Below, one piece after another: positions 1-60,294 of a stretch of 60,294 nt of DNA (within the stretch, counting starts at the first letter, position 1; each line of letters opens with the position of its first letter). The DNA is taken from the NCBI GenBank assembly GCA_030673825.1, contig JAUTCS010000102.1:1-60294 (forward strand). The letters are read 5' to 3'. Made by a program: the position numbers and the translations under genes. The stretch is from Verrucomicrobiota bacterium JB024 (GTDB lineage Bacteria > Verrucomicrobiota > Verrucomicrobiia > Opitutales > Cerasicoccaceae). The notes beneath the pieces were generated by a model, which worked only from the letters and a program-made list of their open reading frames with translations, was not told where the DNA came from and searched no databases.

Positions 1-138
1 CCGGGCCTTAACGATCTTACCCTCCCCTGCCCAGCGGTGAAAAGTCGCCTTCGGGATGGCTTTTGAGAATACTTGGTCAAAGTCCTCCCGCCGGACGAAG
101 ATTTCGTTGTTCGGGTCGTATTTCGGGGCAGCACTCAT
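1..138 (-). CDS. Small DNA-binding/excisionase-like protein, partial
   Basis: The minus strand opens with ATG at 138-136 and stays open for 46 codons to the window edge, so the C-terminus is missing. The product starts MSAAPKYDPNNEIFVRREDF and continues with a stretch ending in ATFHRWAGEGKIVKAR, which reads like the recognition part of a small winged-helix/MerR-type or excisionase-type DNA-binding protein. It lies on the 3' side of a tRNA gene and next to phased direct repeats, which is where integrative elements keep xis-like or regulatory genes. The function is inferred from that context and a short motif; no integrase is visible inside the window. Confidence 0.5.
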   Translation of the reverse strand, partial: MSAAPKYDPNNEIFVRREDFDQVFSKAIPKATFHRWAGEGKIVKAR

Positions 139-199
139 GGAACGGAGTTAGTCCCGATAGAACTATTTACCTAGCAGGGGGCTGAAAAGCTCAAAAATA

Positions 200-272
200 G
201 TTGCCCAAAAAGTTGCCCAAAATCAGGGGGTTTTTCGAGACTGGGTGAAATTTATTGAGACTGGATGAGACT
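200..272. repeat. Phased short direct repeats beside tRNA-Asn
   Basis: GTTGCCCAAAA occurs at 200-210 and again at 212-222, a 12-bp period. GAGACTGGGTGA at 237-248 is followed by GAGACTGGATGA at 257-268 and a further GAGACT at 267-272, giving 20-bp and 10-bp steps. The spacing of about one or two helical turns is typical of integrase arm-type or excisionase-binding sites. That role is inferred from the neighbouring tRNA and xis-like ORF. Confidence 0.5.
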
Positions 273-333
273 CGGCCTTGTCGGCTTCAGTTTCGTAATT
301 CGCTCAAACACAACGTAAAGTGTTGATTTTTAA

Positions 334-408
<75 letters not shown>

Positions 409-772
409 ACTCCTATAGCGGAAAGGGGGGAAAGAAAGGCTTGGCGGTGGTATTTGGCAAGCATGAATTTGGAAGTTTTTGATTTTTACCGTGTGACGAA
501 TAAGCGCAGGGCTCTCAGTCAAGGCAGAAACAGGACAGCTAGCGAGGCTGGGCTTCGACGGTTACGGTAGCATGGCTAAGCAAAAAGGCTGCGCCGCTCA
601 CCACACTCACTCAGCCTGGCTGAAGCCATAGCCCGTTCGATGGAAGAGACGAAGAGGCCCGCCAAGACTCCAAAGGGGGGGAAAACTTAGCCTTGCATTC
701 CGGCTCTCAGGCCTTACGTTTTCCCGCTTTTCCGTAAAAGCCGGCACCCTGTCGGCCAACCCGAAAAACATC
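409..772. other. Intergenic region without a recognised gene
   Basis: No conserved ORF is evident. A 35-codon frame from ATG at about 463 has no recognisable features. A hairpin TCAGcctgGCTGA lies near 612-624. The stretch should contain the tRNA-Asn promoter (minus strand) and the rplY promoter and leader (plus strand), but no clear -35/-10 pair can be assigned to either. Confidence 0.4.
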
Positions 773-1396
773 ATGTCAGAACATATCCTATCCGTATCCA
801 CACGCGAGGGCCAGGGCCGGGGCTTTTCCCGCCGCCTGCGCGCACAGGGCAGCATCCCTGCAGTCATCTACGGAAAGAGCGGCTCTCAGAAGCTCGCCGT
901 GACCGAGAAAGACTTTTTGCTGCTCATGCGCGAAATCGGCGGTGCCGCCACGATCGTCACCCTCAAGGGCGACAAGGGAGCCAAGACCAGCACCCTCATC
1001 CAGGCCACGCAGCGCAACCCGCGCACCGACCGCTTCGAGCACATCGACTTCCTCGAAGTGAGCGCCGACCAGGAGATCACCGCGCACATACCGGTGCACA
1101 CCCACGGCGAGGCCAAGGGCGTGAAGACCGGCGGTGGTTCGCTGGAAATCTCCCTGCACGAGGTGGAAGTCTCCTGCCTGCCGGGCGACCTGCCCGAACA
1201 GATCGACCTGGACATCTCCGGGCTCGACGTGGGCGAGATGATCCACGTCTCCGGCCTGCCGGCGCTGAAGGGCGTCACCTACCAGGGCGACCCCGAAACC
1301 GTCGTGGTCATCTGCAATGCCCCGATGGCCGAAGAGGCCGCCTCCACCGAAGGCGCTGAAGAAGCCGCCGACGCGGAAGCCAAAACCGAGGAATAA
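773..1396 (+). CDS. rplY: 50S ribosomal protein L25/general stress protein Ctc
   Basis: The 207-residue product is a long-form L25 (CTC/TL5 type), binding 5S rRNA in the large subunit. The N-terminal L25 beta-barrel (about 1-90) includes REGQGRGFSRRLRAQGSIPAVIYG and the segment around FEHIDFLEV. A second beta domain (about 95-180) carries the family's PVHTHGEAKGVKTGGGSLE and LDVGEMIHVSGL segments, followed by an acidic Ala/Glu-rich tail. Length matches the roughly 200-residue CTC family rather than the 94-residue E. coli form. It starts the cluster rplY-pth-rpsF-ssb, with pth 41 bp downstream, an order common in many bacteria. ATG at 773 fits the family N-terminus. Confidence 0.93.
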   Translation: MSEHILSVSTREGQGRGFSRRLRAQGSIPAVIYGKSGSQKLAVTEKDFLLLMREIGGAATIVTLKGDKGAKTSTLIQATQRNPRTDRFEHIDFLEVSADQEITAHIPVHTHGEAKGVKTGGGSLEISLHEVEVSCLPGDLPEQIDLDISGLDVGEMIHVSGLPALKGVTYQGDPETVVVICNAPMAEEAASTEGAEEAADAEAKTEE

Positions 1397-1437
1397 GCTC
1401 CCAGAGCCTTTTCCTCTTTTCACGTTCTTTAACAATC

Positions 1438-2025
1438 ATGTCCATCGCCGTTATCGCCGGCCTGGGAAACCCCGGGACGGAGTATCGCGGCACCCGCCAC
1501 AACATCGGCTTTGCCGTGGTCGAGGCGCTGGCCACCGAGCAGGGAGCGGCCTGGAAAATCGAAAAGAAGTTCCAGGCCGAAACTGCCAAGGTCAGACTCG
1601 CCGGGCAGCCGGTGGTGCTGATGAAGCCGCTGACCTATGTCAACGAGAGCGGTCGCGCCCTCGGGGCCTGGCTGCGGTTTCACCGGCTCGGGGCGGAGGC
1701 GGCGGCCGTCATCTATGACGAGATCAACCTCGATCTGGGGCGGCTGAAGCTGAGCATCAACGGCAGCGCCGGCGGCCACAACGGCATCGCCAGCCTGCTG
1801 CGCGAGCCGGGGGCGGGCTTTGTCCGCTACCGCATCGGTATCGGCGGCAAGAGCCACCCGGCGATGGATTTGAAAGACTGGGTCCTGGGCAAATTTACGG
1901 AGGCCGAAAACGCGGTCCTCACCGCCCGGATGCCCGTCTACCTGCAAGGCCTGCACCTGCTCCTCTCACAGGGGGTGGAAACGGCCATGAATCAACTTAA
2001 CACCCGACATTCCGAACCAGCATGA
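1438..2025 (+). CDS. pth: Peptidyl-tRNA hydrolase
   Basis: Pth hydrolyses peptidyl-tRNAs released prematurely from ribosomes, recycling the tRNA. The 195-residue product has the family hallmarks: GLGNPGTEYRGTRHNIGF near the N-terminus (Asn, and the catalytic His in TRHN), the KPLTYVNESG segment, the YDEINLDLGRLKL segment with its Asp, and GGHNGIASLL. Length is normal for the bacterial enzyme. Its TGA stop overlaps the rpsF start (ATGA at 2022-2025), so the two are probably translationally coupled. Confidence 0.95.
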   Translation: MSIAVIAGLGNPGTEYRGTRHNIGFAVVEALATEQGAAWKIEKKFQAETAKVRLAGQPVVLMKPLTYVNESGRALGAWLRFHRLGAEAAAVIYDEINLDLGRLKLSINGSAGGHNGIASLLREPGAGFVRYRIGIGGKSHPAMDLKDWVLGKFTEAENAVLTARMPVYLQGLHLLLSQGVETAMNQLNTRHSEPA

Positions 2026-2327
2026 GCGACACAGCAACCCAGAGCCAGTACCTGGCCACCGTCATCCTTGACACCCGTAACTACGCCGAAGCGGTGGACA
2101 CCCTGATCGAAAAGATCAAGGAAGGCTTCACCAGCCTCGGCTTTGAAGTGACCAAGATCGATAACCTCGGTCAGAAGGACTTCGTGCGCACGACGGACCG
2201 CCACTTCCAGGCGGGCATCTTCGTGGCCTACTCCCTGAGCGGCCCGGCCAACGCCTCGACCCAGATCCAGGAGAAGTTCCGCCTCGACAAGCAGGTCAAC
2301 CGCATCCTCGTCCAGACCAAGGACTAA
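2022..2327 (+). CDS. rpsF: 30S ribosomal protein S6
   Basis: This 101-residue protein has the S6 ferredoxin-like layout (YLATVILDTRNYAEAVDTLI, then KIDNLGQKDFVR, and the C-terminal EKFRLDKQVNRILVQTKD). S6 binds 16S rRNA together with S18 in the small subunit platform. It overlaps pth by 4 nt and is followed after 65 nt by ssb, the usual order. The rpsR and rplI genes that often follow ssb are not here. A 6-bp hairpin lies between rpsF and ssb. Confidence 0.93.
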   Translation: MSDTATQSQYLATVILDTRNYAEAVDTLIEKIKEGFTSLGFEVTKIDNLGQKDFVRTTDRHFQAGIFVAYSLSGPANASTQIQEKFRLDKQVNRILVQTKD

Positions 2328-2359
2328 CGGAAAACATTCCGGCACTCCGGATGACAGTT

Positions 2360-2378
2360 GACCCGTAGCCTGCGGGTC
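2360..2378 (+). promoter_or_regulatory. Hairpin between rpsF and ssb
   Basis: GACCCG (2360-2365) pairs perfectly with CGGGTC (2373-2378) across a 7-nt loop, ending 14 nt before the ssb start. There is no T-run, so it is not a typical terminator. It could be a processing or attenuation structure that sets the rpsF/ssb ratio; that role is inference. Confidence 0.3.
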
Positions 2379-2392
2379 TTCAGGCTCCCTCC

Positions 2393-2848
2393 ATGGCCTC
2401 ATACAACAAAGTTATTCTTCTCGGCAACCTGACGCGCGACCCCGAAGTACGCGTCACCCCCGGCGGCATGTCCATCTGCAAGTTCGGGCTGGCCGTGAAC
2501 CGTACCTTCAACACCAAGGACGGGGAAAAGCGCGAAGAGACCACGTTTGTGGACATCGACGCGTTCGGGCGCCAGGCCGAAGTCATCGCCAAGTACTTGG
2601 CCAAGGGCCGCGCGATCTTCGTCGAAGGCCGCCTGCGCCTGGACCAGTGGGATGACAAGGGCACGGGCGAAAAGCGCAGCAAGCTCGGCGTCGTGCTGGA
2701 GAATTTCCAGTTCGTCGGCGGGCGCGATGATGCCGGCAGCGGTGACAGTGGCGGAGGTTACGAGCAAAGCTCCCCTCCCCCGCGCACAACCGGTCGCCAG
2801 TCCGCTTCGCGCAACGAGCCGGATGTGGACGAAGACGTCCCCTTCTGA
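2393..2848 (+). CDS. ssb: Single-stranded DNA-binding protein
   Basis: SSB coats single-stranded DNA in replication, recombination and repair. The 151-residue product has the OB fold in residues 1-110 (MASYNKVILLGNLTRDPEVR, then FVDIDAFGRQAEV, then the KGRAIFVEGRLRLDQW segment), a Gly/Ser/Pro-rich linker, and the acidic tip DVDEDVPF that recruits partner proteins. The gene is followed by a strong terminator at 2877-2912, so it ends the rplY-pth-rpsF-ssb unit. Confidence 0.95.
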   Translation: MASYNKVILLGNLTRDPEVRVTPGGMSICKFGLAVNRTFNTKDGEKREETTFVDIDAFGRQAEVIAKYLAKGRAIFVEGRLRLDQWDDKGTGEKRSKLGVVLENFQFVGGRDDAGSGDSGGGYEQSSPPPRTTGRQSASRNEPDVDEDVPF

Positions 2849-2876
2849 GCGCCGGGAAACCAGACCTCCTCTTTCG

Positions 2877-2912
2877 AAAACGGATCCAGCCACACGGCGG
2901 ATCCGTTTTTTT
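2877..2912 (+). terminator. Rho-independent terminator after ssb
   Basis: AAAACGGATCC (2877-2887) is matched by GGATCCGTTTT (2899-2909) over an 11-nt loop and runs into a T-tract to 2912. It sits 29 nt after the ssb stop. Confidence 0.85.
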
Positions 2913-3019
2913 CGGGCCGGAGCGGGCCGTATTTCCGTAGGCCGCAGCGAAAATTTCCCGAAAAAACAGCGACTTTTGGTTGGAATAGGGGTTAAATAAA
3001 GCGTATCCGAATAAGATTA

Positions 3020-3652
3020 ATGCGGCATCTCTCCCCCAGCGGTTTCGCGACCGCCCGCCGGGCATTTCTGGCGGGGCTGTTGCTGTGCGTCGGCGCCTCG
3101 GCGCTGGCAGCGACCGACTCGCTGGTGGCTCGTTCACCGTTTCTGCCACCCGGCTGGGGAGAAAAGCAGGAAGCCCCCGCTCCCGTCGTCGCCGCCCCCC
3201 CCACGATTATCAGCCGCCAACTGGAATTCAAGGGGCTGATCGAGCTGGATGGGGTCACGCGCTTCAGCGTCTTTGACAAGAAGGCCAACGAAGGGCACTG
3301 GCTCGAGCTGAACGAATCGGCGGGAGACTTCCAGATCGTCCGCTTTGACTCGGCCCGGCAGAGCATCCTGATCAGCTCGGGCGGGCGCACCGAAGAGCTC
3401 GCTCTGGCCAGCCCGGACGAGAGCCCGATGCAGATCAGCGGCAGCGTCACCCCTTCGGTCAGAAAGCCTTCCACACCGGGAGCTCCCGTGACGCAAGCCT
3501 CCAGCACCAGCGGTTCCAGCGGCAGGGCCGGTCCGCTGATCCCGCGCCGCCGCCTGATCCGCCCCAAGGACAGCTCGACCGCGACCACCACACAGGAGGA
3601 ACGCCGTACCGACACCCCCGCCAGCCCCCTGCCTCCGCCACCGGCCTCGTAG
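3020..3652 (+). CDS. Secreted protein, possibly GspC/PilP-like
   Basis: The 210-residue product has an N-terminal signal sequence (RRAFLAGLLLCVGASALA, likely cleaved after ALAA), then RSPFLPPGWGEK, a compact beta-rich segment (about 70-145: LEFKGLIELDGVTRFSVFDK, FQIVRFDSARQSILISSGGR) and a disordered Pro/Ser/Arg-rich C-terminus. The order of signal, short linker and small beta domain about a stand-alone 'FKG' strand resembles the homology region of type II secretion GspC or pilus PilP proteins, but I cannot confirm this. No secretion genes are adjacent; it stands alone between ssb and tRNA-Val. Confidence 0.6.
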   Translation: MRHLSPSGFATARRAFLAGLLLCVGASALAATDSLVARSPFLPPGWGEKQEAPAPVVAAPPTIISRQLEFKGLIELDGVTRFSVFDKKANEGHWLELNESAGDFQIVRFDSARQSILISSGGRTEELALASPDESPMQISGSVTPSVRKPSTPGAPVTQASSTSGSSGRAGPLIPRRRLIRPKDSSTATTTQEERRTDTPASPLPPPPAS

Positions 3653-3777
3653 GACGGAAGGACACCCGGGGCCTTGCAAGTCCAATAGCACCCGGTCGAT
3701 TTTCCAGCGAACGGGGTAATTTTTACTCATTCGCGACTTGAATTCCTCCCGCGAGTTGGCAATATGCCCGTTTTTCC

Positions 3778-3854
3778 GGTCGTTTAGCTCAGTTGGTTAG
3801 AGCGCTACATTCACATTGTAGAAGTCACTGGTTCGAGTCCAGTAACGACCACCA
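3778..3854 (+). tRNA. tRNA-Val (anticodon CAC)
   Basis: A full cloverleaf is present: acceptor GGTCGTT/AACGACC, D-arm GCTC/GAGC, anticodon arm CTACA-TTCACAT-TGTAG with anticodon CAC, variable AAGTC, T-arm ACTGG-TTCGAGT-CCAGT, discriminator A and an encoded CCA at 3852-3854. Length is 77 nt. Confidence 0.97.
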
Positions 3855-4002
3855 TTCTTTTCAGGTGGATGGGAGTATGACCGGAAAGATACCAAGAGAT
3901 TGGGTTTGAGCGGACTAGCTATAGACCGCGTGTGGATACAAACCAGCCAGGTAATTACGTCGGAAAGATCGCTATTATTTTCCTGGCACTTCTATCTTCT
4001 AT

Positions 4003-4040
4003 CAAAAAAAACGCCCCACCCCGAGAACGAGGTGGAGCGT
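4003..4040 (-). terminator. Rho-independent terminator of sthA
   Basis: Read on the minus strand, ACGCTCCACC (4040-4031) pairs with GGTGGGGCGT (4020-4011, one G-T pair) and continues into a T-tract (4010-4004). It lies about 60 nt beyond the sthA stop on the same strand. Confidence 0.85.
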
Positions 4041-4100
4041 GGAAATGTGGATCAATGGGCCGCTTATGATCTGGATCATTTTTAGCCCAGACACCGCTGA

Positions 4101-5516
4101 TCAGTGGCCGACGGGGTCGTCCATGTAGTGGCCCTCGATGAGGGCGTTGTAAGCGGCGTACTTGTAGAGCTCGTGCAGGGTCGGGGTGTTGTAAACCCGG
4201 CTGATGACGCGCGAGAGCGTGTCCTCGTTCTGCACGAGGTCCATGCCGTAGTGGATCAGCTCGGTGGCGATCTTGCCAAAAATGTGCACGCCGAGGATCT
4301 TGCGGCTCTGGCGCTCGACCACGAGCTTGAGCAGGCCTTCCTTCACGCCCATGATCTTGCCGCGGGGCATGTCCCGGAAGCGGGCGCGCCCGACGCAGTA
4401 GTCGATCTTCTTTTCCTGGGCCTCGTCCTCGGTCATGCCGTAGACGCTGACCTCCGGGATGGTGTAGATGCCGTAGGGAAACTGCGGGGAGAGCTTTTCC
4501 TGGTCGTGGAAGCCGAACATGTGGGTGACGCTGACGCGGCCCTGGTCCATGCTGGTCGAGGCCAGCGCGGGGAAGCCGATAACGTCGCCAGCTGCATAGA
4601 TGCTGGGGACGGCGGTGCGGTAGGTCTCGTCCACGACGATGTTCTGGCGCTTGTCGATCTCGACGCCGAGCTCTTCCAGTCCGAGGCCGTGGACCGTGCC
4701 GCTTCGCCCGGCGGCATAGAGGAACATGTCCGCCTCGATGGGCTCGCCGTTGGTCAGTTTGGCATGGACGTTGTGCGTGTGCTCGTCGGGGAGGATTTTG
4801 ACCTCATCCACGCGGCTACCGAAAATGAACTGCACGCCAATGCGCTCCATATCGGTCTGGAGCTCGCGGCAGATCTCACGGTCGAGGAACGTAAGGATCT
4901 CCTCGTGGCTATTGACGAGTTTGACCTGTGTGCCCATGACGGCGAAGATCGTGGCGTATTCACATCCAATGACACCGGCCCCGACGATGACGATACTGCG
5001 GGGGATGCGATTGATGTTGAGGATCGTGTCGGAGTCGTGGACGAACTTGCCGTCGAAGGGGATGCCCGGGGGCTGGAAGGGATAGGAGCCGGTCGCCACA
5101 AGGATAAACTCGGTCTGGAGCTCGCAGGCGTCCTTACCGGCCACGGTGACGGTATGCGGATCCTTGATTGTGGCCGTGCCGACGTAGGTATCGATGTTGT
5201 GCAGCTTGAAGTTGGCAGTAATGCTCTCTTCCTGCTGCTCGACGACCTGGTTCTTGCGGAAGAAGAAGTCGCGCACGTTGGCGGCGCGTTCGAGCTCCTT
5301 GTCCACGCCGAAGAGGCCGCGGTCGCTCAGGCCCGAGTAGTACAGGGCGGTTTCCTTGAGTGTCTTGGACGGGAGGGTCCCGGTGTTGGTACCGGCGCCG
5401 CCGAGGTCGGCGCGCTTTTCCACGACCGCCACTTGCTTGCCGTAGTAGGCGGCCTTGACCGCCGCTTTTTCACCCGCCGGGCCGGACCCGATGATAACCA
5501 GATCGTATTTCTTCAT
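4101..5516 (-). CDS. sthA: Soluble pyridine nucleotide transhydrogenase (Si-specific)
   Basis: This 471-residue FAD flavoprotein is expected to move hydride between NADPH and NAD+ in the cytoplasm. It has the FAD fingerprint VIIGSGPAGEKAA (8-19), a second Rossmann motif IVIVGAGVIGCEYA (175-188), the FAD-contacting YAAGDVIG and a C-terminal dimerisation domain. Where dihydrolipoamide dehydrogenases have two redox cysteines, this protein has GGAGTNTGTLPSK (39-51), with no cysteines. Loss of the pair is characteristic of SthA, whose usual motif still keeps one Cys. The reading frame extends upstream to 5609, but family similarity begins at MKKYDLVIIG, so ATG at 5516 was chosen. It ends in a terminator at 4003-4040. 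Confidence 0.88.
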   Translation of the reverse strand: MKKYDLVIIGSGPAGEKAAVKAAYYGKQVAVVEKRADLGGAGTNTGTLPSKTLKETALYYSGLSDRGLFGVDKELERAANVRDFFFRKNQVVEQQEESITANFKLHNIDTYVGTATIKDPHTVTVAGKDACELQTEFILVATGSYPFQPPGIPFDGKFVHDSDTILNINRIPRSIVIVGAGVIGCEYATIFAVMGTQVKLVNSHEEILTFLDREICRELQTDMERIGVQFIFGSRVDEVKILPDEHTHNVHAKLTNGEPIEADMFLYAAGRSGTVHGLGLEELGVEIDKRQNIVVDETYRTAVPSIYAAGDVIGFPALASTSMDQGRVSVTHMFGFHDQEKLSPQFPYGIYTIPEVSVYGMTEDEAQEKKIDYCVGRARFRDMPRGKIMGVKEGLLKLVVERQSRKILGVHIFGKIATELIHYGMDLVQNEDTLSRVISRVYNTPTLHELYKYAAYNALIEGHYMDDPVGH

Positions 5517-5652
5517 GAGAGAGAATGCTGAAAGAGAGGATGTGAACGACGCCGGTACACTTGCCCGATAGCCGCCATGCTGGCAACCCTTAAGCGCGTT
5601 TGACGGCAACTCTCCCCCACTCGGAGCACCTCCTGTGCCCGTCCAGGGACGC

Positions 5653-5847
5653 TCAATCGCGGGTGAACATCAGATGGATCTCCGAAGCACGCGGGCGCAT
5701 GCGCCCGGTGAAGCAGGCGTCCACCTCGTTGTTAATGTTCGCATGCAGCTCGTGCAGGTCGGCCCCGCCGGTACGGATATACTCGGTCAGGCAGACGGCT
5801 TCATAGCCGCCCGTTTCCCGAGCCACCACCTCAAAGATCAATCCCAT
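5653..5847 (-). CDS. HicB-like small protein, no HicA partner seen
   Basis: The 64-residue product (VVARETGGYEAVCLTEYIRT, then GADLHELHANINNEVDACF, ending IHLMFTRD) has the length and pattern of the short HicB-like fold: a GGY turn, a CL strand, a 'G-x-(D/T)-L-x-E-L' helix start and a final LxFxRD strand. In toxin-antitoxin pairs HicB-like antitoxins adjoin a HicA toxin, but none is present here. Many such proteins are solitary, so a toxin-antitoxin role should not be assumed. It reads toward sthA, 136 nt away, on the same strand. Confidence 0.6.
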   Translation of the reverse strand: MGLIFEVVARETGGYEAVCLTEYIRTGGADLHELHANINNEVDACFTGRMRPRASEIHLMFTRD

Positions 5848-6053
5848 CAGCCCTGTAGTTTGTAACGCTTAAAAAGGGTCGAAGCCGCTGTTGGCGACTC
5901 CAACCTAAGCTGAGCAGTTTGACACTTTACCGTCACATTGGCGAGCCTAAACCCCACTGACGGGCTTTTTTAAACACCGTTTACACCGTTATTTTTTATC
6001 GGAAATGTGTTTGGCTTGGAACGTGCAAGCCGATAACAGATAAAAACTTGTCG

Positions 6054-6767
6054 ATGAGTGAGCCTGTCCATCCGCCGAAGCCCACCCGCGTGACGATCTT
6101 TCGTCTGCTCCTGGGTATCGCCATTGGACTGGTCATCCTGCTGGCCGGAAGCGAGCTGGCCCCCCGGCTGCCCGGGGCCGAGCGGTGGATACTTGAGCAG
6201 GGCTTCTGGGGACCGATCTATTTCTTGGGGTTGCTGTGTGTGCTCACCCTGCTGTGCGTGCCGCTGGACCTGATGCTGGTCGCCGGCGGCATGATGTTTC
6301 CGCTCGGGCGGGGCTTCCTGATCATCGCTGTGGGGCTGTACCTGAGCCAGAGCCTGATTTTCTGGGTCTCGCGGTTGTTCCTGCACGAGCGAGTCCAGCG
6401 CTGGATATCGCGCAAGCCCAAGCTGGTCCACCTCAACCGCGCCATCGACCGCGAGGGGCTGAAGCTGCTCATGCTGATCCGGCTGGCGCCAATCCCGGCC
6501 TCACCCGTGAGCTACCTGATGGGGGCCAGCACGATGAGCTTCTGGCGCTTTTGCGTGGCGAACCTCGGGCTGCTGCCCGTAGCGTTCGTCTCCCAGTATG
6601 TCGGCTATGCGGCCGTTCATGCCACCCGCGACACGTACACGCCACACCACACCCTCAGTCTGCAGGACCTCTCGCTGTACGGCGGCCTGGTCATCGCACT
6701 GGTTGTGGTCGGCATGATCGGTCACCTCGCACATAAAACCCTGAAAGATGTTGAAGAGAATGCCTGA
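6054..6767 (+). CDS. VTT/DedA-like (TVP38/TMEM64) membrane protein
   Basis: The 237-residue integral membrane protein has hydrophobic segments near residues 15-35, 55-85, 90-110, 150-175 and 205-225. The central region carries VTT (SNARE-associated) signatures: the PLDLMLVAGGMMFPLGRGF segment, followed by a conserved LIRLAPIPASPVSYLMGAS loop with its Arg and Pro. Family members are implicated in lipid scrambling or membrane homeostasis. An in-frame TTG at 6048 is possible, but ATG at 6054 is preferred. The next gene, 38 nt downstream, encodes a binding lipoprotein. Confidence 0.8.
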   Translation: MSEPVHPPKPTRVTIFRLLLGIAIGLVILLAGSELAPRLPGAERWILEQGFWGPIYFLGLLCVLTLLCVPLDLMLVAGGMMFPLGRGFLIIAVGLYLSQSLIFWVSRLFLHERVQRWISRKPKLVHLNRAIDREGLKLLMLIRLAPIPASPVSYLMGASTMSFWRFCVANLGLLPVAFVSQYVGYAAVHATRDTYTPHHTLSLQDLSLYGGLVIALVVVGMIGHLAHKTLKDVEENA

Positions 6768-6805
6768 ATAGGATTCACTGATAATGCGCTCCATAATATC
6801 CTCTT

Positions 6806-7794
6806 ATGGATACTTTTCGTCACCCCCCTCGCCGCCGCCGAATCCTGGCTCTCGCTTTCGGACTGACGGCCTTTTTTGTGGCGAGCTGCTCGCGCCCGAC
6901 TCCTCCTACGCTCAAGGTGGGGATCAACCATTGGCCGGGCTACGAATTCCTCTTTCTGGCGGATGAGAAGCAGTACTTCGAACAGGAAGGTGTCCGGGTG
7001 CAACTGGTGGAGTTCACCTCGCTGCCGGATGTGCTGGAGGCGTATAAGTCGGGCGATGTCGATGCCATGGCCTGCACGATGATCGAGACTGTGCTCGCCG
7101 CCGACCAGTCCAAGCGTCAGCCACAGGTCATCCTGGTAACCGATGCCTCCAACGGCGCAGATGTCATCCTGGCTCGCGAACCGCTCCAGGACCCCAGTCA
7201 GCTTGCCGGGCTGCGGATCGCCTGCGAATGCGCTCACCTGGGCGGCTACATGCTGCACCGCGCCCTCTCACGGCACGGGCTGGACTTTGAAGATGTGCAG
7301 ATCCGCAACATCGATCAGATGGCGATGGAGAAGGCGTTCAAACAGGGTGAAGTCGATGCGCTGGTCACCTACCCGCCCGTTTCCACCCGCCTGATCCGCG
7401 ACGTCCACGCCCATGTGGTCTTTACCAGTGCGGATATCCCCCGGGAAATCCTCGACGTATTGGTGGCGGACAAAACCGTGATCGACACGCAGCCGGAATC
7501 CGTCCGGGCTCTGCTGCGTGCCTGGGCGCGCGCCCACAACTTTCATATCAATAACCCCCAAGAGGCCCACCGCATCATGGGTAACCACATGGGATTGACC
7601 CCCGAAGAGTTCGCGCAGTCCCTCGATGGTGTCGATCTGGTCCGCCCGTCCAACCAGGTGATTTACTTCGGCCCTCAGGGGCGCCTGCCTGAGATTGCCC
7701 GCCTGACTCACCAGACGCTCCGGCAGATGGGAGTCGTCCAGCATGACTTGCCCACCTACTCGTTTGTCGCCCCTGCATCCCTTTTCGCGCAGCC

Positions 7795-7798
<4 letters not shown>
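6806..7798 (+). CDS. NMT1/THI5-type (NitT/TauT) substrate-binding lipoprotein
   Basis: The 330-residue product begins with an Arg-rich n-region, a hydrophobic core and a lipobox ending VASC (Cys about 27), so it is probably lipid-anchored outside the inner membrane. The body is a type II periplasmic binding fold of the NMT1/THI5/SsuA kind (LKVGINHWPGYEFLFLADEK, then GDVDAMACTMIETVLAAD, then GEVDALVTYPPVSTRL). No ABC permease or ATPase is adjacent. Instead its TGA overlaps the start of a membrane hybrid histidine kinase (ATGA, 7795-7798), which suggests it presents a ligand to that kinase rather than feeding a transporter. The ligand is unknown. Confidence 0.85.
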
Positions 7799-10977
<3,179 letters not shown>

Positions 10978-11002
10978 GGGGCAGGAAGAAGCATTGCCTT
11001 TT

Positions 11003-11188
11003 TCCCGCGAAGCCACGCGAAGATACGCGAAGTCAGGATGAAAGGATATTTAGAGCAATTTAAGAAAAGTTGTGTCCACAGATTACACAGATTTACACAG
11101 ATTATTTCAGGCCTATCTGTGGAAATCTGTGTAATCTGTGGATAAATATAAAAACATCTATGGCTACGACTTTATTTAAACCGCTCTA
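11003..11188. repeat. Nested intergenic inverted repeat (ACACAGATT family)
   Basis: This gap between the kinase and galE (10978-11334) holds reiterated words. CGCGAAG-type words occur at about 11007-11033. Outer arms TTTAGAGCAATTTAAG (from about 11049) and CTTTATTTAAACCGCTCTAA (to 11188) enclose inner arms of repeated CACAGATT words at 11075-11104 and their complement at 11114-11144. The same CACAGATT word pair recurs at 33069-33134. Nothing coding is seen in the remainder up to galE. Confidence 0.75.
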
Positions 11189-11334
11189 AGGCAGGGCTTC
11201 CCCAGGCCATCCCATCAGCTTTCATTAAAGCGTCCATTATTCCGGCTATTCGCAGAAGCCATAAGCGCGGGGGCCGGGCGATTTTCAGCCGGTTCCGGGT
11301 TGCCTGACGCGTAAACATCCCCCAACCTCGCGGC

Positions 11335-12330
11335 ATGAAAGTACTAGTTGTGGGGGGAGCCGGTTACATTGGCAGCCACTGCGTGCGACAATTGATCGCC
11401 GCCGGGCACCAGCCGGTCGTTTTGGATAATCTCGTCTTTGGCCACCGCGCCGCCGTCGCCGCGGACATTCCGTTCTACACGGACAACCTGGGCGACAAGG
11501 AAGCCGTGCGCGCCATCCTGAAAAAGGAAGGCATCGAGCTGGTCATGCACTTCGCCGCGTATGCCTACGTGGGCGAGTCCGTGGACAAGCCCCTCAAGTA
11601 CTACGACAACAACCTCGTGGCCACCCTGCGGCTGCTCGAAACCATGCTCGAAGAAGGTGTGAAGAAGTTCGTCTTCTCCTCGACCTGCGCCACCTACGGC
11701 GTGCCCGCCGGGCTGCCCATCGTCGAGACCATGCCGCAGGCCCCGATCAACCCCTACGGCCAGACCAAGCTCGACGTGGAGAACGCCCTCAAGGCGCTCG
11801 CCCACGCCCACGGGCTCAGCTTCGCGGCCTTCCGCTACTTCAACGCCGCAGGTGCGGCGACCGATGGCTCCATCGGCGAGGACCACAACCCCGAGACGCA
11901 CCTCATCCCGCTCATCATCGACGCGGCCATGGGCAAGCGCGAGAGCATCAAAATCTTCGGCACCGACTACGACACGCCCGACGGCACCTGCCTGCGTGAC
12001 TATGTCCACGTGGACGACCTTTCCCGCGCCCACATCGCCGTCTTTGACAAGCTCGGCACGCCCGGCACCGGCTGCTTCTACAACCTCGGCACCGGCACCC
12101 CGTACAGCGTCCGCGAGGTCATCGACGCGGTCGAAAAAGTCTCCGGCAAGAAGGTCAAGGTGGTCGAGGACGTGCGTCGCCCCGGTGACCCGCCCGCGCT
12201 CTACGCCGACTCCTCCAAGGCCAAAACCGAACTGGGCTGGAAGGTCCTGTTCGACAGCGTCGAAAAGATCGTCGAGACCGCCTGGAACTGGCACTCCACC
12301 CACCCCGACGGCTACGGCGACAAGTCGTAG
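11335..12330 (+). CDS. galE: UDP-glucose 4-epimerase
   Basis: GalE interconverts UDP-glucose and UDP-galactose with tightly bound NAD+. The 331-residue short-chain dehydrogenase has the Rossmann GGAGYIGSH (7-15), FAAYAYVGESV, the SSTCATYG serine region and the catalytic YGQTK (Tyr and Lys, about 142-146). It also has FRYFNAAGA, LRDYVHVDDL and the C-terminal DRRPGDPPALYAD-like segment (here VRRPGDPPALYADSS), all typical of bacterial GalE. Length is normal. It stands alone and ends in a terminator at 12389-12415. It may supply UDP-Gal for the polysaccharide genes elsewhere in the window. Confidence 0.93.
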   Translation: MKVLVVGGAGYIGSHCVRQLIAAGHQPVVLDNLVFGHRAAVAADIPFYTDNLGDKEAVRAILKKEGIELVMHFAAYAYVGESVDKPLKYYDNNLVATLRLLETMLEEGVKKFVFSSTCATYGVPAGLPIVETMPQAPINPYGQTKLDVENALKALAHAHGLSFAAFRYFNAAGAATDGSIGEDHNPETHLIPLIIDAAMGKRESIKIFGTDYDTPDGTCLRDYVHVDDLSRAHIAVFDKLGTPGTGCFYNLGTGTPYSVREVIDAVEKVSGKKVKVVEDVRRPGDPPALYADSSKAKTELGWKVLFDSVEKIVETAWNWHSTHPDGYGDKS

Positions 12331-12388
12331 GCTCCGAGGCCCAAGCGCATGATCCGGACGGACCCTGCGCGCTTCTCATATTTACCGA

Positions 12389-12415
12389 AGGCAGGGCTCA
12401 ACGCCCTGCCTTTTT
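12389..12415 (+). terminator. Terminator after galE
   Basis: AGGCAGGGC (12389-12397) pairs perfectly with GCCCTGCCT (12403-12411) over TCAAC and is followed by TTTTT. Confidence 0.88.
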
Positions 12416-12479
12416 CATGCGCGGATTTCAGGATTGAACATTCCGGCCCGACGGCTGTCCCAACCGGGAAAGCAGGATT

Positions 12480-12498
12480 CTGACATTTTCGGTGTCAG
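12480..12498 (+). promoter_or_regulatory. Inverted repeat upstream of the thioredoxin gene
   Basis: CTGACA and TGTCAG form a perfect 6-bp inverted repeat around TTTTCGG, 57 nt before the ATG of the secreted thioredoxin gene. It could be an operator or a 5'-UTR hairpin; nothing else supports either reading. Confidence 0.3.
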
Positions 12499-12554
12499 GA
12501 GTCGCCTTCTCACGCGACCCAACTTGCTCACTCACCAACACAAAAGGATTCCCA

Positions 12555-13091
12555 ATGAAGCACTTCTCTCTGCGCGGTGGCCTCGCGGCCGCTCTCCTCG
12601 GCGCGGCCCTCGTGGCCGGCTCGACCTTCGGCGTCAGCACGGCCAGCGCCATGGCGGACCCGACCTCGAAGATTAACATGGCCAATCAGCCCAATGTGCC
12701 CAACGGCTGGGTGACCGACTACCAGGGGGCCCTAGAACTGGCGAAAAAGGAAAACCGCCCGATCCTGCTGGACTTCACCGGCTCGGACTGGTGCGGCTGG
12801 TGCAAGAAGATCGACAAGGAAATCTTCAGCACCTCGGCCTTCCAAAGCTACGCCAAGGACAATCTCGTCCTGCTCTACGTGGACTTCCCCAACGGCAAGC
12901 CGCAGGCTGACGCCCTCAAGGCCCAGAACGAGCAGCTCCAGAACAAGTTCGGCGTGCGCGGGTTCCCCACCCTCGTCCTGCTCGACTCCAATGGTAAAAA
13001 GATCTGGGAAAACGTCGGCTACATGAAGGGCGGCCCCGACGCGCTCATCAGCGCCATCAACAAGGCAGCCGGTAAAAGCGGCGACTCCTGA
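12555..13091 (+). CDS. Secreted thioredoxin-family protein
   Basis: The 178-residue product has a signal peptide (LRGGLAAALLGAALVAGSTF, cleavage near SAMA) followed by a thioredoxin fold of the DsbD-gamma/thioredoxin_7 kind. The redox site is WCGWC (Cys80, Cys83) within LLDFTGSDWCGWCKK, and the cis-proline is in RGFPTLVLLD. It should act as a periplasmic thiol-disulfide exchange protein. The frame is open upstream to 12492, but ATG at 12555 is preceded by AAAGGAT (12543-12549) and begins a proper signal peptide. A two-hairpin element follows the stop. Confidence 0.87.
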   Translation: MKHFSLRGGLAAALLGAALVAGSTFGVSTASAMADPTSKINMANQPNVPNGWVTDYQGALELAKKENRPILLDFTGSDWCGWCKKIDKEIFSTSAFQSYAKDNLVLLYVDFPNGKPQADALKAQNEQLQNKFGVRGFPTLVLLDSNGKKIWENVGYMKGGPDALISAINKAAGKSGDS

Positions 13092-13099
13092 GTCGGCTG

Positions 13100-13143
13100 G
13101 CAGGACAGAGTCCTGCACCTGTGATCCTTCGGATCACTTTTTT
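13100..13143 (+). terminator. Two-hairpin element acting as terminator (repeat copy 1)
   Basis: Hairpin 1 is GCAGGA-cagag-TCCTGC (13100-13116). Hairpin 2 is GTGATCC-ttc-GGATCAC (13121-13137), followed by T6 (13138-13143). A second copy lies at 37935-37973 with 26 identical leading bases and a compensated base pair in hairpin 2. This copy ends in a T-run and so can terminate the thioredoxin transcript. Confidence 0.8.
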
Positions 13144-13198
13144 AGGCTAAGCCATTGTTTTATTTAACCGCACTAGCCTAAGAAATCCCTTTCCCTCG

Positions 13199-13226
13199 AT
13201 GGCCCGGACTGATCCGGGCCATTTTT
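13199..13226 (+). terminator. Strong hairpin with T-run between convergent genes
   Basis: ATGGCCCGG (13199-13207) pairs with CCGGGCCAT (13214-13222) over ACTGAT and continues as T-residues to 13226. It lies between the convergent thioredoxin and SLC13 genes and is oriented to stop plus-strand transcription. Confidence 0.8.
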
Positions 13227-13251
13227 TGTGTCTGGCAGGGAGAGCCCGTCC

Positions 13252-14862
13252 TCAGTGGGCCCAGGCGGGCGTCTCTCCCAGTACGATCCCGAAGACCGGC
13301 ACGAGGATCAGATAAAGCACGAGCGGGATCAGGACGATGGCAATGAGGTTCAGGCCGAAGCCGCAGCGCACCATGTCCGGGATACGCACGTAGCCGGAGC
13401 CAAAGACGATGGCGTTGGGCGGGGTGGCCACGGGCAGCATGAACGCGCAAGAGGCCGCGATCGCGGCGGGCGCGAGCAGCAGCAGCGGGCTTTCCCCGAT
13501 CCCGATGGCGATACCGCCGAGCACGGGCATAAGCATGGTCGAGGTGGCGGTGTTCGAGGTGAACTCGGTCAGGAAAATCACCAGCACCGTCACCCCGATC
13601 ACGATGGCGAAAAGCGGGTAGCTCTCCAGCAGCGTCACCTGCCCCACCACCCACGCGGCCAGGCCGGAGGCGTCAAAGGACTTGGCCAGCGCCAGCCCGC
13701 CCCCGAAGAGGATGAGCACGCCCCAGGGCAGCTTGGCCGCCCACTCCCAGTCCATGACAAAGATGCGCTTGGAAAAGTTCACCGGCAGCACGAAGAGCAC
13801 GAGCGCCCCGGCCATGGCCACGGAGGCGTCGGTCAACATCCCCGGTTCTGGAAAGAGCTGCGCCAGCTGCGGGCGGAAAACCCACCCCAGCGCGGTGAGC
13901 GAGAACACCACGGCAGTGAGGCGTTCGGCCCGGCTCATGCGGCCCATTTTCTCCAGCTCCCCGGCGATGATGCCGTCCGCTCCCGGCAGCTCCAGCCGGG
14001 GCATGCGGTTGGACACACGCGTCAGCCACAGCCAGGCCAGCGGCAGAAAGAGCGCCACGAGCGGCACCCCGACCTTGAGCCACGCGGCAAAGGTGATTTC
14101 GTAGCCGTAGGTCTTTTCCAGGTAGCTGGCCAGCACGGTGTTGGGCGGGGTGCCGATGAGCGTGGCGATGCCGCCAATGGAGGCCGCATAGGCGATCCCG
14201 AGCATGAGGTTGAGCGCCAGCGGGGAGACCGCGCCTCCGGCGTCGCTATGGCCGCGGCGGACGAGCTCGTCCGTCACCTGCGAGATGACCGCCATACCGA
14301 TGGGCAGCATCATGACCGTGGTGGCGGTGTTGGAGACAAAGGCCGAGAGCAGCGCCGCGGAGAGCATGAACCCCAGCACGAGCCGCCCCGGGGAAAAGCC
14401 GACCGCGTGGATAACGTGCAGCGCGATGCGCCGGTGCAGGTCCCAGCGCTGCATGGCCAGCGCGATGATGAACCCGCCCATGTACAGAAAGATCAAATGG
14501 TTGGCGTAGGGCTCGGTCGCTGCCGCCGTGGGCATGACCCCAAGAGCGGGAAAGAGCACGATGGGCAACAGGCTGGTCGCGGGGATCGGGATGGCCTCGC
14601 TGATCCACCAGGAGGCCATGAGCAGCGTGACCGCCGCCACGCGCTGGGCCTCGGGTGACATGCCAGCCGGGGCGGGTAGAAAGAGCATGATTGCAAAGGC
14701 TGCCGGGCCGAAAATCAGCCCCACGCGCTGGCGCATCCCGAACTCGCGGGAGTGGTCGTCGGGGGCGCGACGGGGGTCCTTCTGGACGCGGTAATGCTGC
14801 TCGGCGGGAGAAGCCTCCAGCACACCGGCCAGCTCCTCGGATTCGGGGTGCTTGTCACTCAT
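13252..14862 (-). CDS. SLC13/DASS-family sodium:anion symporter
   Basis: The 536-residue protein has a hydrophilic N-terminus (about 1-50), then eleven or more membrane segments. The two diagnostic DASS substrate-site SNT motifs are present: SNTATTVMM in the first half and SNTATSTMLMP in the second, with the conserved TPPNAIVFGSG late in the chain. Members carry dicarboxylates or sulfate with sodium. It lies 144 nt downstream of cysH on the same strand, which favours sulfate or a related oxyanion as substrate. That is inference from context, since sequence alone cannot separate sulfate from dicarboxylates. Confidence 0.88.
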   Translation of the reverse strand: MSDKHPESEELAGVLEASPAEQHYRVQKDPRRAPDDHSREFGMRQRVGLIFGPAAFAIMLFLPAPAGMSPEAQRVAAVTLLMASWWISEAIPIPATSLLPIVLFPALGVMPTAAATEPYANHLIFLYMGGFIIALAMQRWDLHRRIALHVIHAVGFSPGRLVLGFMLSAALLSAFVSNTATTVMMLPIGMAVISQVTDELVRRGHSDAGGAVSPLALNLMLGIAYAASIGGIATLIGTPPNTVLASYLEKTYGYEITFAAWLKVGVPLVALFLPLAWLWLTRVSNRMPRLELPGADGIIAGELEKMGRMSRAERLTAVVFSLTALGWVFRPQLAQLFPEPGMLTDASVAMAGALVLFVLPVNFSKRIFVMDWEWAAKLPWGVLILFGGGLALAKSFDASGLAAWVVGQVTLLESYPLFAIVIGVTVLVIFLTEFTSNTATSTMLMPVLGGIAIGIGESPLLLLAPAAIAASCAFMLPVATPPNAIVFGSGYVRIPDMVRCGFGLNLIAIVLIPLVLYLILVPVFGIVLGETPAWAH

Positions 14863-14875
14863 AGGGGGTAGAGGT

Positions 14876-14990
14876 GATTCGTAGATTCATAAGATTAGAA
14901 GATTTGTAAATCCGCAAGGCTGGGAATCTCTCGACTCCCCGCCCAGGCTGTGAATCTACAAATTTACAAATCTAGGAATCTTATGAATCC
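14876..14990. repeat. Intergenic inverted repeat (GATTCGTAGATTC family)
   Basis: A left arm of reiterated gattcgtagattcataag-type words (14876-14912) is mirrored by tgaatctacaaatttacaaa and following bases (14951-14990). It fills the cysH-SLC13 gap. The same words recur at 43866-43895 and 45363-45478. Confidence 0.75.
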
Positions 14991-15006
14991 GCGCCGCAGA
15001 CGCGGG

Positions 15007-15744
15007 CTAAATCTGGTAATCGCCGCCGCGGTCGGACATCTCGTGCAGGCCGCACTCGCGCTTGCGCCCGTTGAAGCGCGTATCTTCGGCGTTCATGCCC
15101 GCCTCCAGCTTCGAGGTGCTGTGCCAATCGCCGACAGAGACATAGCCCTGATCCCAAAGCGGGTGGTACGGCAGGTTGTTCGAGCTGAGGTAGCGGTAGA
15201 TGTCGCGGTCGCTCCAGTCGATGATCGGATACGCCTTGTAGGTCTTGTTCTGGCGCTCGAGAGGGCGCAGGTGGCCGCGGGTGGAGGACTGTGTGCGCCG
15301 CAACCCGGAAATCCAGGCCTGGGCGTCAAGCTCGCGCAGGGCGCGGTTCATGGGCTCGACCTTGTTCTCCAAGTTGTAGGCCTCCAGGTCGGCGATATCC
15401 TTTTCCCAGCGCTTGCCCTCGATCGCCTCCTGCATGGCGGAGGTACGACGCGGGGTGTAGATTTTCAGGTTCAAATCGAGCTGGTCGGTCAGCTCCTGCG
15501 CGAAGCGGTAGGTCTCGGGAAAGAGGTAGCCCGTATCGACGAAAATGACCGGGATGCCCGGCACCACGGTATTCGCCAGGTGTAGCAGGACGGCCGACTG
15601 CACGCCGAAGCTCGTGCTCATGACCAGCGAGTCCCCCCAGCGCTCATGAGCGCGACGGATCCGCTCAGCCGCGGGCAACGCGGCCAGCTCCTCGTTTTCC
15701 CGCTTGAGGTCCGGTTCCAGGGTGGGCATCGTCAGTGGTGTCAT
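15007..15744 (-). CDS. cysH: Phosphoadenylyl-sulfate (PAPS) reductase
   Basis: CysH reduces activated sulfate to sulfite in assimilatory sulfate reduction. The 245-residue product has the PP-loop-like [12 protein letters not shown], the [14 protein letters not shown] segment, [11 protein letters not shown], and the C-terminal catalytic KRECGLH (Cys231). The CC...CxxC pattern that ligates the iron-sulfur cluster in APS reductases is absent, so the thioredoxin-dependent PAPS type is indicated. The SLC13 transporter follows on the same strand. An AT-rich imperfect palindrome (15758-15781) lies upstream, shared with the divergent CCA-adding enzyme gene. Confidence 0.9.
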
Positions 15745-15757
15745 GATGACGAATACA

Positions 15758-15781
15758 TTACTTAATTGGGTAAATTAGTAA
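15758..15781. promoter_or_regulatory. AT-rich palindrome in the cysH/cca divergent promoter
   Basis: TTACTTAATT (15758-15767) and AATTAGTAA (15773-15781) form an inverted repeat with one unpaired T, centred on GGGTA. The centre is about 25 nt upstream of the cysH ATG. The position and AT-rich palindromic form suit a sulfur regulator of the Rrf2/CymR kind; the regulator itself is not in view. Confidence 0.4.
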
Positions 15782-15812
15782 AGTAAAAACACGTTTTTTA
15801 AATAAGCCCCTG

Positions 15813-17225
15813 ATGTCCAGCGAGTTCATATCTATCCAAAGTGCCCTCGACGCCGCCGAATACGCCGCCGGGGTGAAGATCGCGCGCGCCGTGAAGGACG
15901 CCGGCGGGCGGGCATTTTTCGTCGGCGGGTGTGTGCGGGACGCCCTGCTGGGCCACGCCTCGAAGGACGCGGACATGGAGGTCTTCGGGCTGGACGAGGC
16001 CGTGCTGCTGAAGCTGCTGCGTCACTCGTTTCAGGTCAACGTCGTGGGGCGGGCCTTCGGGGTCTTCAAGCTCAAGGGCCTGGAGCTGGACGTGAGCCTG
16101 CCCCGGCGCGAGTCCAAGCAGGGCACCGGACACAAAGGCTTCGCCGTGACAGGCGACCCGCACATGAGCCCGCGCGAAGCCGCCTCGCGGCGGGATTTCA
16201 CGCTCAACGCCCTCTCCTGGGACCCGCTCAGCGGCGAGTTGGTGGACCCCTTTAACGGTCGCGCCGACCTCGACAAGCGCATCCTGCGGCACACCTCGGA
16301 CAAATTCTCCGAAGACCCGCTGCGGGTGCTGCGGGCCATGCAGTTCCTCGCCCGCTTCGAGCTGACCATCGCCCCCGAAACGCTGGAGCTGTGCCGAAAC
16401 ATCACCCCGGAAAACCTCGCCCGCGAGCGGCTCTTCGCCGAGTGGGAAAAGCTTGTGGTCAAGGGCGTGCGCCCCTCGCTCGGGCTGACCTTTTTAAAGG
16501 ACTGCGGCTGGGTACAGTACACCCCCGAGCTGGCCGCGCTCATCGGCTGCCCGCAGGACCCGCACTGGCACCCCGAGGGCGACGTGTGGACCCATACCCT
16601 GCACTGCATGGACGCCTTTGCCCGGCAGCGCAGCGGGGATGCCTGGGAGGACCTCGTGGTCGGCCTGGCCGTGCTCTGCCACGACATGGGCAAGCCTGCC
16701 ACGACCTTCACCGACGAGGACGGGCGCATCCGCTCGCCCCGCCATGATGTGGAGGGGATCGTCCCGGCGGAGAAGTTCCTGCGCCGCCTGACCGCACACC
16801 AGCAACTGATTGAGGACGTGCTCATCCTTGTCGAGACGCACATGCGCCCCGCTGAGCTGCACAAGGGGCAGGCCAGCGACACCGCCGTGCGCCGCCTCGC
16901 CCGCAAGGTTGGGCGTATTGACCGGCTGATAAGCGTCGCACAAGCAGACATGGGGGGACGTCCACCGCTGAGCGCGGATTTCCCCGCCGGGGCCTGGCTG
17001 CTGGAGCGGGCCGAGACCCTAGCCGTCAAGGACGCCGCGCCCGAGCCCCTCATCCAGGGCCGCCACCTGATCGCGCTCGGACTCAAGCCCGGACCCGCCT
17101 TCAGCCCGTTGATCGACGCCTGCTACGAGGCCCAGCTCGACGGCGAGTTCCACGATATCGAGGGTGGCCTGACCTACCTGCGCTCCCGGCTGGGGGAAGC
17201 GCAGCCCGACAGTCCCGACGCATGA
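15813..17225 (+). CDS. cca: CCA-adding tRNA nucleotidyltransferase/poly(A) polymerase family, with HD domain
   Basis: The 470-residue class II nucleotidyltransferase has FFVGGCVRDALLG and the metal-binding KDADMEVFG (DxD) in the head, then RRDFTLNAL and the neck sequence DPLRVLRAMQFLARF. A C-terminal HD domain follows, with WTHTLHCMDA, LCHDMGKP and a later histidine in VETHMRP. The family adds or repairs the 3' CCA of tRNAs, or acts as poly(A) polymerase. Both tRNAs in this window encode CCA, so a repair role is plausible. It is divergent from cysH with a 68-nt gap. The substrate (CCA versus A only) cannot be settled by inspection. Confidence 0.85.
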   Translation: MSSEFISIQSALDAAEYAAGVKIARAVKDAGGRAFFVGGCVRDALLGHASKDADMEVFGLDEAVLLKLLRHSFQVNVVGRAFGVFKLKGLELDVSLPRRESKQGTGHKGFAVTGDPHMSPREAASRRDFTLNALSWDPLSGELVDPFNGRADLDKRILRHTSDKFSEDPLRVLRAMQFLARFELTIAPETLELCRNITPENLARERLFAEWEKLVVKGVRPSLGLTFLKDCGWVQYTPELAALIGCPQDPHWHPEGDVWTHTLHCMDAFARQRSGDAWEDLVVGLAVLCHDMGKPATTFTDEDGRIRSPRHDVEGIVPAEKFLRRLTAHQQLIEDVLILVETHMRPAELHKGQASDTAVRRLARKVGRIDRLISVAQADMGGRPPLSADFPAGAWLLERAETLAVKDAAPEPLIQGRHLIALGLKPGPAFSPLIDACYEAQLDGEFHDIEGGLTYLRSRLGEAQPDSPDA

Positions 17226-17326
17226 GCCGGATGCGAAGCGTCTGATATTCGAGCTAGACCAGCGGCGCTAAACCCTTTTTACTCGGTAACGTACGACTGA
17301 TCAGGCCGGTATTGGCGCGGGATAAC

Positions 17327-18430
17327 ATGCAACTCGAGGAGCATCCTTTTTTTCACGCTTCCCAGGCAGAGGACATCCGTCCGCTGGCTGAGCGGACGGC
17401 GGTGGATGAGTACCGCAAGGACGACGTGATCTTCAAGGAAGGCAGCCCCTCGGACACCCTCTGTCTCGTGCTGGAGGGTACCGTCGCCTTTACCAAGACC
17501 ATCCCCGGCGAGGAGGACCGCATCATCAGCTACAGCGAGGCGGGTAACTTTTTCGGCGAGGTGGGGATCTTTACCGGTGCCCCGCGCGCGCTCAACGCCG
17601 TGGCCAAGACCACCCCGGTGCGCATCGCCCAGATCCACCGCGAGAGCCTGGTCGAGTTCATCAAGAGCACCCCCGGCCCGATCGAGCAGATCCTCGGCAG
17701 CATCGTCAACCACCTGCACGCCACCACCCGGCACTACGTGGACGACATGCTCCAGAAGGAAAAGATGGCCATGGTCGGCACGATGATGAACACCATCATC
17801 CACGACTTTAAAAACCCCTTCACCCTGATCAGCCTGGGCGCACAGCTGCTGCGCACCCAGCACCCCGACCCCAAGACCATCCGCCTGTGCGAGAACATCG
17901 AGGCGCAGGTGGAGCGCATGGTCGAGATGGCCAACGAGCTGAGCGAATTCTCCAAAGGCGAGCAGCGCCTGCACCTGACCCGGATCGACCTGGCCGAGCT
18001 GTGCGAAAAGTTCCGCCAGATGAACGAGCCGTTCTTCCAGCACGATCGGGTCGTGATCGAAATGCGGGCCACCCCCGTCACCATCATGGGCGAGGAGAGC
18101 AAACTCATCCGCGTGCTCCAGAACCTCGTGGGCAACGCGATTGAGGCCTTTGACGAGAAAGAGCGCGGCCAAGTGCAGATCTACGTCCACAAGTACGAGG
18201 ACCGGGCCGAGATCGTCGTCAGCGACAACGGCAAGGGCATCCCCGAGTCCATCCGGCACAACCTGTTCAGCCCCTTCATCACCTACGGCAAGAGCCGCGG
18301 CACGGGCCTGGGTACGGCTATCGTCAAGTCCATCGTCGATGCCCACGGCGGCAGCATCGACTTCGAGACTGCCACGGGTGCGGGCACGACCTTTACGATT
18401 ACTCTGCCCCTGGCACCGCAGGCTGAATAG
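17327..18430 (+). CDS. Cyclic-nucleotide-binding domain histidine kinase
   Basis: The 367-residue soluble protein joins an N-terminal cNMP-binding domain (about 8-125: DDVIFKEGSPSDTLCLVLEG, then FFGEVGIFTGAPRALNAVA) to a histidine kinase. The H-box is MNTIIHDFKNPFTLI, and the HATPase_c part has NLVGNAIEAF, SDNGKGIP and GTGLGTAIVKSI. There is no membrane segment or receiver. The RAL in the phosphate-binding cassette replaces the RSA usual in Crp, so cAMP binding is uncertain. The TTG at 17312 would add five residues; ATG at 17327 is preferred. It is convergent with the next gene, and no partner regulator is adjacent. Confidence 0.88.
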   Translation: MQLEEHPFFHASQAEDIRPLAERTAVDEYRKDDVIFKEGSPSDTLCLVLEGTVAFTKTIPGEEDRIISYSEAGNFFGEVGIFTGAPRALNAVAKTTPVRIAQIHRESLVEFIKSTPGPIEQILGSIVNHLHATTRHYVDDMLQKEKMAMVGTMMNTIIHDFKNPFTLISLGAQLLRTQHPDPKTIRLCENIEAQVERMVEMANELSEFSKGEQRLHLTRIDLAELCEKFRQMNEPFFQHDRVVIEMRATPVTIMGEESKLIRVLQNLVGNAIEAFDEKERGQVQIYVHKYEDRAEIVVSDNGKGIPESIRHNLFSPFITYGKSRGTGLGTAIVKSIVDAHGGSIDFETATGAGTTFTITLPLAPQAE

Positions 18431-18472
18431 GACATTTCAAACCTCAGCGCAAAGGAGACAACCGCACCGGTT

Positions 18473-19876
18473 TTAGAAATCCTGGAGGTGGAAGCGGTCC
18501 ACGGCGATGGAACGCTGGATCATCTCGCGGTACTTGCGCTGTTCGAGGACCTGGATGCGGAAGTAGTTGTAGGTCCACTCCTTGGAATTGGCATTGAGAA
18601 ACTCGTCGATGTCCTCCCACAGGAGATTCTCCACCGAGGTCAGGAAGTGGTCACAGGCGCGACGGATGCTTTCGTTCATCTCCGTGCCCTGACGCGTGCG
18701 CCCTTGCTGGATGTCGGCGACGCGGGTTTTGAAGGTGTTGAGGATGTTGCGCAGCTTGATGTCGTTATAGACTTCGACATCGGCCATGCCCTTGCTCAGG
18801 TAAAAAAGATCGAGCGTGCGCTGGGCGATGGCCTCGACGCGCTCGTTGACGTGCTTGAACCGCGCCCACGAGCCGATGTGCTCCCACTTGGCGATGTTGT
18901 CGAGGCGAAAGGCGTACATCTCCTCCTCGGTCTCGCCATCGGCGTAGATGACGGCGTAGGAGACGATACCCATGACCTTGCCCGTCTTTTCGTGGATAAT
19001 CGGGCTGCCGCTGTTGCCGGGCTTCACGCTGGCGGTGTGGCGGAAGATGTTGTGCCCGATGCCGTCGATGGAGCCCTTCTTCTCTTGGACGATACGCTTG
19101 CCCAGGGTGTTGCCGTACACGTAGATTTTGTCGCCATCCTCGACATTGAACTCCACGTCCTCCAGCACCTCGAAGGGCTGGAAGGTGTAGCCGTGCAGGG
19201 GCTTGGGCGAGGCCGTAGCGGCATCCTTACCGTTCGTATTACCATCGCTGGTCGCGGCGACCGTCGGCTCCGTATCGGTCGGAGCACTGTCGGCCTCCGG
19301 CGATCCGGTATCGCTTTCATAGTCGGTAGGCAGGACGAACTCGGGGAAGATATCGCGATAGTTGGAAATCTCGACGACGGCGACATCCTCGTTGCGGGCG
19401 AGGAAAACGTTGTCCAGGTCCACCTTGACCTCCTTACCCGAAAGCGTGAGGAAGTGCGGCGAGTCCGTGGCGGCGAGCACATGGATGTTGGTCACGAGAA
19501 AGACCTTGCCGTGCCACTCCAGGATAAAGCCGGTGCCGCCCTCCTGGTAGGTCATGTAGGTTTCATCCGGGGCCAGGTCCTGAATGAGCACGATGTTATT
19601 GCGGATGCTCTCTTCGGTCACCGGATCTGGAGGTGGCTTGTTCGCCTCTTTTTGGCGAGCCTCTTCCTGCGGCACATAGACGAAATAGTAATAGTACCCG
19701 CCTCCCAGTAGCGCCGCGAAGATCAAGAGCGCGAGAATGAACGGCCCAATACCGCCGTTTTGTTGGCGGGGGGCGTAAGATGCTCGAATATAGGGGGGCA
19801 GCGGATCGCCCTTGGGATCGCGGGGCGCGTCTGGATCAACGAGCTTAACTTTGTCAGGCGTAACTTTGTCGGACAT
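18473..19876 (-). CDS. Membrane-anchored trypsin-like serine protease
   Basis: The 467-residue product has a cytoplasmic N-terminus of about 42 residues, one transmembrane helix (about 43-68, ending in a Tyr cluster) and an external S1-fold domain. The apparent triad is His132 in VTNIHVLA, Asp164 in NEDVAVVEI and Ser289 in KPGNSGSPI, the spacing expected of trypsin-like proteases. A low-complexity Ser/Thr/Asp/Ala insert (about 188-225) interrupts the domain. A helical C-terminal region of about 140 residues has no recognised motif and replaces the PDZ domains of HtrA proteins. No substrate is suggested by the neighbours. Confidence 0.78.
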   Translation of the reverse strand: MSDKVTPDKVKLVDPDAPRDPKGDPLPPYIRASYAPRQQNGGIGPFILALLIFAALLGGGYYYYFVYVPQEEARQKEANKPPPDPVTEESIRNNIVLIQDLAPDETYMTYQEGGTGFILEWHGKVFLVTNIHVLAATDSPHFLTLSGKEVKVDLDNVFLARNEDVAVVEISNYRDIFPEFVLPTDYESDTGSPEADSAPTDTEPTVAATSDGNTNGKDAATASPKPLHGYTFQPFEVLEDVEFNVEDGDKIYVYGNTLGKRIVQEKKGSIDGIGHNIFRHTASVKPGNSGSPIIHEKTGKVMGIVSYAVIYADGETEEEMYAFRLDNIAKWEHIGSWARFKHVNERVEAIAQRTLDLFYLSKGMADVEVYNDIKLRNILNTFKTRVADIQQGRTRQGTEMNESIRRACDHFLTSVENLLWEDIDEFLNANSKEWTYNYFRIQVLEQRKYREMIQRSIAVDRFHLQDF

Positions 19877-20073
19877 GGCGGCAGGATGGCAACGGCGCAG
19901 CCCAACGGGTCCGGGACAGGCTCATCGACTGCGCCAAAAACACGCTTTCTGTACCTGTTCGTCACCGTCTGGGCAACCCAAAACGTAACGCCTTGTAACG
20001 AGAGGGAAGTTCACCGCAATCCGCCGGCAGTTTCGGCGAAAGAACCTCGCTCCCCCAGCCTTCGATTACAGCA

Positions 20074-20544
20074 TCACTTCCGCCCGAGCTTACAGATCGT
20101 ATCGAACTCGGCCTTCGCCACCGGAGTGACGGAGAGGCGGTTGCCGCGCTGGACGATACGCATGTCCTGGAGCTTCGGGTGCGCCTTGATCTCCTCCAGG
20201 GTGACGGTGCGCGGGAAGGTCTCCCGCCAGGTCACGGCGACCATGAACCAGCGCGGGTTATCCGGCGAGGATTTCTCGTCGTAGTGCTTGTGCCCCTTTT
20301 CCCACGAGGTCGGGTCCGGGTGGGACTCCTGCGTGATCTCGCACACCCCGGCCACACCGGTCTCGGGGCAGTTGGAGTGGTAGAACAGGGCGAGGTCGCC
20401 GCACTTCATCTCGTCGCGCATGAAGTTGCGCGCCTGATAGTTGCGAACGCCGTCCCAGGACTCGGTCTGCTGGGGGCGGGACTCAAGGTCCCGGATCGAG
20501 AACTCGTCCGGTTCGGATTTAAAGAGCCAGTAGTTGCGGGCCAT
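20074..20544 (-). CDS. EVE domain protein
   Basis: The 156-residue protein is a single EVE (PUA-like) domain of the thymocyte-nuclear-protein-1 kind: YWLFKSEPDEFSIRDL at the N-terminus, WDGVRNYQARNFMRDEMKCGDLALFYHS, then GVAGVCEI, and a C-terminal LSVTPVAKAEFDTI. EVE domains bind modified bases, although cellular targets of bacterial stand-alone members are unsettled. It is 12 nt downstream of the beta-hydroxylase-like gene on the same strand, so they probably share a transcript. Confidence 0.9.
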   Translation of the reverse strand: MARNYWLFKSEPDEFSIRDLESRPQQTESWDGVRNYQARNFMRDEMKCGDLALFYHSNCPETGVAGVCEITQESHPDPTSWEKGHKHYDEKSSPDNPRWFMVAVTWRETFPRTVTLEEIKAHPKLQDMRIVQRGNRLSVTPVAKAEFDTICKLGRK

Positions 20545-20556
20545 GAGCGTTCTTTA

Positions 20557-21318
20557 TCAGTTCGCGGCGGCCTTCTGGTGGAATTGTTTCTCCCACTTTT
20601 TCTGGTTTTCGTTCGCCTCGCGGATGTAGGGGGTGAAGGCCGCACTCGAAAGGACCAGCCAGTTGAGGATATTGAAGGGGAATTTGACCGGGCGCACGAA
20701 GTCTACGAAGAGCACCACGCGCACGCCGTCGGTGTCGTTCCAGACCTCGTGGTCGAAACAGTCGTCGAAGACGATGCCCTTGCCCTCCTCCCAGACGATG
20801 TACTGCTCGTCCACGCGGATACGGCACTTCTCGCGGGGCTCAGGTACGACGAGCCCGAGGTGGTAACGCAGGACGCCGTTGTAAGGGCCGGTGTGGTGGG
20901 GGATGTGCTTGCCGGGCGAAAGAATGCTGAACATCGCGGTCTTGATCCCCGGGATGGACTTGATCAGGCGGGTCGTCTCGGGGCAGGACTTCTGGTTTTC
21001 GGCGCAGTCCACCCCGTAGCCCAGCAGGAAAAAGGTCTTCCAGTTGTTGTCCTGCGTGATCGAGGACACATCGGGCGAAATGTCATGGAAATTCGGCAGC
21101 TCCTCGCGACGCACCAGCAGCTTGTCCAGCTCGGCCCGGACGAGGTGCCACTGGCTGTCAATCTCCGCCACCCAGGGGAACTTGGCCGGATCGTACACCG
21201 GGGGATTCCCATGGACGGAGTGCTTGGCAATGCGTTTTTCCACCCAGGTCAGAAAGCCCGTGAAGAGCTTGTCAAAGGTGGAGGTTGGGGTTTTCAGGCG
21301 TTGCTTTTCCGATTCCAT
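20557..21318 (-). CDS. Aspartyl/asparaginyl beta-hydroxylase-like dioxygenase
   Basis: The 253-residue protein has the core of the AspH/LpxO branch of Fe(II)/2-oxoglutarate dioxygenases. The HIPHHTGPYNGVLRYHLGL segment carries the proximal His, CFDHEVWN the distal metal His, and the following RVVLFVDFVRP the Arg for 2-oxoglutarate. LpxO members hydroxylate lipid A acyl chains, while others act on protein Asp/Asn. A LpxO-like role would fit the envelope genes in this window but is not proved. The start is supported by AAGGAGA (21331-21325) seven bases upstream. Confidence 0.85.
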   Translation of the reverse strand: MESEKQRLKTPTSTFDKLFTGFLTWVEKRIAKHSVHGNPPVYDPAKFPWVAEIDSQWHLVRAELDKLLVRREELPNFHDISPDVSSITQDNNWKTFFLLGYGVDCAENQKSCPETTRLIKSIPGIKTAMFSILSPGKHIPHHTGPYNGVLRYHLGLVVPEPREKCRIRVDEQYIVWEEGKGIVFDDCFDHEVWNDTDGVRVVLFVDFVRPVKFPFNILNWLVLSSAAFTPYIREANENQKKWEKQFHQKAAAN

Positions 21319-21560
21319 GGCGGGTCTCCTTGGCTGAGTATTTTCAGCGGTGCTTATGCGTTTCAGTCTGTTCTACAAACCGTTATAGTCGCGATCAGTT
21401 TTTATGTTCAATGCAAAAACCGCGCCGACGCAAGTCATTGACCCTAATAAAAGTAAAACTGATCGCCCATTTCCGTAACCGTGAATAGAATAGCGTGCTG
21501 GCCGTGGCGAGAGCCAGCTCCGCCCTCCCCGGCCGCATCCGCGGGCGACGGTCCGGCTGC
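21319..21560. other. Intergenic region between the exopolysaccharide operon and the hydroxylase gene
   Basis: This 242-nt gap should hold the promoter of the hydroxylase-EVE pair and the end of the O-antigen ligase transcript. Its middle part (21360-21470) is AT-rich. A weak minus-strand hairpin GCTGGC/GCCAGC near 21496-21518 could end the polysaccharide operon, but it lacks a clear T-run. No gene is seen. Confidence 0.4.
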
Positions 21561-24059
21561 TTATTGGTCAGCGGAAGCCTCTCCGCCCGTGACGGGTGCC
21601 TCCCCTTCCGCCGCCTCGGCATCCGGGTCGGCAGGGGGCTGGAGGCCGCCCAGCTTCGAGTAGCGGTACCAGGCGTCCCAGGCGTCCTTCGACTGGCCGA
21701 GCTTGCGGTGGATCTCGCCTTTCCAGTAGTAGAGGGCCGGGGGGACCTTCTTGCGCTCGGCCATGACGTTGGCGGTGCGCAGGGCGGCATAGTAGTCCCC
21801 CGCTCGAACCTGCATATCCAGCAGGATTATGCCACGCACGACATCGTCGGGCGTATTGCTGAAAATCCGCTGGTTCTCCTCCAGGGTCGTGCCAAGGTAC
21901 TGACGGGGCCGAGCGATGCGAGGCGGGGTCAGGTGCGGGGCAAAGCCCTCGACGGCCTGCGCGTACTCGCCCTCGGCGGCCTCCGCCAGGGAGCGGTAGA
22001 ACCACTCGTTCGGCACGAGACCGGGGTGGGCGTCGAGCTGGGCGATGAGGCTGTCGGGGTCGCCTTTGAGGGCCCATTTTTCAAGCAGGTCGCGGCGTTG
22101 CGCCTCGGTGAAGTTATCCATCCGCGGATAGGCCAGCACGTCCGTCTTGATCTCGGTGCGGAACTGGTCGGGCTTGAGCTGCATCAGGTAGGTGTAGCGG
22201 AAGTCGTTGTCGAAGCGCGTGAGCATGCCCAGGTCCTGCTGGAAGCGCGGGTACTGCAGGGAGGCTTCGAGCATTTTGCGGAAAAGGTCCTGGCGGTTGG
22301 GGTCCTGGCGGTTGAGGGCGTCACGCCAAGCGGCCTGGGCGTAGCGATTGTTGAAGTTCAGCCAGACCTTGCCCTCGAAGAAAGACACCTCCGAGGCGGA
22401 CTTATCCAAAAAGCGCGCCCGCCGAAAATCCTCCAAAGCTGCCTTTTCGTCGCGCTGGAGATTCAGCCGGGTGCTGGCCCGCACGCTGTAGTACCACCAC
22501 CACAGCGGGTCAAAGTCGATGGCCCGGTCCAGCGCCCCCATCAACGCGACAGCATCGCGGGTCCTCAACTCGGCCTCGCGCGCGATCACTTCCTGGGCCT
22601 GGCGCTTGGCGATGCGGGAATTCAGGGGCAGGTCGAGGACCGAGGCCGTCAGCCAGAAGAGCCCCCCGGCCAGGGACACGAGCCCGACCGCCCGCCACAC
22701 CCAGCGGCCCAGCAGCGGGGACTTGTGCACGGAGCGCGGTGGTGCCGCCAGCCGGTATAGCATCATGGCCACAAGGATCGTCCCGAAGCGGTGCCCCGGC
22801 ACATCGAACAGGCTGTGCAGCACAAACAACAGCAATGCAACCGCCGCCGCCGCCCGGAAGGGCGCGGTCCGGTCTTCCCCAAAGGGGAACAGGCGCAGGG
22901 CCAGGAACACCACCACGGCCAGCAACGCCGCCAGCCCGGCAAACCCCGTCTCGGCCAACACCCACATCCAGTCGCTTTCCGGGTGGATGACCGACTGGAA
23001 GGCCACGGTCTTTTCGCGATACTGCGGAAAGACCCCGGCAAAGTTGCCCAGCCCCACCCCGGCGACGGGATGGTCGAGGGCAAGCTTGCCCGTGTCCTGA
23101 TAGACGCTCAGGCGCATCTCTGTCAGCTCGCCGGACCCGTCGGACTCCCACAGCGAGAAGCGCTCCAGCGTACCCTTGCCGAAGATGAACAGCAGCGCCA
23201 GGCACAGCAGAAAGATCGGCGCTCCCACCTTGAACATGAGGTTGACCCGCGAGACCCGCAGCCGCACAACGAACCACAACAAACACCCCAGCCCGAAGAG
23301 CAGGAGTCCGGCCCGCGACTGGCAGAAGGCCAGCCCGGCCACCGTCACAAACATCGTGACCAGGTGCCAGATGCCCTTGAAGCGGCCCTTGCGCATGGCC
23401 TGCATCGCCATGGCGAACGACACCACCCCGCCCATGGCGAGAATCGTCGCCATCTGGTTGCGGTTCTCAAAAAAGGTAAAGACCCGAGCGGAGCTGCCCA
23501 GCGGGTAGGTCAGGCCGTTATAGGTGCCGAGGGCGACCGCCAAGCCCATTACCGCCACCCCGGTGGAAAAGAACCACAGCACCCGGCGGATTTCCTCGGC
23601 CTGAGGCTTCCACTGCCAGATAAGGTAAAACCAGAGCACTCCGCCCAGCAACAGAAGCAGCCCCTCCAACTCCCGGTAAGGCCCGGGAGTCGTTGTGCCG
23701 GGCAGGGGAATCCCAAGCTGCACCGCGCTCTCCCACCAGTCCGGGTGCCCGAGCCACGAGCCCGGCAGCAGCGGCAGGCACGCCGCCAGCAGCAGCGCCA
23801 CCATCGCCCAGTCCAAGGCACGCCCCGGCGTGCTGAACGGCGGAACGGCGATAGCCACGACACCGCCCACCATCAACACCAGCGCCTGCGCCCACAGGGG
23901 CATCCCGCCCCCGGCCAGGATCACCGCAAACAACCATGCGGGCAGCATCAGCAGGCGCAACCGGGAACGATACAATTGGCTCAGGCGGTAGCTCAGTCGT
24001 TCCTCGACGATGCGGTTGCGGGAGGGGCGGCGGCGTTCCCTGTAAGCAGAGCTAGGCAT
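21561..24059 (-). CDS. O-antigen ligase/polymerase-like membrane protein with C-terminal TPR region
   Basis: The 832-residue product has about twelve membrane segments in its first 480 residues, with a large external loop before GFAGLAALLAVVVFLALRLF. This is the Wzy_C/O-antigen ligase topology; the loop includes HPVAGVGLGNFAGVFPQYR and the conserved His in FQSVIHPESDWMWVLAETG. The remaining 350 residues are soluble and alpha-helical with TPR-like repeats (e.g. LYYWKGEIHRKLGQSKDAWD). The frame runs on to 24269, but ATG at 24059 is the sensible start. It is the last gene of a minus-strand exopolysaccharide operon and would polymerise or ligate the glycan in the periplasm. Confidence 0.85.
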   Translation of the reverse strand: MPSSAYRERRRPSRNRIVEERLSYRLSQLYRSRLRLLMLPAWLFAVILAGGGMPLWAQALVLMVGGVVAIAVPPFSTPGRALDWAMVALLLAACLPLLPGSWLGHPDWWESAVQLGIPLPGTTTPGPYRELEGLLLLLGGVLWFYLIWQWKPQAEEIRRVLWFFSTGVAVMGLAVALGTYNGLTYPLGSSARVFTFFENRNQMATILAMGGVVSFAMAMQAMRKGRFKGIWHLVTMFVTVAGLAFCQSRAGLLLFGLGCLLWFVVRLRVSRVNLMFKVGAPIFLLCLALLFIFGKGTLERFSLWESDGSGELTEMRLSVYQDTGKLALDHPVAGVGLGNFAGVFPQYREKTVAFQSVIHPESDWMWVLAETGFAGLAALLAVVVFLALRLFPFGEDRTAPFRAAAAVALLLFVLHSLFDVPGHRFGTILVAMMLYRLAAPPRSVHKSPLLGRWVWRAVGLVSLAGGLFWLTASVLDLPLNSRIAKRQAQEVIAREAELRTRDAVALMGALDRAIDFDPLWWWYYSVRASTRLNLQRDEKAALEDFRRARFLDKSASEVSFFEGKVWLNFNNRYAQAAWRDALNRQDPNRQDLFRKMLEASLQYPRFQQDLGMLTRFDNDFRYTYLMQLKPDQFRTEIKTDVLAYPRMDNFTEAQRRDLLEKWALKGDPDSLIAQLDAHPGLVPNEWFYRSLAEAAEGEYAQAVEGFAPHLTPPRIARPRQYLGTTLEENQRIFSNTPDDVVRGIILLDMQVRAGDYYAALRTANVMAERKKVPPALYYWKGEIHRKLGQSKDAWDAWYRYSKLGGLQPPADPDAEAAEGEAPVTGGEASADQ

Positions 24060-24183
24060 AAAGGCAAAAATGTGGGTAAAATCCCCCTCCTGCGCAACCG
24101 TGAAACAGCTCAACCGGCAGGATGGGAATCGCGCGGCGATCGGGGTGACGGGCGGAGTTGCCAGCAGCAGGCGCGGGAGGAAG

Positions 24184-24289
24184 CGCAACCCTTTCAGGGT
24201 TGAGGGCACGGTCGTTCGATCATCTGTACTACCCAGGGTAGCTTCGCAACCCTGGGCTAGCCTGTGCAACCCCGTTGGGGTTGGTTGCG
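24184..24289. repeat. Triple-hairpin intergenic repeat (CCCAGGGTAGC type)
   Basis: Three inverted repeats lie in series: CAACCCtttcaGGGTTG at 24186-24202, CCCAGGGTagcttcgcaACCCTGGG at 24232-24255, and CAACCCCgttGGGGTTG at 24268-24284. They occupy the gap between wzc and the ligase gene. From memory this combination resembles a dispersed repeat common in planctomycete and verrucomicrobial genomes; copy number here is unchecked. The rest of the gap (24290-24408) shows no gene. Confidence 0.7.
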
Positions 24290-24408
24290 ACGCGGGCGAC
24301 GGAAAAGCTCGAATATTTCGGAGCGGGTGACAGCAGGCTCCAATAACGCCAGTTCACCGGGCAGTCGCAAACGTCCCGCGACGTTCAGATGACTAGCCTT
24401 CCAACAAA

Positions 24409-26694
24409 CTACGCCTTGGACTCGCCGGTGTCCGTGTCCTGCGGCTCGGCGGAGGCGGTCCTGGTGTCGCGGCCCTTGTCGGGGGCGGACTTGTCCTCGA
24501 TCGCAACCTTCTCTGAAGATTCCCGGGACGAGCCGGAAGCGGCGGCCTTGGTGGATTTCTGGCCAGAGGAGCCGGACTCCTTCTTCTCCTTGTCGCGCTC
24601 GCGGTTGCCCGCCTTGGGGGCGTAAGAGCGATAGGAGTAGTAGTCGTAGTACTTGTAGTAGTAGTGGTTCGGCTCGCGGTTATCGACGAAGTTCAGGACA
24701 AAGCCGCGGATCTTCGTGCCGCGCAGTTCGAGCGTATCGACGGCAGACTTGATCTGGCGCGTGCGAGTGTAGGTCGAGCGGATGATGAACAGCACCGCGT
24801 CGGCCTTGGTGGCGAGCGAGGGGGTATCGTCCGTGGCGAGGACCGGCGGGCAGTCGAGAATGATGTAGTCGTAGCGCTGCTTGAGCTCGGCCATGACCTC
24901 GTCGAAACGGGCGCTCATGAGCAGCTCGCCCGGGCGGTCCGGATACTCGCCGGTGGCCATCAGGTCGAGCCCTTCGTAGGCGGTCTGCTGAATGACCTCG
25001 TCAGGCTTCATCTCGTCGTCGTTGAGCAGCTCGGAGAGGCCGACGTTGGCGCTCAGGCCGAAGGCGCGGTGCACCTTGCCGCGGCGCAGGTCCGCGTCGA
25101 TGATGAGCGTCTTGGACGAGGCGAAAGCCAGGGTGATGGCGAGGTTGGAGGAAAGCGTGGACTTACCCTCGGCCGGGATGGAGCTGGTGACGAGAATAGT
25201 CTGCGGCCGCGGACCCTGACGGTCCATGAACAGGAGCGAGGAGCGGATGTTGCGGCAGGACTCGGCGAACATGAGCCGGTCGTCATTGGACTGCAACAGG
25301 GTGACTTCGCCCTGGCGCTGCTTCTGGAGCGGGATGATGCCCAGGACCGGAGCCTGGAAGCGCTGGGTCACGTCCTCGACCGAGACGAGGCGGTTGTCCA
25401 TCATGGCGAAGGCGAAGAGGATGCCCACGCCGAAGACCAGGCCCACGAGGCCGCCCGTGGTCACCTGCTTGAACATATTGACCGGGATGGTGGTCGGGGG
25501 GGTCGCCTTTTCGAGGACGGAAACGGGCTCCTGGTGGATGTTTTCGCTCTGGTGGAGCGACTCCATCATCTTCAGGTAAGAGTCGTGCCGGGCCGTGTAG
25601 CTGGTCAGGCGGGAGTTGATCCGCTCGTACTCGGCCATCAGCGTGCTGTACTTGAGCGCCTTCTGCTCGGCCTCCTGGATGACGACGTTGAGGTTCGCCA
25701 GCTCGCCGGCCAGGATTTTCTTTTTGTTGACGACCTGGTTGAGCGTCTGGCGACGGATGATCTTCAAAAGGTTTTCCTGACGCTCGATTTCCCGCTTCAG
25801 ATCGATGATCTTCGGGTGCTTCGGCTTCATGTAGATGGAGAACTCGTCCATCTCGGCGCGCAGGCGCTCCAGCGCGCGGCTGGCCTTGCTGTACTCGTCG
25901 TCGGTCTGGGAGAGGACGGACTCGACAAGAGCCTGCTCGTCACCGGGAGGCAGCCCCTCCTCGACAAAGCGGTCGAGGTCGATCTCCTCCAGCAGGCGCA
26001 GCTGGGTCTTGAGCTGGGACTGTTTGTCCTTGAGCGAGGCCAGCTGAGCCCCGGCGGTGTTGCCCTGCTCCTGCACGAAGACGATGTTGTTCTTCTTCTG
26101 GAAATCGAGCTTCTGCTGCTCCAGCTCCTCGATCTGGCGCTGGTAGTCGATCAGGTTCTCCTGCAGCGAATAGACCGTATCCTGGGCCTTGTTGGCGCGG
26201 CGGTCACGCTTGAACAGCAGGTACTCGTCCATGACCGCATCGAGGTAGGCCTGGGTGTAGTTACCTTCGGTGCCCCAGGCGGCGAGGTTGAAAATGTTGG
26301 CGTCCTTGGACTGGGAAACGTTGAGCGTAACCTGGCAGGGCTTGTACTCGGGGTGCAGGGCGCGCACACGCTCGGCGGACTTCTGGCGCACAAGCGTGCT
26401 GGTCATGAGCTGGGTCTGGGTGCCGTAAAAGTTCGCGTACACCTCGTTGTACTGGGCGGCGGACTTGTCCGCGAGGACGATCTGGCCGTCCACAATCATC
26501 TTGGCGCGGGACTGATAGACGGGGGTCTGCTGCCAGCCCTTGTAGGCCTGGAAAGCGATCCCGATGGCGATGGTCAACAAGAAGACCCACCACATCCGCT
26601 GGAATGCGATCCGGCCCTTGAAGAACCAGGAATGCATCATCTCCGACCAGTCGAAATCGCCTTCGGATTGCTGTTGTGTGCCAAATTCAGCCAT
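24409..26694 (-). CDS. wzc: Wzc-like polysaccharide chain-length regulator/bacterial tyrosine autokinase
   Basis: The 761-residue fused BY-kinase has a first membrane helix (about 30-55), a Wzz-type domain, long coiled coils (about 190-400), a GNVR-like segment, a second helix (about 425-447, GLVGLVFGVGILFAFA) and a cytoplasmic kinase. The Walker A is IPAEGKSTLSSN (Lys511), Walker A' is LIIDADLRRGK, and Walker B is YIILDCPPVL. A tyrosine cluster near 672-692 (YYYKYYDYYSYRSY) is the autophosphorylation region, followed by a charged Lys/Ser-rich tail. It would control export and polymer length with the adjacent Wza-like protein. Confidence 0.92.
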   Translation of the reverse strand: MAEFGTQQQSEGDFDWSEMMHSWFFKGRIAFQRMWWVFLLTIAIGIAFQAYKGWQQTPVYQSRAKMIVDGQIVLADKSAAQYNEVYANFYGTQTQLMTSTLVRQKSAERVRALHPEYKPCQVTLNVSQSKDANIFNLAAWGTEGNYTQAYLDAVMDEYLLFKRDRRANKAQDTVYSLQENLIDYQRQIEELEQQKLDFQKKNNIVFVQEQGNTAGAQLASLKDKQSQLKTQLRLLEEIDLDRFVEEGLPPGDEQALVESVLSQTDDEYSKASRALERLRAEMDEFSIYMKPKHPKIIDLKREIERQENLLKIIRRQTLNQVVNKKKILAGELANLNVVIQEAEQKALKYSTLMAEYERINSRLTSYTARHDSYLKMMESLHQSENIHQEPVSVLEKATPPTTIPVNMFKQVTTGGLVGLVFGVGILFAFAMMDNRLVSVEDVTQRFQAPVLGIIPLQKQRQGEVTLLQSNDDRLMFAESCRNIRSSLLFMDRQGPRPQTILVTSSIPAEGKSTLSSNLAITLAFASSKTLIIDADLRRGKVHRAFGLSANVGLSELLNDDEMKPDEVIQQTAYEGLDLMATGEYPDRPGELLMSARFDEVMAELKQRYDYIILDCPPVLATDDTPSLATKADAVLFIIRSTYTRTRQIKSAVDTLELRGTKIRGFVLNFVDNREPNHYYYKYYDYYSYRSYAPKAGNRERDKEKKESGSSGQKSTKAAASGSSRESSEKVAIEDKSAPDKGRDTRTASAEPQDTDTGESKA

Positions 26695-26752
26695 TTGTGT
26701 GTGTCCTCTGGTGTATCAGATCAGAGCTATACTGACAATATTCCCCGCGTGC

Positions 26753-27667
26753 TTAGAATTTAACCCAGGCTTCGGGCACGATGACGCGGTCATCAGGCTG
26801 AAGCAGCATGTCGTTGTCCTTGAGACCTTCCTCGAGGATTTCGCCCACGTCCACTTCGAACTCCTTGCGTTCGCCGTTTTCGTCGTAGCGGATGATCTTG
26901 ACCGAGCCCTCCGAGGCGAACTCGTTAAAGCCGCCGGCCTTGAGAATGGCCTGGCTCAGGGTGATCTGCGTGCCCATGGGCAGCGGGTAGATGCCCGGAC
27001 CGCGCACAGCGCCCGTCACGGTGTACTCGCCGCTGGAGTCCCCGGCCTGCGCCACAAAGATGAAGTCGTCGGGCTGCACGATGAGGTCGTCCTCCAAGCG
27101 GCCCGTTTCGAGGATGCGCGCGACGTTGATCTCGGTCTTGACCTCCTTTTCGCCGGGGCCGCCCTGGCGGATCAGGCTCACGCGGGTCGGGTCGGCGTTC
27201 TGGGTAAAGCCGCCCGCGCGCAGGATGGCCTTACTCACGGTCAGCACTTCGCCGGGGGGAATGGTCATCGCGCCCTGACGCACGACCTGCCCGAGCATGA
27301 AAATCTGCCCGCGATTGGAAAGGTCCTTGTATTCAGAGACATGCACTGTCGCCTGGTAGTAGTAGTCCACCTCCAGCGCGTCGCTGACCTTCTGGGCGAG
27401 CTGGCGCGGGGTCAGTCCGGCAGCGGGGATCTTGCCCACGAGAGGGACGTCGATCTTGCCGTCCTCGTCCACCAGCACGACGTTGGCCGGTTCACGATCC
27501 TCGGCCACCATGTAGCTGAGCTTGTCGCCCACCTTGATCGGGGTGGAATCGTCAAGCAGCTCCATCGTGTTGACCGTATTGCCCGTGTCGAACGGAGCCG
27601 CGCCGGAAAAACCGAACGCGACCTGTCCGCAGAGCAGGGTCAGTAAAATAACGAAAAATCTGGGCAT
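26753..27667 (-). CDS. wza: Polysaccharide export protein (Wza-like, poly_export/SLBB)
   Basis: The 304-residue secreted protein has a signal peptide (FFVILLTLLCGQVAFG), then a polysaccharide export domain (IKVGDKLSYMVAEDREP, DGKIDVPLVGKIPAAGLTPRQLAQKVSDAL). Two SLBB-type domains follow (GQVVRQGAMTIPPGEVLTVS..., VTGAVRGPGIYPLPMGTQITLSQ). No good lipobox is seen, unlike E. coli Wza, so outer-membrane anchoring may differ and the barrel protein upstream may help. It lies 58 nt before wzc on the same strand. Confidence 0.9.
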   Translation of the reverse strand: MPRFFVILLTLLCGQVAFGFSGAAPFDTGNTVNTMELLDDSTPIKVGDKLSYMVAEDREPANVVLVDEDGKIDVPLVGKIPAAGLTPRQLAQKVSDALEVDYYYQATVHVSEYKDLSNRGQIFMLGQVVRQGAMTIPPGEVLTVSKAILRAGGFTQNADPTRVSLIRQGGPGEKEVKTEINVARILETGRLEDDLIVQPDDFIFVAQAGDSSGEYTVTGAVRGPGIYPLPMGTQITLSQAILKAGGFNEFASEGSVKIIRYDENGERKEFEVDVGEILEEGLKDNDMLLQPDDRVIVPEAWVKF

Positions 27668-27732
27668 GGCTGGACCTTGACAAAAACAGTATATCTGATG
27701 TTCGGGTAAAAAGCCCGTAAATTAAGCACTTT

Positions 27733-28977
27733 TTAGAAATCGTAGCGCAGGTCGAGCATCACCTGATTACGGTCAAAGGTACGCTCCAGCAAGTTTGATT
27801 CGCGGTGCGTGTACACGTAGGAAAACGTGCTGCTGAGCTGGCGGGAGTGCCGGTAGTCGAAACCAAAACGCACGGAGTACCCGCTGAACACTTCCGGCGC
27901 CGGACCGCCGGAGTCCTCGCCCCAGTCATAAATCAGGGAGATATTCGGCACCCAGCGACGGGAGAGTTGGTAGGAGGCCGAGTAGCCGATGGTGTCGGTG
28001 GTGGTGGCGTTGCTGAGGTAGCCGTTCTGGATCACGCGCGTGTAGCTGAGGGAGTGCTGGTAGCGCTCGCTCAGACGGTGGGTAAAGACGATGTTGGCCT
28101 GCATCCCCGAGGGTTGTGAGGTGTCCCCCGTCGTCCCGGTCTGCTCCACATTATAGAAGGTATAGTTAAAGCTCGCCTGGATATTCAGCAGCGGAGTGGC
28201 CTGCCAGACGACCATTGGCCCCAGAAAGTACGTCCACTCGTCGTTATTCACGTTATCGGTGTAGTCGATGAAGGAGAAACCGCCGGTGAAGCCCGTCGTC
28301 AGCTGAGGGGAGACGAGGAAACGCGGCCCGGCCGAAAAGGTGTACGTGCTGCTTTCGGTGAAGTTGAAGTCCTCCTGGGTCGGAATCACGTCCGTGCGCG
28401 AGAAACTGGCAAAAACCACCACATCGTTGTAGTCGCCCTCGACATTGACCCCCGCGATGTTGATGAAGCGCCCGTAGCGGTTGGAATTGGGCACGACGTT
28501 GCCACTGGCGTCCAGGCGCAGGGCGTCCGTGGCGTCGATGCTATACGAAATGCGGTCAAAGAGCTCGATTTCCCAGTTTTCGATAAAAAAGGAAAAGGCC
28601 AGCTTCGTATCGGGCGAAATGCTCAGGAAGTTGTTGATGGAGCTCAACTCGGGGTTGTTCATGTACCAGTCGTAGTACAGGCCCAGATTGATGCTGATCG
28701 AATTATAGTCGGACACGCGCCAGCGGCTGCCCAGCGACACCCCGGGGCTGATAATAAAGTCCGAGAGCGGGAAATTCGTCGAGCCGTTGATGTTGTCGTT
28801 GTACTCGAACCCCAGGTGCGCCGCCAAGTCGAAGTACACCGGCCCGGCCCGCAGGTTCTCCCCCTGCGCGTGCAGGCAGGACGGGGCGGCCACCGCCGCC
28901 AGCAAGGCAAGCAGCGCCCAGCCCCGACGAAGGCGAAACCACCTCACCCGTGAACCTCCTCGTCTAAAAAACAGCAT
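27733..28977 (-). CDS. Outer-membrane beta-barrel protein of the exopolysaccharide operon
   Basis: The 414-residue product has an Arg-rich signal peptide (LRRGWALLALLAAVAAPS, cleavage near LHAQ), then alternating amphipathic strands with many aromatic residues. It ends in a terminal strand NQVMLDLRYDF, whose final Phe is the outer-membrane assembly signal. No enzymatic motif is visible. It is the first gene of the operon barrel-wza-wzc-ligase and is likely to form part of the export route. The start is uncertain: ATG at 29001 or the frame to 29082 would lengthen the N-terminus. It is divergent from the next gene. Confidence 0.8.
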   Translation of the reverse strand: MLFFRRGGSRVRWFRLRRGWALLALLAAVAAPSCLHAQGENLRAGPVYFDLAAHLGFEYNDNINGSTNFPLSDFIISPGVSLGSRWRVSDYNSISINLGLYYDWYMNNPELSSINNFLSISPDTKLAFSFFIENWEIELFDRISYSIDATDALRLDASGNVVPNSNRYGRFINIAGVNVEGDYNDVVVFASFSRTDVIPTQEDFNFTESSTYTFSAGPRFLVSPQLTTGFTGGFSFIDYTDNVNNDEWTYFLGPMVVWQATPLLNIQASFNYTFYNVEQTGTTGDTSQPSGMQANIVFTHRLSERYQHSLSYTRVIQNGYLSNATTTDTIGYSASYQLSRRWVPNISLIYDWGEDSGGPAPEVFSGYSVRFGFDYRHSRQLSSTFSYVYTHRESNLLERTFDRNQVMLDLRYDF

Positions 28978-29173
28978 GTTGGCGGCTTGGAATAACTGCA
29001 TCTCCTTGATATTCTTAACCTCTACGGAGACAGCCATCCAGATAGCAGGCAGGCATACCGTCACGAAGCATAAATTTACCAATCATTTTACAAAGTTCGG
29101 CTAACCCTCAATTTTCTTAATTGTTTTGCTAATAAGCCGAAAGAAGAATAACGTAGAAAACGTCCTTTTCGAC

Positions 29174-30970
29174 ATGTCACTTATACAGAACAGGTTTTTC
29201 AGTACCCGCATGACGGCTGGTGCCCTCGTGCTCGCGCTGCTTGTTCCGGCCGCCGGACGCGCCCAGAGCGCGGCCCAGCCCAGCGCCCCTGAGGCCGCCC
29301 CGACGGCAGCCTCTACCACGGACGGCGCCGCGCCGGCTGCTTCCAGCACCTCCACCGTCGCCCAGGAGAGCTCCACCGCCCTGCCCGCCACTGTCGGGCC
29401 CAAGGAGGAGTATGAAGAAGAGTCCTACGACATGATCGAGGTCGAGGAGATCGAGCGCGAAGAACTGCTCGACAAACCCATGAACCTCGCCCGCTGGATC
29501 ATGGGCGCCCGGCTCTTTACTTATGAAACCGGCCACCTCGAGCCGGTGGCGGAAGACTACTCGGACAAGACCAGCGCCGCGTCCCTGCTGACCAAGGACC
29601 CCGACGCCCGCTACCCGATGTACCTGGACTCGTACAAGTTCGTCGTCGATCTGGGTGACTACTGGATGATCAACATGTTCGAGTTCATGAACTACGGTGC
29701 CGCCGGGCGCGCCCAGGTCTTTTACTCGGACGTGCTCCAGGACCCCAACTCGGGCAAGTGGAAAGCCGCCTCCCCCATCGTCCCCTTCTCCGGGGACGGC
29801 AAGGTCTCCCTTTACCTCGGCGCGCTCGACACGCGCTTCATCATGCTCGTGATCGACAACATGGCCCATGGCGACATCGGCCCGTTCTCGGTCTACGGCG
29901 ACCTGAAAATCTCCCAGATGCGCCTGGCCGGCGGCAGCCTCTCCCAGAAGGAGCTGGAGGCCCTGCCCTTCAAGGAGCGCGAGAAGTACCGCCCCATGCG
30001 CTACGACTGGGCCACGCTGCACAGCGGCTGCCGCGTCAGCTACGTCACTTCCGGCGACCCGCGCTACAGCAACGCCATGATCGACGACGATCTGGAGACC
30101 GTCTGTCAGTTCAAGCAGGAACCCGAGAGCATCATCATCATGGACATGATGGAAGAGCGCAATGTGAACCGCATGTCCATGCTGTTCAGCTCCGACCCCG
30201 GCCTGTTTGAGATGTACTTCGTGCATAAACTGCCCGACGAACTCAAAACCGACGAAGACGAGCAGGCGGCTCCGCCAATGGAAATGATCGGGGAGTCTCC
30301 CGCCACCGAGGAGAGCGCCTCCCTGTTTCGCAAAAGCGCCGACGGCCTGTATCTGGCCTCGGACACCGGCTCGCTCAGCCAGTGGCTGGCACTGGCCCAG
30401 CTCGGACAGATGCCCAGTACCAACGACACCACGGACGAGGTGCCGATCAAGCTCACCCGCCTGCCCAAGGAGTTTTTCAAGAAAACCAAGCCCAACCTGA
30501 CCTACGTCTCCGACGGCGGGATGAACTCCTTCCGCATCGAGTTTCAGGAGATTACGGGCCGCTGGTGCATCATCCGCTTCCTGCGTAACTTTAACAGCCC
30601 CACGCCCGCCGCGACCGCCGGCCCCGGCAAGACCGACCAGCCTGCCGCAGGTACTCAGAGCAGCCTGACGCCGGTCAAGATTGGCCCGCACCTCTTCGCC
30701 CCCTCCCCCCTGACCTTCCTCGGCCAGACCGGAGGAGATGAAGGCTCCGGTGGCCTGCGCATCTACGAGATCAGCATTTTCGGCGACATCTACGTCATCG
30801 GTAATGCCCTCGAACCGGTCGCGGGCGTGCAGTTCGGCAGCAACAGCCAGAGCAACTCGCCCGGTGGCGGCACCGGAGGTGGCACCCCTGGCGGCGGCAC
30901 GCCCACTGGCCCCGAAGTCCCGCCCCCGGATTCGCCTCCCCCGCAGGACCCCGACCCGCTCAGCTATTAA
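29174..30970 (+). CDS. Large secreted protein, discoidin-like segments, Gly/Pro-rich C-terminus
   Basis: The 598-residue product has a signal sequence (MTAGALVLALLVPAAGRAQ) and an Ala/Ser/Thr-rich linker. A long body contains two segments reminiscent of F5/8 type C beta-sandwiches (VDLGDYWMINMFEFMNYGAAG; then MIDDDLETVCQFKQEPESII). It ends in a GGGTGGGTPGGGTP stretch and a Pro-rich tail. No catalytic motif is seen. It is divergently transcribed from the exopolysaccharide operon and may be a surface or polysaccharide-associated protein; that is inference. ATG at 29174 was chosen over the frame start at 29126 because it directly precedes the signal peptide. Confidence 0.65.
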   Translation: MSLIQNRFFSTRMTAGALVLALLVPAAGRAQSAAQPSAPEAAPTAASTTDGAAPAASSTSTVAQESSTALPATVGPKEEYEEESYDMIEVEEIEREELLDKPMNLARWIMGARLFTYETGHLEPVAEDYSDKTSAASLLTKDPDARYPMYLDSYKFVVDLGDYWMINMFEFMNYGAAGRAQVFYSDVLQDPNSGKWKAASPIVPFSGDGKVSLYLGALDTRFIMLVIDNMAHGDIGPFSVYGDLKISQMRLAGGSLSQKELEALPFKEREKYRPMRYDWATLHSGCRVSYVTSGDPRYSNAMIDDDLETVCQFKQEPESIIIMDMMEERNVNRMSMLFSSDPGLFEMYFVHKLPDELKTDEDEQAAPPMEMIGESPATEESASLFRKSADGLYLASDTGSLSQWLALAQLGQMPSTNDTTDEVPIKLTRLPKEFFKKTKPNLTYVSDGGMNSFRIEFQEITGRWCIIRFLRNFNSPTPAATAGPGKTDQPAAGTQSSLTPVKIGPHLFAPSPLTFLGQTGGDEGSGGLRIYEISIFGDIYVIGNALEPVAGVQFGSNSQSNSPGGGTGGGTPGGGTPTGPEVPPPDSPPPQDPDPLSY

Positions 30971-30981
30971 TCGTTTTTCTC

Positions 30982-31013
30982 AGCCCCGCGCCATACCAGC
31001 GCGGGGCTTTTTG
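30982..31013 (+). terminator. Rho-independent terminator
   Basis: AGCCCCGCGC (30982-30991) pairs perfectly with GCGCGGGGCT (30999-31008) over CATACCA and runs into TTTTT, 12 nt after the stop of the secreted protein gene. Confidence 0.9.
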
Positions 31014-31046
31014 TGTCCGTTTCCGGGCGGAGAGCATCACGTTTTT

Positions 31047-31225
31047 TAACCACAGAGACACAAAGGCACAGAGATAAAATAGAAGGTGAAGTCACCCGAT
31101 TCCCAACCTGCGCATTTCCTGTTTCAAAGGGAGAAATTATTTAGCCACAAATGCCACGCATGACTTGGGCGCTTCTTTTTATCTGTGCTATCCGTGGCAT
31201 CCGTGGTTAAACCTCTGTGGTAAGA
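31047..31225. repeat. Intergenic inverted repeats (CACAGAGACACAAAGG and CCACGCATGAC words)
   Basis: TAACCACAGAGACACAAAGG and following words (31047-31079) pair with the terminal AACCTCTGTGGT near 31209-31222. Inside, TTAGCCACAAATGCCACGCA (from 31140) is mirrored by ATCCGTGGCATCCGTGGTTAA (to 31209). No coding sequence lies between. Confidence 0.7.
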
Positions 31226-31235
31226 AACGCCCCCC

Positions 31236-32732
31236 TCACTCCGACACGAGCTGGAGGTACTTTTTGACTGTGCGACGATCGAGTTTGAGACGGCGGCCCA
31301 GCTCCTCGTAGTTGGGAGTCTTGGCGTATTGCTCGGCCACGTAGCGGGCCAGCAACTCCTCGGCGGTGAACTCGCCCCGCGCCCAGGGCCCGGCAATCCC
31401 CTCCCCGGCAGCAGCTTGGGTCAAGTCCTCGGGCTGGTAGTCGCCGTGCACGGTGATGTTGCGCACGCACTGCTCCAGCTCACGGAAGTTCCCCGGCCAC
31501 GGGTAGTCGGCGGGGAGGTTTTTCGCGATCCAGACGCACACCTCGTCGGTCACGCGCGCGCCCTCCTCCGGCCCGGCCATCTTCTGGGCGATGTAGGCCA
31601 CGAGCGTTTCCAGCTCGCGGGGCGAGCCGTTTAAAATCTCCCGCAGCGACGGGGTGCGGACACGGTCGGCGTTGAGTCGGAAGTAAAAATCCTCGCGGAA
31701 GCGCCCGGCGTGGATCTCCGCCACGAGGTCGCGGTTGGTCGCGGCCATGAGCTTGCCGGTAAAGGCTTTCGGCTCGGTCTCGCCGATGGGCACGAACTGC
31801 CGGGTCTGGAGCACACGCAGGAGCTTTACCTGGATGGCCGGGTCGGTCTCCCCGATCTCGTCGAGAAAGACCGTGCCGAACGGGCCGCAGGTCTCGAAGT
31901 AGCCCTCGCGGTTCTGGAGCGCCCCGGTAAAGGCCCCCCGCCGGTGCCCAAACAGCTCGGACTCGATCAGCGTGGGCGAGAGCGCCGAAAGGTTGATCGG
32001 GTAAAAGGCTTTTACGAAGTCCTCCGTAAACGTCCGCGTGGTCGCGTCGAAGGGCACGTAGCGCGACAGCCCGATCCCGCGGGCGACGAGTTCCTTACCC
32101 GAGCCTGAGGGGCCGGTAATGAGCGTGATGATGTCCCCCATCCGGTCCGCCAGCACGCGCTGGTAGCGATCCATGTCGCGGGTGAAAATCGACTGCCAAA
32201 TGCGCGCCCGCAGACGGTTGGCCGCCGGGGAGCCGCCGATGATATAGCGGTGGATGTGCAGGAACGCCCGCCGGATCTGGTACATGACCGCGAAGAGCCG
32301 CGCCAGCTCCATCCCGGCATACCGCCCGATCAAGCCGCCGGGCAGCCCCGTTTCCACCTCCCGCAGGAAGGCGTCGTAAAACGCGACGCGGGCGTTGGCA
32401 TGGCCGCGGGCGTGCGCCTGCTCGATCAGCTTGTCGAACTCCGGCATGAACCGGTGATACACGCGCACAAACACCATCTCCTGGTAAATCTCGCGCTCGG
32501 CCTGCCGCCCCTTGCCCGCCGCGTAGGCCGGACCCGCCACGGCGAGCAGTTTTTCCAGGTCAGCCCAGAGCGCCTCCAGCCGCCCGGCTACGTCGAGCCG
32601 CTCAAAGGCATCGGCCCCCAGCAGGAGCTTTTCGATCTCCTCGCGCGCGGGCTCGAAGGGGTTCTGCCAAGCCAACTGCGCAAACGCCTGCGCCCGCTCG
32701 GCCTGCTTACCGGAAAACAGCGTTCCTGCCAT
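31236..32732 (-). CDS. Sigma-54-dependent transcriptional activator
   Basis: The 498-residue protein has an N-terminal helical region (about 1-195) with no receiver, GAF or PAS motif. An AAA+ domain of the bacterial enhancer-binding type follows: Walker A TGPSGSGKE (207-214), the sigma-54-contacting GAFTGA (266-271), Walker B TVFLDEIGE (287-295) and the R-finger region FREDFYFRLNADRV. A C-terminal helix-turn-helix reads YEELGRRLKLDRRTVKKYL. The sensing domain is unfamiliar, so the input signal is unknown. A small membrane ORF is transcribed divergently. Confidence 0.9.
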   Translation of the reverse strand: MAGTLFSGKQAERAQAFAQLAWQNPFEPAREEIEKLLLGADAFERLDVAGRLEALWADLEKLLAVAGPAYAAGKGRQAEREIYQEMVFVRVYHRFMPEFDKLIEQAHARGHANARVAFYDAFLREVETGLPGGLIGRYAGMELARLFAVMYQIRRAFLHIHRYIIGGSPAANRLRARIWQSIFTRDMDRYQRVLADRMGDIITLITGPSGSGKELVARGIGLSRYVPFDATTRTFTEDFVKAFYPINLSALSPTLIESELFGHRRGAFTGALQNREGYFETCGPFGTVFLDEIGETDPAIQVKLLRVLQTRQFVPIGETEPKAFTGKLMAATNRDLVAEIHAGRFREDFYFRLNADRVRTPSLREILNGSPRELETLVAYIAQKMAGPEEGARVTDEVCVWIAKNLPADYPWPGNFRELEQCVRNITVHGDYQPEDLTQAAAGEGIAGPWARGEFTAEELLARYVAEQYAKTPNYEELGRRLKLDRRTVKKYLQLVSE

Positions 32733-32853
32733 ACATTTTTTGTCTATCAGACAGACATCTTACGTCAATCAGAATAGAAAGCATAGAACATTCAAAATCC
32801 TAAAACAATTTAAGTAATCATCCAGCAACAACTTAAGAACAAAAACCAAAACC

Positions 32854-32870
32854 TGGCACGGGACCAGTTA
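32854..32870 (+). promoter_or_regulatory. Possible sigma-54 -24 element
   Basis: CTGGCACGGG at 32853-32862 matches the -24 half of a sigma-54 promoter. The expected TTGC of the -12 half is not present (CAGTTA instead), and the implied start site would fall at the ATG of the small ORF at 32881. This is recorded only because a sigma-54 activator is divergent here. Confidence 0.2.
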
Positions 32871-32880
32871 TAAGAGAGGC

Positions 32881-33036
32881 ATGAAAACGAAAAACACCTC
32901 CCACACCTCCATCAAGTCCCCCCCTGACTCCACCACCCCGGTCCACGGCCCCCGCCTGCCGGACCTGCGCATCCCGCTCTGCCTCGGGCTGTTCGTCCTG
33001 GTCTATTTCGGCCTAGGATGGGGGATGAAGCTGTAA
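32881..33036 (+). CDS. Putative 51-residue single-pass membrane protein
   Basis: An ATG ORF encodes a polar Ser/Thr/Pro-rich N-terminus (MKTKNTSHTSIKSPPDSTTP), then LRIPLCLGLFVLVYFGLGWG, one clear membrane helix, and ends in MKL. It is too short for routine ORF calling. It lies 148 nt from the start of the divergent sigma-54 activator. AGAGG precedes the ATG but is very close. Whether it is translated is uncertain; no family is recognised. Confidence 0.45.
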   Translation: MKTKNTSHTSIKSPPDSTTPVHGPRLPDLRIPLCLGLFVLVYFGLGWGMKL

Positions 33037-33068
33037 AAACAAGACCCGTCTGGCACCGACTGTTTTTC

Positions 33069-33134
33069 ATCCACAGATTACACAGATTTCCACAGATGGT
33101 ATGCCACGAGCCAGACATCTGTGGAAATCCATGG
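33069..33134. repeat. Intergenic inverted repeat (CACAGATT family, second copy)
   Basis: ATCCACAGATTACACAGATT and the following TCCACAGAT (33069-33098) are mirrored by ACATCTGTGGAAATCCATGG (33115-33134). The words match those at 11075-11144. The element lies in the mreB upstream region; the remainder of the 33037-33215 gap shows no gene. Confidence 0.75.
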
Positions 33135-33215
33135 ACTACCTCTTTCCCGTCCTTTAGTCGGAAACATCCTGTTGCCAACCCATAAAATGCCTTTGACAAG
33201 CGGCCCCCGCGCGGT

Positions 33216-34235
33216 GTGTATATCGACGTGCTAGGATTCCTATCCAACGACATCGGTATCGACCTGGGCACGGCGAACTGCCTGGTCTTCGTCCGTGACA
33301 AGGGCATCATCCTGCGTGAGCCCAGCGTTGTCGCCGTTTACAACAACACGAAGAAGGTGCGCGCCGTCGGCATCGAGGCCAAGCGCATGCTGGGCCGCAC
33401 GCCGGGCAACATCACCGCCCTGCGCCCGATGAAGGACGGGGTCATCGCGGACTTCGAGATCACCGAGGCGATGCTGCGGCACTTCATCCAGAAGGTCGCG
33501 CACAACACGAAGTTCGTCCCGCCGCGCGTGGTCGTGGCCGTCCCCTCCGGGATCACCGAGGTCGAGCGTCGCGCCGTGAAGGAATCCGCCATCCACGCCG
33601 GGGCCCGCGAGGTCCTGCTGCTGGAGGAGCCCATGGCCGCCGCCATCGGCGTGGGCCTGCCCATCGAGGAACCCTCCGCCAACATGATCGTGGACATCGG
33701 CGGGGGCACCACCGAGGTGGCTATTATTTCGCTGGCCGGTGTCGTCTTCACGCGCAGCCTGCGCGTCGGCGGCGACGAGATGGACAATGCCATCATGGCC
33801 TACATGAAGCGCGCCTACAACCTCATGATCGGGGAGCGCACGGCTGAGGACATCAAGATGCGCATCGGCTCGGCCTACCCGCTGGAGGAAGAGCTGACCA
33901 TGGAGGTCAAGGGCCGCGACTCCGTCGCCGGGCTCCCGAAGACCCTGCACATCACCTCGCAGGAAATCCGTGAGGCGTTGGCCGACGTTTTCAACTCCAT
34001 CATCGAGGTCGTCCGCTCCGCCCTGGAGCGCTGCCCGCCGGAACTCTCCGCCGACCTGGTGGACCGGGGCATCGTCATGGCCGGGGGCGGCTCCCTCATC
34101 CGCAACCTGGACAAACTTTTGAGCGAGGCCACCGGCCTGCCCGTCATCATTGCCGACGACCCCCTCAGCGCCGTGGCCAACGGCACGGGCATCGTCCTGC
34201 AGGACCTCTCCTGGTGGCTCAAGGACGCCAGCTAA
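33216..34235 (+). CDS. mreB: Rod shape-determining actin homologue MreB
   Basis: MreB forms membrane-associated filaments that direct lateral wall synthesis. The 339-residue product has the actin-fold motifs: phosphate 1 [16 protein letters not shown], connect 1 [17 protein letters not shown], phosphate 2 [18 protein letters not shown], and the adenosine motif [15 protein letters not shown]. The start is non-ATG: GTG at 33216 gives [11 protein letters not shown], and a second GTG at 33228 gives MLGFLSN, which resembles the family N-terminus as well. mreC, mreD and a PBP2 gene follow in order. Confidence 0.94.
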
Positions 34236-34237
34236 GC

Positions 34238-34407
34238 AGCCGTGCTTTTGTGCCTGGTTCTTAGTGCTTAGTAGGTGATGGTCCGGACGCGACAGCCGTG
34301 GATGAAGTGTCATCGCTCCGCTGCCGTCCCTTCCGGCAGGATCAGCTTGCCTATCCCAGGTGCCCAAGCCTCCGGAACTAAGAACCAAGAACAAAGAACC
34401 CAGAACT
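34238..34407. repeat. Intergenic inverted repeat (AAGAACCAAGAAC family)
   Basis: GTGCTTTTGTGCCTGGTTCT and following words (34242-34273) are mirrored by AACTAAGAACCAAGAACAAA and following bases (34377-34405). It fills the mreB-mreC gap. Related words recur at 49608-49650. Confidence 0.7.
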
Positions 34408-34417
34408 TTCTCCCCCC

Positions 34418-35302
34418 ATGGCCCTCAAACGCCTGAGCCAGTTCAAGCCGCTCGTGGTGCTGCTGGTGTTTCTGGCGGCCTGGTGGGTCATGCCGGTCAT
34501 GGTCAAGCGCTGGCTCCAGACCGGGTTTTATGAGTTTCAGGCCCCGCTCTCGGCAGCGGAGTCGCACCTGGAGGACCTCCAGAGCTACTGGACCCTGCGC
34601 GGCCAGTCCAAGCGCGAGATGATCGAGGCCGGGCGCGACCTGGCCCGCGAGAACGCCCGCCTCACGGTCCAGCTCCAGGACAACCGTTCCCTCGCCGCCG
34701 AGATCAGCCGGCTGGAAACGCTGCTCGACCTGCCTTCGCACCCGGACTTCCGCTACGAGGTGGCCCGCGTGGCGCGGCGCGACCTGTCGGCCTGGTGGCA
34801 GCAGATCACCATCCGCAAGGGTGCCAACTACGGCATCCCCGTCGGTGCGGCCGTCATTTATAAAGGCGGCGTGGTCGGCCGCGTGCGCGAGGTTCACGCC
34901 ACCACCTCCATCGTCGAGCTGGTCTCCAGCAGCGGCTTTCGCATGGCGGCCAATGTCGTGGGCGAAGACCGCCCCGTGACTTACCAAGGCCTGCTCAACC
35001 CGCCCTTCAGCAACCCGCTGGGCGAGGTCCTCAACGTGCCCGCCGCCGTCAAGGTTTCCCCTTCCCAGCCCATGCGGCTGGTTTCCTCGCGCTTGGGGGG
35101 CATCTTCCCCGAGGGGCTGACGATCGGTGAGGTGGTCGAGCTCACGCCGGGCTCGGACGGATTTTTCCAACAGGGCCGGGTACAGCTCAACCCCGATCTG
35201 GGCGCGCTGCGCGAAGTCGCCGTCGTTATCCCGATCGGGGACGAGACGACCCCCGCCGTCGAGCGCCCCCCCGCCACGCAGGAGGCCGTCCGTGGAGATT
35301 GA
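34418..35302 (+). CDS. mreC: Rod shape-determining protein MreC
   Basis: The 294-residue bitopic protein has a short cytoplasmic start, a membrane helix (about 10-28), a periplasmic coiled coil (about 45-105) and the MreC beta domain (DLSAWWQQITIRKGANYGIPVGAAVIYKGGVVGRV, then SGFRMAANVVGED, then FPEGLTIGEVVEL). It links MreB filaments with periplasmic wall synthases such as PBP2. The gene overlaps mreD by 11 nt. Confidence 0.92.
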   Translation: MALKRLSQFKPLVVLLVFLAAWWVMPVMVKRWLQTGFYEFQAPLSAAESHLEDLQSYWTLRGQSKREMIEAGRDLARENARLTVQLQDNRSLAAEISRLETLLDLPSHPDFRYEVARVARRDLSAWWQQITIRKGANYGIPVGAAVIYKGGVVGRVREVHATTSIVELVSSSGFRMAANVVGEDRPVTYQGLLNPPFSNPLGEVLNVPAAVKVSPSQPMRLVSSRLGGIFPEGLTIGEVVELTPGSDGFFQQGRVQLNPDLGALREVAVVIPIGDETTPAVERPPATQEAVRGD

Positions 35303-35816
35303 CCTGCGCGGCTGGCTCCTGGCCCTCAGCAATGTGCTGCTGTACTGGCTCGTGCAGATGTTCAACGACGTGCTCGGCGACCACGGGCTTACCCTCCACC
35401 TGGGCGCGCTCTACCTGATCCTGCCCGCGGCCTGCCTGCGCCAGGGCTGGGCTCTGCTGCTGGCTTTCGCCACCGGCTGGCTGATCGACGCACCGCTGCC
35501 GGTGACGTTCGGGTTTCACTCCGTGCTCTATGCGCTCACCGTGACGCTCCTATACGCCTTTCAGCGCAGCCTGGGCCGCGCCGGGCTGGGTCAGCTCATC
35601 CTCGTCGCCCTCGGGGTCAACGCCATCCTCATCCTCGTCCAAAGCCTCCTGCTGGCCGGCCCCCTCCTGGGCAACAGCCTGTATTGGCTGCGGGTCGGCG
35701 GCGACCTCCTCGCCTCCACGCTCGCCCTGCCGCTGATCGGGTGGTGGTTCCTGAGCTGGGAACGCTGGCTGCTCCTGCTGACCGGCTCCGGCACCGAGGC
35801 CCCGGAGAGCGCGTAA
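35292..35816 (+). CDS. mreD: Rod shape-determining protein MreD
   Basis: The 174-residue protein is nearly all membrane helix (LLALSNVLLYWLVQMFNDVL, LILPAACLRQGWALLLAFATGWLIDA, and later segments), the usual size and topology of MreD. The likely start is GTG at 35292 (VEIDLRGWLLAL), overlapping the end of mreC by 11 nt. Frame extensions upstream lie within mreC and are low-complexity. The order after mreC and before the PBP2 gene supports the identification. Confidence 0.85.
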   Translation: MEIDLRGWLLALSNVLLYWLVQMFNDVLGDHGLTLHLGALYLILPAACLRQGWALLLAFATGWLIDAPLPVTFGFHSVLYALTVTLLYAFQRSLGRAGLGQLILVALGVNAILILVQSLLLAGPLLGNSLYWLRVGGDLLASTLALPLIGWWFLSWERWLLLLTGSGTEAPESA

Positions 35817-36006
35817 GCACCTACCAGCCCACTCCTCTTTTTATCCGTCACCGACCGGGCCTGACTTTTTTCGGGAATACTTTTTTCGAACTTTCCCCGC
35901 CCCGGCGCAGTCCATAGGGTTAAGAGAATCCCCCCGCGTGTGATTTCGCGGGACCTTTTTACTTTCTTTCCATCCGACAACTGAGCGTCTCTCACCGTCC
36001 CTCCGC

Positions 36007-37935
36007 ATGAAGTTCGACCATTTCAAGCAATGGAACCCGCGCCTGAATATCTTCTTTCTGGCGTTCGGGGCGATGTTCGTCGTGCTGGCCTCCGGACTGG
36101 CCTGGCGGCAACTCATCCTGCGCGGTGAGTGGAAAGAAAAGGAAGACCGCCAGAACCTGCGGCGCGTCATCCAGCCGGGTCCTCGGGGGGACATCCTCGA
36201 CCGCCACGGCAACATCCTCGTGGGCAACCGTCCGCGCTTCTCGGCGGTGGTGTACCTGCGCGAGCTGCGTGAGGAGTTCGACCAGGAGTACTCGAAGATG
36301 CTCAACGCCATGCGCGAGCAGCACCGTGAGGCAAACCCCGACGAGCCCTTCCGCTTCGACTGGCAGCAACTGCGCTGGGAATCGCGCCAACGCGTGCTCC
36401 AGCGCTACACCGACCAGATCAACGTCATCCTCGGCACCGACAAGGAAATCACCCTGCGTGATCTCCAGCGCCACTACTGGAGCAAGCTGCTCATGCCTTT
36501 TCCGCTCATGGGCGACCTCGAGCCCGAGGAGTACGCCCGCCTCATCGAGCAGCTCCCGCTCGGCTCCCCCATCGACATCTACACCGACACCGCGCGGGAC
36601 TACCCCTTCGGCCCGACCGCCTGCCACACCCTCGGCTACGTCGTGGCCAACCCCGAGGGCATTAAAGAGGACGCCATCCCCGGCGAGGACTTGAAGACCT
36701 TTCACTACAAAAGCGAGGTGGGTAAAAACGGGCTCGAAAAAGCCTTCGACGACCAGCTCCAGGGCACCAGCGGGGGCGAAATCTGGGTCGTGGACCGTTT
36801 CCAGTTCCAGTACGACAAGCCGCTGGTGGAGATCGCCGCCAAGCAGGGCAATGACGTCATCACCAGCCTCGACATCGACCTGCAACTGGCCGCCGAGGAG
36901 GCCATGGGCGACAAGACCGGGGCCGCCGTCGCCCTCGACGTGAAGACCGGCGAGGTGCTCGTCCTGGCCAGCAAGCCCGGCTACAACCTCAACGACTTCT
37001 CGCCCTTCATCCGGCAGGAGGCCTGGAACCAAGCCGTCGAGCAGGGCGCGCTCTACAACCGCGCCACCCAGGGCCTCTACGCCCCCGGCTCGACTTTCAA
37101 GATGATCACCGCCATCGCCGCCATGCGTAACGGCGTACTCGATCAGGACGAAACCCTCGAATGCGGCACCCACTACCGCGTGGGCAACCGGCTCTTCCCC
37201 GAGCACAGCCACGCCAGCTTCGGCGAGGTGGACGTGCGCAAGGCCATCCAAAAGAGCAGCAACGTGTACTTTTACCAGGTCGGGCTGCGCGCCGGGATCG
37301 AGAACATCGCCGCCGAAGCCAAACGCTTCGGGCTGGCCGAGCCCACCGGCATCGAGATCCCCTACGAGGCTACCCGTATGATCGTCCCCACCCCCGAGTG
37401 GCGCAAGGAGCGCGACGGAGGCATCTGGACTCTCGGCGACACCGCCAACGTCTCCATCGGCCAGGGCGACCTCTTCGTCACGCCGCTCCAGATGGCCGCC
37501 TTTGCCGCCTCGCTCGCCCGCCGCGAGACGCACACGCGCGTCACTCTCCTGCACGACCCTCAGCAGAAACCCGTCGATCACGGCGGGGAACCGCTCGGCC
37601 TGACCGACGAGCAGTACCGCGCCATTGTCGAGGGCATGGAGGCAGCCGCCGGGCCGCAGGGCACCGCCCGCTTCGCCATGGTGGATGGCGTGCAGATCGC
37701 CGGTAAGACCGGCACCGCCCAGGTCAAGCGCCCCAGCGGCAAGATCACCCTGGCGTGGTTCCTCGGCTTCGCTCCGGCTGAAAACCCGCAGATCGCGGTG
37801 GCCGTCGTCATGGAGGGCCTCGTCCCCGGCGACCACTACGCCGGCGGCAAAACCGCCGCCCCGGTCGCCCGCGCCATCTTCGAGACCTACTTCGCCGACA
37901 AGGACCTCTCCGACCTCCTGGCCTCGCAGCAGTAG
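36007..37935 (+). CDS. mrdA: Penicillin-binding protein 2 (elongasome transpeptidase)
   Basis: The 642-residue class B PBP has an N-terminal membrane helix (about 15-38), a PBP dimer/pedestal region (with QPGPRGDILDRHGNILVGNR) and a transpeptidase domain. Catalytic motifs are STFK (Ser362, Lys365), SSN (417-419) and KTG (567-569). It cross-links lateral wall peptidoglycan with RodA, which is not found beside it here. The gene is 190 nt downstream of mreD. Its stop codon runs into the first base of a two-hairpin repeat. Confidence 0.93.
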   Translation: MKFDHFKQWNPRLNIFFLAFGAMFVVLASGLAWRQLILRGEWKEKEDRQNLRRVIQPGPRGDILDRHGNILVGNRPRFSAVVYLRELREEFDQEYSKMLNAMREQHREANPDEPFRFDWQQLRWESRQRVLQRYTDQINVILGTDKEITLRDLQRHYWSKLLMPFPLMGDLEPEEYARLIEQLPLGSPIDIYTDTARDYPFGPTACHTLGYVVANPEGIKEDAIPGEDLKTFHYKSEVGKNGLEKAFDDQLQGTSGGEIWVVDRFQFQYDKPLVEIAAKQGNDVITSLDIDLQLAAEEAMGDKTGAAVALDVKTGEVLVLASKPGYNLNDFSPFIRQEAWNQAVEQGALYNRATQGLYAPGSTFKMITAIAAMRNGVLDQDETLECGTHYRVGNRLFPEHSHASFGEVDVRKAIQKSSNVYFYQVGLRAGIENIAAEAKRFGLAEPTGIEIPYEATRMIVPTPEWRKERDGGIWTLGDTANVSIGQGDLFVTPLQMAAFAASLARRETHTRVTLLHDPQQKPVDHGGEPLGLTDEQYRAIVEGMEAAAGPQGTARFAMVDGVQIAGKTGTAQVKRPSGKITLAWFLGFAPAENPQIAVAVVMEGLVPGDHYAGGKTAAPVARAIFETYFADKDLSDLLASQQ

Positions 37936-37999
37936 CAGGACAGAGTCCTGCACCTGTGATGCTGACGCATCACTGATGCCGCCGCCAACGCGGCGGCAT
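37935..37999 (+). repeat. Two-hairpin element (repeat copy 2) plus a third hairpin
   Basis: GCAGGA-cagag-TCCTGC (37935-37951) is followed by GTGATGC-tgac-GCATCAC (37956-37973). Compared with the copy at 13100, the sixth pair of hairpin 2 is G-C here and C-G there. A separate perfect 10-bp hairpin ATGCCGCCGC-caac-GCGGCGGCAT follows at 37976-37999. Unlike copy 1 there is no T-run. Confidence 0.8.
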
Positions 38000-38101
38000 G
38001 GGCAACGGCGATTGTCGCCAACTCAAACGAACATCGTCCACCTCTCTTGAGCAAGATGAGAAACTTGCAGGTAAATTTTCCATTGGCTGCAAGCGACAGC
38101 C

Positions 38102-38629
38102 TCACACCCCCCGCTCAAACGCAATATCCACGCGCTGGTAGTGCTGGTCGGCGGGGATGGCGATTTCCGTAAAGCCGAAGGCGCGGTACAGGTGCAGGGC
38201 CGGACCGAGCCGGGTGTTCGTTAAAATGAGCAGGCGTTTTGCACCCAGCTCGCCAGCACGGGCGATCAGGCGGGCCAGGACTTTACGGCCCACGCCCCGC
38301 CCCTGCCAGGCCGGATCGACGGCCATCTTTGCCACCTCGTAGTAGCCCGGTTCGATAAATTGCAGCGCACCGACCCCGACGACCTCCCCGTCCGCCTCGG
38401 CGACCACGATCTCCCCGCCGGGAGCGACAATGGCCTGCTGCGGGTCCCCCAGCACACGCCGATCCTGCGCCTCCACGGCGAAATACTTTTCGATCCACGC
38501 CAGATTCAGGCGGCGGAAATCTGCGGCATGACGCGGCTCGAAGGCCACGATCCGGACTTCTTCACCCGCTCCTGATTCTCCGGGCTTCCCGGACTGTCCC
38601 TGCTCAGGCATCGTTTTATGCAATATCAC
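38102..38629 (-). CDS. GNAT-family N-acetyltransferase
   Basis: The 175-residue protein has the GNAT core: a central EVVGVGALQFIEPGYYEVAKMAVDPAWQGRGVGRKVL (motif A with the acetyl-CoA loop Q-x-R-G-V-G-R/K) and a later GAKRLLILTNTRLGPALHLYRAFGFTEI (motif B). The 'AVEAQD...DPQQAIVAPGGEIVVAE' N-terminal layout resembles amino-acid-type GNATs, but the substrate is unknown. Its start overlaps the end of the upstream GT9 gene by 14 nt, so they are probably co-transcribed. Confidence 0.88.
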   Translation of the reverse strand: MILHKTMPEQGQSGKPGESGAGEEVRIVAFEPRHAADFRRLNLAWIEKYFAVEAQDRRVLGDPQQAIVAPGGEIVVAEADGEVVGVGALQFIEPGYYEVAKMAVDPAWQGRGVGRKVLARLIARAGELGAKRLLILTNTRLGPALHLYRAFGFTEIAIPADQHYQRVDIAFERGV

Positions 38630-39569
38630 CTTCGCTGCCCGCCAGCGCAGCAGCCACAGGGGCGAAAACCGCCTCCACCGCCAGCCCGTTCAACCCCGTC
38701 TCGGGAGCTTGAACGACGTGGTGACACGGATTCGTCAGTGGCCACGGCCCGAAGCGCTCGGGCGGCGTCGGCCCGAAGATCGCCACCGTCTCCGTGCCCA
38801 GCGCGGCGGCCAAGTGCATGGGGCCGCTGTCGTTACAGACGCACAGCCGCGCCTGCGCCACGAGCGGCACCAGCTCCGGCAGGGTGGTTTTTCCGGTGAG
38901 GTTGAAAAAGCGTTCCCGCGGCCACTCCAGCGGGGCGGTCACGGGCTGGTCCCCCGCCCAGACGATCCGTGTGGCGGGCGCGGCGGCGAGCAGTTTTTCG
39001 GTCAGCTCGGCGAAGCCCGGCCATTCCTTCTCCGCCCGGCGGCTGCCCGGAAAAAGTACGAGCGCCCCGACGGCCTCGGGGGGGAGGTTCGGCGCGGTCA
39101 CCTCGCGAAAGCGCAGCGGCCCGGCGACCTTCGGCTCCAGCCCGAGCAGGGGCAGAAAGTTTAACAAAATCTCCTGGGCGTGCGAAGTCGCCCCATTCGG
39201 CGGCAGCTCCGGCATGAGCTGGTAGGCCAGGCGCGCGCCTTCGCGGTTGTCGCGGCGACCGGCTTTCTTCCCGGCACGGGCACGCCAGGTCATCAACCCA
39301 CTGCGGGCCAGCCCCTGCATGTCCCAGAGCCAGTCGTAGCGCCGGGCCCGGATTTCGCGGATGCACTGACGCAGCCCCGCCCACCCTGCCTTGCGGTGAA
39401 AAACAATGACCTCGTCCACGCACGCGCAGGCCTCCACCAGCGGCGCGAAAATCTCCCGCGCCACCCAGGTGATCCGGGTGTCCGGCAGCTGCGCCTTGAG
39501 CGACTGCGCGACCTGGAGGCCGTGGATGATGTCGCCCAGCGAGGAGGGCTTGATGATGAGGATGTCCAA
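38616..39569 (-). CDS. Glycosyltransferase family 9 (LPS heptosyltransferase-like)
   Basis: The 317-residue GT-B protein begins MDILIIKPSSLGDIIHGLQV, the family N-terminus, and ends with the nucleotide-sugar site ARLCVCNDSGPMHLAAALGTETVAIFGPTPPERFGPW. Members add heptose or similar sugars to the LPS core from the cytoplasmic face. It is divergent from a second GT9 domain fused to an acyltransferase (gap 86 nt), which points to a small lipid A/core assembly locus. Confidence 0.88.
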   Translation of the reverse strand: MDILIIKPSSLGDIIHGLQVAQSLKAQLPDTRITWVAREIFAPLVEACACVDEVIVFHRKAGWAGLRQCIREIRARRYDWLWDMQGLARSGLMTWRARAGKKAGRRDNREGARLAYQLMPELPPNGATSHAQEILLNFLPLLGLEPKVAGPLRFREVTAPNLPPEAVGALVLFPGSRRAEKEWPGFAELTEKLLAAAPATRIVWAGDQPVTAPLEWPRERFFNLTGKTTLPELVPLVAQARLCVCNDSGPMHLAAALGTETVAIFGPTPPERFGPWPLTNPCHHVVQAPETGLNGLAVEAVFAPVAAALAGSEGDIA

Positions 39570-39655
39570 GCACGTATTTTAAACCGCGCCACGCCTTCGC
39601 CGTCGAGACGCATTTTTGACTTGGGCCGGGGCCGGTTTACGGCTCTGCTGGGAAC

Positions 39656-41632
39656 GTGACCGGCTTTCTGCTCGACAGTCTGGGACGCTTCATGGCCGCG
39701 CTGCCGCTGGGGTTGTCCGAATGCTTCTGCAAGCTCCTGGGGGACGCGATTTACTTCGGCCTGCCCAAGCGCCGCCGCGCCCTGCTCTCGAACCTGCACC
39801 ACGCCTTCCCGGACAAGCCCCGGCAATGGCACCGGCGCATCGGGCGCATCAGCTGCCGCCGCACGGTCGAGATGGGCTTTTACGTGCTGGCCAGCCCGGC
39901 CTTTTCCCTGGAACGGCTCAAGCGGCACTTCACACTGGACGAGAGCCTGCGAAACGAAGTCGCCCACGCCCTCGCCGAGCACGAGTCTGGCGTGGTCATG
40001 GTACCGCACTTCTCGCTCATGGAGGCGCTCACGGCCCTCCCCGGCCTCTACGGCGAGGACATCCTGCGCGTCGGGGTGATCTTCCGCCCGCTCAACCAGC
40101 CCGGCCTCGATGGCTGGGTCAAACGCACCCGCGAGCGCTTCGGCCTAAAACTGCTTTCGCGCAAGGACGGCTTTGGCGCGGCCATGCAGTTGATGGACGA
40201 CAAGGGCATCGTCGCCGTCCTCTTCGACCAGAACGCCGGTAACAGCGGCGTGCTCACGACCTTTTTCGACCAGGTGGCCTCGACCACCGACCTGCCCGGC
40301 CTGCTCGCCCAGCGCCGCAAGACCCGCGCGGGCATCCTCTACACCGAGCGCACGGGCTTCCTGCGCGGACGCATCCGCTTTCATATCCTGCCCTGCGAGC
40401 CAAAAGCGATCGACAACATGATCGCCGCCAACCAGTGGCTGGAGAACAAGCTGCGCGAAAGCGACGACATCTGCGCCGACTGGCTGTGGATGCACTCGCG
40501 CTGGCGCACCCAGGACAACGTCGATCGCCGCTTCCGCCTGAGTGCACGCCGCGACGCGCTGGAGGAAACGATGGCCGCCTACGGCTGGGACGCGCTCCCG
40601 CGCAAGACCCGCTACTGGATCCGCCTGCCCAACTGGCTCGGAGACGTCATCATGGCCCTGCCCCTGCTGCACGCCCTGCGCCTCTCGCGCCCGGACGCCG
40701 AGCTGACCCTGCTGGCCCGCCCGCACTTCCTGCCGCTGCTGGAGCGCTTCGGCCTGGGCGATCGCCTCCTGGCCCTCCCGCCAAAGGGCCGACGCGGCTA
40801 CTTTAAACCCTTCCGCCTTTGGAGCGAGGAATACCCGGATGTGCAGGTGCTCTTCACCAACTCCACCCGCGGCGACCTGGAAGCCCGCTGCATCGGCGCG
40901 AAGCAGCGCTTCGGCATCGCCCGCCCCGGCAAGCCCCGCCGCAACCTCACCCACACCTGGCCCCTGCCGCCGGACCTCGACGAGGCCACCGTCCACCAGA
41001 CCCGCCTGTGGGAGATGTTCTTCCGCCACTTCGGGCTGGAGGGCGAACTCGACCTCACCCCCTTTACCTGGGAAAAGTCTGCCGACGCGACCAGCAGCGA
41101 CTCCGCTGCCAGTGCCCCAACCACGACTCCCGGCGACGGCACCTCCGCCCCCTCGCCAGCCGCCCCCCGCATCGGCCTCATCCCGGGCACGGAAAACTCC
41201 CCCGAAAAGCGCTGGCCCGCCGGGCACTGGCGCACGCTCGTCACCGCGCTGCTGGAGGCTCTGCCCACGGCACGCGTGAGCACATTCGGGACGGAACGCG
41301 ACGTGCCCATCACCCGCGAAGTGACGCGGGACTTCGACCCGGCGCGGGTAACTGACCGTGCGGGTAAGACCGCGCTGGTGGAGTTCGCCGACGAGCTCGC
41401 GCAGCTCGACCTGCTCATCTGCAACGACACCGGCGGGATGCACCTGGCCAACGCCCTCGGCGTGCCCGTGCTCGTCATATTCGGCCCGACCAACCCCGTG
41501 CGCACCGGTCCCGTCTTCAATGGTCCGGCCCGCCTGCTCCAGCCCGAGGGCTGTCCGCCCACCGGCGGCCTCCCCATCGAGCAGGTCCACCCCGACACCG
41601 TCCTGCGCCACGCCCGGGAGCTGCTCGGGTAA
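39656..41632 (+). CDS. Fused LpxL-like lipid A acyltransferase and GT9 glycosyltransferase
   Basis: The 658-residue protein joins two enzymes. Residues about 1-300 match the LpxL/HtrB acyltransferase layout, with the catalytic HX4E in VMVPHFSLMEALTAL, the VGVIFRPLNQPGLDGWVK segment, VAVLFDQNAGNSG and the late WMHSRWRT. Residues about 322-658 are a GT9 glycosyltransferase: YWIRLPNWLGDVIMALPLLHAL, then IGLIPGTENSPEKRWPAGHW, then LLICNDTGGMHLANALGVPVLVIFGPTNP. A Ser/Ala/Thr-rich insert lies near 476-505. The frame is continuous through the junction. GTG at 39656 is the chosen start; ATG at 39692 is possible. It may acylate lipid A and add a core sugar. Confidence 0.85.
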   Translation: MTGFLLDSLGRFMAALPLGLSECFCKLLGDAIYFGLPKRRRALLSNLHHAFPDKPRQWHRRIGRISCRRTVEMGFYVLASPAFSLERLKRHFTLDESLRNEVAHALAEHESGVVMVPHFSLMEALTALPGLYGEDILRVGVIFRPLNQPGLDGWVKRTRERFGLKLLSRKDGFGAAMQLMDDKGIVAVLFDQNAGNSGVLTTFFDQVASTTDLPGLLAQRRKTRAGILYTERTGFLRGRIRFHILPCEPKAIDNMIAANQWLENKLRESDDICADWLWMHSRWRTQDNVDRRFRLSARRDALEETMAAYGWDALPRKTRYWIRLPNWLGDVIMALPLLHALRLSRPDAELTLLARPHFLPLLERFGLGDRLLALPPKGRRGYFKPFRLWSEEYPDVQVLFTNSTRGDLEARCIGAKQRFGIARPGKPRRNLTHTWPLPPDLDEATVHQTRLWEMFFRHFGLEGELDLTPFTWEKSADATSSDSAASAPTTTPGDGTSAPSPAAPRIGLIPGTENSPEKRWPAGHWRTLVTALLEALPTARVSTFGTERDVPITREVTRDFDPARVTDRAGKTALVEFADELAQLDLLICNDTGGMHLANALGVPVLVIFGPTNPVRTGPVFNGPARLLQPEGCPPTGGLPIEQVHPDTVLRHARELLG

Positions 41633-41650
41633 GGCGCCTCTTTTTCAATC

Positions 41651-41822
41651 AAGCCACGAAGGGCAAGAAGCAGACACGAAGCTCACGAAGGGTTTTTCAG
41701 AATAAAACCTCTGCGTCTTTGCGCCTCTGCGGTTAATCCTTTTTTCTCCACAGCGGCACCAAGGCACAGCGCCCACGAACCCCACCCGCTTCGCGCTCCT
41801 TCGCGTGACTTCGCGGCCAAGC
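41651..41822. repeat. Intergenic reiterated words (CACGAAGGGCAAG/CTTCGCGTGACTTCGCGG)
   Basis: Several repeat words are mixed: AGCCACGAAGGGCAAGAAGC and ACGAAGCTCACGAAGGG (41651-41692), CCTCTGCGTCTTTGCGCCTC (41708-41727), CACAGCGGCACCAAGGCACA (41749-41768) and CTTCGCGTGACTTCGCGGCC (41797-41816). The outer and inner pairs are approximately complementary. No gene is seen in the gap. Confidence 0.65.
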
Positions 41823-41869
41823 TCTTATTGGGTTTCAAATCAAACGGCCCGAGTCACGGCTCGCACGGC

Positions 41870-43855
41870 TCAGCCCTGCTCGCCCGCGTTGGCCTGTCCG
41901 GCCTTGAGCTGGGTCATGAGCTTCTTGCTCACGCGCTCGATGCCGATGCGGCAGCTTTTGGAAGCGGGGTAAATGTCCTGCGCGGCGAGGTAGCGGCTGA
42001 GGCTGACGGCGAACTGGCCGTTGGCTTCGGCCCGCTCCGCCGCGTCAATCGCCCCGACGAAGTCCGCCACCCGCGGCGCGACGGACGCCTTGGCCCGGGC
42101 CAGCGCGGGGTCGTTCGGTTCGAGTTCACCGGCCCGCAGAAGCATCTCCCACGACTCGTAGGCGTTGTCCTGAGCGGACTGCTCCTGAGCGGCGGCGATG
42201 AGCATATCCACTGTACCGATGCGCTCGGCCACCTGCTGGAGCTGCTCGGAGCGCAGCGGGTCCTGCATGAGCGCGGCGGCAAACTCCGTGCGCCGGTCGT
42301 AGATCTGCCTAAAATCCTCCCGCGTGTAGAGCTGGTCGAACATCAGCGTCGCCTGCGTCGAGATGTCGGCGCGATTGGCGATATCGAGGGTAAAGCTCTT
42401 GATCGCCGGGTTCAGCGGCCAGATCTCGGTAGCGCGGGCCAGCGAATGCTCCGCCTTGTCGGTCTGGCCCATGGCGAGTGCCTGCTGGGCGGCGAGCAGA
42501 GAGAGGTTGCTCAGGCGCTGAGCCGAGCGCACGGCCGAGAGCACGCGCGCCGCCGGAAAGTCCTGCGCCAGCTCCCGTATCTGATCCACGGTGGACTCGA
42601 TCGCTCCGTAGTCCTTCAGGTCGGCCAGCACCTGCACCTCGCGCACGAGGCGGTAGAGCTTGAGGAGCTCGCGCTTTTTCTCGGGCGGAAACTCCAGCAC
42701 CTGCGGCATGTATTCGCCCAGGTAATACGTTTCCTGGAGCCGCTCCAGCGCCGCGAAGCGTTCGTTACCGTCGTAAAGGGTCTCAACCGCGCGCATGCCG
42801 GTTTTCACGTCGGCCATGGCCTCGCGGGCGATAAACTCCAGCGTTTCGATAGTCGGCGAAAAGTCCGAGATCGGGATAAAGCCCTGAAGCTGTTCTTGGC
42901 CGACGATCATCTGCGAGTGCGAGCCCTTGAAAACGTAGCGGTAGAACATGCTCCCGATCAGGCAGTGCTCGAAGCGGCGCGACAGGAGCATGTTCAGCAA
43001 CTGCGACTGGAACTGGAGCTTGGCCTGCAGGCCGTTGGTCACGCGCTGGGCCTCCAGGCTGGCGATGCGGGTCTGCGCCTCGGCCAGACGCTCGGCCCGG
43101 AAAGTCGCCTCGGTCACGCCTTCGAACATCTCCCCGGTGTGCCGCCCCTGCGCCTTGAGCCTCTGCACCTCGTCAAATTCGGTCTTGTCGTACCAATCGC
43201 CGGAGACGAGCTCGTTCTGGATTTTCTTTTTCTCGTCCTCGATCAGCACCTGAGCCCGGTCCATGTTGATGTTCTCGTCGCGGATGCGCCAGACGTTGTA
43301 CACCTGATTGGCGATGACGAGCGAGGTGCCGCCGTCCATCTCGTAGCGGGCGGCCACGAAGAGCAGCTGCCAGGCCTCGAAAATCTCGTCGTTGAGCTGC
43401 TGGTCGTCCTTGACCTCGTTCTGCCCCACGAGCGAGAGCAGCTCCTCGATCTTCCCGAGGATGCCCAGATACACATCGTCGTCATCGGGCAGCGCGGGGG
43501 TGGCCAGGTAGCGCTCGAAACGCGCCCGCACCACGCGGGAGTTGCCGATACTGAAGGTCCGCCCCTTCCAGTTGAGCGTCCCCTCCTCCAGGTCCACCGA
43601 GTCGCTGTCGGTGTCGAAAAGGTCCTTGGAAAACGCCCGCAGCGTGTCGCTCTCGAAGAGTCCGCCCGACCCCGTACCCACATTCATCGTGTTGGCGTTG
43701 GCGGGCGTGCCCTGGGCCGACGGCGCGGACGAACCACCGGAGCCGGACGCCGTGGAACCGCCCGTGTAAGGACTTCCGGTTCCCGCGCCCGGAGGGGCTT
43801 GCGCGATCAGCGAAGCGGAGGAGACGGTAAACACCAGGAAGGTCAGAAAGCGCAT
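41870..43855 (-). CDS. Secreted helical-repeat (TPR-like) protein of unknown function
   Basis: The 661-residue product has a signal peptide (MRFLTFLVFTVSSASLIAQ) and a Gly/Ser/Thr-rich linker. A mostly alpha-helical body follows, with TPR-like pairs near the C-terminus (LLAAQQALAMGQTDKAEHSLARATEIWPLNPA, then DNAYESWEMLLRAGELEPNDPALARA, then AEANGQFAVSLSRYLAAQDIYP). I recognise no catalytic motif and no family. A small membrane-anchored protein gene lies 76 nt upstream on the same strand, and the two probably work together in the envelope. Confidence 0.75.
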   Translation of the reverse strand: MRFLTFLVFTVSSASLIAQAPPGAGTGSPYTGGSTASGSGGSSAPSAQGTPANANTMNVGTGSGGLFESDTLRAFSKDLFDTDSDSVDLEEGTLNWKGRTFSIGNSRVVRARFERYLATPALPDDDDVYLGILGKIEELLSLVGQNEVKDDQQLNDEIFEAWQLLFVAARYEMDGGTSLVIANQVYNVWRIRDENINMDRAQVLIEDEKKKIQNELVSGDWYDKTEFDEVQRLKAQGRHTGEMFEGVTEATFRAERLAEAQTRIASLEAQRVTNGLQAKLQFQSQLLNMLLSRRFEHCLIGSMFYRYVFKGSHSQMIVGQEQLQGFIPISDFSPTIETLEFIAREAMADVKTGMRAVETLYDGNERFAALERLQETYYLGEYMPQVLEFPPEKKRELLKLYRLVREVQVLADLKDYGAIESTVDQIRELAQDFPAARVLSAVRSAQRLSNLSLLAAQQALAMGQTDKAEHSLARATEIWPLNPAIKSFTLDIANRADISTQATLMFDQLYTREDFRQIYDRRTEFAAALMQDPLRSEQLQQVAERIGTVDMLIAAAQEQSAQDNAYESWEMLLRAGELEPNDPALARAKASVAPRVADFVGAIDAAERAEANGQFAVSLSRYLAAQDIYPASKSCRIGIERVSKKLMTQLKAGQANAGEQG

Positions 43856-43865
43856 GGGGAAAATG

Positions 43866-43895
43866 GATTCGTAAATTTATGAATTCGTAGATTCG
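43866..43895. repeat. GATTCGTA-word intergenic repeat
   Basis: Reiterated GATTCGTAAATTTATGAATT and CGTAGATTCG words, the same as those at 14876-14990 and 45363-45478, lie in the short gap between two co-directional genes. Only one arm-like block is visible here. Confidence 0.65.
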
Positions 43896-43931
43896 TTGGG
43901 GGAGGTTCGCTCACTATCCGACCCGGGCGGG

Positions 43932-44312
43932 TCAGTATTTCTCTAAATCCTCCACGTAGATGAGCCCGCCCTGACGGATGGCGACCTGCATCTTGTAGCG
44001 CTGGCCGGTGTGAATGCTCTTGCCCAATGTGTCGGGGATGAAGACCGGCAGGCGCTGGGTCGAGCCCTCGGGGATCACGGCCAGGAGCCGCCCCGTGCCC
44101 TCGTCCCAGTCCAGCAGGGAGTGGATCTGCGCGCTCAGGGCGTATTCGTTGCCGAGCAGGTTCGAGGGCTGGCTGCGGTAGGTGTCCGCCGGAAAGGGTT
44201 CGAGCGAACTGAAGCCGTCCGAACGCAGGATCAGCAGCAGTACCGCCACCAGCGCCACTGCGCCGATAAACAGCGCGGCCGAGACAAGAGGGGGGAATTT
44301 CGAGGAAGCCAT
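43932..44312 (-). CDS. Small membrane-anchored protein of unknown function
   Basis: The 126-residue product has one N-terminal membrane helix (FPPLVSAALFIGAVALVAVLLLIL) and an extracytoplasmic domain of about 90 residues with an OB- or SH3-like strand pattern (GRLLAVIPEGSTQRLPVFIP, GQRYKMQVAIRQGGLIYVEDLEKY). No family is recognised. It precedes the helical-repeat protein gene on the same strand. Confidence 0.75.
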   Translation of the reverse strand: MASSKFPPLVSAALFIGAVALVAVLLLILRSDGFSSLEPFPADTYRSQPSNLLGNEYALSAQIHSLLDWDEGTGRLLAVIPEGSTQRLPVFIPDTLGKSIHTGQRYKMQVAIRQGGLIYVEDLEKY

Positions 44313-44495
44313 GCGGGAGTCCGGGGTCGGAACCGGTCGGGTTTGTCTTTTTCAACCACAGTAATATCACAAAGTTGCATGGCAAGCGTGTCTTTGCCGC
44401 CCACAACCGGACTTCCGGCCACTCCGACACTTACATGTGCACATGAAAACCCGCTTGCCGCTGGTGCTACACTTCTATTCAAATTTACCTTATCC

Positions 44496-45362
44496 ATGAA
44501 AACCTTCCGCACGCTATTACTTATGAGTCTCTTCACCCTCGGTTGCGGTGCCCTGCAAGCCGCCCCCAAGCCCGACGCCGTCATCCCCTACAAAACCACG
44601 GAGCAGGGCGAACTCAGCCTGTATGTCTTTTATCCGGATCATAAAAAACCCGATCAGCCGACCCCGGCCATCGTGTTCTTCTTCGGCGGCGGCTGGGTCA
44701 GCGGCGCTCCCGGCCAGTTCTACCCGCAGTGCGCGTACCTGGCCTCGCGCGGGATGGTCGCCATCGCCGCCGACTACCGCACGAAAAATAAGCAAGGCAC
44801 CAGCCCGCAGGAGTGCGTGAAAGACGGCAAATCCGCCATCCGCTGGGTCCGCGAACACGCCGAAGAACTCGGCATCGACCCGGACAAGCTGGCCGCCGGC
44901 GGCGGCTCGGCCGGGGGGCATGTCGCCGCCGCAACCGCGCTGCTGGACGACTACAACGACGAGACCGACGACCTCTCTGTCAGTTGCGTCCCGGACGCCC
45001 TCGTCCTCTTCAACCCCGTCATCGACAACGGCCCCAACGGCTACGGCTACGACCGCGTGCAGGGTTACTGGGAGACTTTCTCCCCGATGAACAACATCGA
45101 CGCTGACGCCCCGCCCACCATCGTCTTTCTCGGCACCAAGGACCACCTCATCCCCGTCGCCACCGCCCAGGGGTACCAGCAGCGCATGCAGGAGGCCGGC
45201 GTCCGCTGTGACCTGCACCTGTACGAGGGGCAGAAGCATGGTTTCTTCAACCCCGGCAAGGGAGACTCCTACACCCTTACCATGATCGAGGCGGACAAGT
45301 TCCTCGCCTCCCTCGGCTACCTTCAGGGCGAGCCCACGCTCCAGGCCCCGGCCGGAGGCTGA
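44496..45362 (+). CDS. Secreted alpha/beta-hydrolase, esterase (Aes/BD-FAE-like)
   Basis: The 288-residue product has a signal peptide (MKTFRTLLLMSLFTLGCGALQA, with a possible lipobox-like LGCG). An alpha/beta-hydrolase fold follows, with the oxyanion segment FFFGGGWVSG, the nucleophile in AAGGGSAGGHVAAATAL, the Asp region FLGTKDHLIPV and the His in YEGQKHGFFN. It should cleave ester bonds outside the cytoplasm, perhaps acetyl groups on polysaccharides. An unrelated upstream extension of the frame is non-coding; ATG at 44496 begins the signal peptide. Confidence 0.86.
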   Translation: MKTFRTLLLMSLFTLGCGALQAAPKPDAVIPYKTTEQGELSLYVFYPDHKKPDQPTPAIVFFFGGGWVSGAPGQFYPQCAYLASRGMVAIAADYRTKNKQGTSPQECVKDGKSAIRWVREHAEELGIDPDKLAAGGGSAGGHVAAATALLDDYNDETDDLSVSCVPDALVLFNPVIDNGPNGYGYDRVQGYWETFSPMNNIDADAPPTIVFLGTKDHLIPVATAQGYQQRMQEAGVRCDLHLYEGQKHGFFNPGKGDSYTLTMIEADKFLASLGYLQGEPTLQAPAGG

Positions 45363-45478
45363 AGATTCGTAGATTCATGATTCGTAGATTCGTAAATTGG
45401 AGAGATGAGAGGTGAGGAATAGCACCTGCGTTCATCTCTACATCACGCAATTTACAAATCTTCGAATCTACACATACA
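45363..45478. repeat. Intergenic inverted repeat (GATTCGTAGATTC family)
   Basis: AGATTCGTAGATTCATGATT and CGTAGATTCGTAAATTGGAG (45363-45403) are mirrored by GCAATTTACAAATCTTCGAA and TCTACAC (45448-45475). The element occupies the gap between convergent genes and could serve as a two-way transcription stop. Confidence 0.7.
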
Positions 45479-45488
45479 CGCGTTAATC

Positions 45489-47201
45489 CTACTGCCACTG
45501 CTTGCGCGAGCTGCCCCACCACACGAGGGCGGCGCCGACGGCCCCTTGCAGGACGAGCGCAAAAATCGCTTGGGCAGGTGAAGCCACCCACTCCGCGTTG
45601 TTCTCGCGGAAGGCGTCCCACAGGCGCGTGTCGAGCATCGAGCTCAGGTACCCGGCCCAGCCCCAGTAGCTGTTGATGAACGGGCGGCAGACCCACACCA
45701 GCGCGTCCGGCAGCGCGAGCACCACACCCGAGAGCGGGAGCTGGAACCCGACCAGGTAGATCGAGAGCAGGCTGGCCTTTTCCGCGGACTTGCACAGCGC
45801 CGAAAACCCCAGGCACACCAGCGTCATCGAGCCGCACACGAGCATGAGCATGGCGAGCTGCGTCAGCCACGGTCCCGGGAAGCGGCAGATCACCTTGACG
45901 AAAAACGTCATCCACGCCCCCTGAAAGCCCGCGATCAGCAGCACGAACGCCATCTTCGACAGCGCGTAGGGCACGACCCCGAGCCCGCTCAGACGCTCCT
46001 TCTCATAGAGGGTGCGCTCGGCGGCGATCTCGCGCGCGCCGTTGTTCGAGCCCATCAGCGTGAGCAGGATGACCTGAAACATGACCAGTCCCGTCACCAG
46101 CGAGGCCGTCTCCATCGCGTCGATCTTGAACTGGATATTCTGCCGCATCTCGTCGATGAAGCTGACCGAACGGTCCAGGGCCATCCCCTGAATCTGCGGC
46201 AGCCCGTCGAGCGCGAAAATCACCACCAGACAAGGGAAGCCAAACGTGATGGCCAGCGTCAGCCACAGGTAGCCCGTGTCGCGAAAGAATAACACAAATC
46301 GCCGCCGCAGCAGCGTGACAAACTGTTCCCCGTGCGTGGGTCGGGACGCCGCAACCGGCGAAACCTGCTGGCTCGCAGAAGCGGTTCCGACCTTTTCCCC
46401 ACCCGCCTGCACCGTCGGTTGCACGACCTGCTCCGCTGGTTGCGACTTACGGGCGGCGCGCCACTTCTCCTGCCAGTGGGCCAGCGGATGGGCGTTGAGC
46501 CGGTCGTAGAGGTGCAGGGCGTCGGGGATGTCGAAAAACGCGCCCAGCTCCTCCAGCGTCCCCTGGAAAACCACGTCCCCCTCGTACACGACCGTGATCC
46601 GGTCGAAGCAGTCGAGCTTGGCCAGGTTGTGGATGATGCACAGGAAGGTTTTTCCCCGCTCCTGGCAGAGCGTGCGCAAGAGCGCGAGGATCTGATCCTC
46701 CGAAAGCGGGTCGAGCCCCGAGGTCACCTCGTCGCAGATCAGGCACGGTGGGTCGAGCGTCAGTTCCAGCCCGAGCCCGATGCGGCGCAGTTGCCCGCCC
46801 GACAGCGACTCGATGCGTTTGCCCCGGTGCTCGGCCAACCCGATCACCTGTAAAATCGTTTCCAGTCGCCGCGTGCGCTCGCCCGCGTCGCTCACGTAGA
46901 GCTCCAGCGCGTAGCGCAGGGACTCCTCCACGGTCAGCTTGGGCTGGGCGATGCTGAACTGCGGCGCGAACCCGACCTTGCCCACCAGGTCCTCCGAGCG
47001 GGTGATCTTTTCCCCTCCGAAGTACGCCTCCCCCGTGCTCGGCAAGATGCCCAGGATAGCCTTCATCAGGGTGGTCTTGCCGCAGCCGGAGGGACCGATG
47101 ACGGCATTCATCGCGCCCGGTAAAAACTCCGCACTCGCCCCGCGCAGAAGCGTGGTCTTGCCATCCGGGGTCGTGACAGTCAGGTCGCGGCAGTGGATCA
47201 T
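45489..47201 (-). CDS. ABC-2 type transporter, ATPase fused to permease (ABCG-like)
   Basis: The 570-residue half-transporter has its nucleotide-binding domain first: Walker [14 protein letters not shown], signature [14 protein letters not shown], Walker [16 protein letters not shown] and the H-loop in [11 protein letters not shown] linker and six membrane segments of the ABC-2 kind follow (about 300-570). The NBD-then-TMD order on one chain is that of ABCG-type exporters, which dimerise. The substrate is unknown. The frame extends to 47276, but ATG at 47201 begins the NBD ([14 protein letters not shown]). Confidence 0.88.
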
Positions 47202-47321
47202 TGGGACAAACTTAGTAAATAACCCCCAACTGCTTGGCAAATGAAGATTTAACCGCAAAAGGCGCGAATCACGCAAGTGAAAGAAGGCAAACGTCCTCTA
47301 CCCCAATTCTCATTCCCAAGT

Positions 47322-47396
47322 CTCTGTGTTCTCTGTGAGCTCTGTGTGATAATAAAAATTTGGTCTCACACGGAGTGCACAGAGGACACAGAGAGA
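47322..47396. repeat. Intergenic inverted repeat (CTCTGTGT family)
   Basis: CTCTGTGTTCTCTGTGAGCT and CTGTGTGA (47322-47350) pair with TCACACGGAGTGCACAGAGG and ACACAGAGAG (47366-47395) around an AT-rich loop. It lies between the ABC exporter start and the end of the deacetylase gene. Confidence 0.75.
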
Positions 47397-47413
47397 GAAA
47401 GACAGGCATCGTT

Positions 47414-48334
47414 TTACCCCGCCTCCGGCAACCCCATCCGCTGCCGCCAATGGCGGGCGATCTCGTCGCGGCGGGCGAACCACGCCCCGCCCTTTTCCCG
47501 GACGTGATCGAGGAAGCGAGTCAGGCCGCGGATGCGGCTGGGGCGGCCGATGTAGCGCGGGTGCAGGCCGACGGACATCATCGCCGGGCGCGTCACCCCC
47601 TCCGCCCAGAGCGTATCGAAGGCGTCGATGCAGACCTGCGCGAAGTCGTCCGCCCCGACGAAGTTCCCTCCGGCCATGAAGCGCATGTCGTTCGTGTCAA
47701 AAGCGTAGGGCAACAGCACATGCGGTTGGCCGTCCACTTCCAGCAGGTGTGGCAGGTCGTCATCGTAGGCGTCGGAGTCGTAGAGAAATCCCGCCTCGAC
47801 CAACAGCCGCCGCGTGATGGGCGAAGGCGCGCCCTTGGTGTGCCAGCCGACCGGACGCACCCCGCAAGCGGTTTCAATGGCACTGACGGTTTTGGCGATG
47901 ATCTCGCGCTCGTGCGCCTCGGACATCTCCGCGTGGCGCTCCCAGCGGTAGCTGTGGCAGGAAACTTCGTAGCCGCGCGCCACGGCGTCCTTCGCCAGCC
48001 AGGGGGCGCGCTCAATCGAGCGGCCCGCGGCGCTCACCGTGCAGGTCACCCCGTAGCGCTCTAACGCCCGCACGATCCGCCAGTACCCCACCCGCGTCCC
48101 GTAGTCGAAGTGCGAGGCCAGACAGTGGTTCGGCACGCCCTCGACCGGCTCGTTGATCTCGTAAACGCTCTCGTTGCGCTCGTCCCCGTCGGCCAGCGAC
48201 AGCTCGGACCCGGTCTCGACGTTCTGGACGAGCGACACCGCCACCCGCGCCCCGCCCGGCCATTGCGGGTCCGGCGGGTTTTCGCCATAGCCGATGAAGT
48301 CGCGGGGGTAAGGGCTGGAGGTCGGATCGGTCAT
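47414..48334 (-). CDS. Polysaccharide deacetylase-family hydrolase, PuuE allantoinase-like
   Basis: The 306-residue protein has the NodB-like deacetylase fold of the PuuE type: RDFIGYGENPPDPQWPGGARVAVSLVQNVE at the N-terminus, HFDYGTRVGYWRIVRALERYG, EVSCHSYRW, and GWHTKGAPSPITRRLL. PuuE allantoinases lack the usual metal triad and open allantoin in purine breakdown. The close N-terminal pattern favours allantoinase, but no ureide-degradation genes are adjacent, so another amide substrate is possible. ATG at 48334 was chosen over the frame start at 48382. Confidence 0.82.
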   Translation of the reverse strand: MTDPTSSPYPRDFIGYGENPPDPQWPGGARVAVSLVQNVETGSELSLADGDERNESVYEINEPVEGVPNHCLASHFDYGTRVGYWRIVRALERYGVTCTVSAAGRSIERAPWLAKDAVARGYEVSCHSYRWERHAEMSEAHEREIIAKTVSAIETACGVRPVGWHTKGAPSPITRRLLVEAGFLYDSDAYDDDLPHLLEVDGQPHVLLPYAFDTNDMRFMAGGNFVGADDFAQVCIDAFDTLWAEGVTRPAMMSVGLHPRYIGRPSRIRGLTRFLDHVREKGGAWFARRDEIARHWRQRMGLPEAG

Positions 48335-48390
48335 GAGCGTTGGAGATTCGGGGTTGGAGCGGCTGAAGACCCGGTCAGGCAATAGTCATT

Positions 48391-48563
48391 TAACCACAAA
48401 GGCACAAAGACACAAAGCAGGATATAAGATTCCAGGCAATGCCGTGACTTCAATCTTTCCCATCATCATTTCCCGCAAACAGGTAAAAGGCTGCGGCGAG
48501 CGGGCACTGGGAGTATGCCCCATCCTCTTAGTGCCCCTTTGTGCCTTTGCGCCTTTGTGGTTA
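48391..48563. repeat. Intergenic inverted repeat (AACCACAAAGGCACAAAG family)
   Basis: TTAACCACAAAGGCACAAAG and ACACAAAG (48390-48417) pair with GTGCCTTTGCGCCTTTGTGG and TTAA (48541-48564), enclosing about 120 nt with no ORF. It fills the gap between the PuuE-like and Dus genes. Confidence 0.8.
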
Positions 48564-48590
48564 ATCATTCTCAGAAATATCGCCAGCCTG

Positions 48591-49604
48591 TCACGCTAAC
48601 TCACCGCCCACCGGCTCGGCGTGCTGAGCCAGGTACTCGTCAGCCAGCGTGCGCAGCTCGGCGAGGGACTTGATGCGGTCGATGGCGGGGCGGAGCTTGC
48701 GGCAGCCGGGCATGTCCTTGGTCAGGGATTTGACCTTGGCGCGCATCCAGGCGATGTCGTCAGCGGGCTTGCCCTTGTACGGCCCCTTCAGCAGCAAGTC
48801 GAGGTAGCGGAAGACCGTGGCCCAGCGTTCGCGCACGGTGGGGGCCTCGGGGGCCTCGCCAGTGGCGAGGGTCTGCTTGATCTCGTTAAAAATCCACGGG
48901 TAGCCGAGGGCGGCGCGACCGATCATCAGGCCGGAGACGGCGGACTCGCGCCGCATGCGGGCGACGAAGTGCCAGTCGCGCACGTCGCCGTTGCCGATGA
49001 CGGGGATGGACAGCGCGCGGGCCACCTGTTCGATCACGCCCCAGTCGGCCTGCCCGCCGTAGCCCTGCTCCTTGGTGCGCCCGTGCACAGCCAGCGCCCG
49101 GATGCCCACTTCGGTCAAAATCCGCCCCACCTCCAGCGCGACGATGTTCTGCTCGTCCCAGCCAATGCGGATTTTCGCGGTAACGGGGCATTCCGGCAAC
49201 GCCTTGACCACGGCCTCGGCCACTTCGCCCAGCCGGTCGAGGTCGCGCAGCAGCGAGGAGCCTGCGTTCTGGTCGATGACCCGGCAGGCCGGGCAACCGT
49301 AGTTGATATCGATGAAGTCCGGACGGTGCCGTTCCCAGACGAGCCGGGCGGCCTCGGCCATGGTGGCCGGGGTCGACCCGAAAAGCTGCACCCCCATGGG
49401 CCGCTGCCCCTCGGAAAAGTCCACCGCCCGCCAGGCCTGGTGCCCGCCGCGCAGCAGCCCGTCGGCCTGCACAAACTCCGTCACCATCACGTCCGCCCCC
49501 TGCTCCTTGCACAGCTGGCGAAAACCAAAGTCCGTGTAGCGGGCCATCGGCGCCAGGTAGAGGGGGAAAGCCCCCCCGGCAAACCAGGGTAAAGTCTCGG
49601 GCAT
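48591..49604 (-). CDS. dus: tRNA-dihydrouridine synthase
   Basis: Dus enzymes reduce uridine to dihydrouridine in tRNA with FMN and NADPH. The 337-residue TIM barrel has LAPMARYTDFGFRQLC at the start, VQLFGSTPATMAEAARL, the catalytic-Cys motif INYGCPACRVIDQNAGSSLL, AVHGRTKEQGYGGQADW, and the FMN-binding VIGNGDVRDW and GLMIGRAALGYPWIF. A C-terminal helical tRNA-binding domain follows. The frame runs to 49679 through repeat DNA; ATG at 49604 is the natural start. The subfamily (DusA/B/C) is not assigned. Confidence 0.9.
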   Translation of the reverse strand: MPETLPWFAGGAFPLYLAPMARYTDFGFRQLCKEQGADVMVTEFVQADGLLRGGHQAWRAVDFSEGQRPMGVQLFGSTPATMAEAARLVWERHRPDFIDINYGCPACRVIDQNAGSSLLRDLDRLGEVAEAVVKALPECPVTAKIRIGWDEQNIVALEVGRILTEVGIRALAVHGRTKEQGYGGQADWGVIEQVARALSIPVIGNGDVRDWHFVARMRRESAVSGLMIGRAALGYPWIFNEIKQTLATGEAPEAPTVRERWATVFRYLDLLLKGPYKGKPADDIAWMRAKVKSLTKDMPGCRKLRPAIDRIKSLAELRTLADEYLAQHAEPVGGELA

Positions 49605-49607
49605 GGG

Positions 49608-49714
49608 ATTTTTGTTCTTGGTTCTTTGTGCTTGGTGCTTTGTTGTTTGGCAGAAATGTGAGGTTGAGGGCACAACCATTTAGCCATTTGACCATTGAGT
49701 CATTCAACTTCGAT
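49608..49714. repeat. Intergenic repeat words upstream of dus
   Basis: TTGTTCTTGGTTCTTTGTGC and TTGGTGCTTTGTTGTTT (49612-49650) resemble the family at 34238-34407. CATTTAGCCATTTGACCATT and GAGTCATTC (49677-49705) are reiterations of another word like that at 53340-53518. The gap otherwise holds the divergent dus and ispH promoters. Confidence 0.6.
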
Positions 49715-49815
49715 CAGCGTTGCTTATAAAGTCTGCGAATAGGACCCATTAAAAATACCCTTGCGTATTTGCAATGGCGAAACAGGCTAAATAGGTTTAC
49801 ACAGACATTTTTATC

Positions 49816-50688
49816 ATGGAAGTCATAAGAGCCCAAAGCGCCGGCTTTTGCTGGGGAGTGGAACGCGCCATCAACGTCGCGGCCAAGTTCGCCGAAGAAG
49901 GCAAGCGCCCCGTCTACACCGACGGCCCCCTCATTCACAACAAGCAGATGATGGAGAAACTGGAAGCCGTCGGCATCCAGGAAGTCGGCGATTACCAGAG
50001 CAAGACCGAGGTCAAAGTCACCGAGCAGGACCGCGAACACGGCGTACTCGTCGTGCGCGCCCATGGCATCTCCCCCGAGCGCCGCAGCTACCTGAAGGAG
50101 CTCGGCATGGACTTCAAGGACGCGACCTGTCCGGACGTGGGCATCATCGCCGGCAAGATCAAGCTGCACTCGCGCAAGGGCTTTACCACTGTCATTTTCG
50201 GCGACCCGAAGCACCCCGAGGTGATCGGCCTGATGGGCTACACCGAGGACCGCGGCTATGTGGTCAAGAACGAGGAAGACATCCGCGCCCTGCCCGACCT
50301 CGGCGACAAGGTCTGCTTCGTCTCCCAGTCCACCATGTTCACGGACGAGTTCGAGCGCCTGGCCACCATTTTAAAGGAGACCTACCCGGACGCCCAGGTC
50401 TTTGACACTATCTGCGGCGCCACCAAGGAGCGCCAGAGCGACATCCACGTGCTCAAGGACGCCGGGTCCGAGGCCATCGTCGTCGTCGGAGGCCGCCACT
50501 CGGCCAACACCCGTAAGCTCGCTGCCCTCGTGGAAAAGACCGGCCTGCCCGCCTACCACGTCGAGACCGCCTCCGAGCTGGACTTCGACCATCTCAAGTC
50601 GCGCTACAAGAAGATCGGCGTCACCGCCGGGGCCTCCACCCCGGAATTCCTCATTCAGGAAGTCGTCGAACTGCTGCAAAAAGTCTGA
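49816..50688 (+). CDS. ispH: 4-hydroxy-3-methylbut-2-enyl diphosphate reductase
   Basis: IspH is the last enzyme of the MEP isoprenoid pathway, a [4Fe-4S] protein making IPP and DMAPP. The 290-residue product has the three cluster cysteines, Cys12 (AGFCWGVERAI), Cys105 (DATCPDVG) and Cys200 (DTICGATKERQ). It also has the substrate residues in VVRAHGISPERR, DPKHPEVIG, VSQSTMFT, VVGGRHSANTRKL and GASTPEFLIQEV. Length is normal. It is divergent from dus, with a secreted-protein gene 52 nt downstream. Confidence 0.94.
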   Translation: MEVIRAQSAGFCWGVERAINVAAKFAEEGKRPVYTDGPLIHNKQMMEKLEAVGIQEVGDYQSKTEVKVTEQDREHGVLVVRAHGISPERRSYLKELGMDFKDATCPDVGIIAGKIKLHSRKGFTTVIFGDPKHPEVIGLMGYTEDRGYVVKNEEDIRALPDLGDKVCFVSQSTMFTDEFERLATILKETYPDAQVFDTICGATKERQSDIHVLKDAGSEAIVVVGGRHSANTRKLAALVEKTGLPAYHVETASELDFDHLKSRYKKIGVTAGASTPEFLIQEVVELLQKV

Positions 50689-50740
50689 CCGGCGTCACCG
50701 ACAGCTTGCGGCCCGCAGTAAAACTCTCCACCCTACCGTT

Positions 50741-51646
50741 ATGAGACTGCTCACGCTCGGGATTTGTTTGATGGTGGGCGCTACCGCCTGCCTGCACGCC
50801 CAGGACTCAGGGGACGACGAGAGCCAGGGGGGCATCCTCGGCGGCGGCGTTCTCGGCAGCATCCGCGACCGCGTTAACGCGCGCACGCAGACCATCACCG
50901 ACAACAGCGCCATTCTCAGCTCGACCTCCTCGCTCAACGCGGACGCGCAGCCCGGTCCGGCCCAGCAAGTCGTCAGCACCGTGACCGACCCGATCAAGGA
51001 GGGCATGAGCGACATCATGCCGACCAAGGCCTCCCCCATGACCAAGTCCGGCTTCCTGCCCAGCTACGAGGGCTTCAAGGAAGACCCCGACACCGGCGCA
51101 TGGGTCTGGCGCAAGGAAGAAGGCGTGCTCGCCCAGTACAACCGCTTCATCATTTCCCCGATCATCGTCTATCCGGCCAATGACTCGGAGTTTAAGGGCA
51201 TCAGCCCGGATGATCTGAAGAAGCTGACCGACTATTTCCGGGCGGAGCTCACACAGGCCCTCGACCAGGCGGGCTACCCCGTCGTTTTCCAGCCCGGTAA
51301 GGGCGTGGCCGTCGTGCGCATCGCCATCGTCGGCGTCGTCCCCGGTAACCCCGTCATGTACGCGGGCTCGTGGATGCCCTACGCCCGTATTGCCGACGCG
51401 GCCAACCAGGCCACCGGCGGCACTCCGATGGGCGTGGGCTCGATTTCGATCGAGGCCGAGCTGCTCGACTCGCTAACCGGCGCGCGCGAAGGGGCCGTCA
51501 TCGACACCCTGGCGGGCAAAAAGCTCGAAGTACGCCAGAGCATGAATAAGTGGGGCGATATCGCCCAAGCCGTCCAGACCTGGGCCCAGCGCTTCGCTGC
51601 GCGGGTGACCAAGGCCCACGGCGGCGACACCGACAGCGACTCGTAA
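50741..51646 (+). CDS. Secreted DUF3313-like protein
   Basis: The 301-residue product has a signal sequence (MRLLTLGICLMVGATACLHAQ; the ATAC could also serve as a lipobox) and a Gly/Ser-rich linker. A domain follows whose start, SGFLPSYEGFKEDPDTGAWVWRK, and continuation RFIISPIIVYPANDSEFKGISPDDLKKLTDYFRAELTQAL match the DUF3313 pattern of outer-envelope lipoproteins. No enzymatic motif is seen. Function is unknown; it may share the ispH transcript. ATG at 50741 was chosen over a long upstream frame that shadows ispH. Confidence 0.8.
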   Translation: MRLLTLGICLMVGATACLHAQDSGDDESQGGILGGGVLGSIRDRVNARTQTITDNSAILSSTSSLNADAQPGPAQQVVSTVTDPIKEGMSDIMPTKASPMTKSGFLPSYEGFKEDPDTGAWVWRKEEGVLAQYNRFIISPIIVYPANDSEFKGISPDDLKKLTDYFRAELTQALDQAGYPVVFQPGKGVAVVRIAIVGVVPGNPVMYAGSWMPYARIADAANQATGGTPMGVGSISIEAELLDSLTGAREGAVIDTLAGKKLEVRQSMNKWGDIAQAVQTWAQRFAARVTKAHGGDTDSDS

Positions 51647-51826
51647 GCCCCTGACCAGTGGGCCTTTCCACTGTTTCTGGCGATACCCGTCAGTGTTGTC
51701 GTTTTCCGTTAACGTCTATAAATTCACCTATATTTTTCACACACCCGTGCCCAAGGGGAACATTTCCCGCCCGGGCCGGACACATGTCCCTTATTTTCAT
51801 CGCCGGAGTATTGCGGCGCATGATAG

Positions 51827-51854
51827 TTGTCATAAAACCTGCTGTCAGTATACC
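51827..51854 (+). promoter_or_regulatory. Candidate promoter of the aminotransferase gene
   Basis: TTGTCA (51827-51832) is spaced 16 bp from TATACC (51849-51854), a moderate match to the housekeeping consensus. It lies about 56 nt before the ATG of the class III aminotransferase gene. Confidence 0.4.
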
Positions 51855-51910
51855 GTATTGATGGCTCAAAGCGTTTCCGAGCATTGCTTTTTAGACCGGA
51901 GGCGCTATAA

Positions 51911-53338
51911 ATGGCAGATTGCACTAAAACCATGGCCTTCGATCTGAAAGCAATTATCACCGAGCGGCAGGGCGAGAATTACGACCTGCACCACAAGTAC
52001 GTCAACCGTACCCTGGCCAAAGTCCTGGGCACGATCGGCTTCGACAAGGTGTATGCCCGCGCGGAAGGTTCCTACCTTTACGACATGGACGGCCGCGACT
52101 ACCTGGACTTCCTGAGTGGTTACGGCGTGTACAACATGGGCCGCAACCACCCGGTCATCCGCAAGGCCATCGAGGACGTCCTCTCCCTGGACCTGCCCAA
52201 CATGGTGCAGATGGACTGCGCCCTGCTCAGCGGCCTGCTGGCGGAAAAAGTGGTCGCGATCACCCCGCCGCACCTGGACGCGTGCTTTTTCTGCAACTCG
52301 GGCACCGAGGCCGTCGAGGGCGCCCTGAAGTTCGCCCGCGCCGCCACCGGCCGCACCCGCATCCTCAGCCTGGAGGGCTCGTACCACGGGCTCAGCTACG
52401 GCTCGCTCAGCGTGACCCAAAACGCGCAGTTCCAGGAGGGCTTCGGCCCGTTCCTGCCGGGCGCGGAAAAGGTCGCCTACAACGACGTGGCCGACCTGGA
52501 GGAAAAGCTCAAAGCCGGCGACGTGGCAGCCTTCATCGCCGAGCCCATCCAAGGCAAGGGCGTTCACATCCCCGACGAGCACTACTTCCCCGCCGCCCAG
52601 GACCTCTGCCGCAAGTACGGGGCACTCTTCATCGCCGACGAGGTCCAGACTGGCCTTGGTCGCACCGGCAAGCTCTTCGGCTTCCAGCACTGGGACCTGG
52701 AGCCGGACATCATCACCATGGCCAAGGCCCTCTCCGGCGGCTATGTCCCCTGCGCGGCCATCGTCACCACCCGCAAGATTTATCAGGGCGTGTTCTCGCG
52801 CCTGGACCGCTGCGTGGTCCACTCCACCACTTTTGGCCGCAACAACCTCGCCATGGCCTGCGGGCTCGCCTCCATCGAGGTGATCCAGTCCGAAAACCTG
52901 GTCGAGAATGGCCGCCTCATGGGTGAAAAGCTCATGGAGGGCCTCCGTGCCCTCTCCGCCAAGCACGACCTGATCAAGGAAGTGCGCGGCAAGGGCTGCA
53001 TGATCGCCATCGAGTTCCAGCAGCCCCGCTCGCTCAAGCTCAAGATGGCCTGGAAGGCCATCCACACCGTGGACAAGGGCCTGTTTGCCCAGATGGTGGT
53101 CAGCTCTCTGCTCGACCGCCACCGCATCCTCACGCACGTGGCCGGTCACAACATGGACGTGGTCAAGCTCCTGCCTCCCCTCATCATTGGGGAAAAGGAA
53201 GTCGAGCGCTGCGTACAGGCTTTTGACGACGTGCTCGTGCAGGTCACCCGCTTCCCCGGCCCGATGTGGGAATTCGGCACCAATCTGGTCAAGACCGCCA
53301 TCGGTCAGAAACGCCAGAAGCAGACCGCACAGGCGTAA
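51911..53338 (+). CDS. Class III aminotransferase (acetylornithine/ornithine/HpnO-like)
   Basis: The 475-residue PLP enzyme has the fold-type I class III signature: CFFCNSGTEAVEGALKFARAATGR (127-148), EGSYHGLSYG, AFIAEPIQGKG, FIADEVQTGLGRTGK (Asp243) and the Schiff-base lysine in TMAKALSGGYVP (Lys272). Such enzymes act on omega-amino groups of ornithine, acetylornithine, putrescine or, in the HpnO branch, a hopanoid precursor. The C-terminus is longer than in ArgD, and no arginine or hopanoid genes are adjacent, so the substrate is open. A strong GGAGG (51898-51902) supports the ATG at 51911, unusual in this window. Confidence 0.86.
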   Translation: MADCTKTMAFDLKAIITERQGENYDLHHKYVNRTLAKVLGTIGFDKVYARAEGSYLYDMDGRDYLDFLSGYGVYNMGRNHPVIRKAIEDVLSLDLPNMVQMDCALLSGLLAEKVVAITPPHLDACFFCNSGTEAVEGALKFARAATGRTRILSLEGSYHGLSYGSLSVTQNAQFQEGFGPFLPGAEKVAYNDVADLEEKLKAGDVAAFIAEPIQGKGVHIPDEHYFPAAQDLCRKYGALFIADEVQTGLGRTGKLFGFQHWDLEPDIITMAKALSGGYVPCAAIVTTRKIYQGVFSRLDRCVVHSTTFGRNNLAMACGLASIEVIQSENLVENGRLMGEKLMEGLRALSAKHDLIKEVRGKGCMIAIEFQQPRSLKLKMAWKAIHTVDKGLFAQMVVSSLLDRHRILTHVAGHNMDVVKLLPPLIIGEKEVERCVQAFDDVLVQVTRFPGPMWEFGTNLVKTAIGQKRQKQTAQA

Positions 53339-53339
53339 A

Positions 53340-53518
53340 CATTGGTCATTAGGCACGGGTCATTGGTTATTGGTCACGGATGAGCACAGACGCTCATCCA
53401 AGGAGAGAACACCTAGCGGCAGATGTCCGTGGGCCGGTACCTGGCACCCATACCCACAGCGGACGTGCCGCTTCCCGGACCAATAACCAATGACAAATCA
53501 CAAATGACCAATGACTAA
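53340..53518. repeat. Intergenic inverted repeat (CATTGGTCATTGGTTATTGG family)
   Basis: ATTGGTCATTAGGCACGGGT and CATTGGTTATTGGTCACGG (53341-53379) are mirrored by GGACCAATAACCAATGACAA and ATCACAAATGACCAATGAC (53478-53516). The 100 nt between arms contain no ORF. It follows the aminotransferase stop directly. Confidence 0.75.
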
Positions 53519-53595
53519 CAGTACTTTTTGCTGGCCTTCGGACGCAAACCGCTTGAAGTTGGTCGCGTAGCTTTCGTATCATAGCTCCCTGAAAT

Positions 53596-54351
53596 ATGCT
53601 TCCCACTACGGATCAGCGACTGGCAGCCAGAACCCCGGATGGCAACGCGCCTCTGGTTTTCCTCCAGAATTGGGAGCACCTGCTGCTGCTGCACTGGAAG
53701 GTCGATCCGGACCAGATCCAGGCCACCCTTCCACCCGGCTTGCACGTGGACACCACCGGGGATGACGCCTGGCTGAGCATTGTCCCGTTTTGCATGAGCT
53801 GGGCCCGCCCGCGCCGCCTGCCCGCCCTGCCCCTGCTTTCGCACTTTCTCCAGCTCAACGTCCGCACCTACGTCTATGACGACGAGGGCAAGCCCGGCGT
53901 CTGGTTCTACTCGCTGGACTGCTCCAGCGGCCCGTCCGCCTGGGTCGCCCGCAAGTTTTTCAAGCTCCCGTATTTCCAGGCCCGCATGAAGGCTGCCATT
54001 ACCGACGACGTGCACTACACCTGCCGCCGCGCCGACCGCTACGGTGGCGCCCCTTACGGCAGCTATCGCCTCTCGGTATACCGCTACAGCGGCCAGGGCC
54101 AGATTCGCATCCCCGAGGACCCCGAGTCCCTGCCCTTCTTCCTGCTGGAGCGTTATTATTTCTATGCCTGGGACGGCCAGAAGGTCCGCCGCGGCCAGGT
54201 CGCTCACTCGCCCTACCGTTACCAGGAGGCCGACGTGGCGACATTCGACACCATTCCGCTGTGTCTGGACGACCTCCCCCTGCCCTCCACCCCGCCCGAC
54301 CTCAAACACTACGTGGACAAGGTCAAGGTGGACGTATACGGCCTGCAGTAA
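53596..54351 (+). CDS. DUF2071 (YqjF-like) protein
   Basis: The 251-residue protein has the DUF2071 layout: VFLQNWEHLLLLHWKVDPDQIQATLPPGLHVDTTGDDAWLSIVPF, then FLQLNVRTYVYDDEGKPGVWFYSLDCSSGPSAWVARKFFKLPYF. A later FFLLERYYFYAWDGQKVRRGQVAHSPY completes it. The family adopts a bilobal acetoacetate-decarboxylase-like fold; the biochemical role is unknown. It stands alone between repeat-rich gaps. Confidence 0.87.
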   Translation: MLPTTDQRLAARTPDGNAPLVFLQNWEHLLLLHWKVDPDQIQATLPPGLHVDTTGDDAWLSIVPFCMSWARPRRLPALPLLSHFLQLNVRTYVYDDEGKPGVWFYSLDCSSGPSAWVARKFFKLPYFQARMKAAITDDVHYTCRRADRYGGAPYGSYRLSVYRYSGQGQIRIPEDPESLPFFLLERYYFYAWDGQKVRRGQVAHSPYRYQEADVATFDTIPLCLDDLPLPSTPPDLKHYVDKVKVDVYGLQ

Positions 54352-54459
54352 GCCCGCTGGCGGCGCCAACCTCCCAGACGCGAGTCAGATAAACGCCCGA
54401 GGCGGTATCAAGTCGGTCATTTCGAACCTGCACAACCGCCCTCGGCTCAACCGGTTTTA

Positions 54460-54546
54460 GTCGCGTAGCGACTCCCCATCGTTAGCCGTGGGTTTCAACC
54501 CTCGGTCAAGGGCATCGCGAATACCTCCCTACGTCACGTAGTGACG
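54460..54546. repeat. Palindromic element with GTTAGCCGTGGGTTTCAACC core
   Basis: GTCGCGTAGCGAC (54460-54472), GTTAGCCGTGGGTTTCAACC (54481-54500) and CGTCACGTAGTGACG (54532-54546) occur in this order. The same three modules recur at 60171-60257. It lies downstream of both convergent neighbours. Confidence 0.75.
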
Positions 54547-54589
54547 TTTCTTCGGGATGCAAGACCCACCAGAGTGGCCGACTCCAACG

Positions 54590-55138
54590 CTAGGAAAAAA
54601 ACGCCCCCACGCGGGTGACGATTTCTTCCACCGGGGCAAGCTTGCCCTCGCCCTCGTAGCCACAGGCCAGCATCCCGCCCTTTTGCGGCTCGATGAAGTG
54701 ATGCCCGCGCTCGCGCAGGAGCTTGATATTCGCCTGGGTGGCGGGGTGGCGGTACATCTTGCCGTTCATGGCCGGGGCGATGATGACCGGAGCCAGCGTG
54801 GCCAGGTAAACCGAGGTCAGCATGTCCGGGGCGAGCCCGTGCGCGAAGCACGCGATGATGTTGGCCGTGGCCGGGGCGACCAGGAACAGGTCGGCCTTGT
54901 CCGCCAGCTCGATGTGGCCGGGCTCCCAGCCGTTACCCTCGCGCCACAGGTCGGTGGCGACCGGGTTGCGCGAGAGGGTCTGGAGCGTGATCGGGCCGAT
55001 GATCTCGGTCGCTTCGCGGGTCATGACACAGTGCACGGATGCTCCCAGCCGCGTGAGCTGCGAGCCAATATCGGCCGCCTTGTAGGCGGCAATGGAGCCA
55101 GTGACTCCCAATACTATGTTCTTTCCTACCAGTGCCAT
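54590..55138 (-). CDS. coaC: Phosphopantothenoylcysteine decarboxylase (stand-alone CoaC flavoprotein)
   Basis: The 182-residue protein is an HFCD flavoprotein with LGVTGSIAAYKAADIG, the catalytic His75 in GHIELADKADLFLVAPATAN, the PAMNGKMY substrate motif (122-129) and Cys159 in MLACGYEGEGKLA. It decarboxylates 4'-phosphopantothenoylcysteine in coenzyme A synthesis. In most bacteria this domain is fused to the CoaB synthetase (about 400 residues in all). Here the chain ends after the CoaC domain, and no CoaB frame follows downstream, so CoaB must lie elsewhere. Confidence 0.88.
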   Translation of the reverse strand: MALVGKNIVLGVTGSIAAYKAADIGSQLTRLGASVHCVMTREATEIIGPITLQTLSRNPVATDLWREGNGWEPGHIELADKADLFLVAPATANIIACFAHGLAPDMLTSVYLATLAPVIIAPAMNGKMYRHPATQANIKLLRERGHHFIEPQKGGMLACGYEGEGKLAPVEEIVTRVGAFFS

Positions 55139-55200
55139 AATAACGCTCTTCTAGCTAGTAATTCCGACAAAGGCAGCAAAAATAGCATCCAAAGCCGGTC

Positions 55201-55229
55201 TTGACAACCGCCCCCGCCAAACGGATAGT
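55201..55229 (+). promoter_or_regulatory. Promoter of the leuA leader
   Basis: A perfect -35 TTGACA (55201-55206) is separated by 17 bp from GATAGT (55224-55229), 4 of 6 to the -10 consensus. The predicted start near 55236 is only a few nucleotides before the ATG of a leucine-rich mini-ORF, so its message would be almost leaderless. This is the best promoter match noticed in the window. Confidence 0.6.
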
Positions 55230-55241
55230 TCCGTCATCATC

Positions 55242-55292
55242 ATGAACGTCGCTTCATTCCGCCGCCTTCTTCTTACGGCGCTTCTCCCCTGA
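55242..55292 (+). CDS. Putative leucine-rich attenuator leader peptide
   Basis: A 16-codon ORF encodes MNVASFRRLLLTALLP. Five of 16 residues are Leu, in a run of three and a pair. Four of the five Leu codons are CTT and one is CTC, whereas neighbouring genes use mostly CTG and CTC. It starts just after a TTGACA/GATAGT promoter and ends inside a hairpin, 176 nt before leuA. This is the organisation of amino-acid attenuation leaders such as leuL, although the peptide is not recognisably similar to E. coli LeuL. No good ribosome-binding site is present. Confidence 0.5.
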   Translation: MNVASFRRLLLTALLP

Positions 55293-55414
55293 GGGGGAGA
55301 TGCGGGATGACTCATGCCCCCTTGGCGGGGCGCGGCCGCGAGACGGCCAACCGGACACATGATCAGCGAGCCCTTTTTGCCGGGCCCTCGGTGTCCCCAC
55401 TGCATTGCACGCTT
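55284..55414 (+). promoter_or_regulatory. Alternative hairpins of a putative leuA attenuator
   Basis: CTCCCC (55284-55289) pairs with GGGGAG (55294-55299), covering the leader peptide's last Leu codon and stop. GGGGG (55293-55297) can instead pair with CCCCC (55317-55321). GCCCC (55316-55320) can pair with GGGGC (55327-55331). These A:B, B:C and C:D pairings are mutually exclusive. Further on, GGACAC (55353-55358) pairs with GTGTCC (55391-55396). Short T-tracts occur at 55374-55378 and 55411-55414, but no textbook terminator follows C:D, so the switch could act by another route. Confidence 0.45.
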
Positions 55415-55468
55415 GTGTGCTTTTATCGGTTTATCTAATATCACTCTTTTTTCCGAAAACGACTTTTC

Positions 55469-57172
55469 ATGAAACCCTCCAGCATTCGTAAGTACGTACC
55501 CTTCCACCAGCGCTTCAGCATCCCGCTGAAGGACCGCCAATGGCCGGACCGCGTAATCGAACAGGCGCCCATCTGGTGCAGCGTCGATTTGCGCGACGGC
55601 AACCAGGCTCTCGCCATCCCGATGAACATCGAGGAAAAGCTGGAGATGTTCCGCCTGCTCGTACAGGTCGGTTTTAAACAGATCGAGGTCGGCTTCCCCT
55701 CGGCCTCGCAGACGGAGTTCGACTTCCTGCGCCGCCTGGTCGATCAGGGCGAAATCCCCGACGACGTGCAGGTCCAGATCCTGGTCCAGGCCCGCGAACA
55801 CCTGATCCGCCGCTCCTTTGAGGCGTTGAAGGGCGTCAAGCGCGCCATTGTGCACCTCTATAACTCCACCTCCCCCTTGCATCGCAAGATCACCTTCTCC
55901 GACGCGAGTAAGGAGGACATCAAGGCCATCGCCATCAAGGGCGCGGAGCTGGTACGCCAGTTGGCCGACGAGGCCGAGGCCGAAGGTAGCGAGATCACCA
56001 TGGAGTACTCCCCGGAGAGCTTCAACGACACCGAGATCGACTACGCCATTGAGGTCTGCGAGGCCGTCATGGCCGTGTGGAAGCCCACCGTCGAGCGCCG
56101 CATGATCCTGAATCTGCCCGCCACCGTCGAGTGGACCACCCCCAACGTCCACGCCGACCAGATCGAGTACTTCTGCCGCACTATCAAGGGCCGCGAAAAG
56201 GTCTGGGTCTCCCTGCACACCCACAACGACCGCGGCACCGGCGTGGCCGCCACCGAGCTGGGCCTGCTGGCCGGCGCGGACCGCGTCGAGGGCACGCTCT
56301 TCGGTAACGGTGAGCGCACCGGCAACCTCGACATCGTCACCGTCGCCCTGAACATGAACAGCCACGGCATCGAGACCGGGCTGGACTTCTCCGACCTCCA
56401 GCACATCCGCGCCGTCTATGAGCGCTGCACTCGCATGGGCGTGCACGAACGCCACCCCTACGGCGGCGAGCTGGTCTTCACGGCCTTTTCCGGCAGCCAC
56501 CAGGACGCCATTAAAAAGGGCCTGGACCGCCGTAAGAAAACCGGCGACGAGCACGGCGTCTGGGAAGTCCCGTACCTGACCATCGACCCCGAGGACGTTG
56601 GCCGCACCTACGAGGCCATCATCCGCATCAACAGCCAGAGCGGCAAGGGCGGCGTGGCCTACATCATGGACACCGAACACGGCCTGGAGCTGCCTAAAAG
56701 CATGCACCCCGAGGTCGGCAAGGTCGTCAACGACGAGGCCGACCGCCTGCAAAAGGAACTCAACGCCGACGAGATCGGCGAGGTCTTCGAAAAGAACTTC
56801 GTCAACCTGGACGAGCCGCTGGCCATGGGCGAGTACGAGCTGTTTCACCAGACCGAGACCCCCGGCATGGTCCGCTGCATGGCGCAGGTCACCTACCGCG
56901 GCGAGCCCCTCCAGATCGAGGGCACCGGTAACGGCCCCATCAGCGCCTTCGTCGATGCCATCGAGCACCAGGGCTGGAAAAACTTCCGCCTGACCGACTA
57001 CCGCTCCCACGCCGTCGGCAAGGGCTCCGCCTCCAACGGCGCGGCTTACGTCCAGCTCCAGGACACCGAGAGCGGACGCCTGACCTGGGGGTGCGGCATC
57101 GACACCTCCATCGAGATGGCCGGCCTGAAAGCCCTCGTCTCGGCCTTCAACCGCCTCCAGCCCGGCGCGTAA
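55469..57172 (+). CDS. leuA: 2-isopropylmalate synthase (long form)
   Basis: LeuA condenses acetyl-CoA with 2-oxoisovalerate, the first committed step of leucine synthesis. The 567-residue product is the long (about 560-residue) actinobacterial/yeast-like type. The TIM-barrel catalytic region has WCSVDLRDGNQALAIPM, the FKQIEVGFPSASQTEFDF segment, WVSLHTHNDRGTGVAATELGLLAGADRVEGTLFGNGERTGN and HERHPYGGELVFTAFSGSHQDAI. The C-terminal region is the leucine-sensing LeuA dimer domain (with ISAFVDAIEHQGWKNFRLTDY). Leu-rich leader features upstream suggest transcriptional control too. A terminator follows at 57201-57233, so it is monocistronic. Confidence 0.93.
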   Translation: MKPSSIRKYVPFHQRFSIPLKDRQWPDRVIEQAPIWCSVDLRDGNQALAIPMNIEEKLEMFRLLVQVGFKQIEVGFPSASQTEFDFLRRLVDQGEIPDDVQVQILVQAREHLIRRSFEALKGVKRAIVHLYNSTSPLHRKITFSDASKEDIKAIAIKGAELVRQLADEAEAEGSEITMEYSPESFNDTEIDYAIEVCEAVMAVWKPTVERRMILNLPATVEWTTPNVHADQIEYFCRTIKGREKVWVSLHTHNDRGTGVAATELGLLAGADRVEGTLFGNGERTGNLDIVTVALNMNSHGIETGLDFSDLQHIRAVYERCTRMGVHERHPYGGELVFTAFSGSHQDAIKKGLDRRKKTGDEHGVWEVPYLTIDPEDVGRTYEAIIRINSQSGKGGVAYIMDTEHGLELPKSMHPEVGKVVNDEADRLQKELNADEIGEVFEKNFVNLDEPLAMGEYELFHQTETPGMVRCMAQVTYRGEPLQIEGTGNGPISAFVDAIEHQGWKNFRLTDYRSHAVGKGSASNGAAYVQLQDTESGRLTWGCGIDTSIEMAGLKALVSAFNRLQPGA

Positions 57173-57200
57173 GATACTCACACAGTCTTTTGTAACCTCG

Positions 57201-57233
57201 ACAGGCTGCCCCTCACCGGGCAGCCTGTTTTTT
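57201..57233 (+). terminator. Rho-independent terminator after leuA
   Basis: ACAGGCTGCCC (57201-57211) pairs perfectly with GGGCAGCCTGT (57218-57228) over CTCACC and runs into T6. Confidence 0.92.
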
Positions 57234-57341
57234 GTAATCATCCTCTCCACGATTTCCTCCCGCACGGTTAAGGAATAATCCCCACGGCTCAAAAGCCCTT
57301 CGGGGTTGAGATTTACCCGCTGCCGCGTAAGCTGGTGGATC

Positions 57342-58322
57342 ATGCGGGCCAGCTCCCTACTCCTGTTTTCAGCCGGACTCTCCCTGGCCAGCACACTGGG
57401 TTACTACTTTTACAGTCGTCAGGCCGAGCCTTCCCCTGACGGTGCGCCCGGCTCTCAGGCTCAAAGCGAACTCGACGACATTGCCGACGAACTGGAGCGC
57501 CAGATCGACCAGTTCGACCCGGAAAATGCCAAGTCCAACACCGCCCGCCAACTGGCCGACCTCCTCCAGCTGGAAAACGACGTCATGAGCGACCTCGACG
57601 GTAAACCTGCCCCCATCCGCTCGCCCAAAAACAAACAAGCCTCCCCCTCCTCCGAGCCGGAAGCGTCCCCCTCTGATAGTTCTTCTGCCCCCACAGAACC
57701 TTCCCTCGCGCAAACACCCGCCGAGCCGCAAACCGACACTGTCGAGGCGCCGGAGACACCCCCGCCCGCCCTCAACCCGACTGACCTGCAGACGCTCCTC
57801 GGCGAAGCAACTCCGCTCTCCCAGCGCACCGTCCTGTACGGCAAGCCCTACCCCTACCGCCTGCTCGTCCCCGCTGGCTGGAAAATCCTTTTCAACGAGC
57901 CCGACCGCTGTGCTCTCGCCTACGAGGATGCGATTTTCGTCTTCGTCGAGACCGGCCCCTGGAATACCACTCAGGAGGAGTGGGCACGCAAGTCACTGGA
58001 AGACCTCCAGACGGCTTACTCCGGCATGCGCCTCATCGGCCAGAAACAGCTCGAAATCGACGCCCGCCCCTGGCAGCAGCTTTTCCTCCGCGAGCCCACC
58101 ACCGTCCTGGCCAGCCCGCGCGAGATCATGCTCCTCACCTACGGCGAGCGCAAGCGCGGTAGCTATCGGCTCGTCATCACCGGGCAGGCCCACGCGCTCG
58201 ACCGCCATGTCGAGGCCATTAACCAGCTCATCAGCACCTGGCACTTCCCCCCGGACAACTACCAGCCCGAGAACGCCTCGACCGTGCGCATCTACGTGGA
58301 CGGCAAACGCCAGTACTTTTAG
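57342..58322 (+). CDS. Secreted/membrane-anchored protein, first of three tandem relatives
   Basis: The 326-residue product has an N-terminal signal-anchor (LLLFSAGLSLASTLGYYF), a coiled-coil-like stretch (about 38-80), a long Pro/Ser/Glu-rich linker (about 88-155) and a C-terminal domain of about 150 residues. That domain starts PYPYRLLVPAGWKILFNEPD, followed by strands and an alternating FVFVETG, and ends DRHVEAINQLISTWHFPP. The 'P(A/P)G(W/Y)' opening and final helix match the next two genes and suggest a PsbP/Mog1/DcrB-like fold. The frame reaches back to TTG at 57306; ATG at 57342 begins the hydrophobic segment. Confidence 0.7.
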   Translation: MRASSLLLFSAGLSLASTLGYYFYSRQAEPSPDGAPGSQAQSELDDIADELERQIDQFDPENAKSNTARQLADLLQLENDVMSDLDGKPAPIRSPKNKQASPSSEPEASPSDSSSAPTEPSLAQTPAEPQTDTVEAPETPPPALNPTDLQTLLGEATPLSQRTVLYGKPYPYRLLVPAGWKILFNEPDRCALAYEDAIFVFVETGPWNTTQEEWARKSLEDLQTAYSGMRLIGQKQLEIDARPWQQLFLREPTTVLASPREIMLLTYGERKRGSYRLVITGQAHALDRHVEAINQLISTWHFPPDNYQPENASTVRIYVDGKRQYF

Positions 58323-58432
58323 GGTGGCCATCCGCCCTCCGTCTTTCGTTACTGGGCGAAACCAAGATTGACCATCGGGAACAACCACGCCGCCCTCACC
58401 CGGCAGCCTCATCGCCCGAACATCGCCCTTCG

Positions 58433-59341
58433 ATGCCATCCTCTCTCACGTCTCATCTCTTCCGCCGCCGTACGCGACTGTATGCCGCCCTGCTCCTGTT
58501 TTGGCTGCCGATGCTGTGGAGCGGCTGCCTCGGCCCTGAGTCCGCCACCCTCACCCCTACGCAGATCAGCAACCCCACCGGCGGGGCCTACCGCGTGGAC
58601 ATCCCCCCCGGCTACACTGCCATAGCCCTGCCCGAGTACCTCCCGCATGTCCCCTTCACCCGGGAGTGGCTGGAGACCGATCAGGGGGCAGCCTTTACGG
58701 ACATTCCCGTTCAGCCGCTGGAGCAGAAGCTCCGCGCCGACCACCTGCTCTACCGCCGCCCCAACTACCGCGCGTACTTCAGCATCAGCGGCGAGGACAT
58801 CCTCCTGCTGCCCGAGGGCCAGACCGACGACCCGGCGCCCTCGCCCTTCCTCGTTTTCACCGTCAACCACACCCGTTCCGCTGGAGACGGATCCGGCCTG
58901 CCCGCGCTACGCCAGGGTACAATCAACGCCTTTGGCGAATGGGCCGCAGGCTCCCTGCGCGAGCAGGCCAGCGATGTCTCCACCGAGACCCGCACCATAC
59001 TCGGGCGCAAGTGGCTGTGGCTGACCGCCCGCCTCTCCTATCCCCTGTCGCCGATGGATGGCTTCCTCCCCGGCGAAGTCTCCGCCTCCCCCATTCCTGA
59101 AAGCGATGTCCTGCCCCCGGCGGCACCTTCCCCCACCGACCTGACCGTTAGGCCGGTATCCTCTACCGACAGTGCACCGGAGCTGTGGTACTTCCTTTAC
59201 GCCGCCACCCTCGACGGCTCCGGCAACCTTTACGGCATCCAGGGCTGGGCCCGCTCGTCCAGCGATCTCCGCTCTATGATCGACGCCGTGGGAGATATGA
59301 TCGGCACTCTGCGCACGGGCACATCCGCCATCGGTGATTAG
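58433..59341 (+). CDS. Lipoprotein, second of three tandem relatives
   Basis: The 302-residue product has a signal peptide with lipobox WSGC (Cys about 32), then a domain beginning YRVDIPPGYTAIALPEYLPH. It includes an internal strand-rich part (YRRPNYRAYFSISGEDILLL, PFLVFTVNHT), a linker with Pro/Ser, and a C-terminal WYFLYAATLDGSGNLYGIQGWARSSSDLRSMIDAVGDMIGTLRTG. No enzyme motif is present. It follows the previous gene by 110 nt on the same strand. Confidence 0.7.
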   Translation: MPSSLTSHLFRRRTRLYAALLLFWLPMLWSGCLGPESATLTPTQISNPTGGAYRVDIPPGYTAIALPEYLPHVPFTREWLETDQGAAFTDIPVQPLEQKLRADHLLYRRPNYRAYFSISGEDILLLPEGQTDDPAPSPFLVFTVNHTRSAGDGSGLPALRQGTINAFGEWAAGSLREQASDVSTETRTILGRKWLWLTARLSYPLSPMDGFLPGEVSASPIPESDVLPPAAPSPTDLTVRPVSSTDSAPELWYFLYAATLDGSGNLYGIQGWARSSSDLRSMIDAVGDMIGTLRTGTSAIGD

Positions 59342-59432
59342 CTTTCCCAATACCCTCAGCAAGCAGAGGCACTAATCCGAGCCGACCGACATAAACCTTG
59401 CCGCAAGAGACGGTATCACGCATAAGCCATCC

Positions 59433-60095
59433 ATGCGATACGCTACGCCTGCCATCCTACTACTCGCAACCGCCCTGCTCGGTGGCTGCCTCACCCTTCA
59501 GCCCCCCGCCATCACGACCAACAGCGTCAGCTTGGACAATATTGGCCGTCGCGGTTTTTCCTTTCCGGTCCCTCCTGGCTACCAGGCCAGCACGCCTGAA
59601 GAGTTCGCCACGCTGATGGGGGAATTTGGCTCCTCCTTTACCCAGTCGCACCTGCGGATGCTAAAGGAGTTTCAACAGACCCACACTCTCAGTGGTAAAT
59701 CTGTCATCATCTACCGCAAGGAGGCCATCGCCAGTGGCAAACCCGACACAGTTGTGAATTTCACCTACAACCTGCAAAGCGGGCTGCCCCCCTTCGACCG
59801 GTATCCAGCCACCGCCAATCAGGTCCTGGCTAAGGAAAAAAATCGCATCACCGCAGAGGTAAAACAAGAGGGACAGATCATCAGCTCTGAATCCGTAACG
59901 ATCAATGGACGCCTCTGGGTCAAAATAGCCTCGACCGTCAGCAACTCCAAAGGGCAAACGGTCGGCTACTACTACACGATGTTTACCTCCGGCGACTTGA
60001 ACGACATTTACCAGTTCCAGGCCCTGAACCTGGGCGGCAAGCTCAGCGATGCAGTCAACATCGTGGACTACATGGCCGAGCACATGGAGATCTAG
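59433..60095 (+). CDS. Lipoprotein, third of three tandem relatives
   Basis: The 220-residue product has a signal peptide with lipobox LGGC (Cys about 19), then FSFPVPPGYQASTPEEFATL, a central strand KSVIIYRKEAI, SVTINGRLWVKIASTV, VGYYYTMFTSGDLNDIYQFQALNLGG, and a final helix DAVNIVDYMAEHM. This is the most compact member of the tandem set and shows the shared fold most clearly. The function is unknown. Confidence 0.72.
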   Translation: MRYATPAILLLATALLGGCLTLQPPAITTNSVSLDNIGRRGFSFPVPPGYQASTPEEFATLMGEFGSSFTQSHLRMLKEFQQTHTLSGKSVIIYRKEAIASGKPDTVVNFTYNLQSGLPPFDRYPATANQVLAKEKNRITAEVKQEGQIISSESVTINGRLWVKIASTVSNSKGQTVGYYYTMFTSGDLNDIYQFQALNLGGKLSDAVNIVDYMAEHMEI

Positions 60096-60170
60096 AGCAT
60101 CTTCGTTTTAATCTGTCGCAGGCAGAGAAAAATACGTTGGCGTTGCTTGTTTAAGCACCTCGGGTTAATT

Positions 60171-60294
60171 CGTCGCGTAGCGACGGTTGATGGTTAGCCG
60201 TGGGTTTCAACCCACGGGTTTGGACGAAAACAAAAACCTGACGTCGCGTAGCGACGTTTCCTGCTTGGACAGTCCGTGAAACGTCGCTGACGCG
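60171..60294. repeat. Palindromic element with GTTAGCCGTGGGTTTCAACC core (second copy)
   Basis: CGTCGCGTAGCGACG (60171-60185), GTTAGCCGTGGGTTTCAACC followed by CACGG (60193-60217) and ACGTCGCGTAGCGACGT (60241-60257) repeat the module order seen at 54460-54546. A further AAACGTCGCTGACGCG runs to the window end, so the element may continue. The gap before it (60096-60170) shows no gene. Confidence 0.75.

Follow-up and report, generated by a model that had tools for sequence, protein, structure and literature searches.

A probable leucine-responsive leader-peptide element before leuA in the Opitutales, with a conserved hairpin at the leader stop codon

The DNA between promoter and leuA in Verrucomicrobiota bacterium JB024 is likely to be a leucine-responsive leader-peptide control element of that gene, a claim that leaves the output step aside. 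The region belongs to contig JAUTCS010000102.1, positions 1 to 60,294 of which were analysed and are called the window below, and it carries two of the features by which a ribosome-mediated attenuator is recognised, a short Leu-rich open reading frame (ORF) between promoter and gene and a hairpin lying over its codons and stop. Since conservation of the leader ORF, of its Leu run and of the stop hairpin extends well outside the genus, leucine control through ribosome position is the best reading, and to judge from the sequence comparisons presented here this is a real, conserved leucine leader and a variant of known ribosome-position control. No description of a leuA leader peptide in Verrucomicrobia, or under names beginning with Opitut-, was found in the open-licence PMC literature.

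The Leader Region in the Window

The promoter, the ORF of 16 codons (five for Leu, CTT in four cases), the stop hairpin and the 176-nt gap before leuA that an earlier note on this DNA had described were all recovered at the positions that follow.

55201-55229, + strand: promoter, read from the sequence as TTGACA (55201-55206), 17 bp and GATAGT (55224-55229).
55242-55292, + strand: leader ORF MNVASFRRLLLTALLP, read from the sequence, 16 codons from ATG at 55242 to TGA at 55290-55292.
55255-55309, + strand: outer helix CATTCCGC (55255-55262) / GCGGGATG (55302-55309), enclosing the stop hairpin and the small hairpin.
55263-55280, + strand: small hairpin CGCC / GGCG with Leu codons 9-11 in its loop, paired in four of four genus members.
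55284-55299, + strand: stop hairpin (A:B) CTCCCC / TGAG / GGGGAG, arms 55284-55289 and 55294-55299, -9.8 kcal/mol.
55316-55331, + strand: C:D hairpin GCCCC / GGGGC, arms 55316-55320 and 55327-55331, -9.0 kcal/mol.
55334-55348, + strand: hairpin GGCCG / CGGCC, 100% of cells paired and never varying (three genus members with letters there).
55353-55396, + strand: helix GGACAC / GTGTCC, 82.6% of cells paired and one two-sided change (four genus members).
55407-55424, + strand: weak hairpin GCAC / GTGC (stem 55407-55420, -3.8 kcal/mol) followed by TTTT, a doubtful terminator candidate.
55469-57172, + strand: leuA ORF, encoding a 2-isopropylmalate synthase of 567 aa and presumed to be the target, named from the earlier note and by homology.

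The leuA ATG at 55469 stands 176 nt past the leader stop. Leu codons occupy positions 9, 10, 11, 14 and 15 of the leader (CTT CTT CTT ... CTT CTC), and the stop hairpin contains the last of these together with the Pro codon and the stop. The rarity of CTT in neighbouring genes, also claimed earlier, is borne out by counts of 0/43 Leu codons in leuA and 11/254 in eight ORFs at the leuA end of the window versus 4/5 in the leader (Fisher p 3.6e-5). Over 20 loci CTT makes up 40/88 leader Leu codons versus 71/894 in leuA, with corresponding numbers for CTA of 13/88 and 11/894. Rare Leu codons such as these would raise the sensitivity of the ribosome to leucine shortage.

Much of the remaining structure is confined to close relatives. 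The small hairpin, with one two-sided change, belongs to the genus only. The outer helix, graded as weak, pairs in 90.3% of cells among the four genus members, and family f8 has another long-range helix at the same place. The C:D hairpin is 100% paired in the four genus members, has no T-run behind it and is not general in the order. Absent from the earlier note, the weak hairpin at 55407-55424 is kept in sequence in loci L001-L003 and missing in L004. Over the 49 loci used for structural tests (see below) no general long-range helix from the early leader ORF to downstream RNA was seen (mean z -0.12), such a helix being convincing by eye only in families f8 and f24 and the window's genus, and there is little downstream structure after the leaders (mean z -0.54).

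A second ORF behind the stop hairpin (ATG at 55307) was rejected as a candidate; it is open in L001 and L002 and has early stops in L003 and L004. Past leuA, at 57201-57233 of the window, six T in a row accompany a strong hairpin, so terminators with a U-tract are present in this DNA even though the leader has none.

Conservation across the Order

Searches found leuA in 10/10 genomes of the window's family and gave a match in 131 of the 177 genomes of the order, the orthologues sharing 57-92% identity. We have used 119 upstream regions, leaving out 10 genomes with a distant homologue only as well as G113 and G119 (contig edge). A detector that asks for a short ORF with at least four Leu in its last 10 codons and a GC-rich stem at the stop, with no LLP required, responds to 38/119 orthologous upstream regions as against a mean of 0.4/119 in dinucleotide shuffles. 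The LLP-stop pattern alone occurs in 33/119 regions, two of them by chance (L126 and L210, dropped). Tests of terminators, antiterminators and pairing with the leuA start were made on a set of 49 loci, comprising 38 from the detector, eight from the LLP-stop pattern and three from inspection (L006, L200 and L201). A promoter-anchored scan added 16 more, five of the Leu-run type and eleven in family f14, and because of this origin their promoter spacing is not independent. Promoter spacing and Shine-Dalgarno counts refer to the resulting 65 loci and the count of stop positions to the 54 outside f14.

A short leader ORF precedes leuA in 10/10 genomes of the window's family and at 65/119 loci of the order, in 12 of 18 families, with the same Leu-run type of leader at 54 of the 65. 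Conservation of a Leu-rich ORF upstream of leuA, the check that the earlier note had proposed, is thus positive and reaches far beyond the genus. By family, leaders are present at 10/10 loci in f1, 2/2 in f3, 4/4 in f4, 4/4 in f5, 7/7 in f8, 6/14 in f11, 11/12 in f14, 1/1 in f15, 6/14 in f20, 8/11 in f21, 1/1 in f23 and 5/5 in f24. They were not found at the leuA loci of f2 (13), f17 (12), f22 (4), f19 (3), f9 (1) and f12 (1), and at 54/119 loci of the order none was detected by detector, pattern, inspection or promoter-anchored scan.

Family f14 has a distinct, shorter leader at 11 of its 12 loci (L204-L207, L209, L210, L212-L214, L216 and L217), with few Leu codons, a different hairpin and a peptide ending in ALRL(S/T/I). 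In most of these the stop is followed by ACGCACGATC, and the complementary GATTGTGCGTC is present in L204 and L206, the two that were read further; in L212, L213 and L217 the frame extends to HDL-stop.

As a pattern for the hairpin before other genes, CTNCTYCCYTRRGGG has 15 occurrences in the 10 family genomes, nine at leuA and six at other sites where no leader is evident. Applied to 387 genomes of the phylum, CTNCTCCCCTRRGGGG has 14 occurrences, of which 10 lie at leuA within the order and four elsewhere, and its reversed control pattern has five; being strict and missing many known leaders, CTNCTCCCCTRRGGGG does not establish absence outside the order.

Rfam 15 holds no matching family. L001-L010 gave no match up to E 0.1 and the window itself has two tRNAs only. 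The whalefall-1 family (RF01762) was rejected as an identity for the leader, since it scores 18.9 bits versus a gathering threshold of 37, with its first stem alone aligned at the stop hairpin. RF01762 has matches in 0/177 genomes of the order, where the control was likewise matchless, and 20 leader loci gave no match to it up to E 1.

The Stop Hairpin

Outside f14 the leader stop codon lies in the hairpin loop at 37/54 loci, at the end of the 3' arm at 5/54 and after the hairpin at 11/54, with one further locus, L198, showing no compact stem by the rule. In 15 read-through loci the frame crosses the hairpin to a stop codon at its end or at most 7 nt beyond, giving peptide ends such as LLPRGE, LLPVGE, LLPAGE, LLPWGE and LLPLGE; the sixteenth non-loop case, L200, has a different, upstream hairpin. 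Both the loop-stop and the read-through form occur inside family f8.

The commonest stem is CUCCCC/GGGGAG, but CUUCCC/GGGAAG (L132), CUUCC/GGAAG (L202), CUCCU/AGGAG (L201) and GCCGGC/GCCGGC (L208) are found at the same place. With different stems at one site, the conserved trait is the place of pairing relative to the Leu codons and the stop. The in-frame register CUN-CUN-CCN is kept in most loci despite varying third bases. Covariation, a second check suggested in the earlier note, is weakly positive in formal counts from small alignments, and the counts are low. In the genus 93.1% of cells pair, with two double changes, and 46 of 500 shuffles are as high; in f8 the figures are 92.0%, one double change and 73 of 500.

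Proline immediately before the stop recalls TnaC, where the ribosome arrests at Pro-stop in the presence of tryptophan, and one might imagine that the LLP-stop end of the peptide similarly arrests the ribosome, so that control would lie in the nascent chain. A total of 32/65 leaders do end in LLP or FLP and then stop, four Treponema leuA leaders end in VLP-stop and E. coli pheL in TFP-stop. However, in 15 loci the frame continues past LLP through the hairpin, and L176 and L177 end in LLPV. The Pro codon doubles as a GC-rich hairpin arm, which explains its presence without nascent-chain arrest, and we regard arrest of this kind as very improbable.

Translation Start and Codon Evidence

On the assumption that transcription begins some 7 nt past the -10 box, the window's transcript is predicted to have its 5' end roughly 6 nt before the leader ATG. 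The same arrangement recurs throughout the group. TTGAC is found 32-60 nt before the leader start codon at 64/65 loci, versus 6.2% of random positions, and at 48/49 in the promoter-independent set. The start codon follows the best -10 match by a median of 10 nt (quartiles 8-14); many -10 matches are poor and the transcript starts are predictions. Since the start codon is so close behind the predicted -10 box, the leader ORF is probably leaderless, or nearly so, throughout the group. Two departures from the enteric model had been pointed out in the earlier note, an ATG almost at the transcript start and the lack of a T-run after the last hairpin; both are real and hold for the group, the first on predicted starts.

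Substitutions offer a modest indication of selection on the leader peptide. Differences among leaders number 150/157/222 at codon positions 1/2/3, a weak test, and single-base codon changes are divided into 100 synonymous and 91 non-synonymous (pairwise and non-independent counts), with 1 synonymous and 10 non-synonymous in the window's own genus. This weakness of the codon-position evidence for coding would suit a reading with no leader control at all, only a structured 5' region or a protein site combined with a chance ORF. Yet 12 families share the frame register, the stop at the hairpin, the Leu enrichment and the placing of the start with respect to the promoter, and we consider a chance ORF highly unlikely.

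The Output Step

In the classical scheme A:B, B:C and C:D would alternate, with an intrinsic terminator, hard to recognise or specific to a lineage, at C:D or later. A strict scan reports a hairpin with a T-run after the leader at 8/49 loci (L006, L111, L112, L113, L116, L123, L208 and L211), the genus keeps C:D, three of its four members keep the weak hairpin with TTTT or TTTTT, and related Treponema leuA leaders have strong T-run terminators by eye. The strict count is to be compared with 3.8 (sd 1.9) in shuffled sequences, though, and the scan is not blind, since the four ilvB leaders of the window's family all pass it. None of the strict hits falls in the window, where the hairpin before TTTT reaches just -3.8 kcal/mol. 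A loose scan gives 26/49 versus 18.6 in shuffles, so that an intrinsic terminator is not general. A B:C antiterminator can form in the window, but pairing of the B arm with downstream RNA is not enriched over the 49 loci (mean z 0.26, standard error 0.14). Taken together these numbers leave classical attenuation a rather doubtful reading for the order.

The earlier note had combined two proposals, that leucyl-tRNA supply acts through ribosome position and that the segments alternate as A:B, B:C and C:D. The first holds up as the best reading of the conserved leader, Leu run and hairpin. As for the second, A:B is general, C:D pairs in the four genus members and B:C is not enriched, and alternation finds no support outside the genus.

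Control might instead be translational, the leader RNA pairing with the leuA start and a stalled ribosome freeing it, as in the proposal for the actinobacterial LEU element. By eye, GGCCTA in the leader ORF of f8 faces TAGGCC just before the leuA start, and the pairing test singles out L196 (z -5.4) and L193 (z -2.3). Over the 49 loci, however, this pairing has a mean z of -0.02 with three values below -2, and a Shine-Dalgarno-like motif precedes leuA in only 4/65 leader loci. Simulated ribosome positions give no clear on/off structure for leuA, and in L001-L004 how open the leuA start is does not depend on the stall. Translational control of this kind appears improbable.

Premature termination of transcription without a canonical U-tract, perhaps Rho-dependent, is the most likely option for the output, and we put it forward with some reserve. 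C exceeds G between leader and leuA at 60/65 leader loci versus 34/54 loci at which no leader was found (Fisher p 1.0e-4), with upstream controls at 40/65. The C excess is compatible with Rho-dependent termination, to which it points weakly, and it may merely reflect an untranslated, unstructured leader.

Comparison with Known Leaders

The enteric leu leader, which the earlier note had taken as its model, turns out not to be the closest one. E. coli leuL (Rfam Leu_leader) resembles the window's leader in having Leu codons ahead of leuA and in using rare ones (CTA in leuL), but the test applied to the window's leader reveals no stop hairpin in it, and a clear terminator follows. The leader of the E. 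coli pheA attenuator, pheL, does have such a hairpin. In both cases regulatory codons are followed by Pro and stop, and in pheL TTC CCC TGA lies inside the same kind of hairpin, with the stop in the loop of CU(U)CCC/GGGAGG, CTTCCCCTGAATGGGAGG, so that the topology is shared. In contrast to the window's leader, pheL senses Phe, its 5' untranslated part is longer, and an intrinsic terminator with a T-run comes after it.

A second likeness is to Actinobacteria. LeuL1 of S. lividans is described as a Leu-run leader before leuA that is transcribed leaderless and lacks a typical Rho-independent terminator, with other Actinobacteria referenced (PMC8079986), leuL and leuA attenuation are listed in a review of C. 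glutamicum (PMC8709942), and Leu-run leaders occur across Actinobacteria, where in the LEU element the Leu run and the Shine-Dalgarno box of leuA pair and form a pseudoknot (PMC1262725). The Leu-run leader before leuA, its leaderless start (predicted here) and the lack of a typical terminator are shared, whereas in the window's type the Leu run pairs beside its own stop and leuA is mostly without a Shine-Dalgarno box, unlike the LEU element. A Shine-Dalgarno-like motif precedes leuA at 6/54 loci without a leader. In form the nearest systems are the stop hairpin of E. coli pheL and the leaderless, terminator-less actinobacterial leuL.

Terminator-bearing relatives are seen in Treponema and other Spirochaetes (L045, L050, L053 and L054), where leuA leaders ending in VLP-stop have a start codon just behind the -10 box and, by eye, T-run terminators.

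The JB024 genome has a further leader of this general kind. On the minus strand of contig 4 of G000, about 133-208 nt upstream of a copy of ilvB (L256), lies the Val/Leu-rich leader MKFNLVAVLVSVVVVLVTSTASARV. Leaders of the ilvB type were found in L256, L259, L260 and L261, 4/13 of the ilvB upstream regions read, starting 39-41 nt after TTGACA (40 nt in L256) and followed by a strong intrinsic terminator; the ilvB leader matches no Rfam family up to E 0.1. Narunsky et al. (PMC10272879) make the case that ilvB is commonly attenuated through a uORF. The L256 and leuA leaders share a start close to the promoter and branched-chain codons, and differ in that L256 has a terminator and no stop hairpin. 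An ilvB leader with an intrinsic terminator in the same genome shows that leader control operates in the lineage. Leaders before trpE, leuC, leuS and hisG were not found by the last-10-codon rule in 10 upstream regions each, negatives that are weak since the same rule missed the ilvB leader seen by eye.

Proposed Mechanism and Significance

From the anatomy of the leader and its conservation, both of which are observed, we infer translation of the ORF, leucyl-tRNA as its signal and a response in the following direction. RNA polymerase would start a few nt before the ATG, so that a ribosome on the leader would begin at or beside the 5' end of the transcript. The Leu codons would lead it straight into the hairpin, whose 5' arm is made of the last Leu and Pro codons. 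When leucyl-tRNA is ample the ribosome would reach the stop and leave, the stop hairpin would re-form and leuA expression would be low; when it is scarce the ribosome would wait on the Leu codons, holding the hairpin open or covering it, and leuA would be expressed.

A speculative extension is that Opitutales have a minimal attenuator in which the stop hairpin might be the whole of the conserved switch, read by ribosomes starting right at the 5' end and dispensing with a dedicated antiterminator and an intrinsic terminator. Rho-dependent termination, pausing or mRNA decay, whichever is the output, could then conceivably be tied directly to opening of the hairpin, and a moving stop codon, inside the loop in certain genomes and directly behind the 3' arm in others, could, equally tentatively, tune how long the terminating ribosome holds the hairpin open.

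If the leucine-responsive reading is right, this is an order-wide case of leucine leader control together with a natural series of stop positions around one hairpin. It would make it possible to test by what step a leader lacking a U-tract terminator, a lack reported for actinobacterial leuA too, lowers expression, and what minimum of structure is enough for a ribosome-position switch.
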